NCBI GenBank assembly: GCA_022824405.1
Contig: JAJDZZ010000074.1
Location: 1 to 64,000 of the forward strand
Length of the DNA stretch: 64,000 bases
From: Opitutales bacterium
GTDB taxonomy: Bacteria; Verrucomicrobiota; Verrucomicrobiia; Opitutales; UBA2995
Direction of reading: 5' to 3'
This document shows positions 1-64,000 of the stretch, piece after piece. Each line of letters opens with the position of its first letter. The first letter of the stretch is position 1. The notes under the pieces were generated by a model that worked only from the letters and a program-made list of their open reading frames with translations, was not told where the DNA came from and did not search any database. Position numbers and translations under genes: made by a program.

Positions 1-410
1 ATAATTCCAGTGCTTCTTCCGAGCGTCTCCAGTAGCCACCCGCGGGTTAGCACAATCACCCACGAGTTGCTTCTAATGCTTCCGAACGCTGCCATGCTTA
101 ACAAGTTTTATCAGATTCGGATTGAACGCATACCATCACAAGAAACACAAAAATTTTTTCTTGGATTAACCACAGGTTACATAGAATTACACGGTTAAGG
201 CGCCCCCGGCGCCCACTGGTAAAAATTTTGAGCGAGGCATACCCCCTCCCTACGAATTGGCGGGTTGGAAAACCCGCCCTCCGTTATTTGATCAGGATCA
301 AGATCACGATGATTTACTGCTCTCCAATCTTTCCTCTTTCCTCTTTCCTCTGGCGCCCCCGGTGCCTCTAAGTGTTTGACCCCTGTTGTGATTTTACGAA
401 TCATTTTTGC
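1..410. repeat. Left-edge spacer with interspersed repeat words
   Basis: No gene is supported here; nothing is recognised in positions 1-162. Positions 163-213 hold a degenerate copy of the 'AACCAC..' word found in other spacers, followed by a GGCGCC-CCC-GGCGCC hairpin (199-213). Positions 259-286 form a perfect 8-bp hairpin, GGCGGGTT-GGAA-AACCCGCC, followed by CTCCGTTA. Its loop and 3' flank are shared with a copy at 14654-14681 whose stem sequence is different. A 'GATCAGGATCAAGATCACGAT'-like stretch lies near 288-310. A pyrimidine run and a GGCGCC-CCC-GGTGCC hairpin (352-366) complete the spacer before the sulfatase. Confidence 0.6.
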
Positions 411-2306
411 ATGAACAAATGGGCTAATGGCGCTATTCCTTTTTGTGTTTTCCCGATCTTCCTGATGGCTGCTGCGGCATCCGCCCAGGCCGACAAGCCG
501 AACATTCTTTGGATTTACGCGGAGGACACTTCTCCCTGGATGGGTTGTTATGGTCATGAGGCAAACGCCGGGGCCACGCCCCATATCGATTCGCTGGCCG
601 AGCAAGGGGTGCTGTTCCGGCGGGCTTACGTCCCCGCCCCGGTGTGTTCGTCCTGCCGGTCGGCCATAATGGGGGGAATGAACCAGATTCGTTTCAATGC
701 GCACGAGCATCGCAGTTCCCGAGGGCCGGCCAAACTCTATTTGCCGGAGGGAATGAAACTTCTTCCCCAAATCATGATCCAACACGGTTACTCCACCTTC
801 AACCTGGGAAAAACCGATTATAATTTCGTGCTCAGCAACGATGAAATATTTTCTTTTCATCAACCCAGGAGGGAGCCGATTCCCTGGGAAAAAGTAAAAA
901 ACAGTCAGCCGTTCTTCGGGCAGATCCAGACGGCGGGAGGAAAGCAAAATACCAGCAACTGGCCGGCGGACCGAAGAACCGATCGCTCCGCCGTGACCGT
1001 GCCTCTCGATTATCCGGATAACGAAATTTACCGCGAAGTGGTGGCGGAGCATTACGACTCCATTCGCAAGGACGATGATTTTATCGGGGCAATACTGGAC
1101 GGCCTGAGAGCGAACGGATTGTGGGAGAACACCATTGTCGTATATTTCGGGGATCATGGGGCCAATAACCTGGTCCGGCACAAGCAGATGCCCACGGAAG
1201 GGGGGTTGCACGTGCCCTTCGTGCTTGCGGGACCCAAACAATGGGTTCCCTCGCAGATGGCGCGGGATGATTTGGTGGATATGCTGGATTTGTCTGCCAC
1301 TACCTTGACTTGGGCCGGTATTCCCATTCCCGAATCCTGGGAAGGCCGGGACCTATTCGCCGATGATTTCGAGCCGCGTCAATTCGTGGCGGCAGCCAAG
1401 GACCGACTGGATCACACCATCGACCGGGTGAGAACCATTCGCACGGAACGGTTTCGTTACACGCGAAATTACAAGCTCGATCGCATCTTTCTCCAACCCC
1501 AGTACCGGGACCGTCAACCCTACACGCAGAATCTCCACGAGTTGTACCAAAAGGGCAAATTATCGGCCCGCCATGCCGAAATCTATTTCGGCGAGAGGCC
1601 GGCGGAGGAATTGTACGACGTGGAGAAGGACCCGGCTCAGATGCACAACCTGGCCGGTAAACCGGCCTATGCCGTGGAGTTGGCGCGGCACCGCAAACTC
1701 CTCCATGACTGGTTGGCTAAAGGCGATTGGGGGGCCGGGGAAGAATCCCTCGGGGAATTGAAGTTTCAAGCGCAGGACCACAAGTGGGGAAAAGCCGTCA
1801 ATCAGGAATATGAACAGGTGCGCACCGACCAGGATGGAGACGGATTGTCCAGCGCCTGGGAAAAGATAAATGGTCGCGATCCACAGGACGGCAAACTGGA
1901 GTTTTATTTTGATAACGGTGGCTGGCAAACGGAAGGTTGGAAGGGGGAAGGCAACCTGGGTAATATTGCGGGCTATCTCGGGTACCTCGACTTTGATCTG
2001 GCCGATGGGAAAGGTTCACTCGTCCGCGATGGACTAGAGGTCGATGCGGCCAGGAATGCCAAGAAACTGGAGTTGAACCTGCGCGCTTCCACACCCCTTA
2101 TGGTCGCGTTGTCGGCCGAGAACGGCTCGGGTCGCATGGCCAGGGTGGCGGGTCCGTTGAAGGTAAAGGGAGGGGATGACTTTGCCTCGTATGCCTTTGA
2201 CTTGTCCTCCAATCCTCATTGGAGCGGGCACATTCGAAAATTGCGCATCGATTTCCAGGGTGAACCGGGCGCCTTCATCGAGGTCGATTCGATAGTGGCC
2301 GATTAA
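411..2306 (+). CDS. Secreted sulfatase, heparan-N-sulfatase-like, with C-terminal extension
   Basis: Type I sulfatase of the alkaline-phosphatase superfamily, hydrolysing sulfate esters or N-sulfates outside the cytoplasm. A GTG at 372 would extend the frame, but the ATG at 411 gives a clean signal peptide (N-K-W..., hydrophobic stretch, A-S-A-Q-A), so the product is about 631 aa. The metal-binding start N-I-L-W-I-Y-A-E-D and the later F-G-D-H-G are present. The catalytic segment near residue 79 reads C-S-S-C-R instead of the usual C-x-P-S-R. The cysteine to be converted to formylglycine is kept, but the proline and serine are not. From about residue 470 there is an extra region with a D-Q-D-G-D-G-L-S calcium-loop-like motif and a beta-rich tail, perhaps carbohydrate-binding. 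It precedes three sulfur-related genes after 45 bp and may share their transcript. The natural substrate cannot be read from sequence. Confidence 0.85.
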   Translation: MNKWANGAIPFCVFPIFLMAAAASAQADKPNILWIYAEDTSPWMGCYGHEANAGATPHIDSLAEQGVLFRRAYVPAPVCSSCRSAIMGGMNQIRFNAHEHRSSRGPAKLYLPEGMKLLPQIMIQHGYSTFNLGKTDYNFVLSNDEIFSFHQPRREPIPWEKVKNSQPFFGQIQTAGGKQNTSNWPADRRTDRSAVTVPLDYPDNEIYREVVAEHYDSIRKDDDFIGAILDGLRANGLWENTIVVYFGDHGANNLVRHKQMPTEGGLHVPFVLAGPKQWVPSQMARDDLVDMLDLSATTLTWAGIPIPESWEGRDLFADDFEPRQFVAAAKDRLDHTIDRVRTIRTERFRYTRNYKLDRIFLQPQYRDRQPYTQNLHELYQKGKLSARHAEIYFGERPAEELYDVEKDPAQMHNLAGKPAYAVELARHRKLLHDWLAKGDWGAGEESLGELKFQAQDHKWGKAVNQEYEQVRTDQDGDGLSSAWEKINGRDPQDGKLEFYFDNGGWQTEGWKGEGNLGNIAGYLGYLDFDLADGKGSLVRDGLEVDAARNAKKLELNLRASTPLMVALSAENGSGRMARVAGPLKVKGGDDFASYAFDLSSNPHWSGHIRKLRIDFQGEPGAFIEVDSIVAD

Positions 2307-2351
2307 GCGGCTCCTAACCCATTGCAACAACAGTAAAACGAGGAGATTACC

Positions 2352-2666
2352 ATGGAAGCGTCAGAATTCAAAGTTGCCCAGGCTCTTGGGGCCACCGGGA
2401 ATACAACCGATCTCACGGATCGTGAAAAACACCTCATCGGGTTGGGGGTCGTGCTGACCCGCGGATGCCAGTTTTGCACGGGCAGACGTATGGAGGATGC
2501 TCTCAAAGCCGGAATTCCTTACCAAACGATTCGGGCCGCGGTGGATTTGTCGGCTGCGGTCAACGCGGGGGTCGTTTTGCGAACCGCCATAGAGGGGGCG
2601 GCAAAAAACAGGGTCGAAGAGATCTGTCAGGATGACGCCTGCGCGGTGGGTGTGACGGGTTCCTGA
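2352..2666 (+). CDS. AhpD-like / carboxymuconolactone decarboxylase-family protein
   Basis: Small all-helical protein (104 aa) of the AhpD-like family, whose members use a C-x-x-C pair for thiol-disulfide or peroxide chemistry. The sequence shows C-Q-F-C-T-G-R-R followed by an A-L-K-A-G helix and an A-A-V-N-A-G-V stretch typical of the fold. The histidine that normally lies four residues after the second cysteine is an arginine, so classical AhpD peroxidase chemistry is doubtful. A strong ribosome binding site (GAGGAG, 6 nt upstream) fixes the start. It sits between a sulfatase and a cysteine-synthase-like gene, 24 bp from the latter. A redox or sulfur-relay role is an inference from this context. 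Confidence 0.75.
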   Translation: MEASEFKVAQALGATGNTTDLTDREKHLIGLGVVLTRGCQFCTGRRMEDALKAGIPYQTIRAAVDLSAAVNAGVVLRTAIEGAAKNRVEEICQDDACAVGVTGS

Positions 2667-2690
2667 ATACTCAGGGAAAAATACTTTATC

Positions 2691-3704
2691 ATGAGCACAG
2701 CGACAGTGGGAGGACCGATTCCCAATTCCGGGACCTCTGCGCATCTCGCCAGGGTCTACAACGACATTTTCGAGATGTTGCCCAACGTGGACAATCCATC
2801 CCCGATGGTCCGCATCAATCGCCTGAATCCCGTTAAATCCTTTCAACTGTTTGCCAAGCTGGAATGGTTGAATCCGCTGGGCTCGGTCAAGGACCGGGCC
2901 GCTTGGCAGATGATCCGTGATTTGGAAGAGCGGGGTGAATTAGGAGATGGCCGCGGCATTGTGGAACCCACCTCCGGCAATACCGGAATCAGCCTGGCCG
3001 CCTTGGCCGGAGCGCGCGGTTATCATACCAGGGCAGTAGTCCCCAACAAGGTCCCCAAGGAAAAAAAGATCCTCTTGAAGATATTCGGCGCCGAACTCGA
3101 CGTGGTAAACGACGCACTTTGCCCTGCCCCGGGTCTGGGAGACGGATCCATCAACCTGGCCAAGACCCATGCCAAAGCGTCGCGGGACAAATACGCAATG
3201 CCCAACCAGTACGAGAACCAGAAAAACGTGGAGGCGCATTTGCAAACCACCGGTCCGGAGATATGGAAGCAGACCGAAGGCAAGGTGACCCACGTGTTTA
3301 CCTCGCTCGGAACGTGTGGAACCGTGACCGGCCTTTCCCGCTACCTGAAGGAAAAGGATGCCAATATCCGCATTTATGCCGTGCAACCGACGGAGGGTCA
3401 CGATGTTCCCGGCCTGCGCAATATCAGCCAATTGGCGGCCTCCAAATTATTCGATCCCTCCCTGATCGACGAAATACTGGAAATCGACTACGAATTGGCT
3501 TACACCCGCGCTCTGGAACTATGCCAGAAGGAAGGCCTCATGGCCGGGCCCAGCAGCGGATTAATCTTCGAGGGGGCGATGCGCATTCTGGAAAGGGAAC
3601 GGAAGGGATGCGGGGTCATGATCTTTTGCGACAACATTTTCAAATATGCCTCCAACATGGCTCACCACTTGAAGCATTTGGGGGAGGGACTCGATCCCCG
3701 GTAA
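2691..3704 (+). CDS. PLP-dependent cysteine synthase family protein
   Basis: Fold-type II PLP enzyme of the cysteine synthase/cystathionine beta-synthase family (337 aa). The Schiff-base lysine is seen in G-S-V-K-D-R (K67), the substrate-binding loop in P-T-S-G-N-T-G-I-S, the glycine-rich phosphate loop in S-L-G-T-C-G-T-V-T-G, and the C-terminal serine motif in G-P-S-S-G. These enzymes normally form cysteine from an activated serine and sulfide, thiosulfate or another sulfur donor. A two-domain rhodanese lies 52 bp downstream in the same direction, which suggests the pair handles reduced sulfur such as thiosulfate or persulfide. Whether this is CysK-like, CysM-like or CBS-like cannot be decided from the sequence alone. 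The ribosome binding site is weak. Confidence 0.85.
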   Translation: MSTATVGGPIPNSGTSAHLARVYNDIFEMLPNVDNPSPMVRINRLNPVKSFQLFAKLEWLNPLGSVKDRAAWQMIRDLEERGELGDGRGIVEPTSGNTGISLAALAGARGYHTRAVVPNKVPKEKKILLKIFGAELDVVNDALCPAPGLGDGSINLAKTHAKASRDKYAMPNQYENQKNVEAHLQTTGPEIWKQTEGKVTHVFTSLGTCGTVTGLSRYLKEKDANIRIYAVQPTEGHDVPGLRNISQLAASKLFDPSLIDEILEIDYELAYTRALELCQKEGLMAGPSSGLIFEGAMRILERERKGCGVMIFCDNIFKYASNMAHHLKHLGEGLDPR

Positions 3705-3756
3705 CCTCAACCCAATTTTATTAACCCCATCTTTAAAAATCAGGAAGGAATACACC

Positions 3757-4602
3757 ATGAATCAATATGCTCATCCGGAAATGCTCGTCACCACCGATTG
3801 GGTGAACGAGCGCCTCAACGACCCCAAGGTCAAACTCGTCGAAATCGACGTCGATACCCAGGCTTATGAAGCGGGACATATCCCGGGATCGGTCGGATTC
3901 AACTGGCAAACCCAATTGCAGGATCAGGTTGTGCGGGACATCATAAGCAAGGAGGATTTCGAACAATTGCTGGGGGAATCCGGCATCGAAAAGGACGATA
4001 CGGTGATCGCCTATGGCGACAACAACAACTGGTTTGCCGCCTATGGTCTTTGGATCTTCAAAATTTACGGACACGCGGATGTCCGACTTATGGACGGAGG
4101 CCGCCTCAAGTGGTTGAACGAGGACGACAAGGAACTGGTGACTACCCCGACCGAGGTCACCCCGACCACTTATCGGGCCAGCGATGCCGATGAATCCCTG
4201 CGGGCCTTCCTGGTCGACGCCATGGAGGTGTCCAAGTCGGGCAGTGAAAACCTGGTAGACGTGCGCAGTCCGGACGAATTTACCGGGAAGATTCTGGCCC
4301 CTCCCGGCCTTCCCGAGACTTGTCAGCGGGGAGGTCACATACCGGGCGCAAAAAACGTGCCTTGGGTAACAGCCGTAGCGGAGGACGGCACCTTCAAATC
4401 GGTCGAAGAATTGCGCAAAATCTATATTGAGGACCAGGGTGTGACCCCGGATAAACCGACCATCGCCTATTGCCGCATCGGAGAGCGATCGAGCCATACG
4501 TGGTTTGCCCTGAAGTATTTGCTGGGCCTGGAAAACGTCCGAAATTACGACGGTAGCTGGACCGAATACGGCAACCTGGTAAACGCCCCGGTAGAAAAAT
4601 AG
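3757..4602 (+). CDS. sseA: Thiosulfate/3-mercaptopyruvate sulfurtransferase, two rhodanese domains
   Basis: Tandem rhodanese of 281 aa, the usual length for SseA/thiosulfate sulfurtransferases, which move sulfane sulfur to cyanide, thiols or acceptor proteins. The N-terminal domain (about 10-125) is the inactive structural one. The C-terminal domain (about 160-275) carries the active-site loop C-R-I-G-E-R-S with the catalytic Cys239, preceded by D-V-R-S-P-D-E-F and G-H-I-P-G-A. C-R-I-G-E-R is typical of thiosulfate-type rather than 3-mercaptopyruvate-type enzymes. A ribosome binding site AAGGA lies 7 nt before the ATG. It is the last gene of the run that starts with the sulfatase or the AhpD-like gene. 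No signal peptide is seen, so it is probably cytoplasmic. Confidence 0.9.
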   Translation: MNQYAHPEMLVTTDWVNERLNDPKVKLVEIDVDTQAYEAGHIPGSVGFNWQTQLQDQVVRDIISKEDFEQLLGESGIEKDDTVIAYGDNNNWFAAYGLWIFKIYGHADVRLMDGGRLKWLNEDDKELVTTPTEVTPTTYRASDADESLRAFLVDAMEVSKSGSENLVDVRSPDEFTGKILAPPGLPETCQRGGHIPGAKNVPWVTAVAEDGTFKSVEELRKIYIEDQGVTPDKPTIAYCRIGERSSHTWFALKYLLGLENVRNYDGSWTEYGNLVNAPVEK

Positions 4603-4642
4603 AGCCCAATCTCATTCGCTCGGTAAGTGAGACATGCGGGCT
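4603..4642. terminator. Possible bidirectional stem-loop between convergent genes
   Basis: AGCCC (4603-4607) pairs with GGGCT (4638-4642), and inside it CTCA pairs with TGAG. It lies between the stop of the sulfurtransferase and the 3' end of the minus-strand sulfatase. There is no clear U tract, so only a weak terminator call is made. Confidence 0.35.
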
Positions 4643-4667
4643 AAGGTATTCTTTCCCTGGAGGTGCG

Positions 4668-6464
4668 TTAATTCAACCGACTTAACTCGACTTCCTTTAC
4701 TTCCATTCCGGCTTTTCCAGGTATATCCGTTAAGCGGATACGTGCCGACTTATAACCAGATTTTATTTCTAACCGCCCTAAGGGTAGTCGCTTCCAGGGT
4801 TTGCTTTCATACTTGGTGGCTTCGCCGTCCAGTATAAAGGGTTGGGAATACGGCTCAGGGTCAAAAGCTTCATTTATCGAAAAATGCAATTTTTGACCAT
4901 CCACTTCGAAGTAGCCTTTCACGCCCAGGTCTTCTTCGGGAATGCAGTAGAGTAGGGTGGCCGCATAGGTAGCGTCGTCCACGACATCCAAATTCCACTG
5001 AGCATAGGCATTTGAATCTGTCCAATCGTTTATCCAGTGGCCGGTGAAACCGGCATGATAGTTATAGTCGATGCCTTGGCCTTTGGGAACGGATAAATTG
5101 GAATCGTGCCCCTTGAGCACAACCAGGGATTGTCCTTCATGCCCTACAGGGATGGGGGCTTCTACCCCGATGGATGGTATGGATGACAAGGTTTCCTCGA
5201 AATGGGCACTGAGTTTTCGAAGAACGTCCGGGTATTGTTTGACGAGATTGTTGAATTGCCGCACGTCCGCTTGAATGTCGTATAAACTCCATCGACCTCT
5301 GTCCTTAACGGCAGTCCAGCGGTTTGTATGAACGACGCCATTTTCACGGATCCTCTCTTCATCTCGATAACCAAAGGAAATCAGCAAGCGATCCTGCCAC
5401 TTCGCCTTGGGGTCCTTGAGGAGAGCGGCAAAGCTTTGACCGTCCAAATCCAGGGATTCCGTTCCGGTCAGGTCACAGAGTTCCGCCAGGGTCGGAAGCA
5501 GATCGATATGGGAAAGCGGTTGGGTTACGGTATGGGGTTTGAGTTTGCCCTGCCACCGGATAAAGGCCGGAACTCGAATGCCTCCATCGTAGAGGTTGCT
5601 TTTTTTGCCTCTCAAGCCGGAGTTGTAGCGCCAGGTATTGGGTCCGTTGTCGGTTATGAAAATGACAATCGTGTTATCGACCTGGTCCTTTTCTTCGAGA
5701 AACCGGAGAACACGGGCCATCTGATCGTCGATTGCTTTTATCATGCCATAGATGACCGATTCCCAGCGACCGATGTTTCTTTTATAAAACGGTTTCCAAT
5801 AATCCTCGGAGACCAGTCCCGGAGTATGGGGTGCATTGTAGGGAAGGTAGCAGAAAAAGGGTTGATCCTCATCAATCCGGTCTTCCATCCAGTCTATCGC
5901 CGCATCGGTCAGGATATCGGTAATGTAGCCGTCATACCTTTGGTTGGTGTCATTGTGGGTAAGCACCGGATTGTAATATTCCCGCCAAACGCCGCCAAGA
6001 AAACCCAGAAATTCGTCGAAGCCCTGGCCATTGGGCGTTTCGGGATAGACTGCGCCGTTGTGCCATTTCCCAAAGCAACCGGTTTTATAACCATTCTGCT
6101 GCATCAGCTCGGCGAGGGTGGTTTCTTCGGGATCGATAACCTCCTGCCGATGAGAAACGCCAAACGCTCCTGTGCGGAGGTGATACCTGCCTGTCAAAAG
6201 GCTGGCACGGGTGGGAGCGCACACCGGGCTTACATAAAAGCGGTCCAACCGCACCCCTTGTTTCCCCAGCGAATCCATGGTTGGGGTAGAGAGGAGGGGA
6301 TTCCCATGCAGGGAGAGGTCTCCATAACCCTGGTCATCCGTCAGAAAAAACAGAACATTAGGCCGTTGGTTTTGGGCTGAAATTTCCGCAATACAAAGAC
6401 CCGCAACAAGGATTGCGAACCAGAGATGGCAGCGAAGTCCGATAGAAGGTCTTTTCATAGTCAT
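4668..6464 (-). CDS. Secreted arylsulfatase (type I)
   Basis: Canonical type I sulfatase (598 aa) with an N-terminal signal peptide (basic start, hydrophobic stretch ending A-E-I-S-A-Q). The metal-binding pair is in L-T-D-D-Q-G-Y-G-D (D43, D44). The formylglycine motif is C-A-P-T-R with Cys82 followed by A-S-L-L-T-G. F-I-T-D-N-G and a later K-K-S-N-L-Y-D-G-G-I segment fit arylsulfatase A-type enzymes. The last 150 or so residues form the usual C-terminal subdomain and possibly an added beta domain. Its ATG overlaps the stop codon of the upstream PhoD-like gene (ATGA, 4 bp), so the two are translationally coupled. The likely role is desulfation of an imported or extracellular glycan; the sugar is not identifiable. 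Confidence 0.9.
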   Translation of the reverse strand: MTMKRPSIGLRCHLWFAILVAGLCIAEISAQNQRPNVLFFLTDDQGYGDLSLHGNPLLSTPTMDSLGKQGVRLDRFYVSPVCAPTRASLLTGRYHLRTGAFGVSHRQEVIDPEETTLAELMQQNGYKTGCFGKWHNGAVYPETPNGQGFDEFLGFLGGVWREYYNPVLTHNDTNQRYDGYITDILTDAAIDWMEDRIDEDQPFFCYLPYNAPHTPGLVSEDYWKPFYKRNIGRWESVIYGMIKAIDDQMARVLRFLEEKDQVDNTIVIFITDNGPNTWRYNSGLRGKKSNLYDGGIRVPAFIRWQGKLKPHTVTQPLSHIDLLPTLAELCDLTGTESLDLDGQSFAALLKDPKAKWQDRLLISFGYRDEERIRENGVVHTNRWTAVKDRGRWSLYDIQADVRQFNNLVKQYPDVLRKLSAHFEETLSSIPSIGVEAPIPVGHEGQSLVVLKGHDSNLSVPKGQGIDYNYHAGFTGHWINDWTDSNAYAQWNLDVVDDATYAATLLYCIPEEDLGVKGYFEVDGQKLHFSINEAFDPEPYSQPFILDGEATKYESKPWKRLPLGRLEIKSGYKSARIRLTDIPGKAGMEVKEVELSRLN

Positions 6465-7900
6465 CGACGGTCGAAAGTATATTCATAGGCAACACTTCCA
6501 TCGACGCGATGGTATCTGAAAGTCAAATTAGACTTCTCTTTTCCCTGTTTGATTTCGCCACTGAGGAATCCCCCTATGATGGCCAGGTATTGATGCTCTT
6601 CGGTTCTCAGGTCCGGGCTGAAGCCACCTGCGTGCGCTTCCGATGAGGCCCCGGAGGAAAATTCGTGGACTCCCGTTTCCTTATCGATGCTGTGGAATTG
6701 CCAGTGCCGGTCGCCGCAGATGGCAATGACATTGTTATCCGCACAAAATTTTCGGATCTCGTCCCCTTCGTAAGACCAGTTGGCATTTGCGTAATTATCC
6801 CATTTGTTCTCTCTGTCGGGTCCGACGACTGGGGTGGGTGTGAACAAAACCTTAAACGGAGCGTCCGAGGCAAGCGCCTCTTCCTTGAACCATGCCAATT
6901 GTTCCGGTCCCCAAATGCTTTTGTCCGGGCCGTCCGGCTTATTATTGGGGCTCCGGTAGTCACGGCCTTCCACGATCCAGAAATGGAGATCCTTACTCCA
7001 GCGGCGGCTGCGATAGGTGGGATGTCCGATGGGCACTTGCTCGCGGAATATGGAGAGGCCTTTGGTCCAGGACAGCTTGCCTGCTTTGTCACCGGGAACG
7101 CTGTCGTTGGTGACGGTATCATGGTCGTCTTTGATGAAGAAACTGGGGACTTGCCGATGGAATTCCACGATATCCGAGCAGCCATACCAACGGTTCCAAT
7201 GAAATCGGGCCAACTCTGGTGTGCGGGCATCGACGTCCCCTCCTGTGCTATGCTTGTCGTAGTAAACAATGTCTCCCAGGTGGACGAAAAAGGCAGGATC
7301 GAGCCCCAGCATATGATCATAGATCCGGAGTCCGGCTGTACCCTTGTCGCGTGTTTTCCAACTCTGGCAGGTGGTGACGACAAAGCGCAAGGGTTGGCTT
7401 TGAACAGCGCCGGGTGCAGTCTTGAAGGATCCGGAAAGGATCTGCCCCGGTTTACCGCTTACAGACCGGCTTTCGATTTTCAATTCGTAGTGTTGGTCGG
7501 GTCTCAGATTCTCAAGGGTGACCTGCCGTGTAAAGTCGCGGTCGGGATCCACCGAAAGCCAATCGGACTGCGTCTTATTATTCGAACGACTTTCAGGCCA
7601 CCAGCTTAGCCTGATGCTTCCTTCCATACCCGTCAAACTTCCTTCCATGTCGGCAATCGTGGCCCCCTCAGGCAGTTGCTTCTCGCCGAACTCGCCGACG
7701 TCGAACTCACGATCCGTCGTGCCGAGCCACTCCAACCCATTCCATTTTGGCTCGGTTTGTTCCGTCAACCTTAACCAAACAATGGTCGAATCTGCGGTTG
7801 TTTCGCCGATCTTGATTCCGTTGCCGAAATAAGGTTGGGCATCGGTCAGGTCGATCGCGGCGAAAAGCGAAACCGTAAAAAGTGCTAGGCGGATCTTCAT
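6461..7900 (-). CDS. Secreted PhoD-like metallophosphatase
   Basis: PhoD-like phosphatase/phosphodiesterase of about 479 aa. A longer frame opens at 7945, but the ATG at 7900 has AGGAG 7 nt upstream and starts a signal peptide (M-K-I-R-L-A-L-F-T-V..., ending T-D-A-Q). After an N-terminal beta domain (about residues 20-160) come the metal-binding signatures: V-T-T-C-Q-S-W, H-L-G-D-I-V-Y-Y-D, K-D-D-H-D-T and C-G-D-R-H-W-Q-F. PhoD enzymes use Fe/Ca centres to release phosphate from mono- or diesters outside the cytoplasm. It overlaps the downstream sulfatase by 4 bp and lies 59 bp below the response regulator, so kinase, regulator, phosphatase and sulfatase probably form one operon. A substrate carrying both phosphate and sulfate is one inference. 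Confidence 0.85.
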   Translation of the reverse strand: MKIRLALFTVSLFAAIDLTDAQPYFGNGIKIGETTADSTIVWLRLTEQTEPKWNGLEWLGTTDREFDVGEFGEKQLPEGATIADMEGSLTGMEGSIRLSWWPESRSNNKTQSDWLSVDPDRDFTRQVTLENLRPDQHYELKIESRSVSGKPGQILSGSFKTAPGAVQSQPLRFVVTTCQSWKTRDKGTAGLRIYDHMLGLDPAFFVHLGDIVYYDKHSTGGDVDARTPELARFHWNRWYGCSDIVEFHRQVPSFFIKDDHDTVTNDSVPGDKAGKLSWTKGLSIFREQVPIGHPTYRSRRWSKDLHFWIVEGRDYRSPNNKPDGPDKSIWGPEQLAWFKEEALASDAPFKVLFTPTPVVGPDRENKWDNYANANWSYEGDEIRKFCADNNVIAICGDRHWQFHSIDKETGVHEFSSGASSEAHAGGFSPDLRTEEHQYLAIIGGFLSGEIKQGKEKSNLTFRYHRVDGSVAYEYTFDRR

Positions 7901-7959
7901 TTCAATCTCCTGGTCCGTGTATAAGGAATTTTTGGGACGCCACAACAGGCCATGGGTGT

Positions 7960-8631
7960 TTATACTTCTTTTCCTGGAGCAAAGAGGCCCAGGCGAAAAG
8001 CTTTGGCGACAGCGGAGGGCGCGTTTTGGACATGTAGCTTTTCGTAGATGTGAGCCACGTGGGTTACTACGGTGGTGGTAGAAATGCCCAGTTGGTTGGC
8101 TATTTCCTTTTTGACAAGACCCTGCGCCAGCAGAGTCAGGACCTCCATTTCCCGCTCGGTGATTTCTCGATTAATTCTTTTCCGGGGAAGGGTTGATTTC
8201 AGGGTTTCCAGAACAAATTTTGCCACGCTGGCATCCAGGGTTGCGCCTCCATTTGAAACGGTACGGATTCCTTCCTTGATTTGATTCAGGGAGGAGGACT
8301 TTATGAGGTAGCCCGAGGCGCCGCGGGTGATGGCTCGAAGAATATCCGCTTCCCTGTCGGACTGGGTGAGGATAATGATTTTAGAGCCTGGCACGTATTC
8401 CTTAAACCACCTGATGGAATCGAGGCCGTTCATGCCCGGCAGTTTCAGGTCCAATAGAATAATATCGGGAATTTCTGTCAGGGGACAATTCTGCATGCTC
8501 CGCAAGGCCCTTTCCGCTGTTCCGAACTGGCCGTTCAGTTCCATGTCCGGTTCCCTGTTCAAAGCCATCTCAACGACTTCCCGGTAATCGGGATGGTCTT
8601 CGACAAGCGTTATTCTGATATTATTTTTCAT
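7960..8631 (-). CDS. LuxR/NarL-family response regulator
   Basis: Two-domain response regulator of 223 aa. The receiver domain (about 5-125) has the acidic pocket E-D-H near residue 11, the phosphorylated aspartate D61 in L-L-D-L-K-L-P-G, the threonine in I-L-T-Q-S, and the lysine in G-Y-L-I-K. The C-terminal LuxR-type helix-turn-helix (about 155-215) reads L-T-L-L-A-Q-G-L-V-K-K-E-I-A-N-Q-L and V-V-T-H-V. It starts 7 bp after the stop of the histidine kinase and is surely its partner. Probable targets are the sulfatase/phosphatase genes downstream and the divergent TonB receptor, but this is inferred only from position. Confidence 0.93.
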   Translation of the reverse strand: MKNNIRITLVEDHPDYREVVEMALNREPDMELNGQFGTAERALRSMQNCPLTEIPDIILLDLKLPGMNGLDSIRWFKEYVPGSKIIILTQSDREADILRAITRGASGYLIKSSSLNQIKEGIRTVSNGGATLDASVAKFVLETLKSTLPRKRINREITEREMEVLTLLAQGLVKKEIANQLGISTTTVVTHVAHIYEKLHVQNAPSAVAKAFRLGLFAPGKEV

Positions 8632-8638
8632 GGGGTTT

Positions 8639-10615
8639 TCAATTTCGGGGCGTAGAAAGCTTTAATTCGATACGGGTGCCTCCGGTGTCCGGACTTTCAA
8701 CCGTAACTTTAGCCCTGAGGAACCGCGCCCTGCGCTTAAGTGATTTTGGCACGCCGTTTACCTTGTTTTTGGAAAGCCCGCGGCCGTTATCCCGGACGGA
8801 TAGCAAAACCTCCTTGGCGTCCGCTTTCAGTTCGGTGCTGAATTGGGAGGCGCCGGAGTGGCGGCTGATGTTGACGAGGCATTCATTGTAAAACAGGATC
8901 AGATCGAAGCGGGTCCGCGGATTGAGTTTTTCGAGGTATTTTTCGCCCTCTATGGAAATGTCGTTTTTGAGATTGGCCATAATCCGGCGGGAGGCGCGGT
9001 GTATGGCCTCGGGCATGCTGGGGAGCAGTCCGTCGGCTTCCAGCATGTTGGCGCAATGGCGCACGGCGGCGCTGCTCTGCTCGGTAACTCTCCGGATTCG
9101 TCGATGCAATGAGGTCAATTCTTCGGGGGAGTTCCTGGCTTCTTCAGCCATATCTGACAATAGTCTTATGGTATGAAGGTCGGCGCCCAGTTCGTCGTGC
9201 AGGTCCGCGGCCAGTTGTTCCTTGATTCCGGCCACTTGCCGCATGGAGAAGAATCGGAAGATGAGTACCGTAAATACGATTCCTGCTGCCAACAGGACGG
9301 CCAACCAGCCCAGCAGGGTCAGATAGGTCTTTTGGCGGGCGTAGCGATTATTCAATTCGGCCAGGACAATGGGGCGTTCTGTCTCCAGGTCATGCCGCCG
9401 GGCCAACTCGTTCAACCAATCCCTTAGGGGAAGGATTTGTCCATAAAGGTTGAACCCGTCGGTCAATGCGGAATAGGACCTCGCAGAACTGGTAGGCTCC
9501 AAATTGCCGGTCATCAACCTACCGGCGGCCACATTCGAACCCTTGGAGAACAGTTCGATTTCAGCAAAACCCAAGATCGATTTCATTATGCCGTTTCTTT
9601 CTGCGATATAGGGCTCGGACACGATCAGGCGGATATATCGACAAGCCCTTTCCGGGAAACTCCGCATAATGATGGGTCCTGTGTCGTAAATCGTTTCCAT
9701 GCGGTATTCCGTCAAACGAACGGCATCGGAAAAGTCGGGTTCGATGGCTCCTTCTAGAATTAGTTGACGGGGAAGACTCAATCCGAGGGGAGAAGCTTGG
9801 GGCACGGTATCTCCCAATTCTATGGCGTGGAGGTGACTTCGGTTCAGTTCATGAATCGAACCGAGATCGACCATCATTGTCGGATGGTCTTCCAACCTGC
9901 TCTCACCTAAGAAGGCAATGCTCTGTTCTCCGTGGGCGGCGTCCATCAAATAGGGAACAAAACCATCCACGAGGTATTGTTTTCTCCGCGCGCTATCGGA
10001 TTCCGTATCATTGGATGAAACCCGAACGGGTTTGTTGAGGGCGATGTTTTCCTGACCGCTAAAAACCAGGACCTCATCCAATTGAAGGATGTATTTCCCA
10101 TCCCAGGCCCGTGGAGATAGCTTAGAGGCTTCTAACCGGATCCAGGTTGCGGCTGTTTCCGGGATGGACACAACCAGCGGGGCGATGCGCGGTAGAACGC
10201 TATCCTCGGGACCGAAGGAGGCAATTACGGTGCCCGTTGCGTTTTCGCTGTTTCCAGCAACCAAGCGGAATTCAAGGGGGAATCCGTCCGCCCTGAAACC
10301 GGTCTTCGTATCGCGCCAAATAACCGGCACCAGCACTATTTGATCGATTGCCTTTTCCTCTCCCAGTTCAATTTCAATCCATTCGGCGTGATGGCCGTCC
10401 TCATGGAAGTTGGACCTGAAACCCACCGAACCGATACCGCTTCGCATGCTGAAATGTGCCAACTCGTTCAGTTCCGAGTCGATAAAGGCCAGACGTTCCT
10501 CGAGGCGGTCGGTTGATTTGGCCTCAAGGTTTTCTTCCGAATCTGCCCAAATTGGCATCGATGGCAGAACAGCGGCCAAAATTGCGCTCAGGAAATTGGC
10601 TCTAGCTCGGTACAT
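8639..10615 (-). CDS. Sensor histidine kinase with tandem discoidin-like periplasmic domains
   Basis: Membrane histidine kinase of 658 aa. A signal peptide (1-24) is followed by two beta-rich segments that look like F5/8 type C (discoidin) folds, about residues 50-188 and 190-357. Each carries an 'I-x-L-G-E/S' strand, and the second has N-I-A-L-N-K-P-V-R-V-S-S. A single membrane span (about 431-456) leads to a dimerisation region with the phospho-accepting His473 in D-L-H-D-E-L-G, the NarL/DegS-type H box. The ATPase domain shows N-E-C-L-V-N-I-S-R-H and R-D-N-G-R-G-L. Discoidin domains usually bind glycans or cell surfaces, so direct sugar sensing is plausible. It forms an operon with the response regulator and is divergent from a TonB receptor. 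Confidence 0.88.
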   Translation of the reverse strand: MYRARANFLSAILAAVLPSMPIWADSEENLEAKSTDRLEERLAFIDSELNELAHFSMRSGIGSVGFRSNFHEDGHHAEWIEIELGEEKAIDQIVLVPVIWRDTKTGFRADGFPLEFRLVAGNSENATGTVIASFGPEDSVLPRIAPLVVSIPETAATWIRLEASKLSPRAWDGKYILQLDEVLVFSGQENIALNKPVRVSSNDTESDSARRKQYLVDGFVPYLMDAAHGEQSIAFLGESRLEDHPTMMVDLGSIHELNRSHLHAIELGDTVPQASPLGLSLPRQLILEGAIEPDFSDAVRLTEYRMETIYDTGPIIMRSFPERACRYIRLIVSEPYIAERNGIMKSILGFAEIELFSKGSNVAAGRLMTGNLEPTSSARSYSALTDGFNLYGQILPLRDWLNELARRHDLETERPIVLAELNNRYARQKTYLTLLGWLAVLLAAGIVFTVLIFRFFSMRQVAGIKEQLAADLHDELGADLHTIRLLSDMAEEARNSPEELTSLHRRIRRVTEQSSAAVRHCANMLEADGLLPSMPEAIHRASRRIMANLKNDISIEGEKYLEKLNPRTRFDLILFYNECLVNISRHSGASQFSTELKADAKEVLLSVRDNGRGLSKNKVNGVPKSLKRRARFLRAKVTVESPDTGGTRIELKLSTPRN

Positions 10616-10846
10616 GTCGGTTCATACCCGTAAATTCTAAACCGCCTATTCCACAATGTGGCATACATTTGCACCGGATGGAAAAAAATTTGCGGATTTA
10701 AGACTGCGGCAGCCTTTGGCATCCTATAAAATAAGGATATATGCAGCATAGAAAAGCTGTTATACTGGGTTTTATTCCACCCCTTCAAATAAAGGCCTGA
10801 GGTATCTCCGACTCAATTCCCCGGGCTGAAAAACACCCAGATTATT
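10616..10846. promoter_or_regulatory. Divergent intergenic region with a small palindrome
   Basis: This 231-bp gap separates the histidine kinase (leftward) from the TonB receptor (rightward) and must hold promoters for both. A perfect palindrome CCACA-A-TGTGG lies at 10651-10661, 36 bp upstream of the kinase start, and could be an operator. An AT-rich part (about 10720-10780) contains TATAAA and TATACT hexamers that could be -10 elements for the receptor, but no convincing -35 boxes were found. Confidence 0.35.
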
Positions 10847-13800
10847 ATGAACTCAAATGGTTGCTTATATTTTTCGGTCAATACGCTTCGCCTCGCCGTC
10901 CTTGCCGGTGTGGTGTTTGGCGGTCTGACCCTCGCCCTGGCCCAGGAACAGGAAGACGACAATATCTACGAACTATCGCCCTTCCAGGTCGACGAAAGCG
11001 CCGATGCCGGCTACTACGCTGCCCAGACCCTGGCCGGAGGCCGTGTCCGGACCAACCTGTCCGATGTGGCAACTTCCGTTCAGGTCATTACCGAGGAATT
11101 CCTGGAAGACCTTGGGGCATCCAGCCTCGATGAAGTGCTCGTTTACACCACAAACACCGATGTCTGGGGGCAACAGAGCAATTACCAAGCTGCGTCCGCG
11201 GCCTTGGACCGGGAACTCACCTCGGAAGAAACCCGTGAGGACCCTGGCAATGCAAACCGGATTCGAGGACTGTCACGAGCTACCCGCACGGTAAATTACT
11301 TCGTGACCGAAATTCCCTTTGATTCCTACATCTCCGGTCGCCTCGACATCAACCGCGGATCGAATTCCTTCCTCTTCGGTCTCGGATCGCCCGGCGGTAT
11401 CATCAATACCCAGTTGGCCCAGGCTCAATTCCGGGATGACGGAAGAGTGGATATAAGGCTTTCGACCGAAGATTTTGAAGGTAATTTCAGCAAACGCGGT
11501 TCCGTCAACGTGAACAGGGAGATTATCGAAGGTAAATTAGCCCTGCGCATTGCCGCATTGACAGAAGATAAGGAGTTTACTCAGCAACCTGCTTACTATG
11601 ACCAGGACAGGTTTTATGTCGCTGCCAAAATGAAACCCTGGGAAGAGCGCAACATCGTCTTGCGGGCTCACTATGAAACGGGGGAAATCGACAGCGTCCC
11701 GGTCGATCGCTTGGGCCCATTGGAAAACCTGACTTCGTTTCTGACCAAGTTGAACGGGATCGAATACGATACCCCGACCGGGCGACAGGTCGTCGACGTG
11801 TATCAGAATGTCCTGGACGTGAGCGCGGTCCACCGCAATGGCGGCCTTGGACTCGACGCCGCCGGCAACGTTATACGCAGGTTTGGCAACCCGAGCGGAG
11901 GACCCGTCGGCAATAAATGGGTAATGGTTTATGATGACACCATGACGGCTGACGGTTTGCCCGGACGGGCCTTTCAAGCCTCCATCGTCAACATGTTTAC
12001 GCGGGGAAATCCCCAACTCGATCCGGATAACAATTACCTTGGCACAAGATTTGCCAGGTTTATCGGGGTGCCTTCAATCGCGCAAATCGTAGCTGTCCGG
12101 CCCGATCTGACCAACTATATCGACCATGCTTTATTGGATTATGATACCTTTGATTGGAGGAGAAACCTGATCAGCGGAACGCTGGACTTCTTTGAGAATG
12201 AATTTGAGCAGAAAAACGTGACCTTCGAGGCCGTTTCAGAGGATGCAAATTTCGGTATTGAGGTTTCCTACGACAAACAGGACTTCGAACGCAACAGCTT
12301 CGTCGCCATGGGCTCTCCCAGAATAACCATCGATGTCAACAAGTCCCTGCCCATAGGACCAAACGAGATATTCGGACCCAATAATCCCAATTTTGGCCGG
12401 CCCATGACATTGACAGGGGTTCCGCAAACTACCAATCCACGTGATCTCCGGGAAACTTACCGGGCCACGGCCTATGCCAGTTTTGATTTCGAAGAGCATT
12501 TTGAAGATGGCTTCCTTAGTAACCTTGGGAGCCATACCCTGACCGGATTATATGACGATCACGAGCACAACGAGAGGATAGAAAGGTATGTCCTGATCGG
12601 TGAAGGCGGCGATATCGCATTTCATTTGAATGATTTTCGCGGAATCACCAACAACCGCAGGGAACAAGCGCTCTTTTACTTGGGCCCCCCACAACTGGAT
12701 GCCTTTAATGATCCGAACTTCCAATTATCCGATTTCGAAATAAACCCGATTCCAGCCCATGCCCGCTACGTAGGGTTACCGCCGGACTTTTCCATACCCG
12801 TCGCATTCTGGAACCGGGGCGACCCCGCCACTGACGCGAACGTCAACAGTGTTCGCAACGATGAGCATACCGATACCGGTGTTTTCGGACCGACCTGGCA
12901 AGGACGTAATGGAGAACTGCGCAGAACCACAACCGAGTCGACCGCGGCAATTCTGCAAAGCTTCTGGCTGAACAATCTGCTGGTAACCAACCTGGGTTGG
13001 AGAAACGACAGCATCAAGCAATGGGCCAACGCCTCACCACCGCTGGATGATGAACAAGTGCCCCTTTTGAAACATCCCGATTGGAACCTTGAAGGAATTG
13101 AGGCCAATGTCGTAGATGAAAGCATCTTTTCCTATGGGCTGGTTCTGAAAGTCCCGGGAAATTGGTTGCCCGAAGGCACAAGTGTCTCCTTGCATTATGG
13201 GGAGTCGGAGAACTTCATTGCCAGTCCGGGAGGGTTTGATTTCGACGGCAATCTGGTGCCCAGTCCTTCAGGAGATACCACCGATTACGGAATTACCCTG
13301 AGCCTTGCCGACAACAAGCTGGTGGCCCGTTTGAATTACTATCAGGGAAACCTTCAGAACGAGCTCTTTCCCGCGAGCCGAACCGCCTACCGGTGGACGG
13401 GCACAAATGGCATTTTAGGCAATATCAGGGCTTTGTTTACAGAGCTGGACAACAGGGACCGGAATGGTGATGGCATCATCGATCTGGAACTTGATGATAT
13501 GGGAGTAGCATTCGATCCCGATATGGACGACAACGGATTGTTGGACGAATTCGAAGGTGATGGAAACGTTTACCCGACATTGGCGGAGGTCCGTACCCTG
13601 GAGGAGAGGTATTTGGATATCCTGACTCCCTTTGCTCGAGAAACGGGTGATCTCCAGTTGATTTCCGGAGCTGATTCACCAACGGGGAATCCCGTTACTT
13701 CAAACTCCGTCGGATTGTGGAATGTTCTGGCCGATACGGCCGATCTGGTTGCAGAGGGATATGAATTTGAGGTTACGTATAATCCGACACCCAGTTTACG

Positions 13801-14446
13801 CATGGCGTTGAATATCACCAAGCAAAGCGCTACCCGGACCGACATCATGCCGCGCTATACCAAATTGTGGGATCAAATCCTGGCCATATTCGACGATCAT
13901 CCCAATCTCTTGGGAATCCGCACCGGCAGTAATAAAATGGGATTGCCGAAACAAACGAATATTTTCGCAGGTAATACTGTTTATGGGCAAATAGCAACTG
14001 GTAGGGCCGCCGGTGGCAGCTACCTGTTCAGCAAGGCATCTGAGGGGACCGACAACTCCGAGGTCCGGGAATGGCGGGTCAATGTAATCGGAAATTACCG
14101 GTTCACCGAGGGCCGTATGAGAGGCGTCAATATCGGAGGAGCTTATCGCTGGCAGGATGAAGCTGCAAATGGCTACGGACTGGCGATTAATCCCGTGAAT
14201 AATATTCCCTATCCCGATCCCTTCCAACCGTATTTTGACGATGGATTCGATGCGGTGGACACTTGGATCGGGTATAGTCGCAAAATCTGGAATAGCCGCA
14301 TAGATTGGCGGGTACAACTCAATATCCGGAACGTGTTTGGCGATAAAACCCCGGACGTGGTCCAGGTTCAGCCCGATGGCAGCCCGGTCCGGGTTTCTCT
14401 TCCAACCCCTCGACAATTCCTTCTCTCCAACACCTTCCGGTTCTGA
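10847..14446 (+). CDS. TonB-dependent outer-membrane receptor (1199 aa)
   Basis: Very large TonB-dependent receptor of the type common in Opitutales. After a signal peptide ending in A-L-A-Q come an acidic linker and Y-E-L-S-P-F-Q-V, then the plug domain (T-L-A-G-G-R-V-R-T-N-L-S-D-V, V-I-T-E-E-F-L-E-D, R-I-R-G-L, G-L-G-S-P-G-G-I-I-N). The rest is a beta-barrel ending in phenylalanine (N-T-F-R-F), as outer-membrane proteins do. In an extracellular-loop position, encoded near 13450-13570, there are two EF-hand-like loops: D-R-N-G-D-G-I-I-D and D-M-D-D-N-G-L-L-D-E-F-E. It lies next to and divergent from the two-component system and probably imports the oligosaccharide released by the neighbouring enzymes. 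The ligand is not determinable. Confidence 0.93.
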   Translation: MNSNGCLYFSVNTLRLAVLAGVVFGGLTLALAQEQEDDNIYELSPFQVDESADAGYYAAQTLAGGRVRTNLSDVATSVQVITEEFLEDLGASSLDEVLVYTTNTDVWGQQSNYQAASAALDRELTSEETREDPGNANRIRGLSRATRTVNYFVTEIPFDSYISGRLDINRGSNSFLFGLGSPGGIINTQLAQAQFRDDGRVDIRLSTEDFEGNFSKRGSVNVNREIIEGKLALRIAALTEDKEFTQQPAYYDQDRFYVAAKMKPWEERNIVLRAHYETGEIDSVPVDRLGPLENLTSFLTKLNGIEYDTPTGRQVVDVYQNVLDVSAVHRNGGLGLDAAGNVIRRFGNPSGGPVGNKWVMVYDDTMTADGLPGRAFQASIVNMFTRGNPQLDPDNNYLGTRFARFIGVPSIAQIVAVRPDLTNYIDHALLDYDTFDWRRNLISGTLDFFENEFEQKNVTFEAVSEDANFGIEVSYDKQDFERNSFVAMGSPRITIDVNKSLPIGPNEIFGPNNPNFGRPMTLTGVPQTTNPRDLRETYRATAYASFDFEEHFEDGFLSNLGSHTLTGLYDDHEHNERIERYVLIGEGGDIAFHLNDFRGITNNRREQALFYLGPPQLDAFNDPNFQLSDFEINPIPAHARYVGLPPDFSIPVAFWNRGDPATDANVNSVRNDEHTDTGVFGPTWQGRNGELRRTTTESTAAILQSFWLNNLLVTNLGWRNDSIKQWANASPPLDDEQVPLLKHPDWNLEGIEANVVDESIFSYGLVLKVPGNWLPEGTSVSLHYGESENFIASPGGFDFDGNLVPSPSGDTTDYGITLSLADNKLVARLNYYQGNLQNELFPASRTAYRWTGTNGILGNIRALFTELDNRDRNGDGIIDLELDDMGVAFDPDMDDNGLLDEFEGDGNVYPTLAEVRTLEERYLDILTPFARETGDLQLISGADSPTGNPVTSNSVGLWNVLADTADLVAEGYEFEVTYNPTPSLRMALNITKQSATRTDIMPRYTKLWDQILAIFDDHPNLLGIRTGSNKMGLPKQTNIFAGNTVYGQIATGRAAGGSYLFSKASEGTDNSEVREWRVNVIGNYRFTEGRMRGVNIGGAYRWQDEAANGYGLAINPVNNIPYPDPFQPYFDDGFDAVDTWIGYSRKIWNSRIDWRVQLNIRNVFGDKTPDVVQVQPDGSPVRVSLPTPRQFLLSNTFRF

Positions 14447-14867
14447 TCCGAAAAAAAGGGGGCTGTCCTGAATAATTCTTGGTCGGCCCTGAAGGAGTCA
14501 TAATTGTTCGGAGTAGGTGAATTGCTTCCGGCTTCGCAAAGTTACTCGAAATGCTGTGCGTCCTTTTTCCGGATACTGCCTTCCTGCGCAATCGCGGCGT
14601 AAACCCGCTCCTACAAGGCTACAAGGCGCGCGGGGCGCGCCAATTGGCGTGGTGGGGGACAGGAATGTCCCCCCTCCGTTATCTCTTGGCGTTTCTTGGC
14701 GATCTTGGCGAGAGTCCTCTCCTCTCAGCAACTCAGCATCTCATATAATTCCTAATTCCTAATTCCAAATTGGCGCGCCTTGGCGCGCCTCAAGCAATCG
14801 CGGCGTAAAGCCGCCCCTACTCGAAATGAGGTTTCAATTCCCGGTTTTTGGGATAGTCTCTAACGTA
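14447..14867. repeat. Repeat-rich spacer (words oriented toward the right-hand gene)
   Basis: No gene is supported. The spacer is a string of words found elsewhere in the window: two copies of a GCGGC-GTAAA-GCCGC type hairpin with flanks CAATC..CCTAC (14589-14614 and 14795-14820); a GC-rich stretch and hairpin GGGGGACA-GGAA-TGTCCCCC-CTCCGTTA (14625-14681); a 'CTTGGCG' tandem (14682-14716); two and a half units of 'AATTCCT' (14747-14766); and GGCGCGCC-TT-GGCGCGCC (14772-14789). The last hairpin ends just before the following gene. Confidence 0.8.
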
Positions 14868-17198
14868 ATGAAGGTTTTAAAAAGGATTATTCTCCTCATT
14901 TTGTGGTTTCCGGGCGCCGGGCTGTCGCAGGGGACAGGTTTGGCTCCACTGCAGGAAAGCGTGACACGGCATTGGATAGGTCCGGAATATTGGACCAATC
15001 CCCTGATGAACTGGAGGCTTTCGAACGGCCGAATCGAAAATACCCATGGCGGTTGGGTCAACGAGGTGCATTCCCTTACGCATCAGCTCAAGGAGGGGGA
15101 TGGGGAATTTTCCATGCGGGTGCGTTCAGGCCTCTTGCCGGGTCGAGGAACTTCAGATGCTGAAGTAGCCTTTGTGGGATTCAAGTTCGGCGCGGTCGGG
15201 CATCGCAACGATTACAGGTCGAACCTATTGCATGATTTGGAAAGCGCATTTGCGGAAGAATTGATGCGGGAGCCTCCTCTACAGGCCGGCTTTACAACGG
15301 ATGGACGCCTGATCGTCGGTTCTGAATTATCGGAGCGGTTCCTCATGCCGAATCACATGAAGGATGCCGTGCTGGCGCTCGATGTCATCTATGCCGCCAA
15401 GGTCGCCAAGGTGCGGTTGACGGTTTCGGTTTCAAACGAGGAAATCGGTGTTTTGGAATCGGAAATAGAAAGGGAGTCCTTGATCGGTAATGTGGCCCTC
15501 GCTTGTCACGGCTTAAATCCACCCAGGCGAAAGCGACGCGATGCAACCGACCTGAACCATCCCAGGTTCTGGTTTTCCGACTGGGAGGTAAGTGGGGAAA
15601 AATTCAGCTTTCGCCCGGAACAGACCTTTGGACCTATCCTATGGTCCCAATACACGCTGCATGAAAACAGGCTGAAACTGATGGCCTTTTTCGTCCCCAT
15701 GGAGGACGAGGCGAACAAGGTGGCGGAACTACAGGTCCGTTCCGGTGGGAAGTGGGGCACGGTGGCCAGGAGTACCATTGATCCATTGTCCCGCACAGCT
15801 CTTTTCCGCGTGGACGATTGGGACAGCGCCATCGACCGGGACTACCGGGTAACCTACCGCTGGAACTCAATGGACGGGGATGACCTGGCGATTTGGAGCG
15901 GAACCATTCGCAGGGATCCGGTCGATAAGGAAACCATTGTCATGGCCGGTTTGTCCTGCTCGCACTCGGAATTGTTTCCCAACCGGTTTCTGGTGGAAAA
16001 CCTCCTTCTTCAGGATCCCGACCTCGTCTTTTTTTCCGGAGACCAGATTTACGAAACCAACGGGGGTTATTGGATCGTGACAGCCAGCAACAAACAGGAC
16101 GTTCCGCGAGCGGCGCTCAACTACCTGGGGAAATTCTGGCTCTCCATTCTCGGATTTCGGGATCTCCTGAAAGATCGTCCGAGCGTCATGGTTCCCGATG
16201 ATCATGACCTGTATTCAAATGACCTGTGGGGGAAAGGGGGTATCCCAATGGAGCGGGAAAGGTGCTTCGGCGGTTACCGCATGCACCGTGACTGGATCAA
16301 TATGGTGGAGCACACCCAAATGGCACACCGCCCGGATCCTTTTGACCCCGGGCCCATCGACCAGGGAATTCGCGCTTACACCACAAGCCTGGATGTCGGA
16401 GGGGTCAGTTTTGCCCTGATCAACGACCGCAAATTCAAATCCGCTCCCGGGGATGTGTTAGACGCCATGGAGCCCCTGTTTGTCATGCGTGGAGAGCGAA
16501 ATCTGTCCTCGCTGGATTCCATCAATGAGGAGGGTTTCGATACTCGAAGTTTGGACCGGGAAGATCTTCAGTTGCTGGGGCGGCGCCAGCTCGATTTTCT
16601 CCGCCACTGGGCCAAAGACGGAGCCCCTCTCCGGGCCGTGCTGCATCAGTCCGCCTTTTGCCAACCGCACCATCTGATGCTGGCCGATATGGACTCCAAT
16701 GGCTGGCCCCAATCGGGGCGCAACCGGGCCCTTGAAGTAATTCGCCAGGCCAATGCTGTGATGATCAGTGGCGATCTGCATTTTGCCTCACTGGTGCAGC
16801 AGGGTATCGACGATTGGGAAGATGCGGGATGGAGTTTCACCCTCCCCGCCGTGTTGACGCAGACCCACCGTTTCTGGCGTCCGACAGTTGCGGGAGAAAA
16901 CCGCCTGCCCGGCATGCCGGATTACACCGGGCGATTCCTGGATGGTTGGGGTAACAGGATTACGGTTTGGGCCGCGGCAAATCCTCGCAGCTTCCTGATC
17001 GACGACCCTTATCGGGGGGAAGGAGAAAGAACCCTCGAATACCTGCGGACGAACGGCCTTGGCTACGGGATCGTCCGATTCAACAAACCGGACCAAACCG
17101 TGACCTTCGAAAGCTGGCCGGTTTACGGAGCTTTTAAGGGTCCTGAAGCGCACCGGCAACACCCGGGATTTCCCAGGACGGTGAATATGCGGAGATAA
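14868..17198 (+). CDS. Large secreted PhoD-like metallophosphatase, copy 1
   Basis: Protein of about 776 aa related to PhoD-like metallophosphatases. An ATG at 14826 lies nearer the repeats; the ATG at 14868 gives the better signal peptide (M-K-V-L-K-R-I-I-L-L-I-L...). The first 350 residues are a beta-rich domain without an assigned function (motif W-I-G-P-E-Y-W-T-N-P-L-M-N-W). The phosphatase part follows: G-L-S-C-S-H-S-E-L-F, F-S-G-D-Q-I-Y-E, P-D-D-H-D-L-Y-S-N-D, I-N-D-R-K-F-K-S-A and S-G-D-L-H-F-A, which supply the expected metal-binding Asp/His residues. The gene at 25558 is a close paralogue over the full length, including the N-terminal domain. The role is probably hydrolysis of a phosphate ester outside the cytoplasm; the substrate is unknown. 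Confidence 0.8.
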   Translation: MKVLKRIILLILWFPGAGLSQGTGLAPLQESVTRHWIGPEYWTNPLMNWRLSNGRIENTHGGWVNEVHSLTHQLKEGDGEFSMRVRSGLLPGRGTSDAEVAFVGFKFGAVGHRNDYRSNLLHDLESAFAEELMREPPLQAGFTTDGRLIVGSELSERFLMPNHMKDAVLALDVIYAAKVAKVRLTVSVSNEEIGVLESEIERESLIGNVALACHGLNPPRRKRRDATDLNHPRFWFSDWEVSGEKFSFRPEQTFGPILWSQYTLHENRLKLMAFFVPMEDEANKVAELQVRSGGKWGTVARSTIDPLSRTALFRVDDWDSAIDRDYRVTYRWNSMDGDDLAIWSGTIRRDPVDKETIVMAGLSCSHSELFPNRFLVENLLLQDPDLVFFSGDQIYETNGGYWIVTASNKQDVPRAALNYLGKFWLSILGFRDLLKDRPSVMVPDDHDLYSNDLWGKGGIPMERERCFGGYRMHRDWINMVEHTQMAHRPDPFDPGPIDQGIRAYTTSLDVGGVSFALINDRKFKSAPGDVLDAMEPLFVMRGERNLSSLDSINEEGFDTRSLDREDLQLLGRRQLDFLRHWAKDGAPLRAVLHQSAFCQPHHLMLADMDSNGWPQSGRNRALEVIRQANAVMISGDLHFASLVQQGIDDWEDAGWSFTLPAVLTQTHRFWRPTVAGENRLPGMPDYTGRFLDGWGNRITVWAAANPRSFLIDDPYRGEGERTLEYLRTNGLGYGIVRFNKPDQTVTFESWPVYGAFKGPEAHRQHPGFPRTVNMRR

Positions 17199-17499
17199 GA
17201 CAAACAGGCGCTGATTAACGAAGAATCCGAAAAGGAGGGAGGCGCCGGGGGCCTTTTGTGGAATCCCGTTGGGGTTCGGTTGTATGGGGGATTGGTAACC
17301 CAGCGTGCGCTATGCGACACTGGGCTTGGGAGTTTAACGCCTTTGGCGTAAGAGTCGGATGCTCGATGCTCGATGCTGGAAACGCTGCGATTGCGCTGGG
17401 TGTAATGGAATTGACTGGAAATTAAAACCTGTGGGTCAAGTATAGGGAAAAGGCAAAAAACCCGCCACTAGTCACCGGTCACCGATCAAAAAAACCTAC
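17199..17499. repeat. Repeat-rich spacer with REP-like hairpin
   Basis: Contains a truncated GGCGCC hairpin (17241-17253), then a block (about 17260-17330) built of a 'CCCGTTGGGG' element and an imperfect palindrome CCCAG...CTGGG (17298-17325). The same block occurs inverted at about 36571-36645. ACGCC-TTT-GGCGT (17337-17349), a 'GATGCTC' tandem near 17355-17380 and a 'GTCACCGGTCACCGATC' tandem near 17470 follow. The repeats continue into the next coding sequence. Confidence 0.75.
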
Positions 17500-19113
17500 G
17501 TGAAATCCGTGGTCAAATTTCTCTTCTTCACATATCTCTGTGTCCTCTGCGCCCTCCGTGGTTTTTCTATCTCCCCTTCACAAATGGAGCCGATTACGGA
17601 TAGCGCCACAATGTCCAAGGGTGAGGAGCTGGCCAAGAGACATTGCATCGCCTGTCACGCTTATACCCCTCCCGAGTTGCTGACAAAAAGGAGCTGGAAT
17701 TTCCTCCTGACCTACATGGGCATGCGCATGGGAATTGACGATACGAGTTTTGTGCCCCATCCCGACGAAGTTGAGAAAAACGTCCTGGAAGCCCGTCGCC
17801 TGACGCTGAGCGCGAGTAATCTCATTCCCGAAAAACCGGCAATGAGCAAGCAAGACTGGATGCTACTCAGGCAGTATTACGCCGATCATGCTCCGGAGGC
17901 TCCTCTTCTGCCGGAAAACAAACCCCTGTCGAGCGGTTCTGTGGATATCTTTGAGGAAAAGAAGCATCGTTATCAGGTTAAGGGTTCGATTGTGTCCCTG
18001 GTTCACATCGACGAAATAAACGGACAAATATTGATCGGCGATAGCCGGAACCAGCAACTCACCATCCTCGATTCCGATCTGGAATGGTTGAACCACATAT
18101 CTTCCAAGGGCGCATTCTGGGTGGATGCCATCCCATCCGCCAAAGACCTATACCTTCTTTCCGTTGGGGACATACCTGGCATATTCTCAGAACAGAAATT
18201 GGGTAAATTGGCTTACGGCCGGAGAATTGGAAACATGTACTATCCTCGCGGCATGATTCTGACAGATCTCTACAGGCCGACGGACATCGAATTGGCCGAC
18301 CTGGACAATGATGGAATCGACGAATTACTGGTCTGCAGTTTCGGTGATGAAGGCGGAGATTTTTCTATCTTTAATCGCAAGAAGATCGGCGTGGAATTTG
18401 AATCCAAACCGGTTTTGACCCTCTATAAAGGTACCGGCGCTTTGCAATGCTCCACCCACGACTTCAACTACGATGGCTTTCAAGATATTGTATTGCTGGT
18501 AGGGGATTCCGATGAACACCTGAGCCTGTTCATCAATCACGGCAATAAGAGCTTTACGGAAAAGCAAATTTTCAAAACCCATCCGTCATGGGGATCTATG
18601 CGATTTCAATTGGTCGACATCGACCAGGACGGTGAAATGGACATCCTGACCACGAATGGCGACAACGTGGACTCCGATCCCTACAATACTTTGAAGCGAT
18701 ATCATGGCGTTCGCGTGTATTTGAATATGGGAGACCTGAATTTCCAGGAGCGCTATTTCTATCCCATGTACGGCTGTTACCACCTGGAAGCTCACGATTA
18801 CGACCTGGATGGGGATATCGATATTGCCGCCACTTCCTTTTATCCGGATTTCAATGCGGAACGACCGGAGAACTTTGTCTATTTGGAACAAACGGAGCCC
18901 CTGAAATTTTCACCCAAGGTGCATCCCTCAACCCAAACAGGCCGGTGGATGACCATGGACGCCGGGGATCTCGATCAGGATGGGGATATCGACATAGCAT
19001 TGGGAGGCGCCTATGTTCCTTTGGGATTGCCGGTCGGCCACGAAGCCGATCTTGCCGAAATGATGGAAACGGGACCGACACTGCTCTTCCTGGAAAATAA
19101 AGCGGCAGATTAG
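17500..19113 (+). CDS. Exported cytochrome c / FG-GAP (VCBS) repeat protein
   Basis: A 537-aa protein with an N-terminal heme-binding motif C-I-A-C-H (C49, C52, H53) and a downstream M-G-M-R-M-G region that could supply the axial methionine. Behind it are at least four FG-GAP/VCBS-type calcium loops (D-L-D-N-D-G-I-D-E, D-I-D-Q-D-G-E-M-D, D-Y-D-L-D-G-D-I-D, D-L-D-Q-D-G-D-I-D), the signature of a beta-propeller. Such proteins are exported; the function is unknown, perhaps electron transfer linked to a dehydrogenase-like or binding propeller. The only frame giving a signal peptide starts at a GTG (17500). That peptide, including L-C-V-L-C-A-L-R-G, is encoded by the inverted form of an interspersed repeat. 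An internal ATG (17584) would lack export. Confidence 0.8.
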   Translation: MKSVVKFLFFTYLCVLCALRGFSISPSQMEPITDSATMSKGEELAKRHCIACHAYTPPELLTKRSWNFLLTYMGMRMGIDDTSFVPHPDEVEKNVLEARRLTLSASNLIPEKPAMSKQDWMLLRQYYADHAPEAPLLPENKPLSSGSVDIFEEKKHRYQVKGSIVSLVHIDEINGQILIGDSRNQQLTILDSDLEWLNHISSKGAFWVDAIPSAKDLYLLSVGDIPGIFSEQKLGKLAYGRRIGNMYYPRGMILTDLYRPTDIELADLDNDGIDELLVCSFGDEGGDFSIFNRKKIGVEFESKPVLTLYKGTGALQCSTHDFNYDGFQDIVLLVGDSDEHLSLFINHGNKSFTEKQIFKTHPSWGSMRFQLVDIDQDGEMDILTTNGDNVDSDPYNTLKRYHGVRVYLNMGDLNFQERYFYPMYGCYHLEAHDYDLDGDIDIAATSFYPDFNAERPENFVYLEQTEPLKFSPKVHPSTQTGRWMTMDAGDLDQDGDIDIALGGAYVPLGLPVGHEADLAEMMETGPTLLFLENKAAD

Positions 19114-19150
19114 TCGGAGAGAAAAGGGCTGACCCATTTCTCTCAAGCAA

Positions 19151-19179
19151 GGAACCCGCCGGTAATGCCGGCGGGTTCC
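19151..19179. terminator. Strong bidirectional stem-loop
   Basis: A perfect 12-bp stem, GGAACCCGCCGG (19151-19162) with CCGGCGGGTTCC (19168-19179), closes a 5-nt loop. It lies between the convergent 3' ends of the cytochrome protein (19113) and the TonB receptor (19205) and probably terminates both. A-rich and T-rich flanks are short. Confidence 0.75.
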
Positions 19180-19204
19180 TGGAAAAGGAATTCAGGATTT
19201 GCTC

Positions 19205-22200
19205 CTAGAAATTCAGAGTGGTGGTGAAGAACCAGCGTTTTTCAGGAGATGACCTGATAATCGCCGTGTATCCGTCGGGGTTGGTCGTCACGACCAACGG
19301 ATCGCCGTCATCCAGGACATTGACCATATTCAACTGGAATTTCAGATTGGTGCCGTCGGTCAACTTCATCTGGTAGCTTAGCCAGATATCTCCAGTGAGG
19401 TCCTCGCCTCCATAATATGGATTGTCCAGTTCCGGGACAAGGAGGTTCAGGTCGTTTCGCATGAGGGGGTAGCCGGTGGCAACCTTGTCCTGCCAACGGA
19501 TGGCGCCGCCAGCGGCGAATCCTTGGAGAAAACCTTCCCTGAAACTATAATTGGTGACCAGGTTGAAACGCCACTTGCGCAGTTCGGTGGCGACCGTTCC
19601 CTCCTTGGATGCAGCCGAGGCCAGAGACGAAAGCGGGTCGTTGGTCCAAGTTGTTCTAACCCGGGTAGTTTCAGTCCATCCGCCCCGAGACATATCCCAA
19701 AGACCGAGGGACTTCAGGTTGTTGGTCACTGTCTCCGTGTAGGGGGTTAGGGACTGCAGGCCGTTGGAGAAAATACTCTCCGTCTTGGTGGCATTGAAGG
19801 TCATGCGCCAGCCCGGGGTAATGTTAAGGGTTGCTTCGATCTCGAATCCTTCCGCAACGAGATCGGCCACCGAACTCAGGCCGCTGATGCTGTCCTTGAC
19901 AATGGATTGGGCGCCTTCCGGGCCGTCCAAGCGATAATTCAGAGCTTCCACCGTCGACGGGGGCAACGCATCGTAGAGAAGCGCATTGATGACCTCGTCA
20001 TAGGAATTGAAGGGCCCGATCAGGCTTGGATCGGCGGGAAAGGGGTAACCGTCCTGGTTGGGTTGGCCGAAGACCACCTCTTCAAAGGAAGGGTTTTCTT
20101 CAGGATCCTTTATCCAACCGTTTTTGGAATTCAGCCAGCGAGAGGCAAAACCATCCGTCCAGGTGAATTGCCAGAGGGAGCCTTGAATATTCCGGTTGGT
20201 AAAGTTCTTACTGCTGGTTTCATACCAGTTTGCCCGGAACAGGAGCCGGTCCTGCAACAGGCCCACGGTAAAGCCCAACTCGGAGGTTTCACCGGAAGGC
20301 GGCTGGATGACCTGATTGAAGATATCGCGCCGGACCGATGCCGGGTTGAAGTTCTCCGATTCAGACCAGTGAACGCTGAAACTGGGATTACCCATCCATC
20401 CTCTCGTCCAATCGAGTGGAACGTGGGCCACGGCCTGCAGGGTGTTGGTATCTCCCTCGGCGGCCAAAACGGGGTCTCCATTGTTCTTCCAGTTTACCCA
20501 GGATTCCTCAAGTTTGTAGGAACCGTCAGGATTCTGAATATTCTGAATCTCGTAGGTCTTGCTTTCGTCGGTACGGAGACCGTATGTCACGACGAGGTGG
20601 TCTTCCAAAAACCTGCTTTGCAAAGTCAGGGCCTCGGAATCGATGGTTTGACGTGATCGACCCGGCCAAAGCACGAGGCTCCTTGCCCGCACCGTGCTCT
20701 GTTTTATTGTCAAAGGAGTTTCTTCTCTAGCGGCATAATAATTGTTGAAGAAGTCGCCTTCCTTGGGCAGTTGCAGGTCGAGCGGTTCCGTATACAACCG
20801 CATGTCGGAAGGAGTTTTTGCATCCCACTGGGCATCGCCGACATAGGCCCAGGCAAACATTCTTCCACCCCACGCTCCCGGTCTGTTGACGAGGGTGCGG
20901 TAATTCTGATTCGCGTCATGACCGGTATCCCAACTCAGGGCATCCCCAAAGTTCCGGGCATTCTTTTCCCAACTGGACAGCAGGCCGGTAAAAACGTGTT
21001 TTCCCAACCACTTGGTCCAGCGGTCGGTGTCTGTGAAGTCCAACTCATAAAAGGCCGTTAACCTTTCGGTATCGTGCGACGTCCAGAATTTGTTAACGGG
21101 GTCCCATTGACCGTTCATCATGGGTCGGCCGACATTGGGGTTGGGAGCTCCATTCGGAAGGTACACGGCGGTATCGATTCTTACGGCCGCATAAGTCGCC
21201 CGACCAAAGGGGAAGAACCTTTCATGGTAGAGATCCTGCTTGTCCACAGAGAACTCGAATCCCGCTTTTCCATTGAAAAAGGTTTGTTCCAAAGTAAGGT
21301 TATGGGCATCGAAATTATGCAGGGCGTACTGGGCTTTGCCTTGGAGAAGCAGGTTTTCATAATCGAGGATGTTCTTGTCCATGATGACAGGGTCCCTGAA
21401 GCCATTCCCATACCAGCGATAATTTCCATTATTATGGGTTGCATAGGTGGGGAAATAACCTGGGGTATAGGTTTTGCCATCGGTCCACAAAAACCTGCCG
21501 GAGGTTCCGTGAATGACTTGTACCTTATCCCATACGCCATCATTGAAGCCGACGGAGGGGGCTCCTGTTGGATTGCCATAGATGAGGGCGTATGAATTCC
21601 AAAGGGCTGGCTGCGAGGTGTATTCCAATCCTGGATCATCCTGTCCGCGAAAGATGGCATTGATGGTCCATTGGGGTGCGGCATACTTGTTCCGCCAATC
21701 GTCCGGCCAATTATTATTCGGTTTTTGGCCTGTCATGATGTCCGCTTCGGTAGACCCGGGCGGCTGCCACCAGGATGTGAAGAGATCGGAGGGCGGAATG
21801 GGATCCGGGGGCGTTCCATTTCTCTCCGCCCGTTCCCAGTGTCCACGGAGAATGGTCCTGTCCAGCAAATTGGAATTTTCGTTTTCAAAGAGGACGGCCG
21901 TCAAAGCCAGAAAGTAACGAGAATCTTTTTCGTAAGCGGGTTCCTGCCGGAAAGTGATGTTTTCGTGCATCGCATTGACACGAACAGCCAAGCGGTCTTC
22001 GGCAAGGACCCGATTGAAGTCCACAGTACCTCGGTAGGTACCGTGGGAACCCACCCTTGCGGAAATCTTGTTGAAATCGGAACCCGTCACCGCCTTTTTC
22101 AAGGAACTCTCTACAATGCCTCCCGGTTCTCCTATCCCAAAGAGAATGGAGTTCGGGCCACGGCTGACGGTGACTCGCTCGGTGTTGTAACTGTCAAAAC

Positions 22201-22663
22201 CGAAAAGAGACAGAAAGTAGTCACGGGTGGTCGAAGCGCTGCTCAATCCACGGACACGGGTGTTCCCGCCGGGATTTGCCCGGGCGTTGTTGTTGGCGTT
22301 GGTATCCCCGGCCGCCGCGCCGGGTCCGGCAAAGTTTCCAACCGCTCCGCCAATCTCGGTGCTCGGGGTGTAAACCAGCAGATCCTCGACGCTGGTCGTG
22401 GCAGTGTCCTCCAGGAAATCCTGAGTGATTACCGTTATGGCGGAGCCAACGTCTCTTAGGTTGGTTTTGATGCGCGTCCCCGCCAAAGTGCTGGCCGCCG
22501 TATACCCGGTTTGGTCAGCCGCCTCGATGATAAACGGACTGAGTGTGAAAATATCCGATTCATCCTCATCTTCCTGCGCAAGGATGGAGGAAAGAAATAA
22601 CGAGGTGAAGGCAAGGGATAGAGTGCACAATTGCCAAGCCCGTATGCTCTGTACTTTAATCAT
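19205..22663 (-). CDS. TonB-dependent outer-membrane receptor (about 1152 aa)
   Basis: Second large TonB receptor, same family as the one at 10847. The frame is open to a GTG at 22735, but the ATG at 22663 begins a normal signal peptide ending L-A-Q-E-D. The mature start has F-T-L-S-P-F-I-I, then the plug (T-L-A-G-T-R-I-K-T-N-L-R-D-V, V-I-T-Q-D-F-L-E-D, R-V-R-G-L-S-S-A, G-I-G-E-P-G-G-I-V). The barrel ends with aromatic F-F-T-T-T-L-N-F. No classical TonB box was identified. It converges on the cytochrome gene and is followed upstream by a gene remnant and an ADP-ribosylglycohydrolase-like gene. The likely role is uptake of an oligosaccharide; it may be paired with the PhoD-like proteins. Confidence 0.92.
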   Translation of the reverse strand: MIKVQSIRAWQLCTLSLAFTSLFLSSILAQEDEDESDIFTLSPFIIEAADQTGYTAASTLAGTRIKTNLRDVGSAITVITQDFLEDTATTSVEDLLVYTPSTEIGGAVGNFAGPGAAAGDTNANNNARANPGGNTRVRGLSSASTTRDYFLSLFGFDSYNTERVTVSRGPNSILFGIGEPGGIVESSLKKAVTGSDFNKISARVGSHGTYRGTVDFNRVLAEDRLAVRVNAMHENITFRQEPAYEKDSRYFLALTAVLFENENSNLLDRTILRGHWERAERNGTPPDPIPPSDLFTSWWQPPGSTEADIMTGQKPNNNWPDDWRNKYAAPQWTINAIFRGQDDPGLEYTSQPALWNSYALIYGNPTGAPSVGFNDGVWDKVQVIHGTSGRFLWTDGKTYTPGYFPTYATHNNGNYRWYGNGFRDPVIMDKNILDYENLLLQGKAQYALHNFDAHNLTLEQTFFNGKAGFEFSVDKQDLYHERFFPFGRATYAAVRIDTAVYLPNGAPNPNVGRPMMNGQWDPVNKFWTSHDTERLTAFYELDFTDTDRWTKWLGKHVFTGLLSSWEKNARNFGDALSWDTGHDANQNYRTLVNRPGAWGGRMFAWAYVGDAQWDAKTPSDMRLYTEPLDLQLPKEGDFFNNYYAAREETPLTIKQSTVRARSLVLWPGRSRQTIDSEALTLQSRFLEDHLVVTYGLRTDESKTYEIQNIQNPDGSYKLEESWVNWKNNGDPVLAAEGDTNTLQAVAHVPLDWTRGWMGNPSFSVHWSESENFNPASVRRDIFNQVIQPPSGETSELGFTVGLLQDRLLFRANWYETSSKNFTNRNIQGSLWQFTWTDGFASRWLNSKNGWIKDPEENPSFEEVVFGQPNQDGYPFPADPSLIGPFNSYDEVINALLYDALPPSTVEALNYRLDGPEGAQSIVKDSISGLSSVADLVAEGFEIEATLNITPGWRMTFNATKTESIFSNGLQSLTPYTETVTNNLKSLGLWDMSRGGWTETTRVRTTWTNDPLSSLASAASKEGTVATELRKWRFNLVTNYSFREGFLQGFAAGGAIRWQDKVATGYPLMRNDLNLLVPELDNPYYGGEDLTGDIWLSYQMKLTDGTNLKFQLNMVNVLDDGDPLVVTTNPDGYTAIIRSSPEKRWFFTTTLNF

Positions 22664-22887
22664 AGTAGCGATTATTTGGGGTTCAGGTTGTAGGTTTACA
22701 CGACCAAGGCATTCCCGGAATGGATAGGATATCACCTCAGTTTATTATCGTGCATCGGTGGAGGGTGGACACAAAATTTAGGAGGTCAACACCCAATTTT
22801 TCCAAATTTACGAATGGCAAAACCTCCATTTGGTTCATTCGGATACTTAATTGATGGCCGGGAAACCAGGCGGAGGGTGGTAGTGTC

Positions 22888-23079
22888 CTACCAGTAACGA
22901 TCCGGTTCGGCGACCATCTGAAGCAGACCTCGTTCAGGGTAGGGGTTCATCCGTAACCATCGCCAGCCTTCCGATGCATCCACCAACAAAGAGGAGACCA
23001 GCCCATTTTTGTCAGACACGCGATTTAGGGTTGTCGCATTCCCATGGGGCGGGTTGTGATCAGTGGAGGGACTGAAAAT
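22888..23079 (-). pseudogene. Possible gene remnant (C-terminal fragment)
   Basis: On the minus strand 63 codons are open up to a TAG at 22888 and read like real protein, with G-N-A-T-T-L-N-R-V-S-D-K-N-G-L-V, V-D-A-S-E-G-W-R-W-L and Q-M-V-A-E-P-D-R-Y-W. There is no sensible start codon, and the frame runs into the next gene on the opposite strand. It could be the tail of a lost gene or a chance open frame. The family was not recognised. Confidence 0.3.
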
Positions 23080-24082
23080 GACTGAGAATAGGAGAATGGA
23101 GGCAGACCCCGGTCTTGCGAATCGTCTTCGGGGGATGATTTGGGGTCAGTTGGTGGGCGATGCCGCCGCCCTGGGCACTCACTGGATCTACAATCTCAGC
23201 GAATTGGCGGCGGCGTATCCGAATGGAGTGGATGGGTTTGAGGAGCCGAAGGAGGGCCACTACCATTTCGGGAAGAAACCGGGCGATCAGACCCACTATG
23301 GAGATGCCGCCTTGGTACTATTGGAATCGATCGCGGAAGAGGGGCAATTTGACCCGGCAAATTTCGGTCGCGCATTCGTTGCGCGATTGAACCCGGAGAC
23401 CTACGAGGGCTATATCGATCATTCCACGCGCGGGACGGTGGAATCGAAGTTGAATTTCGAAGAGTTGCATCCCAGCCGGGAATTCGATTTTCAACAAGGG
23501 GCGGACGACGATCAGTTGGCCACGGCGACTTCCATAGGTCCGGTCATCGCGGCCCATTTTGGGCATCCGGACCTGATGGGCATTGTGGAAAAGGTTACCA
23601 GGGTTCGCCAGAACAACGCTCGCGCCATCGCCTACATGAAGGCGCATGCCCGGATTCTGCTGGAGTTGTTGAATGGCCGGGACATTCACAGTTCGCTTCA
23701 CCGGGTGGAGGAGATTGCGGGAAAGGATTTGGAGTTCGGACCGGAATTGAGGCGCAAGTTTGAGAGCGCGTTCAAGCTTCTTTCCAGGAGTGTGGAAGAG
23801 GCGACAGATAAACTCGGGCAGTCCTGTCCCCTGATCAGTAGTTTTCCTTCTGCCCTGCACGGATTACTGCATTACCGGGGTTCGTTCGAAAGGGCCGTTC
23901 TCGATGTGATTCGGGCGGGAGGGGATAATGCCGGAAGAGCGGCAATGGTAGGTGGGTGGCTTGGCGCTCACCTGGGTATGGAGGCGATTCCGGAAGGATG
24001 GCGGCGGCGATTGAACAAGCGCGATGCCATTGACGGTTGGGTGGAGAGGATAGTGGGACAATCCCCGATTCCCTCCTCCTGA
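23078..24082 (+). CDS. ADP-ribosylglycohydrolase (ARH)-family protein, atypical metal site
   Basis: ARH-fold protein of 334 aa. A GTG at 23063 is possible, but the ATG at 23078 has GGAGGG 7 nt upstream. Family features are G-x-x-x-G-D-A-A-A-L-G-T-H near the N-terminus and G-G-D-N-A-G-R-A-A-M-V-G-G-W-L-G-A near the C-terminus. In active ADP-ribosyl hydrolases these positions read Y-T-D-D-T and G-G-D-T-D-T and bind two magnesium ions. Here the first is T-H-Y-G-D-A and the second lacks the middle aspartate, so the dimetal centre looks incomplete, as in the J1-crystallin-like branch. The activity is therefore uncertain. No signal peptide. It stands alone between the TonB receptor and the AAA ATPase. 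Confidence 0.8.
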   Translation: MTENRRMEADPGLANRLRGMIWGQLVGDAAALGTHWIYNLSELAAAYPNGVDGFEEPKEGHYHFGKKPGDQTHYGDAALVLLESIAEEGQFDPANFGRAFVARLNPETYEGYIDHSTRGTVESKLNFEELHPSREFDFQQGADDDQLATATSIGPVIAAHFGHPDLMGIVEKVTRVRQNNARAIAYMKAHARILLELLNGRDIHSSLHRVEEIAGKDLEFGPELRRKFESAFKLLSRSVEEATDKLGQSCPLISSFPSALHGLLHYRGSFERAVLDVIRAGGDNAGRAAMVGGWLGAHLGMEAIPEGWRRRLNKRDAIDGWVERIVGQSPIPSS

Positions 24083-24121
24083 TTTGGCCCCTGCCTTCGC
24101 GCTTTTCCCGTAGAATTACCG

Positions 24122-24178
24122 TTTAACCTTGTATTTTTAAAGGTTACCTTTAGTTTTAACCTTGTATTTTTAAAGGTT
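24122..24178 (+). promoter_or_regulatory. Two identical palindromic boxes upstream of the ATPase gene
   Basis: A 24-bp unit occurs twice without mismatch (24122-24145 and 24155-24178), 33 bp apart. Each unit is an inverted repeat with arms AACCTT and AAGGTT around a 9-bp AT-rich spacer. The right arm of the second copy contains AAAGG, 5 nt before the ATG, and is the only ribosome binding site in view. The boxes could be a tandem operator or an RNA hairpin that hides the ribosome binding site. Confidence 0.6.
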
Positions 24179-24181
24179 TTA

Positions 24182-25489
24182 ATGAAACGCCTCGTCGAGA
24201 AAGATTTATTGGCCTGGGTTGACAACCCGCGGCGCAAGCCACTCCTGGTGCGAGGGGCCCGCCAAGTTGGTAAGACTTGGTCTGTCCTTACGCTTGGCCA
24301 AGAACGATTCGGCGGGCGCGTTCACAGGATCGATTTTGAAAGAAATCCCGATTGGAATCCAATTTTCGAAAAAAATTTGGATGTTCGGAGAATACTGTCG
24401 GAACTGGAAATACTGCTCAACAAGCGAATCGAACCAGAAAAAGATCTATTGTTTTTGGATGAAATTCAAAGCTGCCCGCGAGCTATTATGGCCTTGCGCT
24501 ACTTCTATGAGGAAGTCCCGGAGCTTCATGTGATAGCGGCCGGTTCCCTGCTCGAATTCGCTATTTCAGACATTTCCTTTCCGGTAGGCCGCATCCAATT
24601 CCTGGAAATGAAACCGCTCACATTTTATGAATTTCTCTTGGCCCTCGACAAACCGTCAATGGCCCAAGCGCTGACGGTTCTTCCTCCGCGGGATTCGGAT
24701 ACCATTCACCTGGCATTGATGCGCGAACTACGCGACTACCTCCTGGTTGGCGGCATGCCCGAGGCCGTAGCTGCTTACGTCGAAACCCAAAGCATCGAAG
24801 AGGCGTTGGGCAGGCAGGAGGACCTCATCCTGACCTATCGGCAAGACTTTTCGAAATATGCCCCCAGAGCGGACAAGCGATGCATAAATACGGTGCTGAC
24901 GAATGTAGCGCGGTCGGTGGGCAAAATCGTAAAATACTCGAAATTAGCTGAAGGATTTTCTACGCCAACCATTCACAAAGCGTTCGATCTTCTTTGTATG
25001 GCCCGGGTGATTACCAAAGTCAGATCGAGCAGTCCCAGTGGAACGCCGCTCTCGGCGAACGCCTCTGAAAAGCGCTTCAAGGCCTTCATTGTAGACGTGG
25101 GCCTCATGAGAGCCTTAGTAGGCGTTTCGGCAGGGGAAGTAGTGAGGCAAAGCCAGTTGCTCGGGATCTATCAAGGGGCGCTGGGCGAGCAATTCGTTGC
25201 TCAAGAGCTAATAGCCGCAAAGAAAAACGATGTCTATTTCTGGCGTCGACAGGCAAAAAGCAGCCAGGCGGAGGTCGATTTTCTTATCTCGCAGAAAGGC
25301 AAAATAATGCCGATCGAAGTAAAAAGTGGCAGTTCGGGTAGCCTCAAAAGCCTGCATCTATTGCTTCAAACCTATCCGAATTGCCCCCGAGGCTTTGTTT
25401 TGTCCGATAGGCCTTATGGAGAGATTGATGCGCAAAACCTTACTTTTTTACCCTTGTATTGCGCTGGCGGTCTCTCCTCCGTGCTTTGA
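24182..25489 (+). CDS. AAA ATPase with DUF4143 and PD-(D/E)XK-like C-terminus
   Basis: Protein of 435 aa of the AAA_14/DUF4143 family, widespread and patchily distributed in bacteria. The Walker A is G-A-R-Q-V-G-K-T (about residues 20-28), the Walker B L-L-F-L-D-E-I-Q, and a sensor region V-I-A-A-G-S-L-L-E-F follows. The DUF4143 part (about 200-330) has a winged-helix-like segment. The C-terminus shows G-A-L-G-E-Q-F-V, then A-E-V-D-F-L-I and I-E-V-K-S-G, the pattern of a restriction-endonuclease-like fold. The cellular role is not established; these genes often behave as mobile or defence-associated passengers. It is a single gene preceded by two identical palindromes and has lower GC upstream, consistent with acquisition. 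Confidence 0.88.
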   Translation: MKRLVEKDLLAWVDNPRRKPLLVRGARQVGKTWSVLTLGQERFGGRVHRIDFERNPDWNPIFEKNLDVRRILSELEILLNKRIEPEKDLLFLDEIQSCPRAIMALRYFYEEVPELHVIAAGSLLEFAISDISFPVGRIQFLEMKPLTFYEFLLALDKPSMAQALTVLPPRDSDTIHLALMRELRDYLLVGGMPEAVAAYVETQSIEEALGRQEDLILTYRQDFSKYAPRADKRCINTVLTNVARSVGKIVKYSKLAEGFSTPTIHKAFDLLCMARVITKVRSSSPSGTPLSANASEKRFKAFIVDVGLMRALVGVSAGEVVRQSQLLGIYQGALGEQFVAQELIAAKKNDVYFWRRQAKSSQAEVDFLISQKGKIMPIEVKSGSSGSLKSLHLLLQTYPNCPRGFVLSDRPYGEIDAQNLTFLPLYCAGGLSSVL

Positions 25490-25557
25490 CCACGACCTTG
25501 GTTACTTGTTATGCCGTTGGAAACTGATCTTGATCGCTCCCCTATTCCAACTCTCCT

Positions 25558-27906
25558 ATGAAGAAAACTGTCAATAAACTCATTTTTTCCGTTGTTTCCC
25601 TGATGTGGGCTTGTTCGTCCGGCGCCCAGGATCTGCCGCTTTTGCAACAGGGGATCACCCGCACGTGGATAGGCCCCGGATATTGGACCAATCCGCTTAT
25701 GAACTGGCGGCTGTCGAACGGTCGCATTGAATGTCACCATGGGGGTTTGGTGAACGAAGTGCACGCATTGACCCATCAACTTGTTGAGGGGGATGGAGAT
25801 TTCCGGATGCGAGTCAAGGTGGGTTTGTTGGAAGAGAGGGCATCCGCCGAGGGGATAGTCGTATTTGCCGGATTCAAGTTTGGGGCGGTGGGGCACCGTA
25901 ACGATTACCGCTCCAATATTTATTATGACATAGAGTCCGGCTTCGCTGAGGAAGTTATGAGGGAGCCGCCATTGCAGGCAGGTATAACTTCGGACGGTCA
26001 ACTGATCATAAACTCCAAATCTTCCGGGAAAGTATTGACTTCCGCCGATTTGAAAGCGTGTCGCATGGATCTGGAAGTCGACTATGCCGAAAATCTCGCC
26101 ACCGTTCGGCTGAAAGTCGAAAAGGCGGATGGTGAAATCGCCTATTTGGAGTCGAGAATTGAGCGGGATACATTGGTCGGAAATGTGGCCCTGGCCTGTC
26201 ATCCCTTATTGAGACAAGGCAGAAAGCGTCATGACCACAGCGATCCCGATCATTCCACATTCTGGTTTTCCGATTGGTCGGTGAGCGGAAATAAGTTTAA
26301 AGCAAATCCCGAACAGACTTATGGACCCGTTCTGTGGACCCAGCACACCCTCCACAACAAGGTCCTCAAGTTGATGGCATTTTTTGTCCCGATGGAGGAC
26401 TCAGCCAGTCGGGTGGCATCCTTGCAACTGAAGTCGAGTTCGGGTTGGACAACCGTAGCGGAGAGCCGGATCGATCCTTTGTCGTTAACTGCCAGTTTTC
26501 GCGTAGAAAACTGGGATGACTCTATCGATCGGGATTACCGGGTAAGGTATAGCTGGAATTCGGTAAATGGAGCTGAGGATTCCAATTGGAGCGGTACCAT
26601 TCGCAAAGATCCAAAAGAAAAAGACAGGATTGTTTTAGCCGGTCTTACCTGTTCCCACGCGGAATTATTTCCCAACCGGTTTTTCGAGGAAAACCTTTTG
26701 GCGCAGGATCCCGACGTGGTGTATTTCGCCGGGGACCAGGTCTATGAAACTTGCGGGGGTTATGGCATCGTCGTGGCTGAAGAGGAGGCGGAGGTCGAGC
26801 GAGCGGCGTTGAACTACCTCGGAAAACTCTGGCTCCTTGGACTCAGTTTTCGCGATCTGTTGAAGGACCGCCCGAGCGTCATGATTCCGGATGATCACGA
26901 TGTGTATTCAAATGATCTTTGGGGCAAAGCGGGGGTTCGCATGTCGGGAGACCTGTCAGAAATGGATATGCGTTGCTTTGGAGGCTATCGCATGCACCCG
27001 AAGTGGGTAAAAATGGTTGAACATACCCAAATGGGACATCACCCGGATCCTTTCGATCCTACGCCGATTCAACAAGGTCTCCGCGCCTACTATGCAAGTC
27101 TCGACGTGGGAGGGGTTAGTTTTGCCCTCATAAACGACCGAAAATTCAAATCCGCTCCCGCTGACGTAATCGATGCCATGGAGCCTCTTTTTGAGATGAG
27201 AGGAGAAAAAAACCTCCCTCGTTTGGATGTGATCGATGAGGAAGATTTCGATACCTCCACCTTGGACCGCCACGACCTGACCCTGTTGGGACACCGTCAA
27301 TTGGAATTTCTTCGCGTTTGGGGATCTGACGGCAGGAAACTTCGGGCGGTATTATCGCAATCTCCCTATTGCCAACCCCATCACCTGATGGTTGCGGACT
27401 TTGATTCCAATGGTTGGCCCCAATCCGGACGCAGACGAGCCCTGGAGGTTATTCGCGAAGCCAAAGCTGTCATGATCCATGGTGACCTGCACTTCGCCAC
27501 CCTCGTGGAACAAGGAATCGATACATGGGAAGACGCGGGTTGGTCGTTTACCCTTCCCGCCGTCGTAACGGGAACCCGCCGTGAGTGGCGACCAAAAATT
27601 GAGGGAGGAAACCGACTGCCTGGCATGCCGCCTTACACGGGCCGGTTCCTCGATGGTTGGGGTAACAAAATAACCGTCTGGGCCGCAGTAAATCCGTACA
27701 GCTTTTTAATCGAGGACGATTACGAAGGCGACGGTAAAGCGACTCTGGATTTTCTTCGCTACAAAGGGCTCGGATATGGGATCGTTCGATTCGATAAGTC
27801 ATCGAATTCCGTGACCTTCGAAAGTTGGCCGGTATATGGCAGATTCAAAGGAGTCGATGCGCACGAGCAACATCCGGGTTTTCCCAAAACCGTAAGCATT
27901 CGATAA
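25558..27906 (+). CDS. Large secreted PhoD-like metallophosphatase, copy 2
   Basis: Full-length paralogue (782 aa) of the protein at 14868, sharing the N-terminal W-I-G-P-G-Y-W-T-N-P-L-M-N-W domain and all phosphatase signatures: G-L-T-C-S-H-A-E-L-F, F-A-G-D-Q-V-Y-E, P-D-D-H-D-V-Y-S-N-D, I-N-D-R-K-F-K-S-A and H-G-D-L-H-F-A. The signal peptide ends near C-S-S-G-A-Q; the cysteine could in principle serve as a lipidation site. One difference is the insertion S-G-D-L-S-E-M-D before M-R-C-F-G-G-Y. The two copies probably arose by duplication within this region and may act on related phosphate esters. A terminator lies about 190 bp downstream. Confidence 0.8.
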   Translation: MKKTVNKLIFSVVSLMWACSSGAQDLPLLQQGITRTWIGPGYWTNPLMNWRLSNGRIECHHGGLVNEVHALTHQLVEGDGDFRMRVKVGLLEERASAEGIVVFAGFKFGAVGHRNDYRSNIYYDIESGFAEEVMREPPLQAGITSDGQLIINSKSSGKVLTSADLKACRMDLEVDYAENLATVRLKVEKADGEIAYLESRIERDTLVGNVALACHPLLRQGRKRHDHSDPDHSTFWFSDWSVSGNKFKANPEQTYGPVLWTQHTLHNKVLKLMAFFVPMEDSASRVASLQLKSSSGWTTVAESRIDPLSLTASFRVENWDDSIDRDYRVRYSWNSVNGAEDSNWSGTIRKDPKEKDRIVLAGLTCSHAELFPNRFFEENLLAQDPDVVYFAGDQVYETCGGYGIVVAEEEAEVERAALNYLGKLWLLGLSFRDLLKDRPSVMIPDDHDVYSNDLWGKAGVRMSGDLSEMDMRCFGGYRMHPKWVKMVEHTQMGHHPDPFDPTPIQQGLRAYYASLDVGGVSFALINDRKFKSAPADVIDAMEPLFEMRGEKNLPRLDVIDEEDFDTSTLDRHDLTLLGHRQLEFLRVWGSDGRKLRAVLSQSPYCQPHHLMVADFDSNGWPQSGRRRALEVIREAKAVMIHGDLHFATLVEQGIDTWEDAGWSFTLPAVVTGTRREWRPKIEGGNRLPGMPPYTGRFLDGWGNKITVWAAVNPYSFLIEDDYEGDGKATLDFLRYKGLGYGIVRFDKSSNSVTFESWPVYGRFKGVDAHEQHPGFPKTVSIR

Positions 27907-28379
27907 AAGGATCCGAAATAAATAATATCTGGATATAGAAGTTGACAAATTTCATCTATTGAATGCCCTTACAGGGGGCGAGTACCTGAAGCAAGGCACT
28001 CCCTCTAGCCTTAGGTTTCCCCCATCCCGGACGTATCCCCAAATTACGGGCTGCCAGAAACTCCGAAATAGATTTTAATTCCCTCCCCACCAGACGAGTG
28101 TCGTCTTTTTTGTTTCAGGCCTACAACCCGAATATCTCACAAATCTTCTGCTGTGCTCCGGAATGACGGCACTGGAGCGGATTTCCCTGGATTCGGGGCT
28201 TTGCAGGGTGTCGACCCGGCTTCACCCCCGAATCTGCACGAAACCCCCACCAGCACTCGACCTCCGTTCGCTCGCGACGAATTTTATGAGATATCCGGGT
28301 TACCCGGAATTTATCGCAAGATTGTCATCCTCTGGCGTTAACCCGCCAATAAGCAGTAATACCTATCCGACTCCCCATA
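27907..28379. other. Long spacer before the third TonB receptor
   Basis: No gene is supported in this 473-bp gap. It holds a rho-independent terminator (28092-28112), a copy of the word CCCGAATATCTCACAAAT (28127-28144, also seen near 33655 and in part near 30775), and a small CCGGG-TTA-CCCGG hairpin near 28295. A promoter for the receptor at 28380 is expected but was not identified. Confidence 0.4.
28092..28112 (+). terminator. Rho-independent terminator
   Basis: AGACGA-GTG-TCGTCT forms a perfect 6-bp hairpin followed directly by TTTTTG on the plus strand. It is placed to end transcription from the PhoD-like gene and isolate the downstream TonB receptor. Confidence 0.6.
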
Positions 28380-29285
28380 ATGAACTCCATCGTCATCTCA
28401 AAATACCATTTCACTAAACTATTTGCGCTATGTGGAATTTTTTTATGGTCCACCGGCCTCCCTGCTCAGGAGGAGGACACACCCGTATATGAATTGAATC
28501 CCTTTGAAGTGAGCAGCGAGTTGGACAACGGTTATCAGGCCAAGGAAACCATCTCGGGAATTGGAATAGCCACCGCCATGCGGGATCTTCCCTTTACTAC
28601 CAATGTGATTACCGCCGATTTCCTGGAAGACAACCTTGTCGGCAATTTCAACGAAGCGATGGACTATTCATCCTCTGTAAGGCAAACGACCCGGTCCGAA
28701 ATTATTGCGCGGCGGCCCTTGTTTACCATTCGTGGATTTGCCACCCGCGAAATTCTCATCAATGGCATCCGAGCCAATGAAAATGTGCCTACCAATCTGA
28801 TCAGCCGGGTCGAAGTGGTCAAAGGCCCCAACGCGCTCTACGGCGAATCGGATCCCGGCGGACTGATCAACGTGATGCTCAAGCAGGCCGAGTCGGTGGA
28901 TCACCTTCGATTCACCCAGAAGATCGGTGACTATGGCTTCCTGGAAAGCTCTTTCGACGCAAACGTCGCATCCGGAGAAAACAACCGCCTGAAACTCCGT
29001 CTCATCGGGTCCTATGAAGAGTATGATGGCTGGCGGAAAACGCCGGGGGGGCACACCGAAAGCTCCTATGCAGCAGTAGGCAATTTTTCCGTCAATGAAA
29101 ATTTCGAGCTGGTATTTATCGGAAGTAAGCTCGAATTGAGTGGGACCCAAGGCGTGCGCAGCGCCTACATCTTCAACCGGATTCAACCAGAGGATCTCAA
29201 CAATGATGGCGATTTCGACGATGTCGTTGAAAACATACGGGAAAACACCATTCGCCGCAACAGTCCGTTCCTGCCGCGGGATTAA
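28380..29285 (+). pseudogene. TonB-dependent receptor, N-terminal part (in-frame stop)
   Basis: First 301 codons of a TonB receptor of about 775 codons. A signal peptide ends P-A-Q-E-E-D, then Y-E-L-N-P-F-E-V and a full plug domain follow (F-T-I-R-G-F, V-E-V-V-K-G-P-N-A-L-Y-G, D-P-G-G-L-I-N-V), plus the start of the barrel. The frame is stopped by a single TAA at 29283. The sequence continues in the same frame at once with T-G-G-V-P-E-S-F-K-D-R-E-S, normal receptor sequence. No insertion or deletion is involved. It is either a recent nonsense mutation, a sequencing error, or a site of readthrough. Unlike the other two receptors it is of ordinary length, closer to siderophore-type receptors. 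Confidence 0.85.
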
Positions 29286-29294
29286 ACCGGTGGA

Positions 29295-30707
29295 GTGCCC
29301 GAAAGCTTCAAGGACCGCGAGTCCGACTTTCTGCAGCTAGGCACGAACATGTGGTTTGAGGGGTTTAGCCTTCAGTATCTTTTCACCCATTCGCAACAGG
29401 CTCACGAAGGGTATGGACGGATATTCAACACCTTCAATAATACCGGTTTGGAAAGAACCTTTTACCAATATGATAACAGTAGGGGAACGTCGAATGTGCA
29501 TTCTGTGAAAGGGTTTAAGGAATTCATGACCGGAACCGTAAGGAACCGCCTCAGCTTCGGGGCGCGTTTCTTCGATAACCAACTCTTACGCAGGTTTGCT
29601 CGACTCCGTTACGCGAACGCGGGAGAACGCGCTTTTATCGAACAATGGGCAGCTGATAATCCGGACGCCCAACTGCGCTACACCATCACCATCGATGAGA
29701 TCACTAAAGCTCATGAGCTATCCGAAGCGGAGGCCATGTCGCAGGGCCTGGATTACTGGAATGATAACCTGATCGATCTCGATTACGTTCAGGCCAACGG
29801 GTCCGCCACGACCACCGATGGTTTGCTGACAACCGATGTTTTCAGCGCCCATATTTCGGACCTGATCACATTTGGCGATGACAGGGCGCATCTGTTATTG
29901 GGTCTACGCTACAACGACGTCGAGGAACGGCCTCCTTTTGCTGGTGGCCAGGCTCCGGAACCTTTTGAAGGGGACGATATTTCGGAACAAGCGGGTTTTG
30001 TTTACAATTTTAGCGAAGATTTCGCCGGTTTCGCCAATTATGCCACTTCCTATTCCGGCAACAGAGCGGTCGACCCCGATACCGGGCTTCCACGTCCCCC
30101 CCAAACGGGTGAAGCATACGAAATCGGTGTTAAAATGGATCTCTGGGAGGGAAAGTTGTCAGGAAGCATCGGCTATTTTGACATCGCCAAGAACAGTGTC
30201 CTGAAATCCGCCTTCGACCCGGATTTTGGAGAGTCGCGCAATGAATTGACCAATGACGTCAGCGAGGGAGTGGAAGTCGAACTGTTCTTCACCCCTATTC
30301 ATAATTGGCAAACCACACTCGCCTACACCTACATGGACGCCCATGCGGATCTGCCTCCTACGTCCTTGCCTGTACTCGGACTTGAAGGCGCCGCGCCACA
30401 TTCCTATTCACTCTGGACGAATTATAGAATTACCGAGGGTCCACTGGCAGGATTGAGGTTTGGCGGCGGAGTGGTTATTGCGGAAGGGCCCATCCCTCAG
30501 TCCCCGACATCGCCAAACCGGTGGATCATCGAGGACGGTTATACGGAATACGACCTGTTTGCCCGCTACGAGACGATGATAGGCAATACGCCAACCTCCT
30601 TTGGCGTGAACATCGAAAACGCGGGCAACACTTTCTTCTTCCGAACCCGCGGAAATGCCAATGAGCGGCGGCGCGTGGTATTCTCGGTAAAATTGGATTT
30701 GATGTAA
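29295..30707 (+). pseudogene. TonB-dependent receptor, barrel part downstream of the stop
   Basis: The remaining 470 codons of the receptor begun at 28380, in the same reading frame. A GTG at 29295 could in theory restart translation, but the product would lack signal peptide and plug and could not be inserted. The barrel strands are intact, with G-Y-G-R-I-F-N-T-F, F-A-G-F-A-N-Y-A-T-S-Y, G-E-A-Y-E-I-G-V-K and the terminal F-S-V-K-L-D-L-M. The preservation of the barrel with no further lesions suggests that the stop is very recent or not real. A terminator-like hairpin follows at 30718. Confidence 0.85.
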
Positions 30708-30717
30708 TCGACAGAAT

Positions 30718-30745
30718 AAAGGGCCATCTTTGTGGTGGGCTCTTT
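30718..30745 (+). terminator. Probable terminator after the TonB receptor
   Basis: AAAGGGCC (30718-30725) pairs with GGCTCTTT (30738-30745), 8 bp with one G-U, around a 12-nt loop, starting 10 bp after the receptor's stop codon. The following ACTTTAG is only weakly T-rich. Confidence 0.5.
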
Positions 30746-30912
30746 ACTTTAGCAAGGTTCAGGCAAATGATGGATTTAGCCCGCATATCTCAGTATGCCG
30801 TGGAAAGTCATGGGACTCCAGTGTGAGAGTCAACAAAACCACCCGGGATCCTTGGGAAAATACTGCCATCCTGAGATTTCAAACTCATTGCAGCCCAAAT
30901 ACGGTTTTCGAT

Positions 30913-32793
30913 ATGATGAATAAACATATCCTTGGTTTTGCGATCCTCCTGCTTGCCGGCAGCCCCTTGAGTTTCAGTCAGGAGACTCTGCCTCCTCTTA
31001 AAGACGGCAAAGCTCCTCAAACAGTCGAAGCCTTGTGGGCGGATTTCGATCCCCGGGCCGAACCGCTCGAGGTGGAGATTCTTAAAGAGTGGGAAGAGGA
31101 TGGGGTAGTGATGCGGGTCCTGCGCTACCGTATCGGTATTTTCAAAGGACGGAAAGCCATGATGGCGGCGGTGTACGGGTATCCCAAAGGGGGAACCAAT
31201 CTGCCGGGTCTGGTTCAGATTCATGGCGGAGGACAGTATGCCGATTACCGCGCCGTGCTCACGAACGGGAAGCGTGGCTATGCCACCATCTCGATTTCCT
31301 GGGCCGGCCGGATCAATGCGCCGGATTACCGGGTGGATCCCAAGGTGGTGAAGCTGTTTTTTGCCAACGCCACGGATGATCCGAACTATAAATTGACCAC
31401 CGATTGGGGAGCCCTCGACGGTTACCATGCTCCTTCCAGGAACCCGGGAAACCAATTCCCCAGAATCCCGGTTGGATCCTGGACTTTGGACGCGGTGGCA
31501 TCGCCCCGTAACAACAGTTGGTTCCTTTGCGCCCTGGGAGCCCGCCGTGCCCTGACCTTTCTGGAACGGCAGCCGGAAGTGGACCCCGAGAAGTTAGGGG
31601 TCTACGGACACTCCATGGGTGGCAAGCTCACGGTCCTGACCGTTGGAGCGGACGAACGGGTCAAGGCGGCGGCGCCTTCCTGTGGAGGAGTCAGCGACAG
31701 ATACAATGATGACCCGCTGTTCGCCGCCACCCTGGCCGATGACGTTTATCTGAAACGGATTAACTGTCCCATTATCTTTCTCAGCCCCTCAAACGATTTC
31801 CATGGGCGCATCAATCACCTGCAGACTGCACTGGAGGAAATCCGGAGCGAAGACTGGCGGATCACCTGTTCGGCACACCACAATCATCAGGATCATGGGG
31901 ATTTCGAAGTGGTCGGCCTGCTCTGGTTCGATCAGTACCTGAAAGGATCTTTCACCTATCCGGAGACCCCGAAAAGCGCCCTTCGGTTGAATACCGAAAA
32001 GGGCGTGCCGGCCATCACCGTCGCGCCCGATTCATCCAAGCCCATTTTGTCCGTGGAAATTTATTACACTCAACAGGGTCCGGAGGCAGGTGAAATTGAA
32101 GAGCGGGAAAACCGAATCAATCGTTTCTGGCATTACGCTCATCCCAGAAAGTCGGGTGATACGTGGACCGCGGATCTGCCACTCGAAAACATAGACAAGC
32201 CACTTTGGGTGTATGCCAATGTCCGCTACCCCCTGAAAGAACCGGTTACCGGGGCCGGTTATTACTATCGGGTCTATACCGCAAATACCTATACGTTGTC
32301 ATCCCGCATGCACATGGTATTACCTGCGCAATTGAAAGCGAACGGAGTACAGGAAAGTTTGCAACCATCCCGGACGATCGAAACCTTCCAGGGCGACTGG
32401 GAAAAGGATTGGTTCACTTATAAATCGGAAGGGTGGGGACGACGGACGCACAAGGTTTACAGTGACCTCTGGAAGGCGCCCGGCATGGCAAAACTGGCCC
32501 TGGACGCGCGCTCCGCTGAACCCAACAAGATGATCGTTTCGCTCGATCGTTACATTGCCGAAGTCGCCCTCGCCGGCGGCAACCAATGGCAGACCCTGGT
32601 TCTATCGCCACATGACTTCCTTAACATCGATGGCGACACCTTGGGGGATTGGAGCAGTATCAAGGAATTGGGTTTCGACGCTGAGGAAACCATTCGGAAA
32701 CGCGTAAACGATGAAGTGATATCGACCGTTTTCGGCGGGGAATGGACGGGAGCGGATCCGGAGTTCCGCGACCTGCGCTGGATTGTGGAATGA
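30913..32793 (+). CDS. Secreted alpha/beta-hydrolase, acetyl-xylan-esterase-like
   Basis: Exported hydrolase of about 626 aa. The open frame reaches back to 30730, but the double ATG at 30913/30916 starts a signal peptide (M-M-N-K-H-I-L-G-F-A-I..., ending F-S-Q). The oxyanion segment is I-H-G-G-G-Q near residue 103, and the nucleophile elbow is G-H-S-M-G-G with Ser234. A His-rich segment (A-H-H-N-H-Q-D-H-G, about residue 320) holds the probable catalytic histidine. The last 250 residues form a beta-rich domain of unknown role. Such enzymes remove acetyl or other acyl groups from polysaccharides, which would fit the sulfatases and receptors nearby. The exact ester is not predictable. It lies just behind the TonB receptor's terminator. 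Confidence 0.8.
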   Translation: MMNKHILGFAILLLAGSPLSFSQETLPPLKDGKAPQTVEALWADFDPRAEPLEVEILKEWEEDGVVMRVLRYRIGIFKGRKAMMAAVYGYPKGGTNLPGLVQIHGGGQYADYRAVLTNGKRGYATISISWAGRINAPDYRVDPKVVKLFFANATDDPNYKLTTDWGALDGYHAPSRNPGNQFPRIPVGSWTLDAVASPRNNSWFLCALGARRALTFLERQPEVDPEKLGVYGHSMGGKLTVLTVGADERVKAAAPSCGGVSDRYNDDPLFAATLADDVYLKRINCPIIFLSPSNDFHGRINHLQTALEEIRSEDWRITCSAHHNHQDHGDFEVVGLLWFDQYLKGSFTYPETPKSALRLNTEKGVPAITVAPDSSKPILSVEIYYTQQGPEAGEIEERENRINRFWHYAHPRKSGDTWTADLPLENIDKPLWVYANVRYPLKEPVTGAGYYYRVYTANTYTLSSRMHMVLPAQLKANGVQESLQPSRTIETFQGDWEKDWFTYKSEGWGRRTHKVYSDLWKAPGMAKLALDARSAEPNKMIVSLDRYIAEVALAGGNQWQTLVLSPHDFLNIDGDTLGDWSSIKELGFDAEETIRKRVNDEVISTVFGGEWTGADPEFRDLRWIVE

Positions 32794-33113
32794 TGGAGGA
32801 AGAGGCGCCAAGGCGCCGATTAAGAATTAGGAATTAGGAATGAAAAGGCTGAAGGCTAATAAACCCTTACTTCCTCTTATCCGCTCTTTGCGAGATTAAA
32901 TGATTTGACTTGGTCCGAAGTTTGGGTCCTCCCAGAGGTGAGGCGGTCTGAGAGGGTTGGGTCTTCACCCGATCATTCCAACATTGCAAAGTTTGGGTAA
33001 ACCTGGATACTCCCGAAGCAAGAATAGATTGGATCGAGTAGTTACAAGCACAGCACAGGCAGGTAGGGGATTATAAGATCATTCCAAGATACATCGCAGA
33101 GAGGTACTGAAAA
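32794..33113. repeat. Spacer with repeat words and left copy of a direct repeat
   Basis: After the esterase come GGCGCC-AA-GGCGCC (32804-32817), the 'GAATTAG' tandem (32824-32841) and a 'GAAAAGGCTGAAGGCTAA' word also seen near 36475. Positions 32862-32923 are the left copy of a direct repeat whose right copy lies at 33635-33735, so the toxin-antitoxin pair sits between them. The rest, up to the GAGG ribosome binding site before 33114, shows nothing definite. Confidence 0.6.
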
Positions 33114-33359
33114 ATGAATCCTTCAAATTCTTCGATAGAAACATCAAAAGTGGCCGATTTGACAATAGATGACTTTAGGGAACTTGTGCAGGAAGTTGTC
33201 CTGGAAACGCTCTCGGAAATAATTGGGGACCCGGATGAAGGGCTGGAATTGCGCGATGACTTCGCTGAGAAACTTAGGCAGTCCCTTGCAAATGCAGAGG
33301 CTGGGGGCAAGACGGTTCCTGCACGGAAAGTCGCTGAAGGACTGGGCCTAAACTGGTAA
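33114..33359 (+). CDS. Antitoxin of a type II toxin-antitoxin pair
   Basis: Acidic 81-aa protein placed directly before a RelE/ParE-type toxin, overlapping it by one base (TAATG). The sequence (T-I-D-D-F-R-E-L-V-Q-E-V-V-L-E-T-L, then G-L-E-L-R-D-D-F-A-E-K-L-R) fits small antitoxins that wrap the toxin and repress their own promoter. No helix-turn-helix or ribbon-helix-helix is obvious, so the DNA-binding mode is unclear. A GAGG ribosome binding site lies 8 nt before the ATG. Confidence 0.75.
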   Translation: MNPSNSSIETSKVADLTIDDFRELVQEVVLETLSEIIGDPDEGLELRDDFAEKLRQSLANAEAGGKTVPARKVAEGLGLNW

Positions 33360-33625
33360 TGTATGACGTAGGTTTTACGTCCAAAGCAGAATCCGATCTA
33401 CACCGTTTGGACGCGCCAATAGCACAGCGAGTGCTTACACGATTGCGATGGTTAGCCGAGAATTTTGATAGGATCAGACCGGAGCCGCTTAAGGGAGATT
33501 GGAGGGATTTTTTCAAGTTGCGAGTTGGCGATTATCGCGTCCTCTATACCATTAATCGGACAAAAAGAGAGATTGTTGTTCACTTCACCAGGCATCGTCG
33601 AGAAGTGTACAGAGATTTGATCTGA
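33359..33625 (+). CDS. RelE/ParE-family toxin
   Basis: Basic 88-aa protein of the RelE/ParE superfamily. The typical pattern is visible: an N-terminal beta strand (Y-D-V-G-F-T-S-K-A-E), two helices with L-R-W-L-A-E-N-F, then P-L-K-G-D-W-R-D-F-F-K-L-R-V-G-D-Y-R-V-L-Y-T-I and a final strand ending in H-F-T-R-H-R. RelE members cleave mRNA on the ribosome and ParE members poison gyrase; sequence alone does not decide. It is co-translated with the antitoxin. The pair is flanked by direct repeats of about 60 bp, suggesting insertion as a cassette. Confidence 0.85.
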   Translation: MYDVGFTSKAESDLHRLDAPIAQRVLTRLRWLAENFDRIRPEPLKGDWRDFFKLRVGDYRVLYTINRTKREIVVHFTRHRREVYRDLI

Positions 33626-33757
33626 TGGTAGGTAAACCCTTCCTCCCTCTCTTAGCCCGCATATCTCACAAATTTTCTACTGCGCTCCTCCGCGTTCTTT
33701 GCGAGATTCAATGATTTGACATGGTCCGAAGCTTGCAAACGCCCCAAGGAAAGCTGT
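33626..33757. repeat. Right copy of the direct repeat flanking the toxin-antitoxin pair
   Basis: Positions 33692-33735 match 32881-32923 nearly base for base around the core CTTTGCGAGATT and TGGTCCGAAG. The 'AAACCCTT..CCTC' beginning is also shared. Between these two parts this copy carries an additional word, CCCGCATATCTCACAAAT (33657-33674), which also occurs near 28127 and in part near 30775. Confidence 0.7.
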
Positions 33758-35155
33758 CTAATAGGGAGCGATCCGCCGTGAACCCACGTCGGTAGTCGAC
33801 AGGACGTGTCGATCGAAGCTTTGGTATATGAGTTCGTTTTTCACGGCCCGATGTTCCGGGCTGTCCCAAAGGTTTTCGTGTTCCCAGGGGTCATTTTCGA
33901 GATTGTAGAGCTCTCCCGCATTTAAGCCATGGTACAGGCTCAACTTGAATTTTCCCCGTCGATACATGGTGGCAAAGGTTCCCGTCCCGCCCGTAAATTG
34001 GGAATGGAGGGAATCGAAATATTCGCAGCGCACCGATTCACGGATCACGTTGCCCTTTGCCTTCCCTTCCAAAACATTCCTCAGGGACCTGCCCTGAAAA
34101 TATTCGGGAATATCGATCCCGGCGTAGTCGAGAATAGTGGCCGACGCGTCGAGCAGTTCAACCAGTCCCTCGGCCTGGACGTCAGTCAGGATGGCGCCCG
34201 GGAAATTGAAGATGAGGGGAACTCGCACCAATCCCTCGTAAAACCGGCAACCTTTGTACATCAGCCCGTGATCCCCCAGCATCTCCCCGTGATCGCTGGT
34301 AAAAATGATAAGGGTATTATCGCTTTGACCGCTGTCCTCCAGCCCTTGCAGGAGCCGGGCAAACTGATCGTCAATTTGCGCAATCATGGCATAATACAAA
34401 GCCTGTTCCTCTTTTCCATCCCGCTCGGCCGGCGACCGGTAGGCGGTCTGAAAGTCGGCTCCCTTCAAGGCTTCCTGAGTAATTTTATCCGATGCCCTGT
34501 GGTGCGCGCCGGGCATGGATTGCGCATCGAACTTGTCCGCATACGCCCGAGGCGGAATAAACGGGGGGTGCGGATCGTAGATGTTTACCGTGAGGAACCA
34601 GGGTTTATTGCGATACCGGGACAAAAATTCGATCGAGCGGTCGGTTGCCCAGGCGGTTTGGTGTAAGGCCGGATCCACCCGGTCCCGACTGTGTCGCATG
34701 GCATCCAGATCTCCCCCCCTTTCCTTTACCCAGTCGGCGTAATCATGACCCTCTTCCCAATCATCCCTCGGGGCATGACTGAACTTCCAATATTGGTATC
34801 CATCGTTCAGGCGGGGCTCAGTCCGCCCGCCGGAGGCGGTCAGGTGAAACTTGCCGACGTTGCCGCACACGTAACCGGCGTCGGCAAGCATTTTTGAGAT
34901 CAGGGGAGGAGAATCTTGGGGAAAGGTATCGTTTCCGTTGCGCGTGTTGTGAAGGCGGCTGGGGTAAAGCCCGGTCATGAAACTGGACCGGCTCGGGGTG
35001 CATATCGGACTCTGACAATAGGCATGGGTAAAGGCTGTTCCCTCCCTTGCCAACCGATCGATCCTTTGGGTTCGAACGTGGGGATTTCCCAGCGCTCCAA
35101 TGGTGTCGAAACGCTGTTGATCGGTGCAGTAAACGAGAATGTTGGGAGGAGTCAT
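33758..35155 (-). CDS. Sulfatase without signal peptide (choline-sulfatase-like)
   Basis: Type I sulfatase of 465 aa. N-I-L-V-Y-C-T-D-Q-Q supplies the metal-binding aspartate near the N-terminus, C-T-P-S-R is the canonical formylglycine motif (Cys52), and T-S-D-H-G-E-M-L-G-D-H-G and N-D-E-L-I fit choline-sulfatase-type enzymes. Unlike the other two sulfatases it starts directly with the domain and has no signal peptide, so it is probably cytoplasmic and would act on small imported sulfated molecules or oligosaccharides. The ATG lies 2 nt from a GGCGCC-CTT-GGCGCC hairpin, with no ribosome binding site in between. Downstream is the right-hand repeat of the toxin-antitoxin cassette. Confidence 0.88.
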   Translation of the reverse strand: MTPPNILVYCTDQQRFDTIGALGNPHVRTQRIDRLAREGTAFTHAYCQSPICTPSRSSFMTGLYPSRLHNTRNGNDTFPQDSPPLISKMLADAGYVCGNVGKFHLTASGGRTEPRLNDGYQYWKFSHAPRDDWEEGHDYADWVKERGGDLDAMRHSRDRVDPALHQTAWATDRSIEFLSRYRNKPWFLTVNIYDPHPPFIPPRAYADKFDAQSMPGAHHRASDKITQEALKGADFQTAYRSPAERDGKEEQALYYAMIAQIDDQFARLLQGLEDSGQSDNTLIIFTSDHGEMLGDHGLMYKGCRFYEGLVRVPLIFNFPGAILTDVQAEGLVELLDASATILDYAGIDIPEYFQGRSLRNVLEGKAKGNVIRESVRCEYFDSLHSQFTGGTGTFATMYRRGKFKLSLYHGLNAGELYNLENDPWEHENLWDSPEHRAVKNELIYQSFDRHVLSTTDVGSRRIAPY

Positions 35156-35295
35156 AGGGCGCCAAGGGCGCCAATGAGGAATGAAGAATTAGGAATTAGG
35201 AATGAGGGAGAAGAGATTAACCACGGATTTCGCGGATGAGCACGGATATGAGGCGCCAAAGGCGCCTCTCCCTCTGTGTTCTCTGTGGTTTATTT
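35156..35295. repeat. Compact spacer made entirely of repeat words
   Basis: In order from the left: GGCGCC-AAG-GGCGCC (35158-35172), the 'GAATTAG' tandem (35180-35204), the 'AACCACGGAT..CACGGAT' word (35218-35247), GGCGCC-AAA-GGCGCC (35252-35266), and the inverted 'CTCTGTGTTCTCTGTGGTT' word (35272-35290). Left-end words face away from the sulfatase and the last word faces the ThuA gene. The ThuA stop codon touches this last word. Confidence 0.85.
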
Positions 35296-36252
35296 TCAGG
35301 GCGCCCTGGTAACGATTATTTCGGAGGAAAAATCCGCCGCATCGGGGACGGGAAAGGTAACCGTTCCGGTGGCGGCCCATTCCGATCCCCGGATCAGCAG
35401 GTTCTGAAAACCGGCCCCGGAAAAGGCCTCGTTGCTGTGGCCCAGCATGATGTGGAATACGCGGCCCTTTTCGTAATCGGTGGTCAGGACGATGGGGTGA
35501 TGGTTGCCACTTCCTCCCGTATCGGGATCCGAATAGGCGCTGGCAAGTACGGTGATGCCCTCGGCCGGACCGCACATGTTGAAGTAGACTTCGTCAGTGG
35601 GATGCAGCCAGGAATTGGGAAATCCCTTGGTAATGGGGTGGTCCGAATTGCGTATATCGACCACGGCCGGTTGTCGTTTGCCGTGGGCTCCGCATTTGCC
35701 CGAACTGTGGTCCAGAACAAGGCTGTCATTTTCCCAGAGAATCTTGGGACCATGCCGCTCGGTAGTTCTGCCGTACCAACCGCCCACCCCGATCATCCTC
35801 TGGTATTCCTCCCATTGGGAAAAGGCGTTGTTTGCGGCGTGAACGACGACAAAGCCGCCGCCGTTTTGCAGGTATTCCATGAAATCGAGCTGAACTTCTT
35901 CCGGCCAGAGAACGCCGTTGTAATTGGACAGAACCAGGTCGTAGGAGCCGAAATCCGGTCGCCATTGGTCCCATTGCGCCTGGAGTGCAGCGGCCATTTC
36001 CGGAACCTCCGGATGGGACGCGCCGTAATTCTGCTTGCGTCCGTCACTAGGGGGAGTGCGGGTAAGGGTCACTTCAAACTTACCGGTTTTCTCTAGAAAG
36101 CTCTTCATGAACTGAGAGGTTTCGGGCCAGTTTCTGTGGTTGTTCTGGCCTTCGATGAGCAAAACCTGGATGGGTTCTGACGCGTCCGCCCGAGCGGTTC
36201 CAAGGGTCAGGATAAGGGGAGCAAGAAGAATGGAAAATATACGCTTATTCAT
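35296..36252 (-). CDS. Exported ThuA-like protein
   Basis: Protein of 318 aa with a signal peptide (about 1-25) and a ThuA domain, a glutamine-amidotransferase-like fold found with sugar-utilisation genes in this phylum. Visible features are L-L-I-E-G-Q-N-N-H at the start of the fold, Y-D-L-V-L-S-N-Y-N-G, G-G-G-F-V-V-V-H-A-A-N-N-A-F, and the late histidine region G-R-V-F-H-I-M-L-G-H. In the ThuA family the function is thought to concern disaccharide or keto-sugar metabolism, but no catalytic cysteine of amidotransferases is expected. It may be transcribed with the sulfatase to its left, though a repeat-filled spacer separates them. Confidence 0.88.
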   Translation of the reverse strand: MNKRIFSILLAPLILTLGTARADASEPIQVLLIEGQNNHRNWPETSQFMKSFLEKTGKFEVTLTRTPPSDGRKQNYGASHPEVPEMAAALQAQWDQWRPDFGSYDLVLSNYNGVLWPEEVQLDFMEYLQNGGGFVVVHAANNAFSQWEEYQRMIGVGGWYGRTTERHGPKILWENDSLVLDHSSGKCGAHGKRQPAVVDIRNSDHPITKGFPNSWLHPTDEVYFNMCGPAEGITVLASAYSDPDTGGSGNHHPIVLTTDYEKGRVFHIMLGHSNEAFSGAGFQNLLIRGSEWAATGTVTFPVPDAADFSSEIIVTRAP

Positions 36253-36973
36253 GGGTAATTGCCAACAACATGCCCACTATGCGGGTGGGCTTTGGGACAG
36301 TCAATTGCTGTTTCGGGAGGAAGGGGTCGAGGGCGCCGGGGGCGCCATTGAGGAATTAGGAATGAGGGAGAAGGGAGTGATGGAATGGAGGAGTGGATAA
36401 AAGAGGAACCACGGATTACACGGATGAGCACGGATATGAAGCGCCCGGGGGCGCCAATGAGGAATTAGGAATTAAAAGGCTAAAGGTTGAAGGCTAAAGG
36501 CTGGATAGGTAGGAGCAGCTTTACGCCGCAATCCCACGAAACAGCCTCCACCCCGATCTGGGATGAACTGCAAAGCCCAGTGTCGCGTAGCGCACGCTGG
36601 GTAGGAATGGGAAACAGATCACAAACCCCAACGGGGTTCCACATGAGGCGCCGAGGGCGCCAGTGTTCAGTAATCAGGGTTCAGTGTTCAGTGGGCGCCG
36701 GAGGCGCCAATCAGGAATGAGGAGTGTTGGTATGATGGAGTGATGGAGTGGGGGAGTGGTGAGAAGTAAATCGTGGTCGCGATCGAGAATTAATATGGAT
36801 GCACAAGAAGGACAGGATAATTCATATTATCTCTCGCCACTGATAACTGACCACTGAACTCTTTCCTCTTCCCTCTTTCCTCTCGGCGCAAAGCGCCGCA
36901 GAATTCCCCTTGTTAGAAGTTCGATCCGCTGCTATATTTCCCCCAAATCGCCCCTAATTATTTGTCATAATCC
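36253..36973. repeat. 720-bp repeat-mosaic spacer
   Basis: No gene is supported; short open frames here are readings of the repeats. Recognisable words are GGCGCC-GGG-GGCGCC (36332-36346), 'GAATTAGGAAT' (36351-36364 and 36461-36474), 'AACCACGGATTACACGGAT' (36407-36440), a GCGCC hairpin (36441-36455), the GTAGG..TTACGCCGC hairpin (36509-36535), the CCCAG..CTGGG palindrome with the 'CCCCAACGGGG' element (36571-36640), GGCGCC-GAG-GGCGCC (36647-36661), GGCGCC-GGA-GGCGCC (36694-36708), tandem 'GTTCAGT' copies and GGCGC-AAA-GCGCC (36885-36897). The last 70 bp before the next gene look unique and should hold its promoter. Confidence 0.8.
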
Positions 36974-39900
36974 TTGCAGGCCACCCGACCAGTTTTTCTC
37001 TCCCTTATGTTGGCTGCGGCAAGCTGCTGGTTTGCCTGCGGTCTTTCGGGTGAAGTCGACTTCAACCGGGATATACGGCCCATTTTGTCGGACAACTGCT
37101 TCAAGTGTCACGGTCCGGACGAAAGAACGCGCGAAGCGGAAATGCGGCTGGACACGAGGGCGGGCCTTTTTGGCGATCTCGGTGGCGGTTATTTCCCAAT
37201 TGTTCCCGGGAAACCGGATCATAGCGAAATTATCTGGCGCATTTCGGCAGACGATGAGGATGACCGCATGCCCCCGATCGATTCCGGCAACACTTTGAGT
37301 GAGCGAGAGAAGCAATTGATCCGCCGGTGGGTGGAGGAGGGGGCGGATTGGAAAAAGCACTGGTCCTTTGAACCGGTGCGGCGACCTGAACTGCCCGAGG
37401 TGTCCGATGCGGATTGGTGCCGCAACGGAATCGATTACTTCGTTCTGGCCCGGTTGAACGCGGAAGGCTTGAAGCCAGCCCCGGAGGCCGATCGCGCCAC
37501 CCTGATTCGCCGTTTGAGTTTGGATTTGATCGGATTGCCGCCGACTCCCGCCGAGGTGGATGCCTTTTTGAAAGACCGGTCCCCCAACGCCTATGAAAAG
37601 CTGGTCGACCGTTTGCTGGATTCGCCCCGATACGGGGAGACCATGGCTCTTCCCTGGCTCGATGCAGCCCGTTATGCCGACACCGACGGTTATCAGAACG
37701 ATGGTCCCCGTTACATGTGGCGTTGGCGCGACTGGGTGATCGATGCCTACAACCAAAATAAACCCTTTGACCAGTTTACCATCGAACAATTGGCGGGAGA
37801 CTTGTTGCCAAACCCGACCCTCGACCAAATCATCGCCACTGGATTCAACCGCAACCACCGTTACAATTCGGAAGCCGGTTTGGTTTTCGAGGAGTTTCTG
37901 CTGGAGAACGCGGTCGACCGGGTGGATACCACTTCGACGGTGTGGATGGGTTTGACTATGGGATGCGCCCGTTGCCACGACCACAAGTACGATCCCATCA
38001 GTACAAAAGAGTACTACCAACTGCTGGCTTATTTCAACAATGTGCCCGAATCGGGCAGGGCGCGGAAGTTTGGTAATTCAGAACCTTTGGTTGTTGCACC
38101 CACCGAGGATCAGTCGGCCGAGTTGGCCGCGAAAGACGAGGCTTTACATAGGACGGAAATGAGGTTGGCGGCGGCTGAATACCGCATTGACTACGATCAG
38201 AAGAGATGGGAGTCGACTGCCGCAGTTCGGGCCAGCGAGGGCAAATTACTCGGGCGGGGAATGACGGCGGCATATGGTTTTGACGGGAAGGACGAGGGAA
38301 TATCAGCGGCAAAAGGGCAACCCTGGTTTGGAAGCGGACGCTTCGGCACCGCGGCCACTTTCGATGGGGAAAGCCGGTTTTCCTTGGATGAGAAGTATCA
38401 TTTTGCCGCCGAAGAACGTTTTAGCCTCTCTTTTTGGGTAAAGCCGGATGCCGTTCGGGAGGGGGTCATCCTTTCCAATCAGAAGGACAGGATCCAAAAG
38501 AAGGGAATCGTGGCAAAACTGGATGGGGGGAAGGTGCAGTTTTTCATAATTTCAAGTTGGATCGCCGGGGTTGCCGCGATCGAGACCGAGCAAAAGATAC
38601 AACCGGGGGATTGGCGTCACGTCACGCTGGTCAACGAGGGGCTCATGTCTGCCAATGGGATGAAAATCTACCTGGACGGAGAAATCGCCCAAACCCGCCA
38701 ACTGTACAACTCCATCAGCAACCTCAATCCAGGCGCAAAGGACGGCTTGTTTCAAATCGGGGGAAGTAATCACGAGGCCAATTTCAAGGGCAAGGTGGAC
38801 GAATTGCGGATCTACCACCGCTCTTTGTGGGAGGATGAGATAGCCATCCTGGTCGAGGCACTGCCGGTGAGGGAGATTGCCCGCCGCCCGCCATCACGGC
38901 GATCGGCTTCCGCCCGCAACAAGATCCGTTCCTACTTCCTGGAAAACGTAGCGGCGGAACCGATCAAAACCTTGGCTGAGGATGTGTTTTCTCTCCGGGT
39001 CGATCGACGGGAATACCATGATTCCCTGCCAACGACCATGGTGATGCGGGAGATGGTCCCGAGGAAGGAGACCTTTGTCAGGAAACGCGGCGTCTACCAT
39101 CAACTGGGTGAGCGGGTGGAACGGAAGTTGCCGGAAGTATTCCCTCAACCCAAAGAAGGTCTGTCAGCGGATCGCCTCGGGTTTGCCCGATGGCTCGTCA
39201 GCGGGAAACATCCCTTGACGGGCCGGGTCGCGGTCAACCGCTACTGGTTGAAATATTTTGGCAAGGGATTGGTGAAAACGGCGGAAGACTTCGGATTGCA
39301 GGGCGATTGGCCCAGTCATCCCAAACTCCTGGACTGGTTGGCGGATGAGTTTGTGCGCTTGGATTGGGATATCAAGGCGATGCAGAAATTGATCGTTACC
39401 AGCGCCACTTACCGGCAATCCTCCCGGGTTCTACGGGAAACTCTGGAGCGCGATCCAGAGAATCTGCTCTACGCCCGCGGCTTGCGCCAGCGCCTCTCCG
39501 CCCATACCCTGCGCGACCAGGCCTTGGCCGTGAGCGGGTTATTGGAGGGAAGGATTGGAGGCGCCTCGGTCAAACCTTATCAGCCGGACAAGTTGTGGGA
39601 GAATCTCAGCAACATGGAGTATGTGCAATCGCAGGGCGAGGACCTGTATCGACGCAGCCTCTACACCCACTGGAAAAGAACGCTTCCTCCGCCAACCATG
39701 GCCATCCTGGATGCGGCGGACCGGGAAAATTGCAGGGTGTCTCCCCAGCGAACCAACACCCCTTTGCAGGCTCTTACCACGCTCAATGAAAAGATATTTG
39801 TGGAAGCGGCCAGAAATCTGGGACAAAGAATTTTGCTGCAGGGGGGAAACTCCATGGCCGACCAGATCGAATTTGCCTTCCGATCCGTTGCGGCCCGTTA

Positions 39901-40105
39901 TCCGACTGATAAGGAGTTGGCCTTACTGACCGATGCCTACGGGCAATACCGGAAAGCCTTTGCCGGGGATGAAGAGGCGGCCAGGCAACTGATAGCGGTG
40001 GGGGAGTCCGAACCCGATCCCACCTTGGCTCCAATTGCCCTCGCTGCCGCGACAACGCTTGCCAATACGCTGTTAAATTTAGATGAAGTATTGACGAAGG
40101 AATAA
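36974..40105 (+). CDS. Planctomycete-type cytochrome protein: PSCyt1-DUF1549-LamG-DUF1553
   Basis: Large exported protein (1043 aa) of a family abundant in Planctomycetota and Verrucomicrobiota. A cytochrome-like domain with C-F-K-C-H (residues 42-46) comes first. DUF1549 follows (about 140-360), with D-Y-F-V-L-A-R-L, L-D-L-I-G-L-P-P-T and a second heme motif C-A-R-C-H-D-H-K-Y-D-P-I. A LamG/concanavalin-like domain (about 430-620) and DUF1553 (about 730-1000, G-F-A-R-W-L and N-R-Y-W) complete it. The start used is a TTG at 36974, because the first ATG (37007) would remove the positively charged part of the signal peptide. It lies 3 bp upstream of a DUF1501 gene, its usual partner. Function is unproven; oxidative carbohydrate degradation has been proposed for such pairs. 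Confidence 0.9.
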   Translation: MQATRPVFLSLMLAAASCWFACGLSGEVDFNRDIRPILSDNCFKCHGPDERTREAEMRLDTRAGLFGDLGGGYFPIVPGKPDHSEIIWRISADDEDDRMPPIDSGNTLSEREKQLIRRWVEEGADWKKHWSFEPVRRPELPEVSDADWCRNGIDYFVLARLNAEGLKPAPEADRATLIRRLSLDLIGLPPTPAEVDAFLKDRSPNAYEKLVDRLLDSPRYGETMALPWLDAARYADTDGYQNDGPRYMWRWRDWVIDAYNQNKPFDQFTIEQLAGDLLPNPTLDQIIATGFNRNHRYNSEAGLVFEEFLLENAVDRVDTTSTVWMGLTMGCARCHDHKYDPISTKEYYQLLAYFNNVPESGRARKFGNSEPLVVAPTEDQSAELAAKDEALHRTEMRLAAAEYRIDYDQKRWESTAAVRASEGKLLGRGMTAAYGFDGKDEGISAAKGQPWFGSGRFGTAATFDGESRFSLDEKYHFAAEERFSLSFWVKPDAVREGVILSNQKDRIQKKGIVAKLDGGKVQFFIISSWIAGVAAIETEQKIQPGDWRHVTLVNEGLMSANGMKIYLDGEIAQTRQLYNSISNLNPGAKDGLFQIGGSNHEANFKGKVDELRIYHRSLWEDEIAILVEALPVREIARRPPSRRSASARNKIRSYFLENVAAEPIKTLAEDVFSLRVDRREYHDSLPTTMVMREMVPRKETFVRKRGVYHQLGERVERKLPEVFPQPKEGLSADRLGFARWLVSGKHPLTGRVAVNRYWLKYFGKGLVKTAEDFGLQGDWPSHPKLLDWLADEFVRLDWDIKAMQKLIVTSATYRQSSRVLRETLERDPENLLYARGLRQRLSAHTLRDQALAVSGLLEGRIGGASVKPYQPDKLWENLSNMEYVQSQGEDLYRRSLYTHWKRTLPPPTMAILDAADRENCRVSPQRTNTPLQALTTLNEKIFVEAARNLGQRILLQGGNSMADQIEFAFRSVAARYPTDKELALLTDAYGQYRKAFAGDEEAARQLIAVGESEPDPTLAPIALAAATTLANTLLNLDEVLTKE

Positions 40106-40108
40106 ACG

Positions 40109-41611
40109 ATGAATCCCCTCCGCCCAAACCGCGACATCCCGCCCAAGCTCTCGCATGGCTGTTGCGGCTATCAGCAACTATCGGCCAATCCGTTGACCAT
40201 GACGCGCCGTTATTTTTTAGGCAAGGCGGCCAGGGGACTGGGCGGGGTGGCCTTGGCCTCCCTTCTCAATGAAAACCTGTTCGCCGCTCCTGCCCGGAAT
40301 AACGGACTACCCGGATTCCCAAATTTCGCTCCCAAGGCCAAGCGGGTCATCTACCTCTTCCAATCGGGAGGCCCCCCTCAGATGGACCTCTTCGACTACA
40401 AACCCTTTCTCGATAAAGTCCACGGCCGGGAAGTTCCGGAATCCGTTTTCAACGGTCAGCGGTTGACCGGCATGACGGCCGGGCAATCCTCTTTCCCGGT
40501 GGCCCGATCCATTTTCAAATTCGAAAGGGTAGGGGAGAGCGGCACCTGGCTGAATACCGAAGTAATGCCTCACTTGGCGGAAGTAATGGACGAGGTTTGC
40601 CTCATCAAATCCATGCATACCGAGGCCATCAACCACGATCCCGCTATCACTTTTTTCCAGACGGGCTTCCAAATTGCCGGTCGGCCCAGCATCGGTTCCT
40701 GGCTTTCCTACGGGTTGGGCAGCACGAATGAAAACTTGCCCGCATTCGTGGCCATGACCTCCTTTTCGGGCGGTCAACCGCTTTACGACCGGTTGTGGGG
40801 ACCCGGGTTCCTGCCCTCCAGGCATCAAGGGGTAAAATTCGGCGGGGGACCGGATCCGGTTTTATATTTGAATAATCCCGAGGGGATGAGTTCGGAACTG
40901 AGGCGCAAGACCCTGGATCATATCGCGGCCATGAACCGGATGAAATTCGACGACTACGGGGACCCGGAGATCGAGACCCGCATTTCTCAATACGAAATGG
41001 CTTTCCGCATGCAGACCTCCGTGCCGGAACTGGTCGATGTCTCCTCCGAACCGGATAGCACCTTCGACCTCTACGGGAAGGACGCCAAAAAACCGGGAAC
41101 CTACGCCAACAATTGTCTATTGGCCCGGCGATTGACCGAGCGCGGAGTGCGTTTTGTACAATTGTTCCACCGCGGCTGGGACACCCATAATGGTTTGCCC
41201 AATCAACTGAAACGCCAGTGCGGACATACCGACCAGGCCACGGCCGGATTGATCAAGGACTTGAAACGGCGCGACATGCTCGACGAAACGCTTGTAATTT
41301 GGGGCGGTGAATTCGGCCGCACGGTTTACTGCCAGAACGCCTTGACCCCCACCAACTACGGTCGCGACCACCACCCGAGGTGTTTTACCCTGTTTTTAGC
41401 GGGGGGCGGAGTGAAACCGGGAATGAGCTTCGGAGAAACGGACGATTACAGCTACAACATCGTCAAGGACCCGGTCAGCGTCCACGACCTGCACGCCACC
41501 ATCCTCCATTTGCTGGGCATCGACCACAAAAAGTTGACCTACAAATTTCAGGGTCGCCATTACCGTCTGACCGACGTGCACGGAAAGGTGGTCAAGCCCC
41601 TCTTGGCCTAG
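40109..41611 (+). CDS. DUF1501 protein with Tat signal
   Basis: DUF1501 protein of 500 aa, alkaline-phosphatase/sulfatase-like in fold. A twin-arginine signal T-R-R-Y-F-L-G (R33, R34) is followed by a hydrophobic stretch ending N-L-F-A-A-P, so it is exported folded. The 30-residue pre-extension with the M-N-P start is common in this family and favours the ATG at 40109 over the ATG at 40199. Conserved segments include [16 protein letters not shown]-like strands near H-R-G-W-D-T-H, and W-G-G-E-F-G-R-T with G-R-D-H-H-P-R-C-F. It follows the DUF1549/DUF1553 gene by 3 bp. Substrate unknown; metal binding through the late His/Asp cluster is likely. Confidence 0.9.
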
Positions 41612-41891
41612 TGTGGCGGCCCAAAATATATCACCACAGAGGACACAGAGAGCACAGAGATTGGGGAGAGGAATTAACCACGGATTACACGGATGGGCAC
41701 GAATGAGGAACCAAAAACTGGATTACAGATAGCACTGAACACTAATTTGATAAATAGCCACAAAAGACGCAAAAAACACAAAATTTTTCATTCCTAATTC
41801 TCTTCTCCTCCTCTTTGCGCCCTTTGCGCTCTGCGAGAGTCTTGTGTTTTTTGTGCTTTTTTGTGGCTATTCCCGGCGCTCTTCGCGCGCC
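41612..41891. repeat. Spacer with inverted 30-bp arms and repeat words
   Basis: From the left: 'ACCACAGAGGACACAGAG' type word (41633-41660), 'AACCACGGATTACACGGAT' type word (41677-41705), then a long imperfect inverted repeat whose arms are 41753-41783 (AATAGCCAC..AAAACACAA) and 41842-41871 (TTGTGTTTT..GTGGCTATT). The 58 bp between the arms include an inverted 'ATTCCTAATTC' and 'GCGCCCTTTGCGC'. The spacer lies between the convergent ends of the DUF1501 gene and the protease gene. Confidence 0.8.
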
Positions 41892-42764
41892 TCAATCCCT
41901 CAATTCCACCCTTACCCTACCGAACAGCCGGGAGTTGGCGGAATCGAGCGGCTCATCCATTCTCAGGCGAACTTCCTCGAAGACCTCATCCATGGGGGTA
42001 ATGTTCATCACGGTGTAGCCCCGGTCCATCCAGGAGCCTGCGGAGAGGTCGTCCGACACCTCGAACGCGTATCTCAGTCCGCGTTGTGCTGCATCTCGTC
42101 GTTGCGGATACCGGAATTCGGCATACCAATCCCCCGCTTCCCGAACGAGTTCGTGGCGTAGGCCCAGTTGGTAATAGGTTTCGCTTACATCGGGGGCGCC
42201 CCCCAAAGCGTACTCGGCCAAATTGCTGCGGCGATCCCCGTCAGGATCGCCATCGTGGCTGCGGTCTTCCACTGCGATGGCGGGAAAACCATGCATAAAT
42301 CGTTCGAATGGATTGGGGTGCCTCACCGTTACCATCAATTCGTCAAAGGTGGTCACCTGGCTGTCGAATGCTCCCAGGGCAAATCGGTAACTACCTCCTT
42401 CGGAAAAGTCTATTTGGGCGGAGGCGCCGTTACTTTCAAGAAGACGAAAGCTGTCTTCCCCTGGTCCATTGAGGATATGCCAGGAATACGTCACCGGGCT
42501 GGACCACCTTCCGTCGTCGGTGGAGCTTCCTTCCAATGTAAATTTACGAGGAGGGAGTTCAAACTGATCCGGTCCCGCGTCAACGGTGGGGCCGATATTT
42601 CCGAAGGCATAGAGCATGCCGATTTCATCGATTGTCAGGGCATGATCGTTGTAAGCATGGAATTCATCCAGGATACCGCGAAAAGCATAATTGACATCAG
42701 AGCTTGCCGGTCCATCGTGGAAACGAGCCCTCTGAGAGCCCTTGCCAAGCGTCCTCTGGTCCAT
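41892..42764 (-). pseudogene. C-terminal part of the large metalloprotease (after a frameshift)
   Basis: This 290-codon frame continues the protease gene from 42772-47337 in the +1 frame. It begins with the second half of the last LamG domain (L-G-K-G-S-Q-R-A-R-F and F-R-G-I-L-D-E-F-H-A-Y-N, as in the preceding LamG copy). A PKD-like domain (G-P-T-V-D-A-G-P-D-Q, about 55-145) follows, then a D-G-D-P-D-G-D-R-R-S-N-L-A-E-Y-A-L-G-G tail typical of Verrucomicrobiota secreted proteins. The ATG at 42764 lies in the middle of the LamG domain and is not a natural start. The short segment around 42765-42795 looks like a small insertion or a sequencing error. Confidence 0.8.
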
Positions 42765-42771
42765 CCGATAA

Positions 42772-45700
42772 TCAATTCCGGAAGCAAGCCAATCCCGAGG
42801 CTACCTGCCTGCCATTCAAATAGGCTCGTAGCCCATCGTGAGGCAAACCCGAATGATCAGGATCGAAAACGAGCGCCAAATGGCTCCATCTGCCCCAGGT
42901 TATGTGAACAGGCAAATAGGTTTCCCAACGAATTTCAGTGTCATTCCAGCCACCAAAATAAAGCACATTTCCGTCAAGGTAAATATTTAAGCCGCTGGAC
43001 CTGCCAGCCTCCAGTAATATGACTTCCTTGTTACCCGTTCCGAGTTCATTCGGTTTCACCCACAAAGCGAAAGATTTTGTATTGGAACTCTTTGTGAATG
43101 GGGAATGATTTCCCATTTCCAGACCATCATCAATCCCATCAAATTGGATGGCGGTTCCTGAAATGCCTCCTCCTTCAGAAGTCCAGCTTGAAGGATTTGA
43201 CAATATGCCAGGTTCGCTTTCCTCAGCGCTATTCCCTACGATTTCCCCGCTTGCTTCATCCATTGAATAGTATACGACCTCTTTGGGCGAATAGAAATTG
43301 GAACCCGCCTCCAAGCCGGCGTGCACGTCGATATCGATAGCCGATTTTTGCATGCCGTCATCGGCGGATAAACGGAGCTTATAATATCCGGGGGTCGAAA
43401 AGGTGGCTGTGGCGCTTGGATGGGTTGAGTCGCTAAACGTCGCCTCACCACCTTCAGGCGCCATCACCGTTTCCCACTTTGATTCCTGGGAACTACTTCC
43501 CGGAGTTTCGCCATTCAGGATGATGCCCATTCCCGGTGGAATGACCACGCTGCCATTCGAGTGATCAACCGAGGATAGGATCAACTCAGGACCCATAATG
43601 GTTTGGCCGAACAACTGTTGCGCCAATTCAAACCGGGACAAGGCGCGATTCCACAAGTGGAATTCATCCACAATTCCCCGAAAATGATAATCCGGACTGA
43701 AGCTAATGCCGTCGTGATACCGGGTTGTTACGCGACTGGCGCCTAAGGTGATTTTTCTATCCGTAACCACATTTGATCGGACCACAAATGTATTTCTATC
43801 ACCGGCCCCAAGCTCCATGCCGTCCAGAAATCCTCTGAATGCCTGGGATGAGAAAATATGAAATGCTTGATTCCGGTCCGGGTGCTGGACAAGCGCTACA
43901 TAATGCCAGTTTGTATCGAGCAACTCCGTACGGAGAAAGGTTTCTTGCAAGCCGTTATCGCCATTGATCCAGCCCCCGATATAAAGCGTTCCCGCTTCAA
44001 GGTATATATTCAACCCCCTCGACTGATCCCCTTCCTGGTAAAGTGCCTGTTTGGTTTTCCGGAGTGGATCGTCCGCTTTGAACCAGAGGGTTATGGTGCG
44101 CTCCCCGTGGATCAGGTCAAATAGGTCATGGATTCCGTTAGCGTTTTCCATATGGATCTGATCGTCGATGCCGTCCAGAACGATGCCCGTTCCCGAGATA
44201 CCGCCACTTGGTCCGGTCCAACTCGCGCCATTGACCAAGCTGCCGTTGTTGTTCTCTCCCCGACTGTCTGTGGCTGTGATCCCCTCCCCTTCGTCCATGG
44301 ACAAATAAACTTCTGCGTCTGCGGAGGGAGGGTTATCATCCGGATTGAGCCCAGTGCGAACAAAGACCTCCGCAGTTTCCGTATTCACTCCATCATAGGT
44401 GACTGAGATTAAAATTGCATAGGATCCGGGAACGTTGAAGTTAGCAACTGTAGCAAGGCCTTGAGGGGGTGAGAATGTGACCTCACCGCCTTCAGGAGCC
44501 TCCGATACGGACCAGCTTACAGTCGGCTTTCCGGAGGAACTCAGAAAGTTGCCTTCGGAAATATCGACTTCCAGGAATAGCCCCGATCCTTCCGGAACCA
44601 TCGCTACAAAATCTTTGGGAGTTGTCAGATTGAGGACAGGAGTTCTATCCGGAATTAATGGAAACCCGACCCAGTCCCGCCCGTTCACTTCGGAATCGGC
44701 CAAATAAACCGGGTTAGGAAAAAGCGGCCTAAAACCGAATCCATCCTTTAGGATCGTTAACCAATTCTCAGTGTCCTTGGCATGGAGCAGGAGATAATTT
44801 CCGTCGCCATCCGTCCAACCGTAATCCACCGTCGTAAGGCTCGTCCTTCTCATTTCCCACTCCGAATATAATTTTACGATGGCGCCCTCCACCGGGAAAT
44901 TCTCAGATGTCACGCGGCCCCTTATGGCGATAAAATCTGAAACCGGACCAACAGCAACATGGATTTCTTTTGAATCACTGCCACCTTTTCCATCCGAAAC
45001 CGTTATCCTTACCCGATAAATACCTCTGGAATTCCAGCTTTTTCTTGCGGTCTTGGAGTTGAGGCTTTCGACAACCATGGAGTTGTCACCGAAAGTCCAG
45101 GTATGGTAGAGGGTGTCCCCATCCTTATCTTCGGCCTCGACCGAAAAGTTCACCATCTCTCCCGGCGCCACCTGGGTGGAACTCGCCGTAAAGGACGTAA
45201 TCTCGGGATCCGTGTTACCATCCTGAGCGCCGATATTGACCATCACGTCTATCCACTCATTGGGATTTTCGCCACCTTGGGCGATAGGGGTAAAATGGAT
45301 GTCCGCTACTTTGTCACTGTAGGTCCGCCCAATGACGAGGACGCCGTCTTTCTCATCTTCTTTGCCAAGTCTGGTTGGGTGAATGCTGTCGGCAATGTAG
45401 TTGTTTGCTGAGCCAATAGTATACGGTGTCATATCCAGGAGTATGGACCCGTCCCGCGAATAAGTTTCGCGCTGCCATTCCACCTGCAAACCATAGGGAA
45501 GGGAGTCTTCTAAAACTAATACGTCGTTGGTGGGCAGGCGGCGGTAGCTCAACCAGTAGCGCCGTTTGTCGGTAGCAGCGTAGTCACCGGAGTCCGCATT
45601 GATCTTTATGGCACGTGCCACCCCGTTCAACATGGCGCCAAAATCATCGGACTTCACATCGTGGCGATAAAGTCGAATCGGTGTGGTTGTAGTTTGATCC

Positions 45701-47337
45701 ACGCTTTCCCAATCCCCATCCTCGGCAATCAGCCAATCCAAATGCACTTTTTCACCTGTCGTGTAATGCGCTTTCTCTAATTCGGAATTGCTCCATTCCC
45801 AGGGGGTCAAGTTGCCCATAGGGGAAAATAAATTACCGTATTCAGACCACTCATCCCCCTCCTTATCCCCCACATAACCACCGGGGATGGAGTCGCGTCC
45901 GATGGGCGAGGTGGAATCCGTCCTCCAGAAATTGGCGTGGTACAAGCCGAGGTTGTGTCCGAATTCATGGGAAGCAGTCTGGATTTTGGAGGCAACGGCC
46001 CGGGAGAGATGAGAATAGCGGCCACCGACGGTGGCCAAACCGCCATGAGTCCAGTTTCCACCGCTCGTGAGCACGGTGCAAAAATCGTATGTGGCTTCAT
46101 CCCAATTCTGACCCTTGGCTTGGCCCGTCGCTTTTGCCAGGGGCAAGGCATCTTCAAAAAGGGTATCAAGGAATGTATGACTATTCCCGTAATAGCTGAT
46201 GGGATTGGGCAGTGTCATGGTATCGGTAAAGGTGGTGGTCAGGGATGATTTCCCGTAGGAGTTTTCGTACCAAAATGCTTCGACACCTACTTGCCGCTCC
46301 TTGAGCGTGGCCAAGTCAATGGGTTCAAAATCCTCCTCCTGGTCGGAGAAGCGTACCCGAATGTAGAGCATGGTTTTGGGTCCCAGGGTATGAGGCGCTG
46401 ACTGCGCTTCCGACAGGTCGGTAAAGTCGATATCTTCATCCGGTTCCTGGGCCAGCAATAGGCTCACTCCTTCCACTTCTTCCCTTTGCAAGGCCCTGTA
46501 TCCGGCAGCGGGCTGTGGTCCCAGGGAGCATTCATCTTCCTCCAGGATTTGGCGCAACTGCCTTACCGCTTCCTCGTCGGATGCCCCGTAGACATTCCCT
46601 CCCACGGAAACCGCTATGTTTGCCTCGAACCCTCGGTCCGCCCGTTCCGATTCCGAGAGAACGCGGACTGGATCGTCCGCCATGGCCAGATCCTCGTCTA
46701 TGGCGATTCCATGGATCGATATCAGATCCTTGGTCGTAACGTTGAACCGGCTCCCGAAGGTGTGGACCCGATATCGATTTCCGCCGAATTTAGCGATCCG
46801 TTCGTATTCACTTTCAGCATGATCATGCCCGGCATGGCCGGGATCCGAGCAGTAAACGACTACCTGGTATTGGGCAAAGTTGCTCACCGGGGTTTCCAGT
46901 CGATCGATAATTTCGGGAGGCAATTCGCGTCTGAATTCGTAGGGAACAGCCAGAGCCAGCGCCGCTTCCGGATCCGCCTGCATCAACCTTTTCATTTTCT
47001 CACGACGACGACCTGCCACCGCGACCCCCTCCTCGATCAGTCGGTCGCGTCCGGAGCTGTCGGAGGGCAGGAATCGTCCCATCCATTCCTCGAATTCCTC
47101 TATGGCGCCGATGGAGGACCTTGCCCCTGGATCCCCTTCGATTGCCGGAAGCAACCCGTTCGAATGGGTTTCATGCTTCTCTGGTCCATGCTCGGAATCC
47201 CTGACCACCACCTCATCCTTTTTCTCGGTCAGCTCAGGATCCCTCTTCCCACCATTGGAAAACCATATCAGCAACAACCCGACAAAAACCGTCAGGACCG
47301 TCCAAGAGCATTTCGTGCCTTTTAACTGCTTAACCAT
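42772..47337 (-). CDS. Giant exported metzincin-like protease with PKD and LamG domains
   Basis: N-terminal 1521 aa of a gene whose last part is frameshifted (41892-42764). A TTG at 47379 within a repeat would extend the frame; the ATG at 47337 gives a normal basic/hydrophobic export signal (V-K-Q-L-K..., V-L-T-V-F-V-G-L-L-L-I-W-F). After a propeptide-like region of about 300 residues comes the catalytic domain with H-E-F-G-H-N-L-G-L-Y-H (H457, E458, H461, H467), the HExxHxxGxxH zinc motif of metzincins. F-S-P-M-G-N is a possible Met-turn. This resembles M11 gametolysin or M6-like proteases. A PKD domain (about 730-815), further beta domains and two LamG domains (about 1050-1220 and from 1330) follow. 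The probable role is a secreted protease acting on proteins or cell-wall material. Confidence 0.85.
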   Translation of the reverse strand: MVKQLKGTKCSWTVLTVFVGLLLIWFSNGGKRDPELTEKKDEVVVRDSEHGPEKHETHSNGLLPAIEGDPGARSSIGAIEEFEEWMGRFLPSDSSGRDRLIEEGVAVAGRRREKMKRLMQADPEAALALAVPYEFRRELPPEIIDRLETPVSNFAQYQVVVYCSDPGHAGHDHAESEYERIAKFGGNRYRVHTFGSRFNVTTKDLISIHGIAIDEDLAMADDPVRVLSESERADRGFEANIAVSVGGNVYGASDEEAVRQLRQILEEDECSLGPQPAAGYRALQREEVEGVSLLLAQEPDEDIDFTDLSEAQSAPHTLGPKTMLYIRVRFSDQEEDFEPIDLATLKERQVGVEAFWYENSYGKSSLTTTFTDTMTLPNPISYYGNSHTFLDTLFEDALPLAKATGQAKGQNWDEATYDFCTVLTSGGNWTHGGLATVGGRYSHLSRAVASKIQTASHEFGHNLGLYHANFWRTDSTSPIGRDSIPGGYVGDKEGDEWSEYGNLFSPMGNLTPWEWSNSELEKAHYTTGEKVHLDWLIAEDGDWESVDQTTTTPIRLYRHDVKSDDFGAMLNGVARAIKINADSGDYAATDKRRYWLSYRRLPTNDVLVLEDSLPYGLQVEWQRETYSRDGSILLDMTPYTIGSANNYIADSIHPTRLGKEDEKDGVLVIGRTYSDKVADIHFTPIAQGGENPNEWIDVMVNIGAQDGNTDPEITSFTASSTQVAPGEMVNFSVEAEDKDGDTLYHTWTFGDNSMVVESLNSKTARKSWNSRGIYRVRITVSDGKGGSDSKEIHVAVGPVSDFIAIRGRVTSENFPVEGAIVKLYSEWEMRRTSLTTVDYGWTDGDGNYLLLHAKDTENWLTILKDGFGFRPLFPNPVYLADSEVNGRDWVGFPLIPDRTPVLNLTTPKDFVAMVPEGSGLFLEVDISEGNFLSSSGKPTVSWSVSEAPEGGEVTFSPPQGLATVANFNVPGSYAILISVTYDGVNTETAEVFVRTGLNPDDNPPSADAEVYLSMDEGEGITATDSRGENNNGSLVNGASWTGPSGGISGTGIVLDGIDDQIHMENANGIHDLFDLIHGERTITLWFKADDPLRKTKQALYQEGDQSRGLNIYLEAGTLYIGGWINGDNGLQETFLRTELLDTNWHYVALVQHPDRNQAFHIFSSQAFRGFLDGMELGAGDRNTFVVRSNVVTDRKITLGASRVTTRYHDGISFSPDYHFRGIVDEFHLWNRALSRFELAQQLFGQTIMGPELILSSVDHSNGSVVIPPGMGIILNGETPGSSSQESKWETVMAPEGGEATFSDSTHPSATATFSTPGYYKLRLSADDGMQKSAIDIDVHAGLEAGSNFYSPKEVVYYSMDEASGEIVGNSAEESEPGILSNPSSWTSEGGGISGTAIQFDGIDDGLEMGNHSPFTKSSNTKSFALWVKPNELGTGNKEVILLEAGRSSGLNIYLDGNVLYFGGWNDTEIRWETYLPVHITWGRWSHLALVFDPDHSGLPHDGLRAYLNGRQVASGLACFRN

Positions 47338-47741
47338 GCTACAGATAAACCAGGATAAGGCACGCCCCCGGCGCGCCAATTAAGAATTAGGAATTAGGAA
47401 TTAGGAATTGAGAGAGAGGTCAACCACGGATAACACGGATGAGCATGGGTAATCGTGATCGTGATCGTAATCGTGATCGAAAAAAGAAATTGCCTCTCGC
47501 AAAGATCGCCAAGAGGCGCCGATGGCGCCAAAACAAGAGTTAACGGAGGGGGGACATTCCTGCATGCCACGCCGGGAGGCGGGTCCCCCACCACGCCAAT
47601 TGGCGCGCCCCGCGCGCCTCTCTCTCACCAAGAATGCAAATAGAGGAAGGAAGATTTTTGGTTGACCAATCACCTTTACCGGAACAATTTGGGCCATCCA
47701 TCATCTTATTGCGTTGTAAGAGAACAGCAGTCTTTTGAATT
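47338..47741. repeat. Repeat-mosaic spacer (words facing away from the protease gene)
   Basis: No gene is supported. Words in order: an ACGCC-CCC-GGCGCGCC variant hairpin (about 47362-47377), the longest 'GAATTAG' tandem in the window (47384-47409), 'CAACCACGGATAACACGGAT' type (47421-47449), 'GTGATC' tandem (47451-47482), 'CTCGCAAAGATCGCCAAGA' (47495-47514), GGCGCC-GAT-GGCGCC (47515-47529), and an inverted, expanded copy (47539-47620) of the block at 14625-14681. The last 120 bp before 47742 look unique. Confidence 0.8.
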
Positions 47742-47963
47742 ATGAATCGTCAAATCTGTACGGATTTCCTGGTGTCTACCCCCAATTTTAGAACTGGATT
47801 TGGATCGGTCATGAATGTCGCTGGTAACTATTATCGGTTCAACCAATCGAAAAATGGTAAAGAGGCGGATACCTTGGCTCTGTTTATGGATTGGGCCTGT
47901 GTCGGGGAAGATGTACGGGCGGCGACGGATAAGGAAGCCAAAGACTTGAAGGAAACCGAATAG
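47742..47963 (+). CDS. Small protein of unknown function
   Basis: A 73-aa frame starting with ATG, rich in polar residues, without signal peptide or membrane span. Its sequence (F-R-T-G-F-G-S-V-M-N-V-A-G-N-Y-Y, then A-D-T-L-A-L-F-M-D-W-A-C-V-G-E-D-V-R-A-A) looks like a genuine conserved small protein, but the family was not recognised. It ends at a TAG, and the next gene begins 6 nt later in the same reading frame, so the two products are encoded as one open frame apart from this stop. Co-expression is certain if both are real. Confidence 0.6.
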   Translation: MNRQICTDFLVSTPNFRTGFGSVMNVAGNYYRFNQSKNGKEADTLALFMDWACVGEDVRAATDKEAKDLKETE

Positions 47964-47969
47964 GCACAA

Positions 47970-48434
47970 TTGGCTTCCAAGAAAAAACCAAGGCGAGGAA
48001 AGAAACGGTTTCATCCTCCCTCACGGAAAGCGGGAGGCAATCTTGAGCCAAACAGGAAAGAACACCTTGTTCGGGTTACAGAGGAAGTAGTCCATTCCGG
48101 TCCGTTGCCTTCGCCTGAACAACTGGAAAAATATGATGAGGTAGTGCCGGGTGCAGCAATGCGCATAATGCAGGCATTCGATGAACAGAGACAACACAGA
48201 ATCGCAATTGAGAAACAAGTTGTCTCCAGCCAGATGAAAGAAAGTAATCGGGGTCAAATTATGGGATTCATTATCGCCGTAATTGGGTTATCATTAGGAT
48301 CTTTCTTAGTTTACTCGGGACATGATGTCGCCGGTGCATCAATTGCCGGAATCACGTTGGTAGGGTTGGTAACAGTTTTTATTAAGGGGCAAAACAGACA
48401 GGATAAGGATCTGAAAGGGAAAGATCCTGGATGA
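47970..48434 (+). CDS. DUF2335-like membrane protein
   Basis: Protein of 154 aa resembling the DUF2335 family of predicted membrane proteins. A basic N-terminus (K-K-K-P-R-R-G-K-K-R) is followed by the family-like segment P-L-P-S-P-E-Q-L-E-K-Y-D-E-V-V-P-G-A-A, a helix with Q-R-Q-H-R, and two adjoining membrane spans (I-M-G-F-I-I-A-V-I-G-L-S-L-G-S-F-L-V-Y and I-A-G-I-T-L-V-G-L-V-T-V-F-I) ending in a charged tail. The only reasonable start is a TTG at 47970; the alternative is readthrough of the TAG from the upstream 73-aa frame, which is in phase. The function of the family is unknown. Confidence 0.75.
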   Translation: MASKKKPRRGKKRFHPPSRKAGGNLEPNRKEHLVRVTEEVVHSGPLPSPEQLEKYDEVVPGAAMRIMQAFDEQRQHRIAIEKQVVSSQMKESNRGQIMGFIIAVIGLSLGSFLVYSGHDVAGASIAGITLVGLVTVFIKGQNRQDKDLKGKDPG

Positions 48435-48599
48435 GGAATTGACTCTCGCCAAGAACACCAAGAGACGCCTCCGGCGCCATCATCTGGCTATTACGCCAAA
48501 GGCGTTAAACTCCAAAGCCCAGCAACTCAGCAACTTAGCATCTCTTATAATTCCTAATTCCTAATTGGCGCGCCAGCGCCTCTCTGCGCCCTCTGTGGT
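48435..48599. repeat. Short repeat-mosaic spacer
   Basis: Words: 'GACTCTCGCCAAGAACACCAAGAGA' type (48441-48465), G(A)CGCC-TCC-GGCGCC (48464-48478), ACGCC-AAA-GGCGT (48493-48505) followed by part of the 'CAAAGCCCAG' element, then inverted 'AATTCCT' tandem (48548-48566), GGCGCGCC, and inverted 'CTCTGCGCCCTCTGTGGTT' (48583-48600). The last word contains the stop codon of the next gene. Confidence 0.8.
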
Positions 48600-50480
48600 T
48601 TATTTAATCAGTTGGAGGACCTCGATCTCGAAATGGCGGGTCGGGAAGAGGGTGTGGCCGGGGCTGGAGAGGATGGTGAAGCTGTCGATATGGGTGAGCG
48701 GTTGCTTCGCAGTGAGGAAGTTGGAGATATCGGAATTGGTTTGGAGAAGGGGGCTCAACAAAAATCCGTTTGGCAGGTTGGGTCCCACCAGCCTCACTTC
48801 GAATTCCTCGCCCCGGTCGGTGATCAGGCGCAAGAGAAGGGTTTCGGGTTTGTAAACGAGTGCCTGGGCTCTTTGCAGGAGGTTCGGTTCATAGCGCACT
48901 CTGACCCACAGGGGGCGGCCGGAGTATTTTGTCACGTCGACGCGTTGACCGGAGAGAATTCTTGTCTGCAGAACGCTGATTTCCTCGGTGAATTGTTTGG
49001 CACCGGGCGATCGTTCGAGCAGGAGAAATTCCTGTTCGGTCAGTACGGGCAGGTAGTGTTGCAAAAATTCGCGGTAATAGAGGTTGTCTTCGGCCAAGGC
49101 GTAAAATCCATCCCAAAAGTCATCCCGGCTCAAAAGGTAACGGGGAGGGTTTTTCAGCACGTGGTCATAATTCAGGCGGGCCAGGCGCGGATTGTAGGCC
49201 AGGTAGTTTTGCAGGGTGGGACGCGGCTGGTAATTGAGGTCGTTCAGGAGCAGAATACCCTGATGATGGAGGAGCACGTCCATTGAATCCCTTCCGACGC
49301 GGGCTTTGACGGCGGGCAAGTCGTGTAAAGATTTTATAGAGGGGATCCGGTCGGAAAAGCCTGTTTTCAAGCTGCCGGGGTTCAGGATGGTTTGCACTCC
49401 TTTTTCAAAATTTTGATGGGCTCGGTCGAAAGTCTGTTCCCGGTTGAGGGGGATCATCCAGAAGCAGGATATGAAAAACGCGATAAAACAGACCGATACC
49501 CAGGAAAGAGCCCATTTCCTGGGTCCGATGAATTGGAGGAGCATGGCCGGTAACAGAACCGAACCCTGGAGAAAGTAGGTCATGTGATGGTCGGGGCGAA
49601 CCACCCCGGCCTTCCAGGTAAGGAAAAGGGTCAGGGCGGATAATCCGAAGATTGCCCAGTTGACCGGTTCCTTCCGGCGATGAATGGTCCAGGCCAGAAT
49701 GGGGAGGCCGGCCAACAGTACTATGAGAAGAAGAGGCAGGATGATACCGAAGGATTCGTGTCTCTGCATGGACCACTGGTGACCCATGGCCACGCTTAAG
49801 GAATGGCTCCAATAAGCCGGTATATTTGCCGGGGACTGGCCGACTGCGATCCAGAGGAGAGAGATGGCGCCAAGGTAAATCCCCGATAGCTGGGCAGCAG
49901 TTTTATAATTCTTTTGCCAAAGGTGAAAGAGGCAGAGGAAGGCAGTGCAACCGAATCCCATCAGTGCGAAGCTGAATTTCATCAGGCTGAGGACGGCCAC
50001 AAAACCATAGAGGGCAACCATCCTGTAGATTTTGAGGTCACCCAGGAGCAATCGGAGTGAGACGGCGGCCAGAGAACACAAATAGATTCCGTCTTTGCCT
50101 GAGGCGGCGGCGCAAAAGAGGACGATGAACAGGGCGCCGTGAACCCAGTTGGGCTGAGAACGAAGGGTGGAGAAAAGGAAGAAAAGGGCCAGATACAGTA
50201 CGAGCGCCTCCGCAAATACCTGAAGGAGGGGATAATACCCATTGGAAGTGGGCGAATAGAGGAGGTTCAAAGGACCACCGGTAAAAATGATGTCCTTTCC
50301 GAATTGCCATTGCTTGAAGAAGGCCTCTTCCAGAACGGCCTGCCAGGAGGAGTCCAGATTTGGAGTAACGAAGTAGGGGGAAGGAAACAGAAAAAGGAGG
50401 GTCAGAAAAGCCAGACCGGCCTCCAGCCACGGCCATTTTCGAATGCGTTTTAGTGTGGTGTCCTTTAAGTAAACAACCAC
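48600..50480 (-). CDS. Polytopic membrane protein, GT-C-like
   Basis: Membrane protein of about 626 aa with roughly ten spans in its first 400 residues and a soluble C-terminal part of about 220 residues. An acidic loop after the first span (T-P-N-L-D-S-S-W-Q) and a D-H-H motif between spans (R-P-D-H-H-M-T-Y) are arranged as in GT-C type lipid-linked sugar transferases, so a role in glycan assembly is plausible but not proven. An ATG at 50570 would add an R-S-R-S-R-S peptide read from a GTGATC repeat; the GTG at 50480 is preferred, although it too lies inside a repeat. Both gene ends overlap copies of the same repeat in opposite orientation. The glycosyltransferase operon starts 190 bp upstream. 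Confidence 0.7.
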   Translation of the reverse strand: MVVYLKDTTLKRIRKWPWLEAGLAFLTLLFLFPSPYFVTPNLDSSWQAVLEEAFFKQWQFGKDIIFTGGPLNLLYSPTSNGYYPLLQVFAEALVLYLALFFLFSTLRSQPNWVHGALFIVLFCAAASGKDGIYLCSLAAVSLRLLLGDLKIYRMVALYGFVAVLSLMKFSFALMGFGCTAFLCLFHLWQKNYKTAAQLSGIYLGAISLLWIAVGQSPANIPAYWSHSLSVAMGHQWSMQRHESFGIILPLLLIVLLAGLPILAWTIHRRKEPVNWAIFGLSALTLFLTWKAGVVRPDHHMTYFLQGSVLLPAMLLQFIGPRKWALSWVSVCFIAFFISCFWMIPLNREQTFDRAHQNFEKGVQTILNPGSLKTGFSDRIPSIKSLHDLPAVKARVGRDSMDVLLHHQGILLLNDLNYQPRPTLQNYLAYNPRLARLNYDHVLKNPPRYLLSRDDFWDGFYALAEDNLYYREFLQHYLPVLTEQEFLLLERSPGAKQFTEEISVLQTRILSGQRVDVTKYSGRPLWVRVRYEPNLLQRAQALVYKPETLLLRLITDRGEEFEVRLVGPNLPNGFLLSPLLQTNSDISNFLTAKQPLTHIDSFTILSSPGHTLFPTRHFEIEVLQLIK

Positions 50481-50761
50481 AGAGGACACAGAGAGCACAG
50501 AGTTTTTTCGTGATCGTGATCTTGATCGTGATCGTGATCGAAATTGAAACATGGATCTCACTTCGCCCAAACCAAGCTACGCACGGCACGGCGGCAGGAC
50601 AAGTTGATCAGGATGGACAGGATTTTATGGTAATGAAAGCGCACCTTTCAATTGGACCAAAAATAATGTTATAATTGGACAATGGATACGTCTTCATTCT
50701 ATCCTCGAAAAGTCCGTCGTTTGGGTGAACAAATAAATGAGAAATGACATTAGGGTAACCT
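50460..50761. repeat. Repeat words and spacer upstream of the membrane protein
   Basis: 'AACCACAGAGGACACAGAGAG' type word (50475-50502), which overlaps the assigned gene start, and a 'GTGATC' tandem (50509-50541). A 'GTTGATCAGGATGGACAGGATTTTA' type word near 50604-50628 shares its core with the spacer near 36808. The remaining bases to 50761 show nothing recognisable. Confidence 0.65.
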
Positions 50762-53700
50762 TCATGCTTTGGGCAATCGGGGAGGCCAAGCCAGGGAAAA
50801 GTCTTCAAATTCGAGGGTCAGATTGGGGTTGTAGTTGGGATCATAGGGGAGGATGGAGGACCACTTTGACATCATGTATTCGATTTCCTCGTCCACACGG
50901 GCATCTTTGTGCCAGGAGCTGTCGTCACCCCGGGATAGCGATTCGTGGTGGTAGAGTTGGGCGTGGGGAGTCCAGATTATGCTGTATCCCGCTTCCCTCA
51001 TGCGCAGGCAAAGATCGACGTCGTTGAAGGCAACCCCCAGGTGTTCTTCCTCGAACCCGCCTATTGCTTCGAAAACGGATTTTTTTACGGCCATGCAGGC
51101 CGCCGTGACGGCGGAAAACTGCTGGACCAGATTGAGGCGGTTCCTTTGCCCCGGCTCGCCTTGTTCCGCATATTTGAAGCAGTGGCCCGCTACCCCGTTG
51201 ATGCCGAGGATAACCCCGGCGTGTTGAATGAGGTCTTCCGGATAGTAGAGTTTTGCCCCAACCGTTCCGACCCGGTTTTTGCCGAAATGACTGACCATTT
51301 CCTCCAGCCAATCGAAATTGTTGACGATGATATCGTTGTTGAGAAATAGAAGGATATCCCCGCCGGCACGAGCGGCAGCGTAGTTGTTGATAGCGGAAAA
51401 GTTGAAGGGTTTGTCATAGGGCAGCACCCTAATGCCATCATCTCTGAGTTCGGCGAAGAGTTCGTGGGTTTCCTTTTTTACCGATTGGTTGTCGACGACG
51501 AGGATATTGAAATTGGTATAGGAGGTCGAATTTTGGACACTCCGGATACAGGCCCGTAAAATTTCGGCTTGGTCGCGGGTCGGGATAATGATGGACACTT
51601 CGGGGGCGGGCTCCGGTAGAGGATGTTTTATGCGCCAGTGTCCATGGGCGATGGCAAAGACCTTGGCGCCGGGATGGGCTCGGGCGCAGTGCCCTTCCAG
51701 CGCCTTGCGCGAAGATTTCCGGATATAGCTTTTTTCTTCCAGGGCCAGGGCGGTAGATCCCTCGACGGCTCGCCAGTGATAGAGCACATAGGGGATGTGC
51801 ACGATCTGTTCGGGTTGCAGGGATTCGGTTATTTTCAGAAACAGGTCCCAGTCCTGGCTGCCCTCCATTCCCGGTTCAAATCCTCCGACCCGTTCGATCC
51901 GTTCACGCCGGATAACGGTCAGGTGGCAGATGTAGTTCTGTCCTTCCAGCAGTTCGGGATTCCAGTCCGGCTTGAAATAGGGATCTCGCCGGTTTCCCTC
52001 CGTGTCCATCCTGTCCTCGTCGCTGTAAAGGAACTGGGCATGGGGATTGCGGTTGATAAATTCAACCACCCGTAACAAGGCATCCGGAGCCAGTTCGTCG
52101 TCGTGGTCCAGGAAGGCGCACCATTCTCCAGCGGCCAACTGCAGGGCGGAGTTTGATGCCCGGCAGATGTGGCCGTTTTCCCGGCGGTATACAGTTTTAA
52201 TGCGCGGTTCCTCGGCGGCAAATTCCTCAATAACCGCTTTTACGCGTACTTTGGAGGAGGCATCGTCGGCCAGGCACAGCTCCCAGTTGGGATAATACTG
52301 GCGTTTGACCGATTCGAGGGCCTTGCGAAGGTATTTTTCCGGCGTATCGTAGACCGGCAGGATAATGGAAATGAGGGGCTTGAGGGTAAGCTCGTCCAAT
52401 CGAGCCCGGGCCTTGTCCTTCGGGATGGACAGAAGGTTGTCATATTGGGCCAGCCACTTTTGGTAGTCCGATCTATCCTCCGAGTAAGTGGCGAAATGTG
52501 AAACCGGAAACTTGGAAAAATCTTCCACGGCAAATCGAGTCCATCTTCCTTTGGATATTTTGTATTCAAAGTTCAATTTGGCATTTCTCTCGATGTCATT
52601 GAGAGGTATTTCGAACCCGGCCTGCTGGCCCACCGGGTATTTGTTATGGAACCTTTCGTGGACGTCGGTTCTTTCGATACCGAGCTTTCCCGGGAAAGTC
52701 TCCTTGTCGGTGCGTATGCGGATATTTGAAACGGGTTTTCCATCGGTTCGGAAGCACCATCCCGTAATGGCAAATTGATGGCCGAAGCGCCGTTCTATGC
52801 GGGCGTTTTCCACATTGGCCAGGACTCCGCTCTCGGTGGCGGGAATTTTCTTCTTATGGTAATAGGTCGTTTTGATTTGGGCCGGTTTACGCTGATCGAA
52901 GGTGATCCAGTCCCCCCCTTTTACCTGCAGTTGAAAGACCAGGGTCGGATTGCCCGTAACCTCCTCGATATTCGCCTCAAACCCGCAGTAGATGGCATTT
53001 GCCTGTCCCGGAAACTCGGCCAGGACATCCTCTCTCTGTAATCCGTAGCGGCATTTCAGCTTTCCATCCCTGATCAGAATCCGCACCCCCTCAATGGCCG
53101 GGCCATCCTCCAGGAAGACCCAACCTAATAATTTCGTTCTCAGTTTTCTCTGCTGTTCGACAAATATGGTGTCCAGATTATAGCGGCTTTGCAACGGGTG
53201 TTCGACTACCTGCGGAAGTTGGTCCGGGTCGGGTTCCGGAGCTACTTCCTCTAGGGAAGCCAGGTCTCCCTGATAAAATTCGGTCCAGAAAGCATTGCCT
53301 TCCAGTTGGCAATCCAATTTGATGGTCCCTCCCTTTTTTCCGGCCGGGATTTCACATTCAAATCCGCATCGGTCGGCATCCGGTTCATGGGGATAAGCCG
53401 ATTTTACATCTTTGCGGGGGAGATGGGTTTCCACTTCGAGTTTAACGTGATCCAGCCTGGCCCGGATTTTCCCGACCTTGAGCGGATTCAAGCCGAAGCA
53501 CCAGCCCCAGATCACCCGGGTCCCGAAATCCGGCCGGTCGAGAATTGCCTCCACCCGGCAAAGAAAAGGTTCTTCGATCCTGTCGGGTATGAGGTTGCAA
53601 ACGGGCATACCCAATACTTCGAAAGGCCGGCTTTGTTCTGGCGGAGAAACTCCCACGGAAAAGCGGGAACGCGGATGTGCCGGAATGAAAGTCGTGGCGA

Positions 53701-56584
53701 TGGACCTGACGCATTCCCTTGGCGATGGGGAGAAGGTCGGCGGGGTTCCCTTCAACACGTTGTAGGCCAATTCGTTGCCGTCGATTCTGACGGTCAAACG
53801 GCTATCCCGGGGCATTAGAATTTCCACCTGCAAGGTCAGTCTCCCTATCTGCAAGCGTTGGCTCACTGCGGTGATGTTTGCCCGGAGATCGGGAGTCCAG
53901 GGCAACCGGTGATAAAATGCCTTCCAACCATCCAACCGGACGAATTCCTCCAGTTGTTTTCCGAAATCCTGTTCCCAGGGCCGGACATAGCGAGGCGGGC
54001 GGGCAAGCCTGAAATCTTCCCTGTGCAGGGTGAGAGCCGGGTTGTAGAAAGGGTCGTTTTCGATAAAGGGTTTCCATTTTGCCAGCATGTAATCCGCCTC
54101 CGATTGCCAGCGCTCTTTTTTCTCGGGATTGTCTTCGAGACCGCGGGAAGCGGATTCGTGGTGAATGAGAATGGCGTGCGGTGTCCAGACGGTGCGGTAG
54201 CCAATTTCCCAGGCCCGAAGGCAGAGGTCGGCGTCGTTATAAGCCGTCCCGAGGTTATCCTCATCGAATCCTCCCACTTTTTCGAATACGTTTTTGCGGA
54301 TAGCCATACAGGCCGCGGTCACGGCTGAATAGTTTTGTATGATACCGGCCCGGCCAATGTGCCCCGGGTTGCTGCGGTGGAGGAACTTGAAGGCGTGTCC
54401 GGCCACGCCTCCAATTCCGAGGACCATTCCGGCGTGCTGATTGTACCCGTCTGGAAAAATGAGTTTCGCTCCGACCGGACCTATGGCTTGGCGCATGGCG
54501 TGGCTGACCATTTCACGCAACCAGTCTTCCTCGATTACCTCGATATCGTCGTTGAGGAACAAGAGGATGTCTCCCTTGGCTCTCCGGGCGGCCCAATTAT
54601 TGAGCAGGGAAAAATTGAAGGGCACGGGTTTTGCCAATACACGCGCCTTTTCGCTATCCTCCAGGGAGGCCAGAAGTTCTATGGATTGCGGGTCGTCGCT
54701 TCCGTTATCGACGATGATCAACTCGTAATTGGGATAGCCCGTAATGGCCCGAATGGAATCCACACAACGCTGCAGTAGTCCGGCGTTGTTACGGGTCAGG
54801 ATAATGATGGAAACGAGGGGATCGCCCGGGGTGCCGTATCGGATTCTGAAAGATCCCAAGGTCGGTCCATCCAGAACCTCGGCGTGACGTTCGTGTTTGC
54901 TCAGGTATTCCTCGAGCGCTCGACGCCCCGAATCTACCGCGTATCGCTTGTTGCGCATGCTGGCGGAGGTGGATTCGCCCGTGAGCCTCCAGTGATAGAG
55001 AACCCGTTGGATGTGCCGGATCTGTTTTTCTTCGACGTGGTCGAGGCAACGCAGCACCAAGTCCCAGTCCTGTGAACCCACGAATTCTTCCCTGAATCCG
55101 CCCAACTTCCGGACCAGGTCGGACCGATAGACACAGAGGTGAGAGACGAAATTGTGGGAGCAAAGCAAATCCCTGCCGAAATCGGGCTTGAAATAGGGAT
55201 CCGCCCGGTAGCCATCGACCGAAATCTTGTCTTCATCGGAGTAAACCAATTGGCAATCCGGATAAGTCAGAATTTCCAGCGCCACCAGATAGAGGGCGTG
55301 GGGCGCCAGTTCGTCGTCGTGATCCAAGAGGGCGATGAACTCGCCCGTAGCCAATTCGAGGGCGGAGTTGGAGCAGGCCGAGATGTGTCCGTTTTCGGTC
55401 CTGAAAGTGACTTTGATACGGTCGTCCCGTTTTTCCCAGTATCGGAGCCGCCTTCGGGTCGCGCGCTTGGTCGAGTTGTCATCGGCGATGCAGAGTTCCC
55501 AATTGTCATAGAGTTGATCGAGCACGCTATGGATCATTTTATCCAGCAGCTTCACTTCCGTGTTATAGGTCGGAACTACTATGGAAAATAGAGGTTTGGT
55601 CTCGAAGATCCGGATGTGTTGGGCGATGCGCTTCCTGTCCTGAGGAGAAAGTCGATCGTGTTCTCTGGTCCACCGCACATAGCGTTGGAGGCCTTTGAAT
55701 ATTCTTTCCCGATGGAAAACGGCCAGGAGCGGTCGAATAAAATATTCCGTGATTACCGGGCGCCAGGAACCGTCCTCCAATTGTGCTTCCACAGTGAACC
55801 GGGTAGAGCCCCGGGGCGCCGTCACGGGCACTTCGAATCCGGAATAGAGGACGGAGTCGGACCAGGTCTGAAAAGCTTCCAGGAGGTCGTGGCGTTCGAT
55901 GCCGTAGCGGGCTTTTTGCCAACCGGCGGGGGTAACGATACGCACGGCCTTGATGCGTTGGGATTTGGAAAAGCACCAACCCCGAAAGAGGAATTCCCTT
56001 TGTTTGGGTCTCAATTTGCGGGGACTATCGAGGGAGAACATGATGCCTTCCGCGGTCTCCCGGGGGAGGGGCCGGTAGGTTGCAAGGGGCAGGAAGTTGC
56101 TCAGCAGGCGAATGAACCTCCACGGCATGCAGCGTTGGAGGCCTTTACATATGTTATCGGGATGTAAAATGGCCAGGAGTGGCCTGGTGAAATATTCCGT
56201 TATGACGGGGCGCCAGGAGCCGTCCTCCAATTGCGCTTCCAGAGTGAACCGGGTGGAGCCCCAAGGCATGGTCAGGGACGCTTCAAATCCGGCATGAAGT
56301 ACGGAGTCCCGTCGATTCGGAATAGATTCCTGGAGGTCGCGGCGTTCGATGCCGTAGCGGACCTTCCGAGGGCCGGCAGGGGTAACGATACGCACGGCCT
56401 CAATGCGTTGCGATTTGGAGAAGCACCAGCCCCTTAAGATAAATTCCCGTTGTTTGGGTTTTAGGTTTTCAGGGCTGTCCAGGCAGAAGATTATGCCTTC
56501 CGGTGTCTCCCTCGGGAAGGGTGTGTAGGTTGCAAGGGGCAGAAAGTTACCCAGAATGCGAATGAGCCAGTTTGGAAGGGGCAT
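50762..56584 (-). CDS. Giant glycosyltransferase with four GT2 domains
   Basis: A 1940-aa cytoplasmic protein containing four family-2 glycosyltransferase domains arranged as two pairs: about 333-530 (S-I-V-V-P-T-Y-N, D-H-D-D-E), 590-860 (S-I-I-I-L-T-R-N, L-N-D-D-I), 1403-1600 (S-I-I-L-P-V-Y-D, D-H-D-D-E) and 1662-1930 (S-I-I-I-P-T-R-D, L-N-N-D-I). D-x-D-type metal motifs are present in all four. Five copies of another module of about 100 residues, marked by G-W-C/V-F, Y-G-I-E-R-x-D and G-F-E, lie at about 30-135, 180-287, 1005-1108, 1138-1240 and 1258-1357. The first two sit in a 150-residue tandem duplication. It probably polymerises or decorates the glycan exported by the Wzm/Wzt system. 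It is the last gene of a minus-strand glycosyltransferase operon. Confidence 0.9.
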   Translation of the reverse strand: MPLPNWLIRILGNFLPLATYTPFPRETPEGIIFCLDSPENLKPKQREFILRGWCFSKSQRIEAVRIVTPAGPRKVRYGIERRDLQESIPNRRDSVLHAGFEASLTMPWGSTRFTLEAQLEDGSWRPVITEYFTRPLLAILHPDNICKGLQRCMPWRFIRLLSNFLPLATYRPLPRETAEGIMFSLDSPRKLRPKQREFLFRGWCFSKSQRIKAVRIVTPAGWQKARYGIERHDLLEAFQTWSDSVLYSGFEVPVTAPRGSTRFTVEAQLEDGSWRPVITEYFIRPLLAVFHRERIFKGLQRYVRWTREHDRLSPQDRKRIAQHIRIFETKPLFSIVVPTYNTEVKLLDKMIHSVLDQLYDNWELCIADDNSTKRATRRRLRYWEKRDDRIKVTFRTENGHISACSNSALELATGEFIALLDHDDELAPHALYLVALEILTYPDCQLVYSDEDKISVDGYRADPYFKPDFGRDLLCSHNFVSHLCVYRSDLVRKLGGFREEFVGSQDWDLVLRCLDHVEEKQIRHIQRVLYHWRLTGESTSASMRNKRYAVDSGRRALEEYLSKHERHAEVLDGPTLGSFRIRYGTPGDPLVSIIILTRNNAGLLQRCVDSIRAITGYPNYELIIVDNGSDDPQSIELLASLEDSEKARVLAKPVPFNFSLLNNWAARRAKGDILLFLNDDIEVIEEDWLREMVSHAMRQAIGPVGAKLIFPDGYNQHAGMVLGIGGVAGHAFKFLHRSNPGHIGRAGIIQNYSAVTAACMAIRKNVFEKVGGFDEDNLGTAYNDADLCLRAWEIGYRTVWTPHAILIHHESASRGLEDNPEKKERWQSEADYMLAKWKPFIENDPFYNPALTLHREDFRLARPPRYVRPWEQDFGKQLEEFVRLDGWKAFYHRLPWTPDLRANITAVSQRLQIGRLTLQVEILMPRDSRLTVRIDGNELAYNVLKGTPPTFSPSPRECVRSIATTFIPAHPRSRFSVGVSPPEQSRPFEVLGMPVCNLIPDRIEEPFLCRVEAILDRPDFGTRVIWGWCFGLNPLKVGKIRARLDHVKLEVETHLPRKDVKSAYPHEPDADRCGFECEIPAGKKGGTIKLDCQLEGNAFWTEFYQGDLASLEEVAPEPDPDQLPQVVEHPLQSRYNLDTIFVEQQRKLRTKLLGWVFLEDGPAIEGVRILIRDGKLKCRYGLQREDVLAEFPGQANAIYCGFEANIEEVTGNPTLVFQLQVKGGDWITFDQRKPAQIKTTYYHKKKIPATESGVLANVENARIERRFGHQFAITGWCFRTDGKPVSNIRIRTDKETFPGKLGIERTDVHERFHNKYPVGQQAGFEIPLNDIERNAKLNFEYKISKGRWTRFAVEDFSKFPVSHFATYSEDRSDYQKWLAQYDNLLSIPKDKARARLDELTLKPLISIILPVYDTPEKYLRKALESVKRQYYPNWELCLADDASSKVRVKAVIEEFAAEEPRIKTVYRRENGHICRASNSALQLAAGEWCAFLDHDDELAPDALLRVVEFINRNPHAQFLYSDEDRMDTEGNRRDPYFKPDWNPELLEGQNYICHLTVIRRERIERVGGFEPGMEGSQDWDLFLKITESLQPEQIVHIPYVLYHWRAVEGSTALALEEKSYIRKSSRKALEGHCARAHPGAKVFAIAHGHWRIKHPLPEPAPEVSIIIPTRDQAEILRACIRSVQNSTSYTNFNILVVDNQSVKKETHELFAELRDDGIRVLPYDKPFNFSAINNYAAARAGGDILLFLNNDIIVNNFDWLEEMVSHFGKNRVGTVGAKLYYPEDLIQHAGVILGINGVAGHCFKYAEQGEPGQRNRLNLVQQFSAVTAACMAVKKSVFEAIGGFEEEHLGVAFNDVDLCLRMREAGYSIIWTPHAQLYHHESLSRGDDSSWHKDARVDEEIEYMMSKWSSILPYDPNYNPNLTLEFEDFSLAWPPRLPKA
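55685..56584 (-). repeat. Internal tandem duplication at the 5' end of the GT2 gene
   Basis: Codons 1-150 and 151-300 of the GT2 protein are two copies of the same 450-bp unit. Long stretches are identical at the protein level, e.g. G-W-C-F-S-K-S-Q-R-I, A-V-R-I-V-T-P-A-G and E-A-Q-L-E-D-G-S-W-R-P-V-I-T-E-Y-F. The other three modules of the protein are far more diverged, so this duplication is younger. Confidence 0.85.
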
Positions 56585-56602
56585 GTTTGTTCAACTTTCT
56601 TT

Positions 56603-58294
56603 TCAACCGGGTTCCACCAACCCGTCCAGATGATTCAACAAATCATTGGGTTCTCGATTGGGCTTTATCTCGATGTGTCTGGCTTCGACGGTGACCCGCA
56701 ACCAGCGAATTCCCGAAAGATCGGTTTTCGGCCAGCCGGAGAACCATACTTGGGGATCCCCCCCGGAACTGATCAAGGAGATTGTTGAATTTCCGGATTT
56801 CAGGGTTGCCGTACCCGTGGCGCGAACGGAAACACTCGGATCCTGTGGATGTGAGTTTTGCCAACTCAGGGCCGGGGTATGGTCGGCGCCGAGAAGGCTC
56901 CATTCCCGGATGATGTATTCACCGGGAAATTGCCCGGGATCAATTCTGAGCCAGTCCGGTTCTTGGGGAGGATGGAAGGGAAAGGTAAGGGAGACCCTCG
57001 TTTGCGGTGAATACCGCCGCCGCAGGGAGGATAGCTCCAGAAATTCGGATTGGTTGGGAAAGTAGACTTGTAATTCGACCGGTTCCATCTCTCCCGGTTG
57101 GTCGGCTCTTGGCCTTGGAGGAGCGGTTTTAGGCCGATCCTCCCTCGGGAATTGGAAGAGACGGGCCGGGATTTTGGGTGGGGCAGTTTTCAGTTTTGCA
57201 TAAAACGCCAGCAGATTTTCGGAGTTGGGCCGGAGATCGAAATGCCTGCGTCCAAATTTTTTCCCTTCTTCCGCGATGGACTTGGACCTATCCGTATCGG
57301 CAAACATTTCCTGACAACGGTCTGCGATGTCCTCCGGGGTGGAGGAGTAAAGCAGCTTGGCGTTGAAGCCGTCCTGCAAATTTTCCCCCAAGTTGACCGC
57401 GGTGGTGATTACCGGCATGCCCAGGCAAAGAAATTCCGGGAGCTTCGAGGGCAGGCGAAAGCGATTGAAGGAGTCGGAAACCCCGGGTTGAACCACGCAA
57501 TCGGCCAGGCGAATCAGCTTGGGGATGAGGTTCCGATCGATGAAACCGATATCGCGGATCCATTGCCGGGTTTCCCCGCTCAATTTCTTTCTGATTTCAG
57601 CATCTGGAATCCCCGTTTTGATAAGGACACAGGGTATTCCCCTTTTATTGAGCAGGCCCACGGCCCGGAAGAGGTTCTCCAGGTCGAGTCGGTTGGCTCC
57701 GGTCGAGCTTCCCGGGTAGACCAGGATTTTATAGGATGGGGGAATCCCGAATAACTTCCGGGTCAGGGCCGGTCCGGAAGTGGAATCAAGCCAATCCAGG
57801 TCGATTCCGGGTTTGAGGACCAGGCTGGGTTTGGAATCGGCAATATGATTTTCCAGGGATTCGATGATGACGGTGACGGCGTCTGCCCTTTGCAGAAACT
57901 CGGGACCACGAAGCGGATGGGTCTTGAACAGGGATTCCCCGGGATTGGTCCGGGCTCGCTCCTCCAATTCCCACTCGTTATCTTCCAGGTGAATGACCAG
58001 CTTGGCCGAATTTTTCCCCAGAAACCGAAGGCAAAAACGTCTGACCAATTCGCGGGGAGTCCAGGCGTGGAGGATATGGGGCGGTTGCCCACCGAACATC
58101 CCGGGGTGCTCCAGGGCTTGGGAGTAGGAAATGGCGGGAACCGACTCGTGGGGATAAAATTGCCGCGTGTCGTCCATCCAAGGCATGCAAATGGCCGTAT
58201 TGTGTCCCATCCGGTGCAATTCCTCGGCATACGGGCCAATATGCACCATGCTGTTGGCGGTGAAATTTCCATAATGGACGAAGAGGATATTCAT
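56603..58294 (-). CDS. GT4-like glycosyltransferase with extra C-terminal domain
   Basis: About 563 aa. The frame is open to 58543, but the ATG at 58294 starts exactly at the GT-B fold (M-N-I-L-F-V-H-Y-G-N-F) and overlaps the upstream stop (ATGA). The N-terminal half has the H-A-W-T-P-R-E segment. The donor domain shows Y-P-G-S-S-T, D-C-V-V-Q-P-G and L-P-E-F-L-C-L-G-M-P-V-I-T-T. The usual E-x7-E of GT4 enzymes is altered, with S-K-L-P-E-F-L at this place. About 160 further residues form an extra beta-rich domain (P-V-E-L-Q-V-Y-F, L-R-I-D-P-G-Q-F-P-G-E-Y-I-I). It lies 18 bp upstream of the GT2 giant and belongs to the same operon. Confidence 0.82.
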   Translation of the reverse strand: MNILFVHYGNFTANSMVHIGPYAEELHRMGHNTAICMPWMDDTRQFYPHESVPAISYSQALEHPGMFGGQPPHILHAWTPRELVRRFCLRFLGKNSAKLVIHLEDNEWELEERARTNPGESLFKTHPLRGPEFLQRADAVTVIIESLENHIADSKPSLVLKPGIDLDWLDSTSGPALTRKLFGIPPSYKILVYPGSSTGANRLDLENLFRAVGLLNKRGIPCVLIKTGIPDAEIRKKLSGETRQWIRDIGFIDRNLIPKLIRLADCVVQPGVSDSFNRFRLPSKLPEFLCLGMPVITTAVNLGENLQDGFNAKLLYSSTPEDIADRCQEMFADTDRSKSIAEEGKKFGRRHFDLRPNSENLLAFYAKLKTAPPKIPARLFQFPREDRPKTAPPRPRADQPGEMEPVELQVYFPNQSEFLELSSLRRRYSPQTRVSLTFPFHPPQEPDWLRIDPGQFPGEYIIREWSLLGADHTPALSWQNSHPQDPSVSVRATGTATLKSGNSTISLISSGGDPQVWFSGWPKTDLSGIRWLRVTVEARHIEIKPNREPNDLLNHLDGLVEPG

Positions 58295-59067
58295 TGCGAT
58301 GGCCGGCCTTTTTTGTCGCGCATGGATCGATGGTAGTCCCCACGGCTGAAATACTTTTCCAACCAGGCGTAGAGGATGATGAAAACATACCGGCTCCCCA
58401 TTTCGCGTATTCTGAACTTGGCGCTGCCGCTTTTCCGGTTCTGCCAACTGATGGGAACGACCGTCCAGGTGTAGCCTCTGATTATGGCTTTGAGGGGAAG
58501 TTCCACCGTCAGGTTGAAGTGAGGGGATAGCAGGGGCCGGCATCCCCGGACAACCTTTCTGCGATAGGCTTTGAAGGCATTGGTCGTATCGTTCAGCCGA
58601 ATGCCGAAAATGAACTGAATGAATTTGTTGCCCAGTCGATTCAGGATAAGTTTCGGAAGCGGGTAACCAATGGCATTTCCACCCTTGATAAAGCGACTTC
58701 CAAATACGCAGTCATACCCTTCATTCAGCTTCTCCCAGTAGGCGACCACATCGTCCGGACTGTCGGATTGATCGGCCATGAAGATCACCGCCGCGTCGCC
58801 TTTCATGGTGGAAAACCCGCTTTGAACCGCGTTCCCGAACCCGGAGTCCAAGGCGTTTTCCAGGTAACGGACCTCATGGTTTTTCCTCATCGATTCCGTC
58901 AATAGCTCTCGCGTTCCATCGGTGCTCTGGTCGTCAACGGTTAAAACCTCAAATGGCACCTCAGCATTTCTCAGCGTTTCGAGAAGCGCTTCCAGTGTTT
59001 CCGTAACACAGCTTTCCTCATCCTTGACGGGTATGATAACGGACAAAAACTGGACCCTTCTGGCCAT
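58291..59067 (-). CDS. GT2 glycosyltransferase, dolichol/polyprenyl-phosphate sugar synthase-like
   Basis: Single-domain family-2 transferase of 258 aa: S-V-I-I-P-V-K-D-E, V-D-D-Q-S-T-D-G-T, M-A-D-Q-S-D as the D-x-D-like site, then G-S-R-F and N-R-L-G-N-K-F and a final amphipathic segment without clear membrane spans. The pattern fits enzymes that load a sugar onto a polyprenyl phosphate (DPM1-like). It starts directly after the stop codon of the upstream transferase (no gap) and overlaps the next gene by 4 bp, so it is part of a tightly coupled operon. Donor sugar unknown. Confidence 0.88.
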   Translation of the reverse strand: MARRVQFLSVIIPVKDEESCVTETLEALLETLRNAEVPFEVLTVDDQSTDGTRELLTESMRKNHEVRYLENALDSGFGNAVQSGFSTMKGDAAVIFMADQSDSPDDVVAYWEKLNEGYDCVFGSRFIKGGNAIGYPLPKLILNRLGNKFIQFIFGIRLNDTTNAFKAYRRKVVRGCRPLLSPHFNLTVELPLKAIIRGYTWTVVPISWQNRKSGSAKFRIREMGSRYVFIILYAWLEKYFSRGDYHRSMRDKKGRPSQ

Positions 59068-60216
59068 TTACACGGATGGGCAAGTTGAAGAAGGGATGAC
59101 GTCCCGGTAAAATTCAAGCAGTTTCAAAGCGGTATCCTGCCAGGAAAACTTACTCGACCGATGAAGGGATTTCCTCGAACGATCCCGGTAGGCCTCCTCT
59201 TCCGTTTCGAGGCCGATCATTGCCGCGGCGATGGATTCGACCGAGTCGGGATTACAATAAATGGCGGCCTCCCCGCCCACTTCGGGCAGACAGGTCCGGT
59301 CTGAGGTAATCACGGGAGTGCCTTGGGACATGGCTTCCAATACGGGCAGGCCGAAACCTTCATAAAGACTGGGCCAAACCAGGCCGAAAGCATTTCGGTA
59401 GCGTTTCAGGAGTTCCCCCTCGGACAAGTAGCCCAGGTGTTTGGCTCGACCCCGATTGGATAACTCTTCGATATGGTTCCATTCCTTGCCGGTCGTCCAT
59501 CCCTGCGGTCCGGCCAGCAACAAGGTTCGTTTTTGCCTGCTTTTTTCCCAGTACAAATCAAAGGCCTCCAGGAGATTGCGAATATTTTTTCTCGGATCGA
59601 GTGAACCGACGAAAAGCCAGGGAGAGCCTTTGGAGAAACTTTTCGGTCGTGAGATTCCTGGAAATCTTCCCCCCCAATAAACCACCTGGCAGCTTTGACG
59701 GTTTTTCGACAGAATGTCCCCGAAGAAGTTCAAAAACCTGGATTGGGTGAATTTCGACGGAAAAATGAATGCGTTCGCATGCTCCAGGGCTTGGAGGATT
59801 CCATCCTGGCACACCAGCCGATTCGTTTCGGTCGAAGTATGGGGGAGGTCCCAAAAGGCCAAGTCGTGCACCGTATACACTAATGGTATTCGTCCCGTGC
59901 CGGGAGCGGAAAAATTGTGACTGTGAATGAGGTCCGGATTTCCCGGCGGCGCCATCGATCCTTTACCGATTTTCTGCCATAGAATTTTTGCCTCATGGCC
60001 GGTCATGTCCGCAAGTGGACTTTCTACGAATGGCCTGTCCGAGTAAAATCCCTTATCGGTATCGCTGTTGGCCCATGTCCCGAAGTGGTGATAGAGGATG
60101 ATTCCGAGGTCGGGATTGGCTTTGGCCGATAGCGCTTGGGCAATCTGGTGGGCTGCCCAACCGCATCCCGCGATTTCAACGCAGGTCTGTGAGACATCCA
60201 ATCCCACCCTCATCAT
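59068..60216 (-). CDS. GT4 glycosyltransferase
   Basis: GT-B fold transferase of 382 aa. The N-terminus has G-L-D-V-S-Q-T and H-S-H-N-F. The donor-binding half has F-V-G-S-L-D-P-R-K-N, L-G-Y-L-S-E-G-E-L and the retaining GT4 signature P-S-L-Y-E-G-F-G-L-P-V-L-E-A-M. The start is fixed by immediate abutment to the preceding stop codon. It probably adds one sugar, from a nucleotide donor, during assembly of the surface glycan. Confidence 0.9.
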   Translation of the reverse strand: MMRVGLDVSQTCVEIAGCGWAAHQIAQALSAKANPDLGIILYHHFGTWANSDTDKGFYSDRPFVESPLADMTGHEAKILWQKIGKGSMAPPGNPDLIHSHNFSAPGTGRIPLVYTVHDLAFWDLPHTSTETNRLVCQDGILQALEHANAFIFPSKFTQSRFLNFFGDILSKNRQSCQVVYWGGRFPGISRPKSFSKGSPWLFVGSLDPRKNIRNLLEAFDLYWEKSRQKRTLLLAGPQGWTTGKEWNHIEELSNRGRAKHLGYLSEGELLKRYRNAFGLVWPSLYEGFGLPVLEAMSQGTPVITSDRTCLPEVGGEAAIYCNPDSVESIAAAMIGLETEEEAYRDRSRKSLHRSSKFSWQDTALKLLEFYRDVIPSSTCPSV

Positions 60217-61323
60217 TCACCTCCGCCTCCCGAACTTGCCTGAACGGAGACCTGCCGCCAGTTGGAAAAAGGTTCCGGCGGAACGCTTCCAGGCAAAGGC
60301 TTTTTTTCGCTTTCGACCCTCTCGCCTCAAACGGTTGCGCAAGGCGCTGTCCCGGCTCATCCGGTAGAGGCCCTCCCCAATTTTCCAGGGGGATTTTTGA
60401 TCTACAAATAAAGCGGCCGATTTCGCTACTTCCCTCAGACTGGGTAAATCCGCCGCGAGAATGGGGACCTCCAATTCCATCGCTTCCAGCAAGGGAAGGC
60501 CGAATCCTTCGTAATTGGAGGGGAATACCATTGCTCCGGCATCGGACCAGGCGGAACGGTAGGCGCTGCCCGTGAGGTAACCGCGGAATTCCACCAGATC
60601 CTGCAGGTGCAAAACCTCGATCGATTTCCCGATTCCCGCACTGTCTCCCGACTCCGGGTGACCGGTCAAAACGAGGGGCCAGGGTCGTGAGACCCGTTGC
60701 GCATAGATTTTGTACCCAACCAGCAAAGTTTTGTGGTTTTTATGTTTCCAGAAATTTGCCGGGTACAAAAAGTGAGGTTTGGATCGGCTTCCAGATTTAT
60801 TTTGTCGGTATGCCCATTTGGGCAAGGCGTGTGGAATGACGCTTACCGATTGAGGGGGAACCCGGTAATGCTCCACGAGTCGTTCCCGGGAAAAATGGGA
60901 AACGGTAATTATGAGGTCAGCCGTTCGGGCTGCCTCTTGAAGGAGGTTATGCCGATACGCTCTATCGGCCGCAGACAACGATTCAGGGTAATCGATGTGT
61001 AGTAAATCGGGACTGAGGAAAATAAGGGGCAGACCCGAAATTTGAAAGCGCAGGGAAGGCAGGGGGCAGAACAGGAGATCCGGATTATGCTTTTCCAGCA
61101 GGCATTGAGCCGTGGTACTTTCATCACAAACCTGGATTTTCACGGATGGCCCCAATTCCGAGGTGATTTCCTCCACCAATTTCCTTTGCGCCAGAACGAC
61201 CGGAAGTAATTGCCTGTTTTGTTGAACCGCTTCCAGAAGGTTGTAAAGGGCCGGCTTAATTCCACCGTGAATCCCCCCGGCCTGGAACAGGGTAAGATCG
61301 ACAAGGATTACCAGTTTTTTAAT
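60217..61323 (-). CDS. GT4 glycosyltransferase with unresolved start codon
   Basis: Transferase with the GT4 signature P-S-N-Y-E-G-F-G-L-P-L-L-E-A-M and an upstream Y-P-A-N-F-W-K-H-K-N. A TTG at 61179 would give 320 aa but cut off the first strand of the fold. The frame stays open to a TGA at 61369 and encodes L-V-I-L-V-D-L-T-L-F-Q-A-G-G-I-H-G-G-I, the typical GT4 N-terminus with the GGI loop. There is no ATG, GTG or TTG upstream of that stretch; only ATT (61323, 61347) and CTG (61314) codons are available. ATT at 61323 is used here provisionally. Either a rare start codon is used or a base is wrong. It is the first gene of the transferase operon and is divergent from the exporter. Confidence 0.75.
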   Translation of the reverse strand: MKKLVILVDLTLFQAGGIHGGIKPALYNLLEAVQQNRQLLPVVLAQRKLVEEITSELGPSVKIQVCDESTTAQCLLEKHNPDLLFCPLPSLRFQISGLPLIFLSPDLLHIDYPESLSAADRAYRHNLLQEAARTADLIITVSHFSRERLVEHYRVPPQSVSVIPHALPKWAYRQNKSGSRSKPHFLYPANFWKHKNHKTLLVGYKIYAQRVSRPWPLVLTGHPESGDSAGIGKSIEVLHLQDLVEFRGYLTGSAYRSAWSDAGAMVFPSNYEGFGLPLLEAMELEVPILAADLPSLREVAKSAALFVDQKSPWKIGEGLYRMSRDSALRNRLRREGRKRKKAFAWKRSAGTFFQLAAGLRSGKFGRRR

Positions 61324-61394
61324 TGGTTTTGTGTGATGGGATGGAATTAATGGCCTTTTCTTTCTTTTTCAGTTTTTTTCTTCAAGCACATTTT

Positions 61395-61412
61395 GGCCGA
61401 AACGGCCTTTTT
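61395..61412 (+). terminator. Terminator-like hairpin in front of the exporter genes
   Basis: GGCCG-AAA-CGGCC followed by TTTTTC on the plus strand, about 100 bp before the permease gene. There is no plus-strand gene upstream for it to terminate, so it may be an attenuator in the exporter leader, or a coincidence in the divergent promoter region. Confidence 0.4.
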
Positions 61413-61511
61413 CGATTGCGATGAAGGATTCCTCTCTCTTCAGATTAGCGCCCTGAACCTATTGGAAACCTCCATTCCGGATGGGTTTGTCATCGAAAGT
61501 ATCTTTGTAAA

Positions 61512-62321
61512 ATGCGCCTTCTGACCACCCCTTTTCTCACCATTCACGGCAATAGAACGCTCCTGTTGATGCTTTCGCGACGGAATTTGGCCGCCCGGCA
61601 CAAAGGGAGTTCGCTCGGTCGAGCGTGGTTGATTTTCCAACCCTTGTTACTCCTCACCGTCTACACTTTTGTTTTCAGTCAAATTTACCATGGCCGATTT
61701 GGGGTGATTGAATCTGAGACCGGATCCCAGTACGCCTTGGGGATTTTTTTTGGCCTCATCATTCTCCATTTTTTCAACGACTCCCTGTCCGGGTCGGTCA
61801 ACTGTATTGTGGGAAACCAGAATTACGTGAAAAGGGTTGTATTCCCCCTGGAAATTCTGCCGGTTTCCCTGACCTTGGAAAATTTATACGCCTTTTGCAT
61901 TTCAATGCTTTTGGCGCTGGCGGGGGTTCTGCTCTTCGTGGGGAAGGTAACCATCTCCCTCCTTTGGTTGCCGGTCCTTATCTTACCCTGCCTTCTATTT
62001 ACCATGGGGGTGGCTTGGAGCGTTTCCGCATTCGGGGTGTTTTACCGGGACATAAGCCCAGTGGTGCAAATTTTCAGCATTTGCATGTTATGGATGAGCG
62101 GGGTGTTTTTTTCGGCCAGGGATATTCCGGAAGTCGCCTGGAATTTTTTGAGATTCAATCCGATATTGTTGAATATTGAACTCTGCAGGGATGTCGTTCT
62201 TTGGAATCTGCAACCCAATTTCCTCTGGATAACCTATATTTACTTATCCTCCATTATTGTTTTCTTCCTCGGCTTTTGGGTGTTCAGGTCGCTGAAACCC
62301 GCCTTCGCCGATGTCATGTAG
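61512..62321 (+). CDS. wzm: ABC-2 permease of a polysaccharide exporter (Wzm-type)
   Basis: Integral membrane protein of 269 aa with six predicted spans, matching the size and pattern of Wzm/KpsM permeases. The cytoplasmic N-terminus carries the amphipathic R-R-N-L-A-A-R-H-K-G-S-S-L-G-R-A-W segment that contacts the ATPase. Other family features are N-Q-N-Y-V-K-R-V-V-F-P-L-E-I-L-P and F-Y-R-D-I-S-P-V-V-Q. It forms the membrane channel for undecaprenyl-linked glycan chains. The ATPase gene follows after 8 bp. Divergent from the glycosyltransferase operon, probably sharing its promoter region. Confidence 0.92.
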   Translation: MRLLTTPFLTIHGNRTLLLMLSRRNLAARHKGSSLGRAWLIFQPLLLLTVYTFVFSQIYHGRFGVIESETGSQYALGIFFGLIILHFFNDSLSGSVNCIVGNQNYVKRVVFPLEILPVSLTLENLYAFCISMLLALAGVLLFVGKVTISLLWLPVLILPCLLFTMGVAWSVSAFGVFYRDISPVVQIFSICMLWMSGVFFSARDIPEVAWNFLRFNPILLNIELCRDVVLWNLQPNFLWITYIYLSSIIVFFLGFWVFRSLKPAFADVM

Positions 62322-62329
62322 TTATTCGC

Positions 62330-63649
62330 ATGCATGCTTCCAAGGCAGGGTCGCTGATCGATGTCAGGAGAGTTTTCAAATACTATAGAATTTGGCGCGA
62401 TCCCCAGGCCCGGTTCAAATCCATTCTGTTATCCCTCCTGCTGAAGGGATTCCAGTTGCTGAGAATTCCATGGTCTAAGGCATTGGGCCGTAAATTGGGG
62501 AACCGTATCCGGGGTCTTCATCGCGATTTTTTTGCCCTTCAGGATGTATCCCTGCAACTCTCCAGAGGCGAAACCGTCGGAATAATCGGGTTGAATGGGT
62601 CCGGAAAATCGACCTTATTGCAAATTATTGCCGGGGTAGTGCAACCCTCCGCGGGGAACGTTTGCGTCAATGGAAGGGTCGCGGCTTTGCTTGAACTGGG
62701 TGCGGGATTCAATGAAGAGTTCACCGGAAGAGAAAATGTTTTCCTGAATGCGGCAATTTGGGGTCTGGAAAAACCACAGATCGAGGAAAGAATGGAGGAA
62801 ATTATCAATTTTTCCGAAATTGGGCAATTTATCGATCAACCCGTAAAAACCTATTCCTCGGGAATGAAGGTTCGCTTGGCATTTTCCGTCCTCACCCAAA
62901 TCAAACCCGATATATTCATTATAGATGAAGCTTTGTCCGTTGGAGACGCCTATTTTAGCCATAAGTCGACCAATTATATAAGGGAATATGTAAATGGCGG
63001 CGGTACCCTGTTATTGTGCAGTCACGACTTGAATGCCGTAAAAACGCTTTGTCATCGGGCCATCCTTCTGGAATCGGGGAGGATTGTGGAAGAAGGGGAC
63101 TGCGAAAGGGTGGTGGATTACTTCAACGCAATTATCAGCAAGAGAAAGGACGATTTTAAAATCAGGCAGTATAAAAACGCTTCCGGGAAGTACATAACGA
63201 GATCGGGTAGCGGGGAGGTCGTGATCGAAGAATTCAAAATTCTGGATGAAAAAAGAACCGAAACCATCGATTTTCATAGAGGAGAACGGTTAGTTGTAAA
63301 AATCAAATGCACCGCCAGGAAGGCTGTGGACCAGCTTACGGCCGGGATCAAAATTTGTGACCGTATCGGATCCACCGTTTTCGGGGTGAATTCATTCCAT
63401 CTGGAAGAAGATATAAGAAATGTGCAACGGGGTGAACATTTGGAGTTCGACTTTTTCATCGACCTCAATCTGGTTCCCGGAGAGTACTCCATTACGGCGG
63501 CAATTCACTCGGATGACAGTCATCTGAAAGGGAATTACGATTGGATCGAGAATATGAGCGTTGTCAGGATAAACGGCCGCAAAACGGATCATTTCACCAT
63601 TGGAACAGCCTACTTGAACAGTCGGGTAACCGTTGAGAGAAGGATATGA
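62330..63649 (+). CDS. wzt: ABC exporter ATPase with C-terminal glycan-binding domain (Wzt-type)
   Basis: About 439 aa. The frame is open from 62201 within the permease, but the ATG at 62330 lies just behind its stop. The ATPase domain has Walker A G-L-N-G-S-G-K-S-T, signature Y-S-S-G-M-K-V-R-L-A-F-S and Walker B I-F-I-I-D-E-A-L, followed by the H-loop C-S-H-D. From about residue 290 there is a beta-sandwich domain (G-E-V-V-I-E-E-F, N-L-V-P-G-E-Y-S-I-T-A-A-I-H) as in Wzt proteins that recognise a terminal cap of the O-antigen chain. The exporter is therefore likely of the type that reads a chain-end modification. It overlaps the next gene by 4 bp. Confidence 0.92.
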   Translation: MHASKAGSLIDVRRVFKYYRIWRDPQARFKSILLSLLLKGFQLLRIPWSKALGRKLGNRIRGLHRDFFALQDVSLQLSRGETVGIIGLNGSGKSTLLQIIAGVVQPSAGNVCVNGRVAALLELGAGFNEEFTGRENVFLNAAIWGLEKPQIEERMEEIINFSEIGQFIDQPVKTYSSGMKVRLAFSVLTQIKPDIFIIDEALSVGDAYFSHKSTNYIREYVNGGGTLLLCSHDLNAVKTLCHRAILLESGRIVEEGDCERVVDYFNAIISKRKDDFKIRQYKNASGKYITRSGSGEVVIEEFKILDEKRTETIDFHRGERLVVKIKCTARKAVDQLTAGIKICDRIGSTVFGVNSFHLEEDIRNVQRGEHLEFDFFIDLNLVPGEYSITAAIHSDDSHLKGNYDWIENMSVVRINGRKTDHFTIGTAYLNSRVTVERRI

Positions 63650-64000
63650 GAAGTTGGAGAGGGAAAATACCGAGATTTCGGGATGTGGAGTTCATAGCCG
63701 AGGAAGCCATGGCTATTAAAGGCAGCGCCAGAGTGGAGGAAGAAAAGAGGTTTCTGGCCAAAAATATTCGATTAATAGAAGACAATCGGGATTCCGAGGT
63801 GGAAACAGAACAACCGGATTGGCAGGTTTTTCCTATAAAAAGGACCTATCGGTTGAAAGCCCTGTTGCAATTGAACCGATTTGAATTCGTCTTCAACGTT
63901 TTCAGAGCCTTGCTCGGGCGAAACCCGAACCCGGAGGAAATGCGGGCCCAGGTTGAGGTCATAAGAAAAAATAAACTGAGAAAGCTCACTTATTTCATGA
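63646..64000 (+). CDS. Unknown protein, 5' part only (runs off the window)
   Basis: The ATG at 63646 overlaps the stop of the ATPase gene (ATGA) and 118 codons are visible before the window ends. The beginning is polar (F-R-D-V-E-F-I-A-E-E-A-M-A-I-K). A later segment, F-V-F-N-V-F-R-A-L-L-G-R-N-P-N-P-E-E-M, resembles the DUF4214 repeat that is often fused to glycosyl- or methyltransferases. Because Wzt-type exporters usually sit beside chain-capping enzymes, such an enzyme is a reasonable guess, but the catalytic part is not in view. Confidence 0.6.
   Translation, partial: MRSWRGKIPRFRDVEFIAEEAMAIKGSARVEEEKRFLAKNIRLIEDNRDSEVETEQPDWQVFPIKRTYRLKALLQLNRFEFVFNVFRALLGRNPNPEEMRAQVEVIRKNKLRKLTYFM

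Follow-up and report, generated by a model that had tools for sequence, protein, structure and literature searches.

What supplies the start codon and the export signal of the open reading frame that begins at GTG 17500? Within the window, the 64,000-nucleotide stretch analyzed here, which belongs to a 3.4-Mb MAG of 92 contigs from an uncultured Opitutaceae-like bacterium, this codon opens a frame for a protein of 537 aa (17500-19113, plus strand). The protein matches Pfam FG-GAP_3 (3e-29) and contains a CIACH motif; its match to Pfam DHC is weak (0.0078, below the cut-off). Judged by the CxxCH motif and the putative export signal, it would be a c-type cytochrome-like protein, with heme attachment predicted. 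Our analysis supports the derivation of both the start codon and the export signal of this gene from a short intergenic interspersed repeat. The features discussed are listed in Table 1. A paralogue pair of ~73% DNA identity is also present in the window, at 14826-17198 and about 25500-27900, 10.7 kb apart (direct repeats D2-D4, D6 and D7).

Table 1. Features of the focal gene and of the membrane protein gene in the window
Feature	Position	Strand	Basis
Spacer composed of further repeat words; no hairpin on folding (z +0.96)	17199..17498	.	folding, word search
Repeat word 1 CGTGAAATCCGTGGTCA, giving the GTG start and M-K-S-V-V	17499..17515	+	exact match of 17 nt in L112; 59 copies
Focal gene, putative exported cytochrome-like protein, 537 aa, with predicted signal peptide, heme-type CIACH motif and FG-GAP repeats	17500..19113	+	ORF, Pfam
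Predicted signal peptide MKSVVKFLFFTYLCVLCALRGFS	17500..17568	+	mean hydropathy over 13 residues 2.51 (1.24-2.49 in signal peptides of orthologues)
Repeat word 2 CTCTGTGTCCTCTGCGCCCTCCGTGGTTTTT, giving the hydrophobic core L-C-V-L-C-A-L-R-G-F	17536..17566	+	family counts, hydropathy
CIACH motif	17644..17658	+	sequence
Membrane protein; only starts in or upstream of the word; G001 orthologue starts ATG MKVSLQQLQKLPWLEAG	48600..50480	-	start survey, G001 comparison
~300-bp stretch in G000, absent from the syntenic G001 site (about 7 bp there)	50444..50750	.	G001 comparison
Repeat word CTCTGTGCTCTCTGTGTCCTCTGTG at the start of the membrane gene	50478..50502	-	word search

Repeat words at the N-terminus of the focal gene

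Codons 1-23 of the focal gene consist of two tandem repeat words with a short spacer between them. The core of the first, CGTGAAATCCGTGG, provides the start codon and M-K-S-V-V. The second takes the form CTCTGTGTCCTCTG..GTGGTT in this gene (L-C-V-L-C-A-L), and the frame as a whole translates as MKSVVKFLFFTYLCVLCALRGFS. The earlier note had located the word CCGTGGTC at 17507, where it is indeed found, and a second word at about 17538. That second word, CTCTGTGTCCTCTGCGCCCT, exists but starts at 17536 (17536-17555), and the word said to follow it, CCGTGGTTTTT, occupies 17556-17566.

Both words are genuine interspersed families, far above chance. Allowing up to 2 mismatches, CGTGAAATCCGTGG had 59 matches in 605 kb compared to 0 for the control, while CTCTGTGTCCTCTGCG, with up to 3 mismatches, had 194+209 matches in the genome (403 raw) compared to 4+6 (10) for the reversed control. 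The second word is built as a 9-bp tandem, (CTCTGTGNN)n, with a terminal GGTT. Its L-C-V frame meets a stop in about one third of copies (the tail is GGTTAA in 53 of 164 and GGTTAG in 6 more), so not every copy could serve as coding sequence. A second copy of the focal two-word block, matching in order and orientation, is present at L074:12668 (L074:12668-12730). This block lies outside any called gene, and its frame would read MKSVVFLLLPLCALCVLCG. A comparison with Rfam gave no match within the window.

Source of the predicted focal export signal

Read from GTG 17500, the repeat segment would function as a Sec-type signal peptide by rule: it has lysines at positions 2 and 6, a core FLFFTYLCVLCAL and a possible G-F-S cleavage site. 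The best 13-residue mean hydropathy of the core is 2.51, compared to 1.24-2.49 in the signal peptides of orthologues. Going upstream from GTG 17500, no alternative start is met before the in-frame stop that lies just ahead of 17446, and no Shine-Dalgarno-like sequence precedes the GTG. The other two frames hold no signal peptide, of the orthologue type or otherwise, in keeping with the earlier claim that the repeat supplies the only export signal.

Orthologues (G002, G004, G006, G007, G036 and named genomes) have unrelated N-termini, nearly all of them recognizable ATG-started signal peptides that lack the word. This holds for the closest orthologue, L244, which comes from an Opitutaceae MAG and is the nearest named relative of the focal gene; L244 is 62% identical and syntenic, shares a TonB-receptor-like downstream neighbour and starts MRVELPIVSVSTLALLGASLVPALGVAQ, with no repeat word. 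The distance from the N-terminus to CxxCH is about 47-53 residues in orthologues where measured and 48 in the focal protein. A search for a same-genus orthologue of the focal gene found none. One related sequence, L013 (G003:C5:93958), has the C-terminal third alone of the focal protein, placed right behind a normal signal peptide, MRLFNSILIILPFLGFVGGLSAQ, and looks like an internal deletion that retained the export signal.

The repeat might instead be 5' untranslated DNA, with translation beginning at ATG 17584 (or 17611) and the word staying open in this frame by chance. ATG 17584 is in frame, 7 codons past the word, and a survey of REPs (PMC3733652) reported that many REPs at predicted N-termini actually lie upstream of the true start. 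However, a protein started at 17584 would be left without any export signal (best 13-residue mean hydropathy 0.14, with no hydrophobic segment remaining), whereas the full-length orthologues have one at that distance from the heme motif, and four sister genes described below have no downstream ATG that spares the domain. We therefore regard a downstream start as unlikely. We infer translation from GTG 17500, with putative Sec export directed by the repeat segment.

Recurrence at other genes

The earlier note had suggested that the word could act in this way repeatedly. To survey other copies, genes were called with a codon model in 605 kb around word copies, covering 277 of the 403 raw matches. 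A called gene is touched by 15 of the 164 word copies, and in seven intact genes the word lies in or at the N-terminus, always in the sense direction. Besides the focal gene these are genes for a purple acid phosphatase (L141), a GSDH-family dehydrogenase (L106), a sulfatase (L131), a membrane protein (window 48600-50480, minus strand), a metallopeptidase with a PKD domain (L103) and a GH16 enzyme (L097). The suggestion is thus borne out by at least six further genes, three of which have a repeat-free orthologue in the same genus.

A hydrophobic N-terminus was present in 7/7 word genes compared to 20/38 neighbours with starts clear of the word (Fisher p 0.02) and to a rate of 0.364 among called genes under the same rule (p about 8e-4), a post hoc enrichment based on seven genes. 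In the phosphatase, GSDH, sulfatase and membrane protein genes the first downstream ATG lies 71-179 codons into the body. The word is read in more than one frame. The focal gene and the phosphatase use the L-C-V frame; the dehydrogenase, sulfatase, membrane protein and metallopeptidase use the S-V-V frame, in which a GTG of the word is available as a start; and the GH16 gene uses the L-C-P-L-W frame. The start codon of the phosphatase is uncertain, and with some choices the n-region is long or carries no charge. For the GH16 gene, a TTG directly past the word is a possible start. In its forward frames the consensus word encodes uncharged, hydrophobic sequence (1.9 to 2.7), whereas in its reverse frames it encodes strongly polar sequence (-2.3 to -3.5), and the sense-only pattern of the seven genes fits this difference.

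A replicate in stretches of G001 and G058 gave one further case in G001 (metallopeptidase, L159) and no word-started gene in the G058 stretches. Several long ORFs running through the word (e.g. L104, L119, L137, L115 and window 35272) were discounted as likely antisense shadows of real genes, and the LptF/G-like L090 and several other genes were excluded, each having its own start downstream of the word. The FG-GAP paralogue L002 (G000:C72:157542-158345, minus strand) has a lipoprotein-like N-terminus (..LAFLIILGLTGCKK) and no ATG, and its upstream frame consists of the TTCAGCCTTTAGCC word; L002 is perhaps another repeat-capped gene.

Comparison within the genus

The word occurs about 108 times in the same-genus genome G001 and is absent from six sister-genus genomes. 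For three word genes of G000, those for the sulfatase, the membrane protein and the phosphatase, the G001 orthologues have an ordinary ATG start and lack the word. At the first two of these, synteny is intact on both sides, 250-300 bp of repeat DNA is found at the junction, and the insert occurs in G000 but not at the orthologous site of G001. The flanks of the membrane gene are about 86-87% identical in DNA on both sides, and in G000 a start is possible only in the insert, while the G001 gene starts MKVSLQQLQKLPWLEAG. In the sulfatase, ~250 bp stands in place of ~70 bp that included the ATG and MKNPAIRPLLTTA; the remainder of the signal peptide (ILLLTFGLSGVGA / LLIAFGLSVIGA) is preserved. The G001 sulfatase orthologue (L178/L239, G001:C362, about 5000; about 86-90% identity) is apparently frame-shifted near codon 40-60, reflecting either an assembly error or decay. 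The phosphatase reads MVKIRIILLLFSAATVYA-NEYHRAAVDRAP in G001, where MVKIRIILLLFSAATVYA is an ordinary signal peptide, compared to LCALCVLCGLFLSPLLFFTVPVHA-DEYHRAAVDRAP in G000; upstream synteny between the two was not recovered at this gene.

The metallopeptidase differs in that both species initiate inside the word, and in G001 a stop codon lies immediately upstream. Its orthologues in the sister genus start at an ATG and have no word. The shared word start has thus probably persisted since the split of the two species.

All of these comparisons are based on MAG assemblies, and repeats could have mis-joined unrelated DNA to the word genes. The MAG is in 92 contigs and several contig ends lie near word copies. 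Nevertheless, no exact match between the focal region and the rest of the sequence examined exceeds 17 bp, which makes repeat-driven misassembly there unlikely; the independent G001 assembly has the word at the matching place in the metallopeptidase; and at two genes synteny runs on past both ends of the insert. An assembly artefact is accordingly very improbable.

A further possibility is that the focal gene is decaying, the word having destroyed the original signal peptide so that the protein is mislocalized or not made. The original signal peptide is gone, and the frame-shifted appearance of the G001 sulfatase suggests that loss may occur in the genus. On the other hand, the focal 537-codon frame is intact with a strong codon bias, the replacement segment matches the signal peptides of orthologues in hydropathy, and the length before CxxCH is kept at ~50 aa. 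We consider decay doubtful, slightly more so than a downstream start. The preferred reading is that the repeat replaced the N-terminus of a gene whose product would still be exported.

Structure of the repeat

Neighbouring copies of the word are arranged as minus-left/plus-right pairs in 17 cases compared to 1 in the opposite arrangement. In G058 the corresponding numbers are 9 and 0, with spans of 74-222 bp. Folding of the inserts at the sulfatase and phosphatase genes gives long hairpins, closed by AACCACAG/CTGTGGTT (z -4.1 and -6.2). From this pair arrangement and these hairpins, the word is best interpreted as marking the outward end of a MITE-like unit of inverted repeats, with a presumed transposition-like origin. 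Such a position would also explain why the word tends to read toward the adjacent gene (26 sense, 12 antisense among neighbouring genes). Terminal inverted repeats are present at the sulfatase and phosphatase inserts, not clear at the membrane gene and absent at the focal copy, where folding of the spacer found no hairpin (z +0.96) and no partner arm. The focal copy would be a lone or eroded element end, left by a presumed insertion.

Other window spacers (14745-14786, 32801-32860, 35159-36742 and 47364-48593) are patchworks of 6-9 bp tandem words, including GAATTAG+G, GATCAC, CACAGAGNN, GGCACAAAG, CACGGATNN and TTGGCGAGA, many of them over-represented in non-coding DNA.

Discussion

The words are repeats, orthologues without them have other signal peptides, and insertion or replacement is visible at sister genes. 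Taken as a whole, the observations are probably explained by MITE/REP-like repeats that landed at the 5' ends of genes, replaced their N-termini and were kept as export signals through read-through. Under this model short repeats with an outward end CTCTGTG..CTCTGTGGTT would land at or inside gene 5' ends, where they would replace or displace the codons, start codon included, with which the gene originally began. In each of its three frames the pyrimidine-rich strand is hydrophobic and lacks charged residues, GTGs in the word can act as start codons, and the companion word contributes GTG-AAA-TCC-GTG-GTT (M-K-S-V-V). Read-through would then produce a signal peptide or signal anchor that the cell can use, and such insertions might therefore persist where the product is exported or sits in the membrane. 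For the focal gene, two such words would account for the entire signal peptide.

A broader proposal is that the repeat family is a portable "start codon plus export signal", whose ends can cap truncated genes and are preferentially retained in exported proteins. In this way a single dispersed non-coding element would, more than once in the same genus, have formed the N-termini of secreted enzymes anew. We put the chances of this proposal at about even. The within-genus examples capture conserved enzymes before and after repeat DNA became their start codon and signal peptide. The origin of new signal peptides is usually argued from experiments with random sequence, and the natural pairs described here are directly testable for export, expression and selection. 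They are also a warning to gene-callers against trimming such N-termini as non-coding.

A literature search on the repeat word itself found nothing relevant among the papers listed. MITE-derived signal peptides and in-frame palindromic elements are already known (PMC2229807). The closest parallel there is the Yersinia YPAL/RU-2 repeat at locus YPO1552 (Delihas 2007), a MITE-like repeat fused in frame, which contributes to the signal peptide predicted for a putative exported protein. YPO1552 is a single putative protein of 144 aa, whereas here seven intact genes are involved, several in conserved enzyme families, and three have repeat-free orthologues in the same genus; the two repeats are not known to be related. 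The Rickettsia palindromic elements (RPE; Ogata et al. 2000, cited in PMC2229807) are hairpin repeats with terminal inverted repeats that lie in frame in conserved proteins. Our word is likewise read in frame inside otherwise conserved proteins, a likeness of behaviour for which no homology is claimed. RPEs, however, are described as tolerated inserts within gene bodies, while here the outward end gives start codons and N-terminal signal sequence. Within the Verrucomicrobia, GTAG/CGTC REPs are interspersed palindromic repeats, abundant in Opitutus terrae, some of which lie inside ORFs or at N-termini (PMC3733652). Those are units of 20-40 bp with GTAG/CGTC tags, whereas the present word is a 9-bp tandem ending inverted-repeat units of about 75-330 bp.
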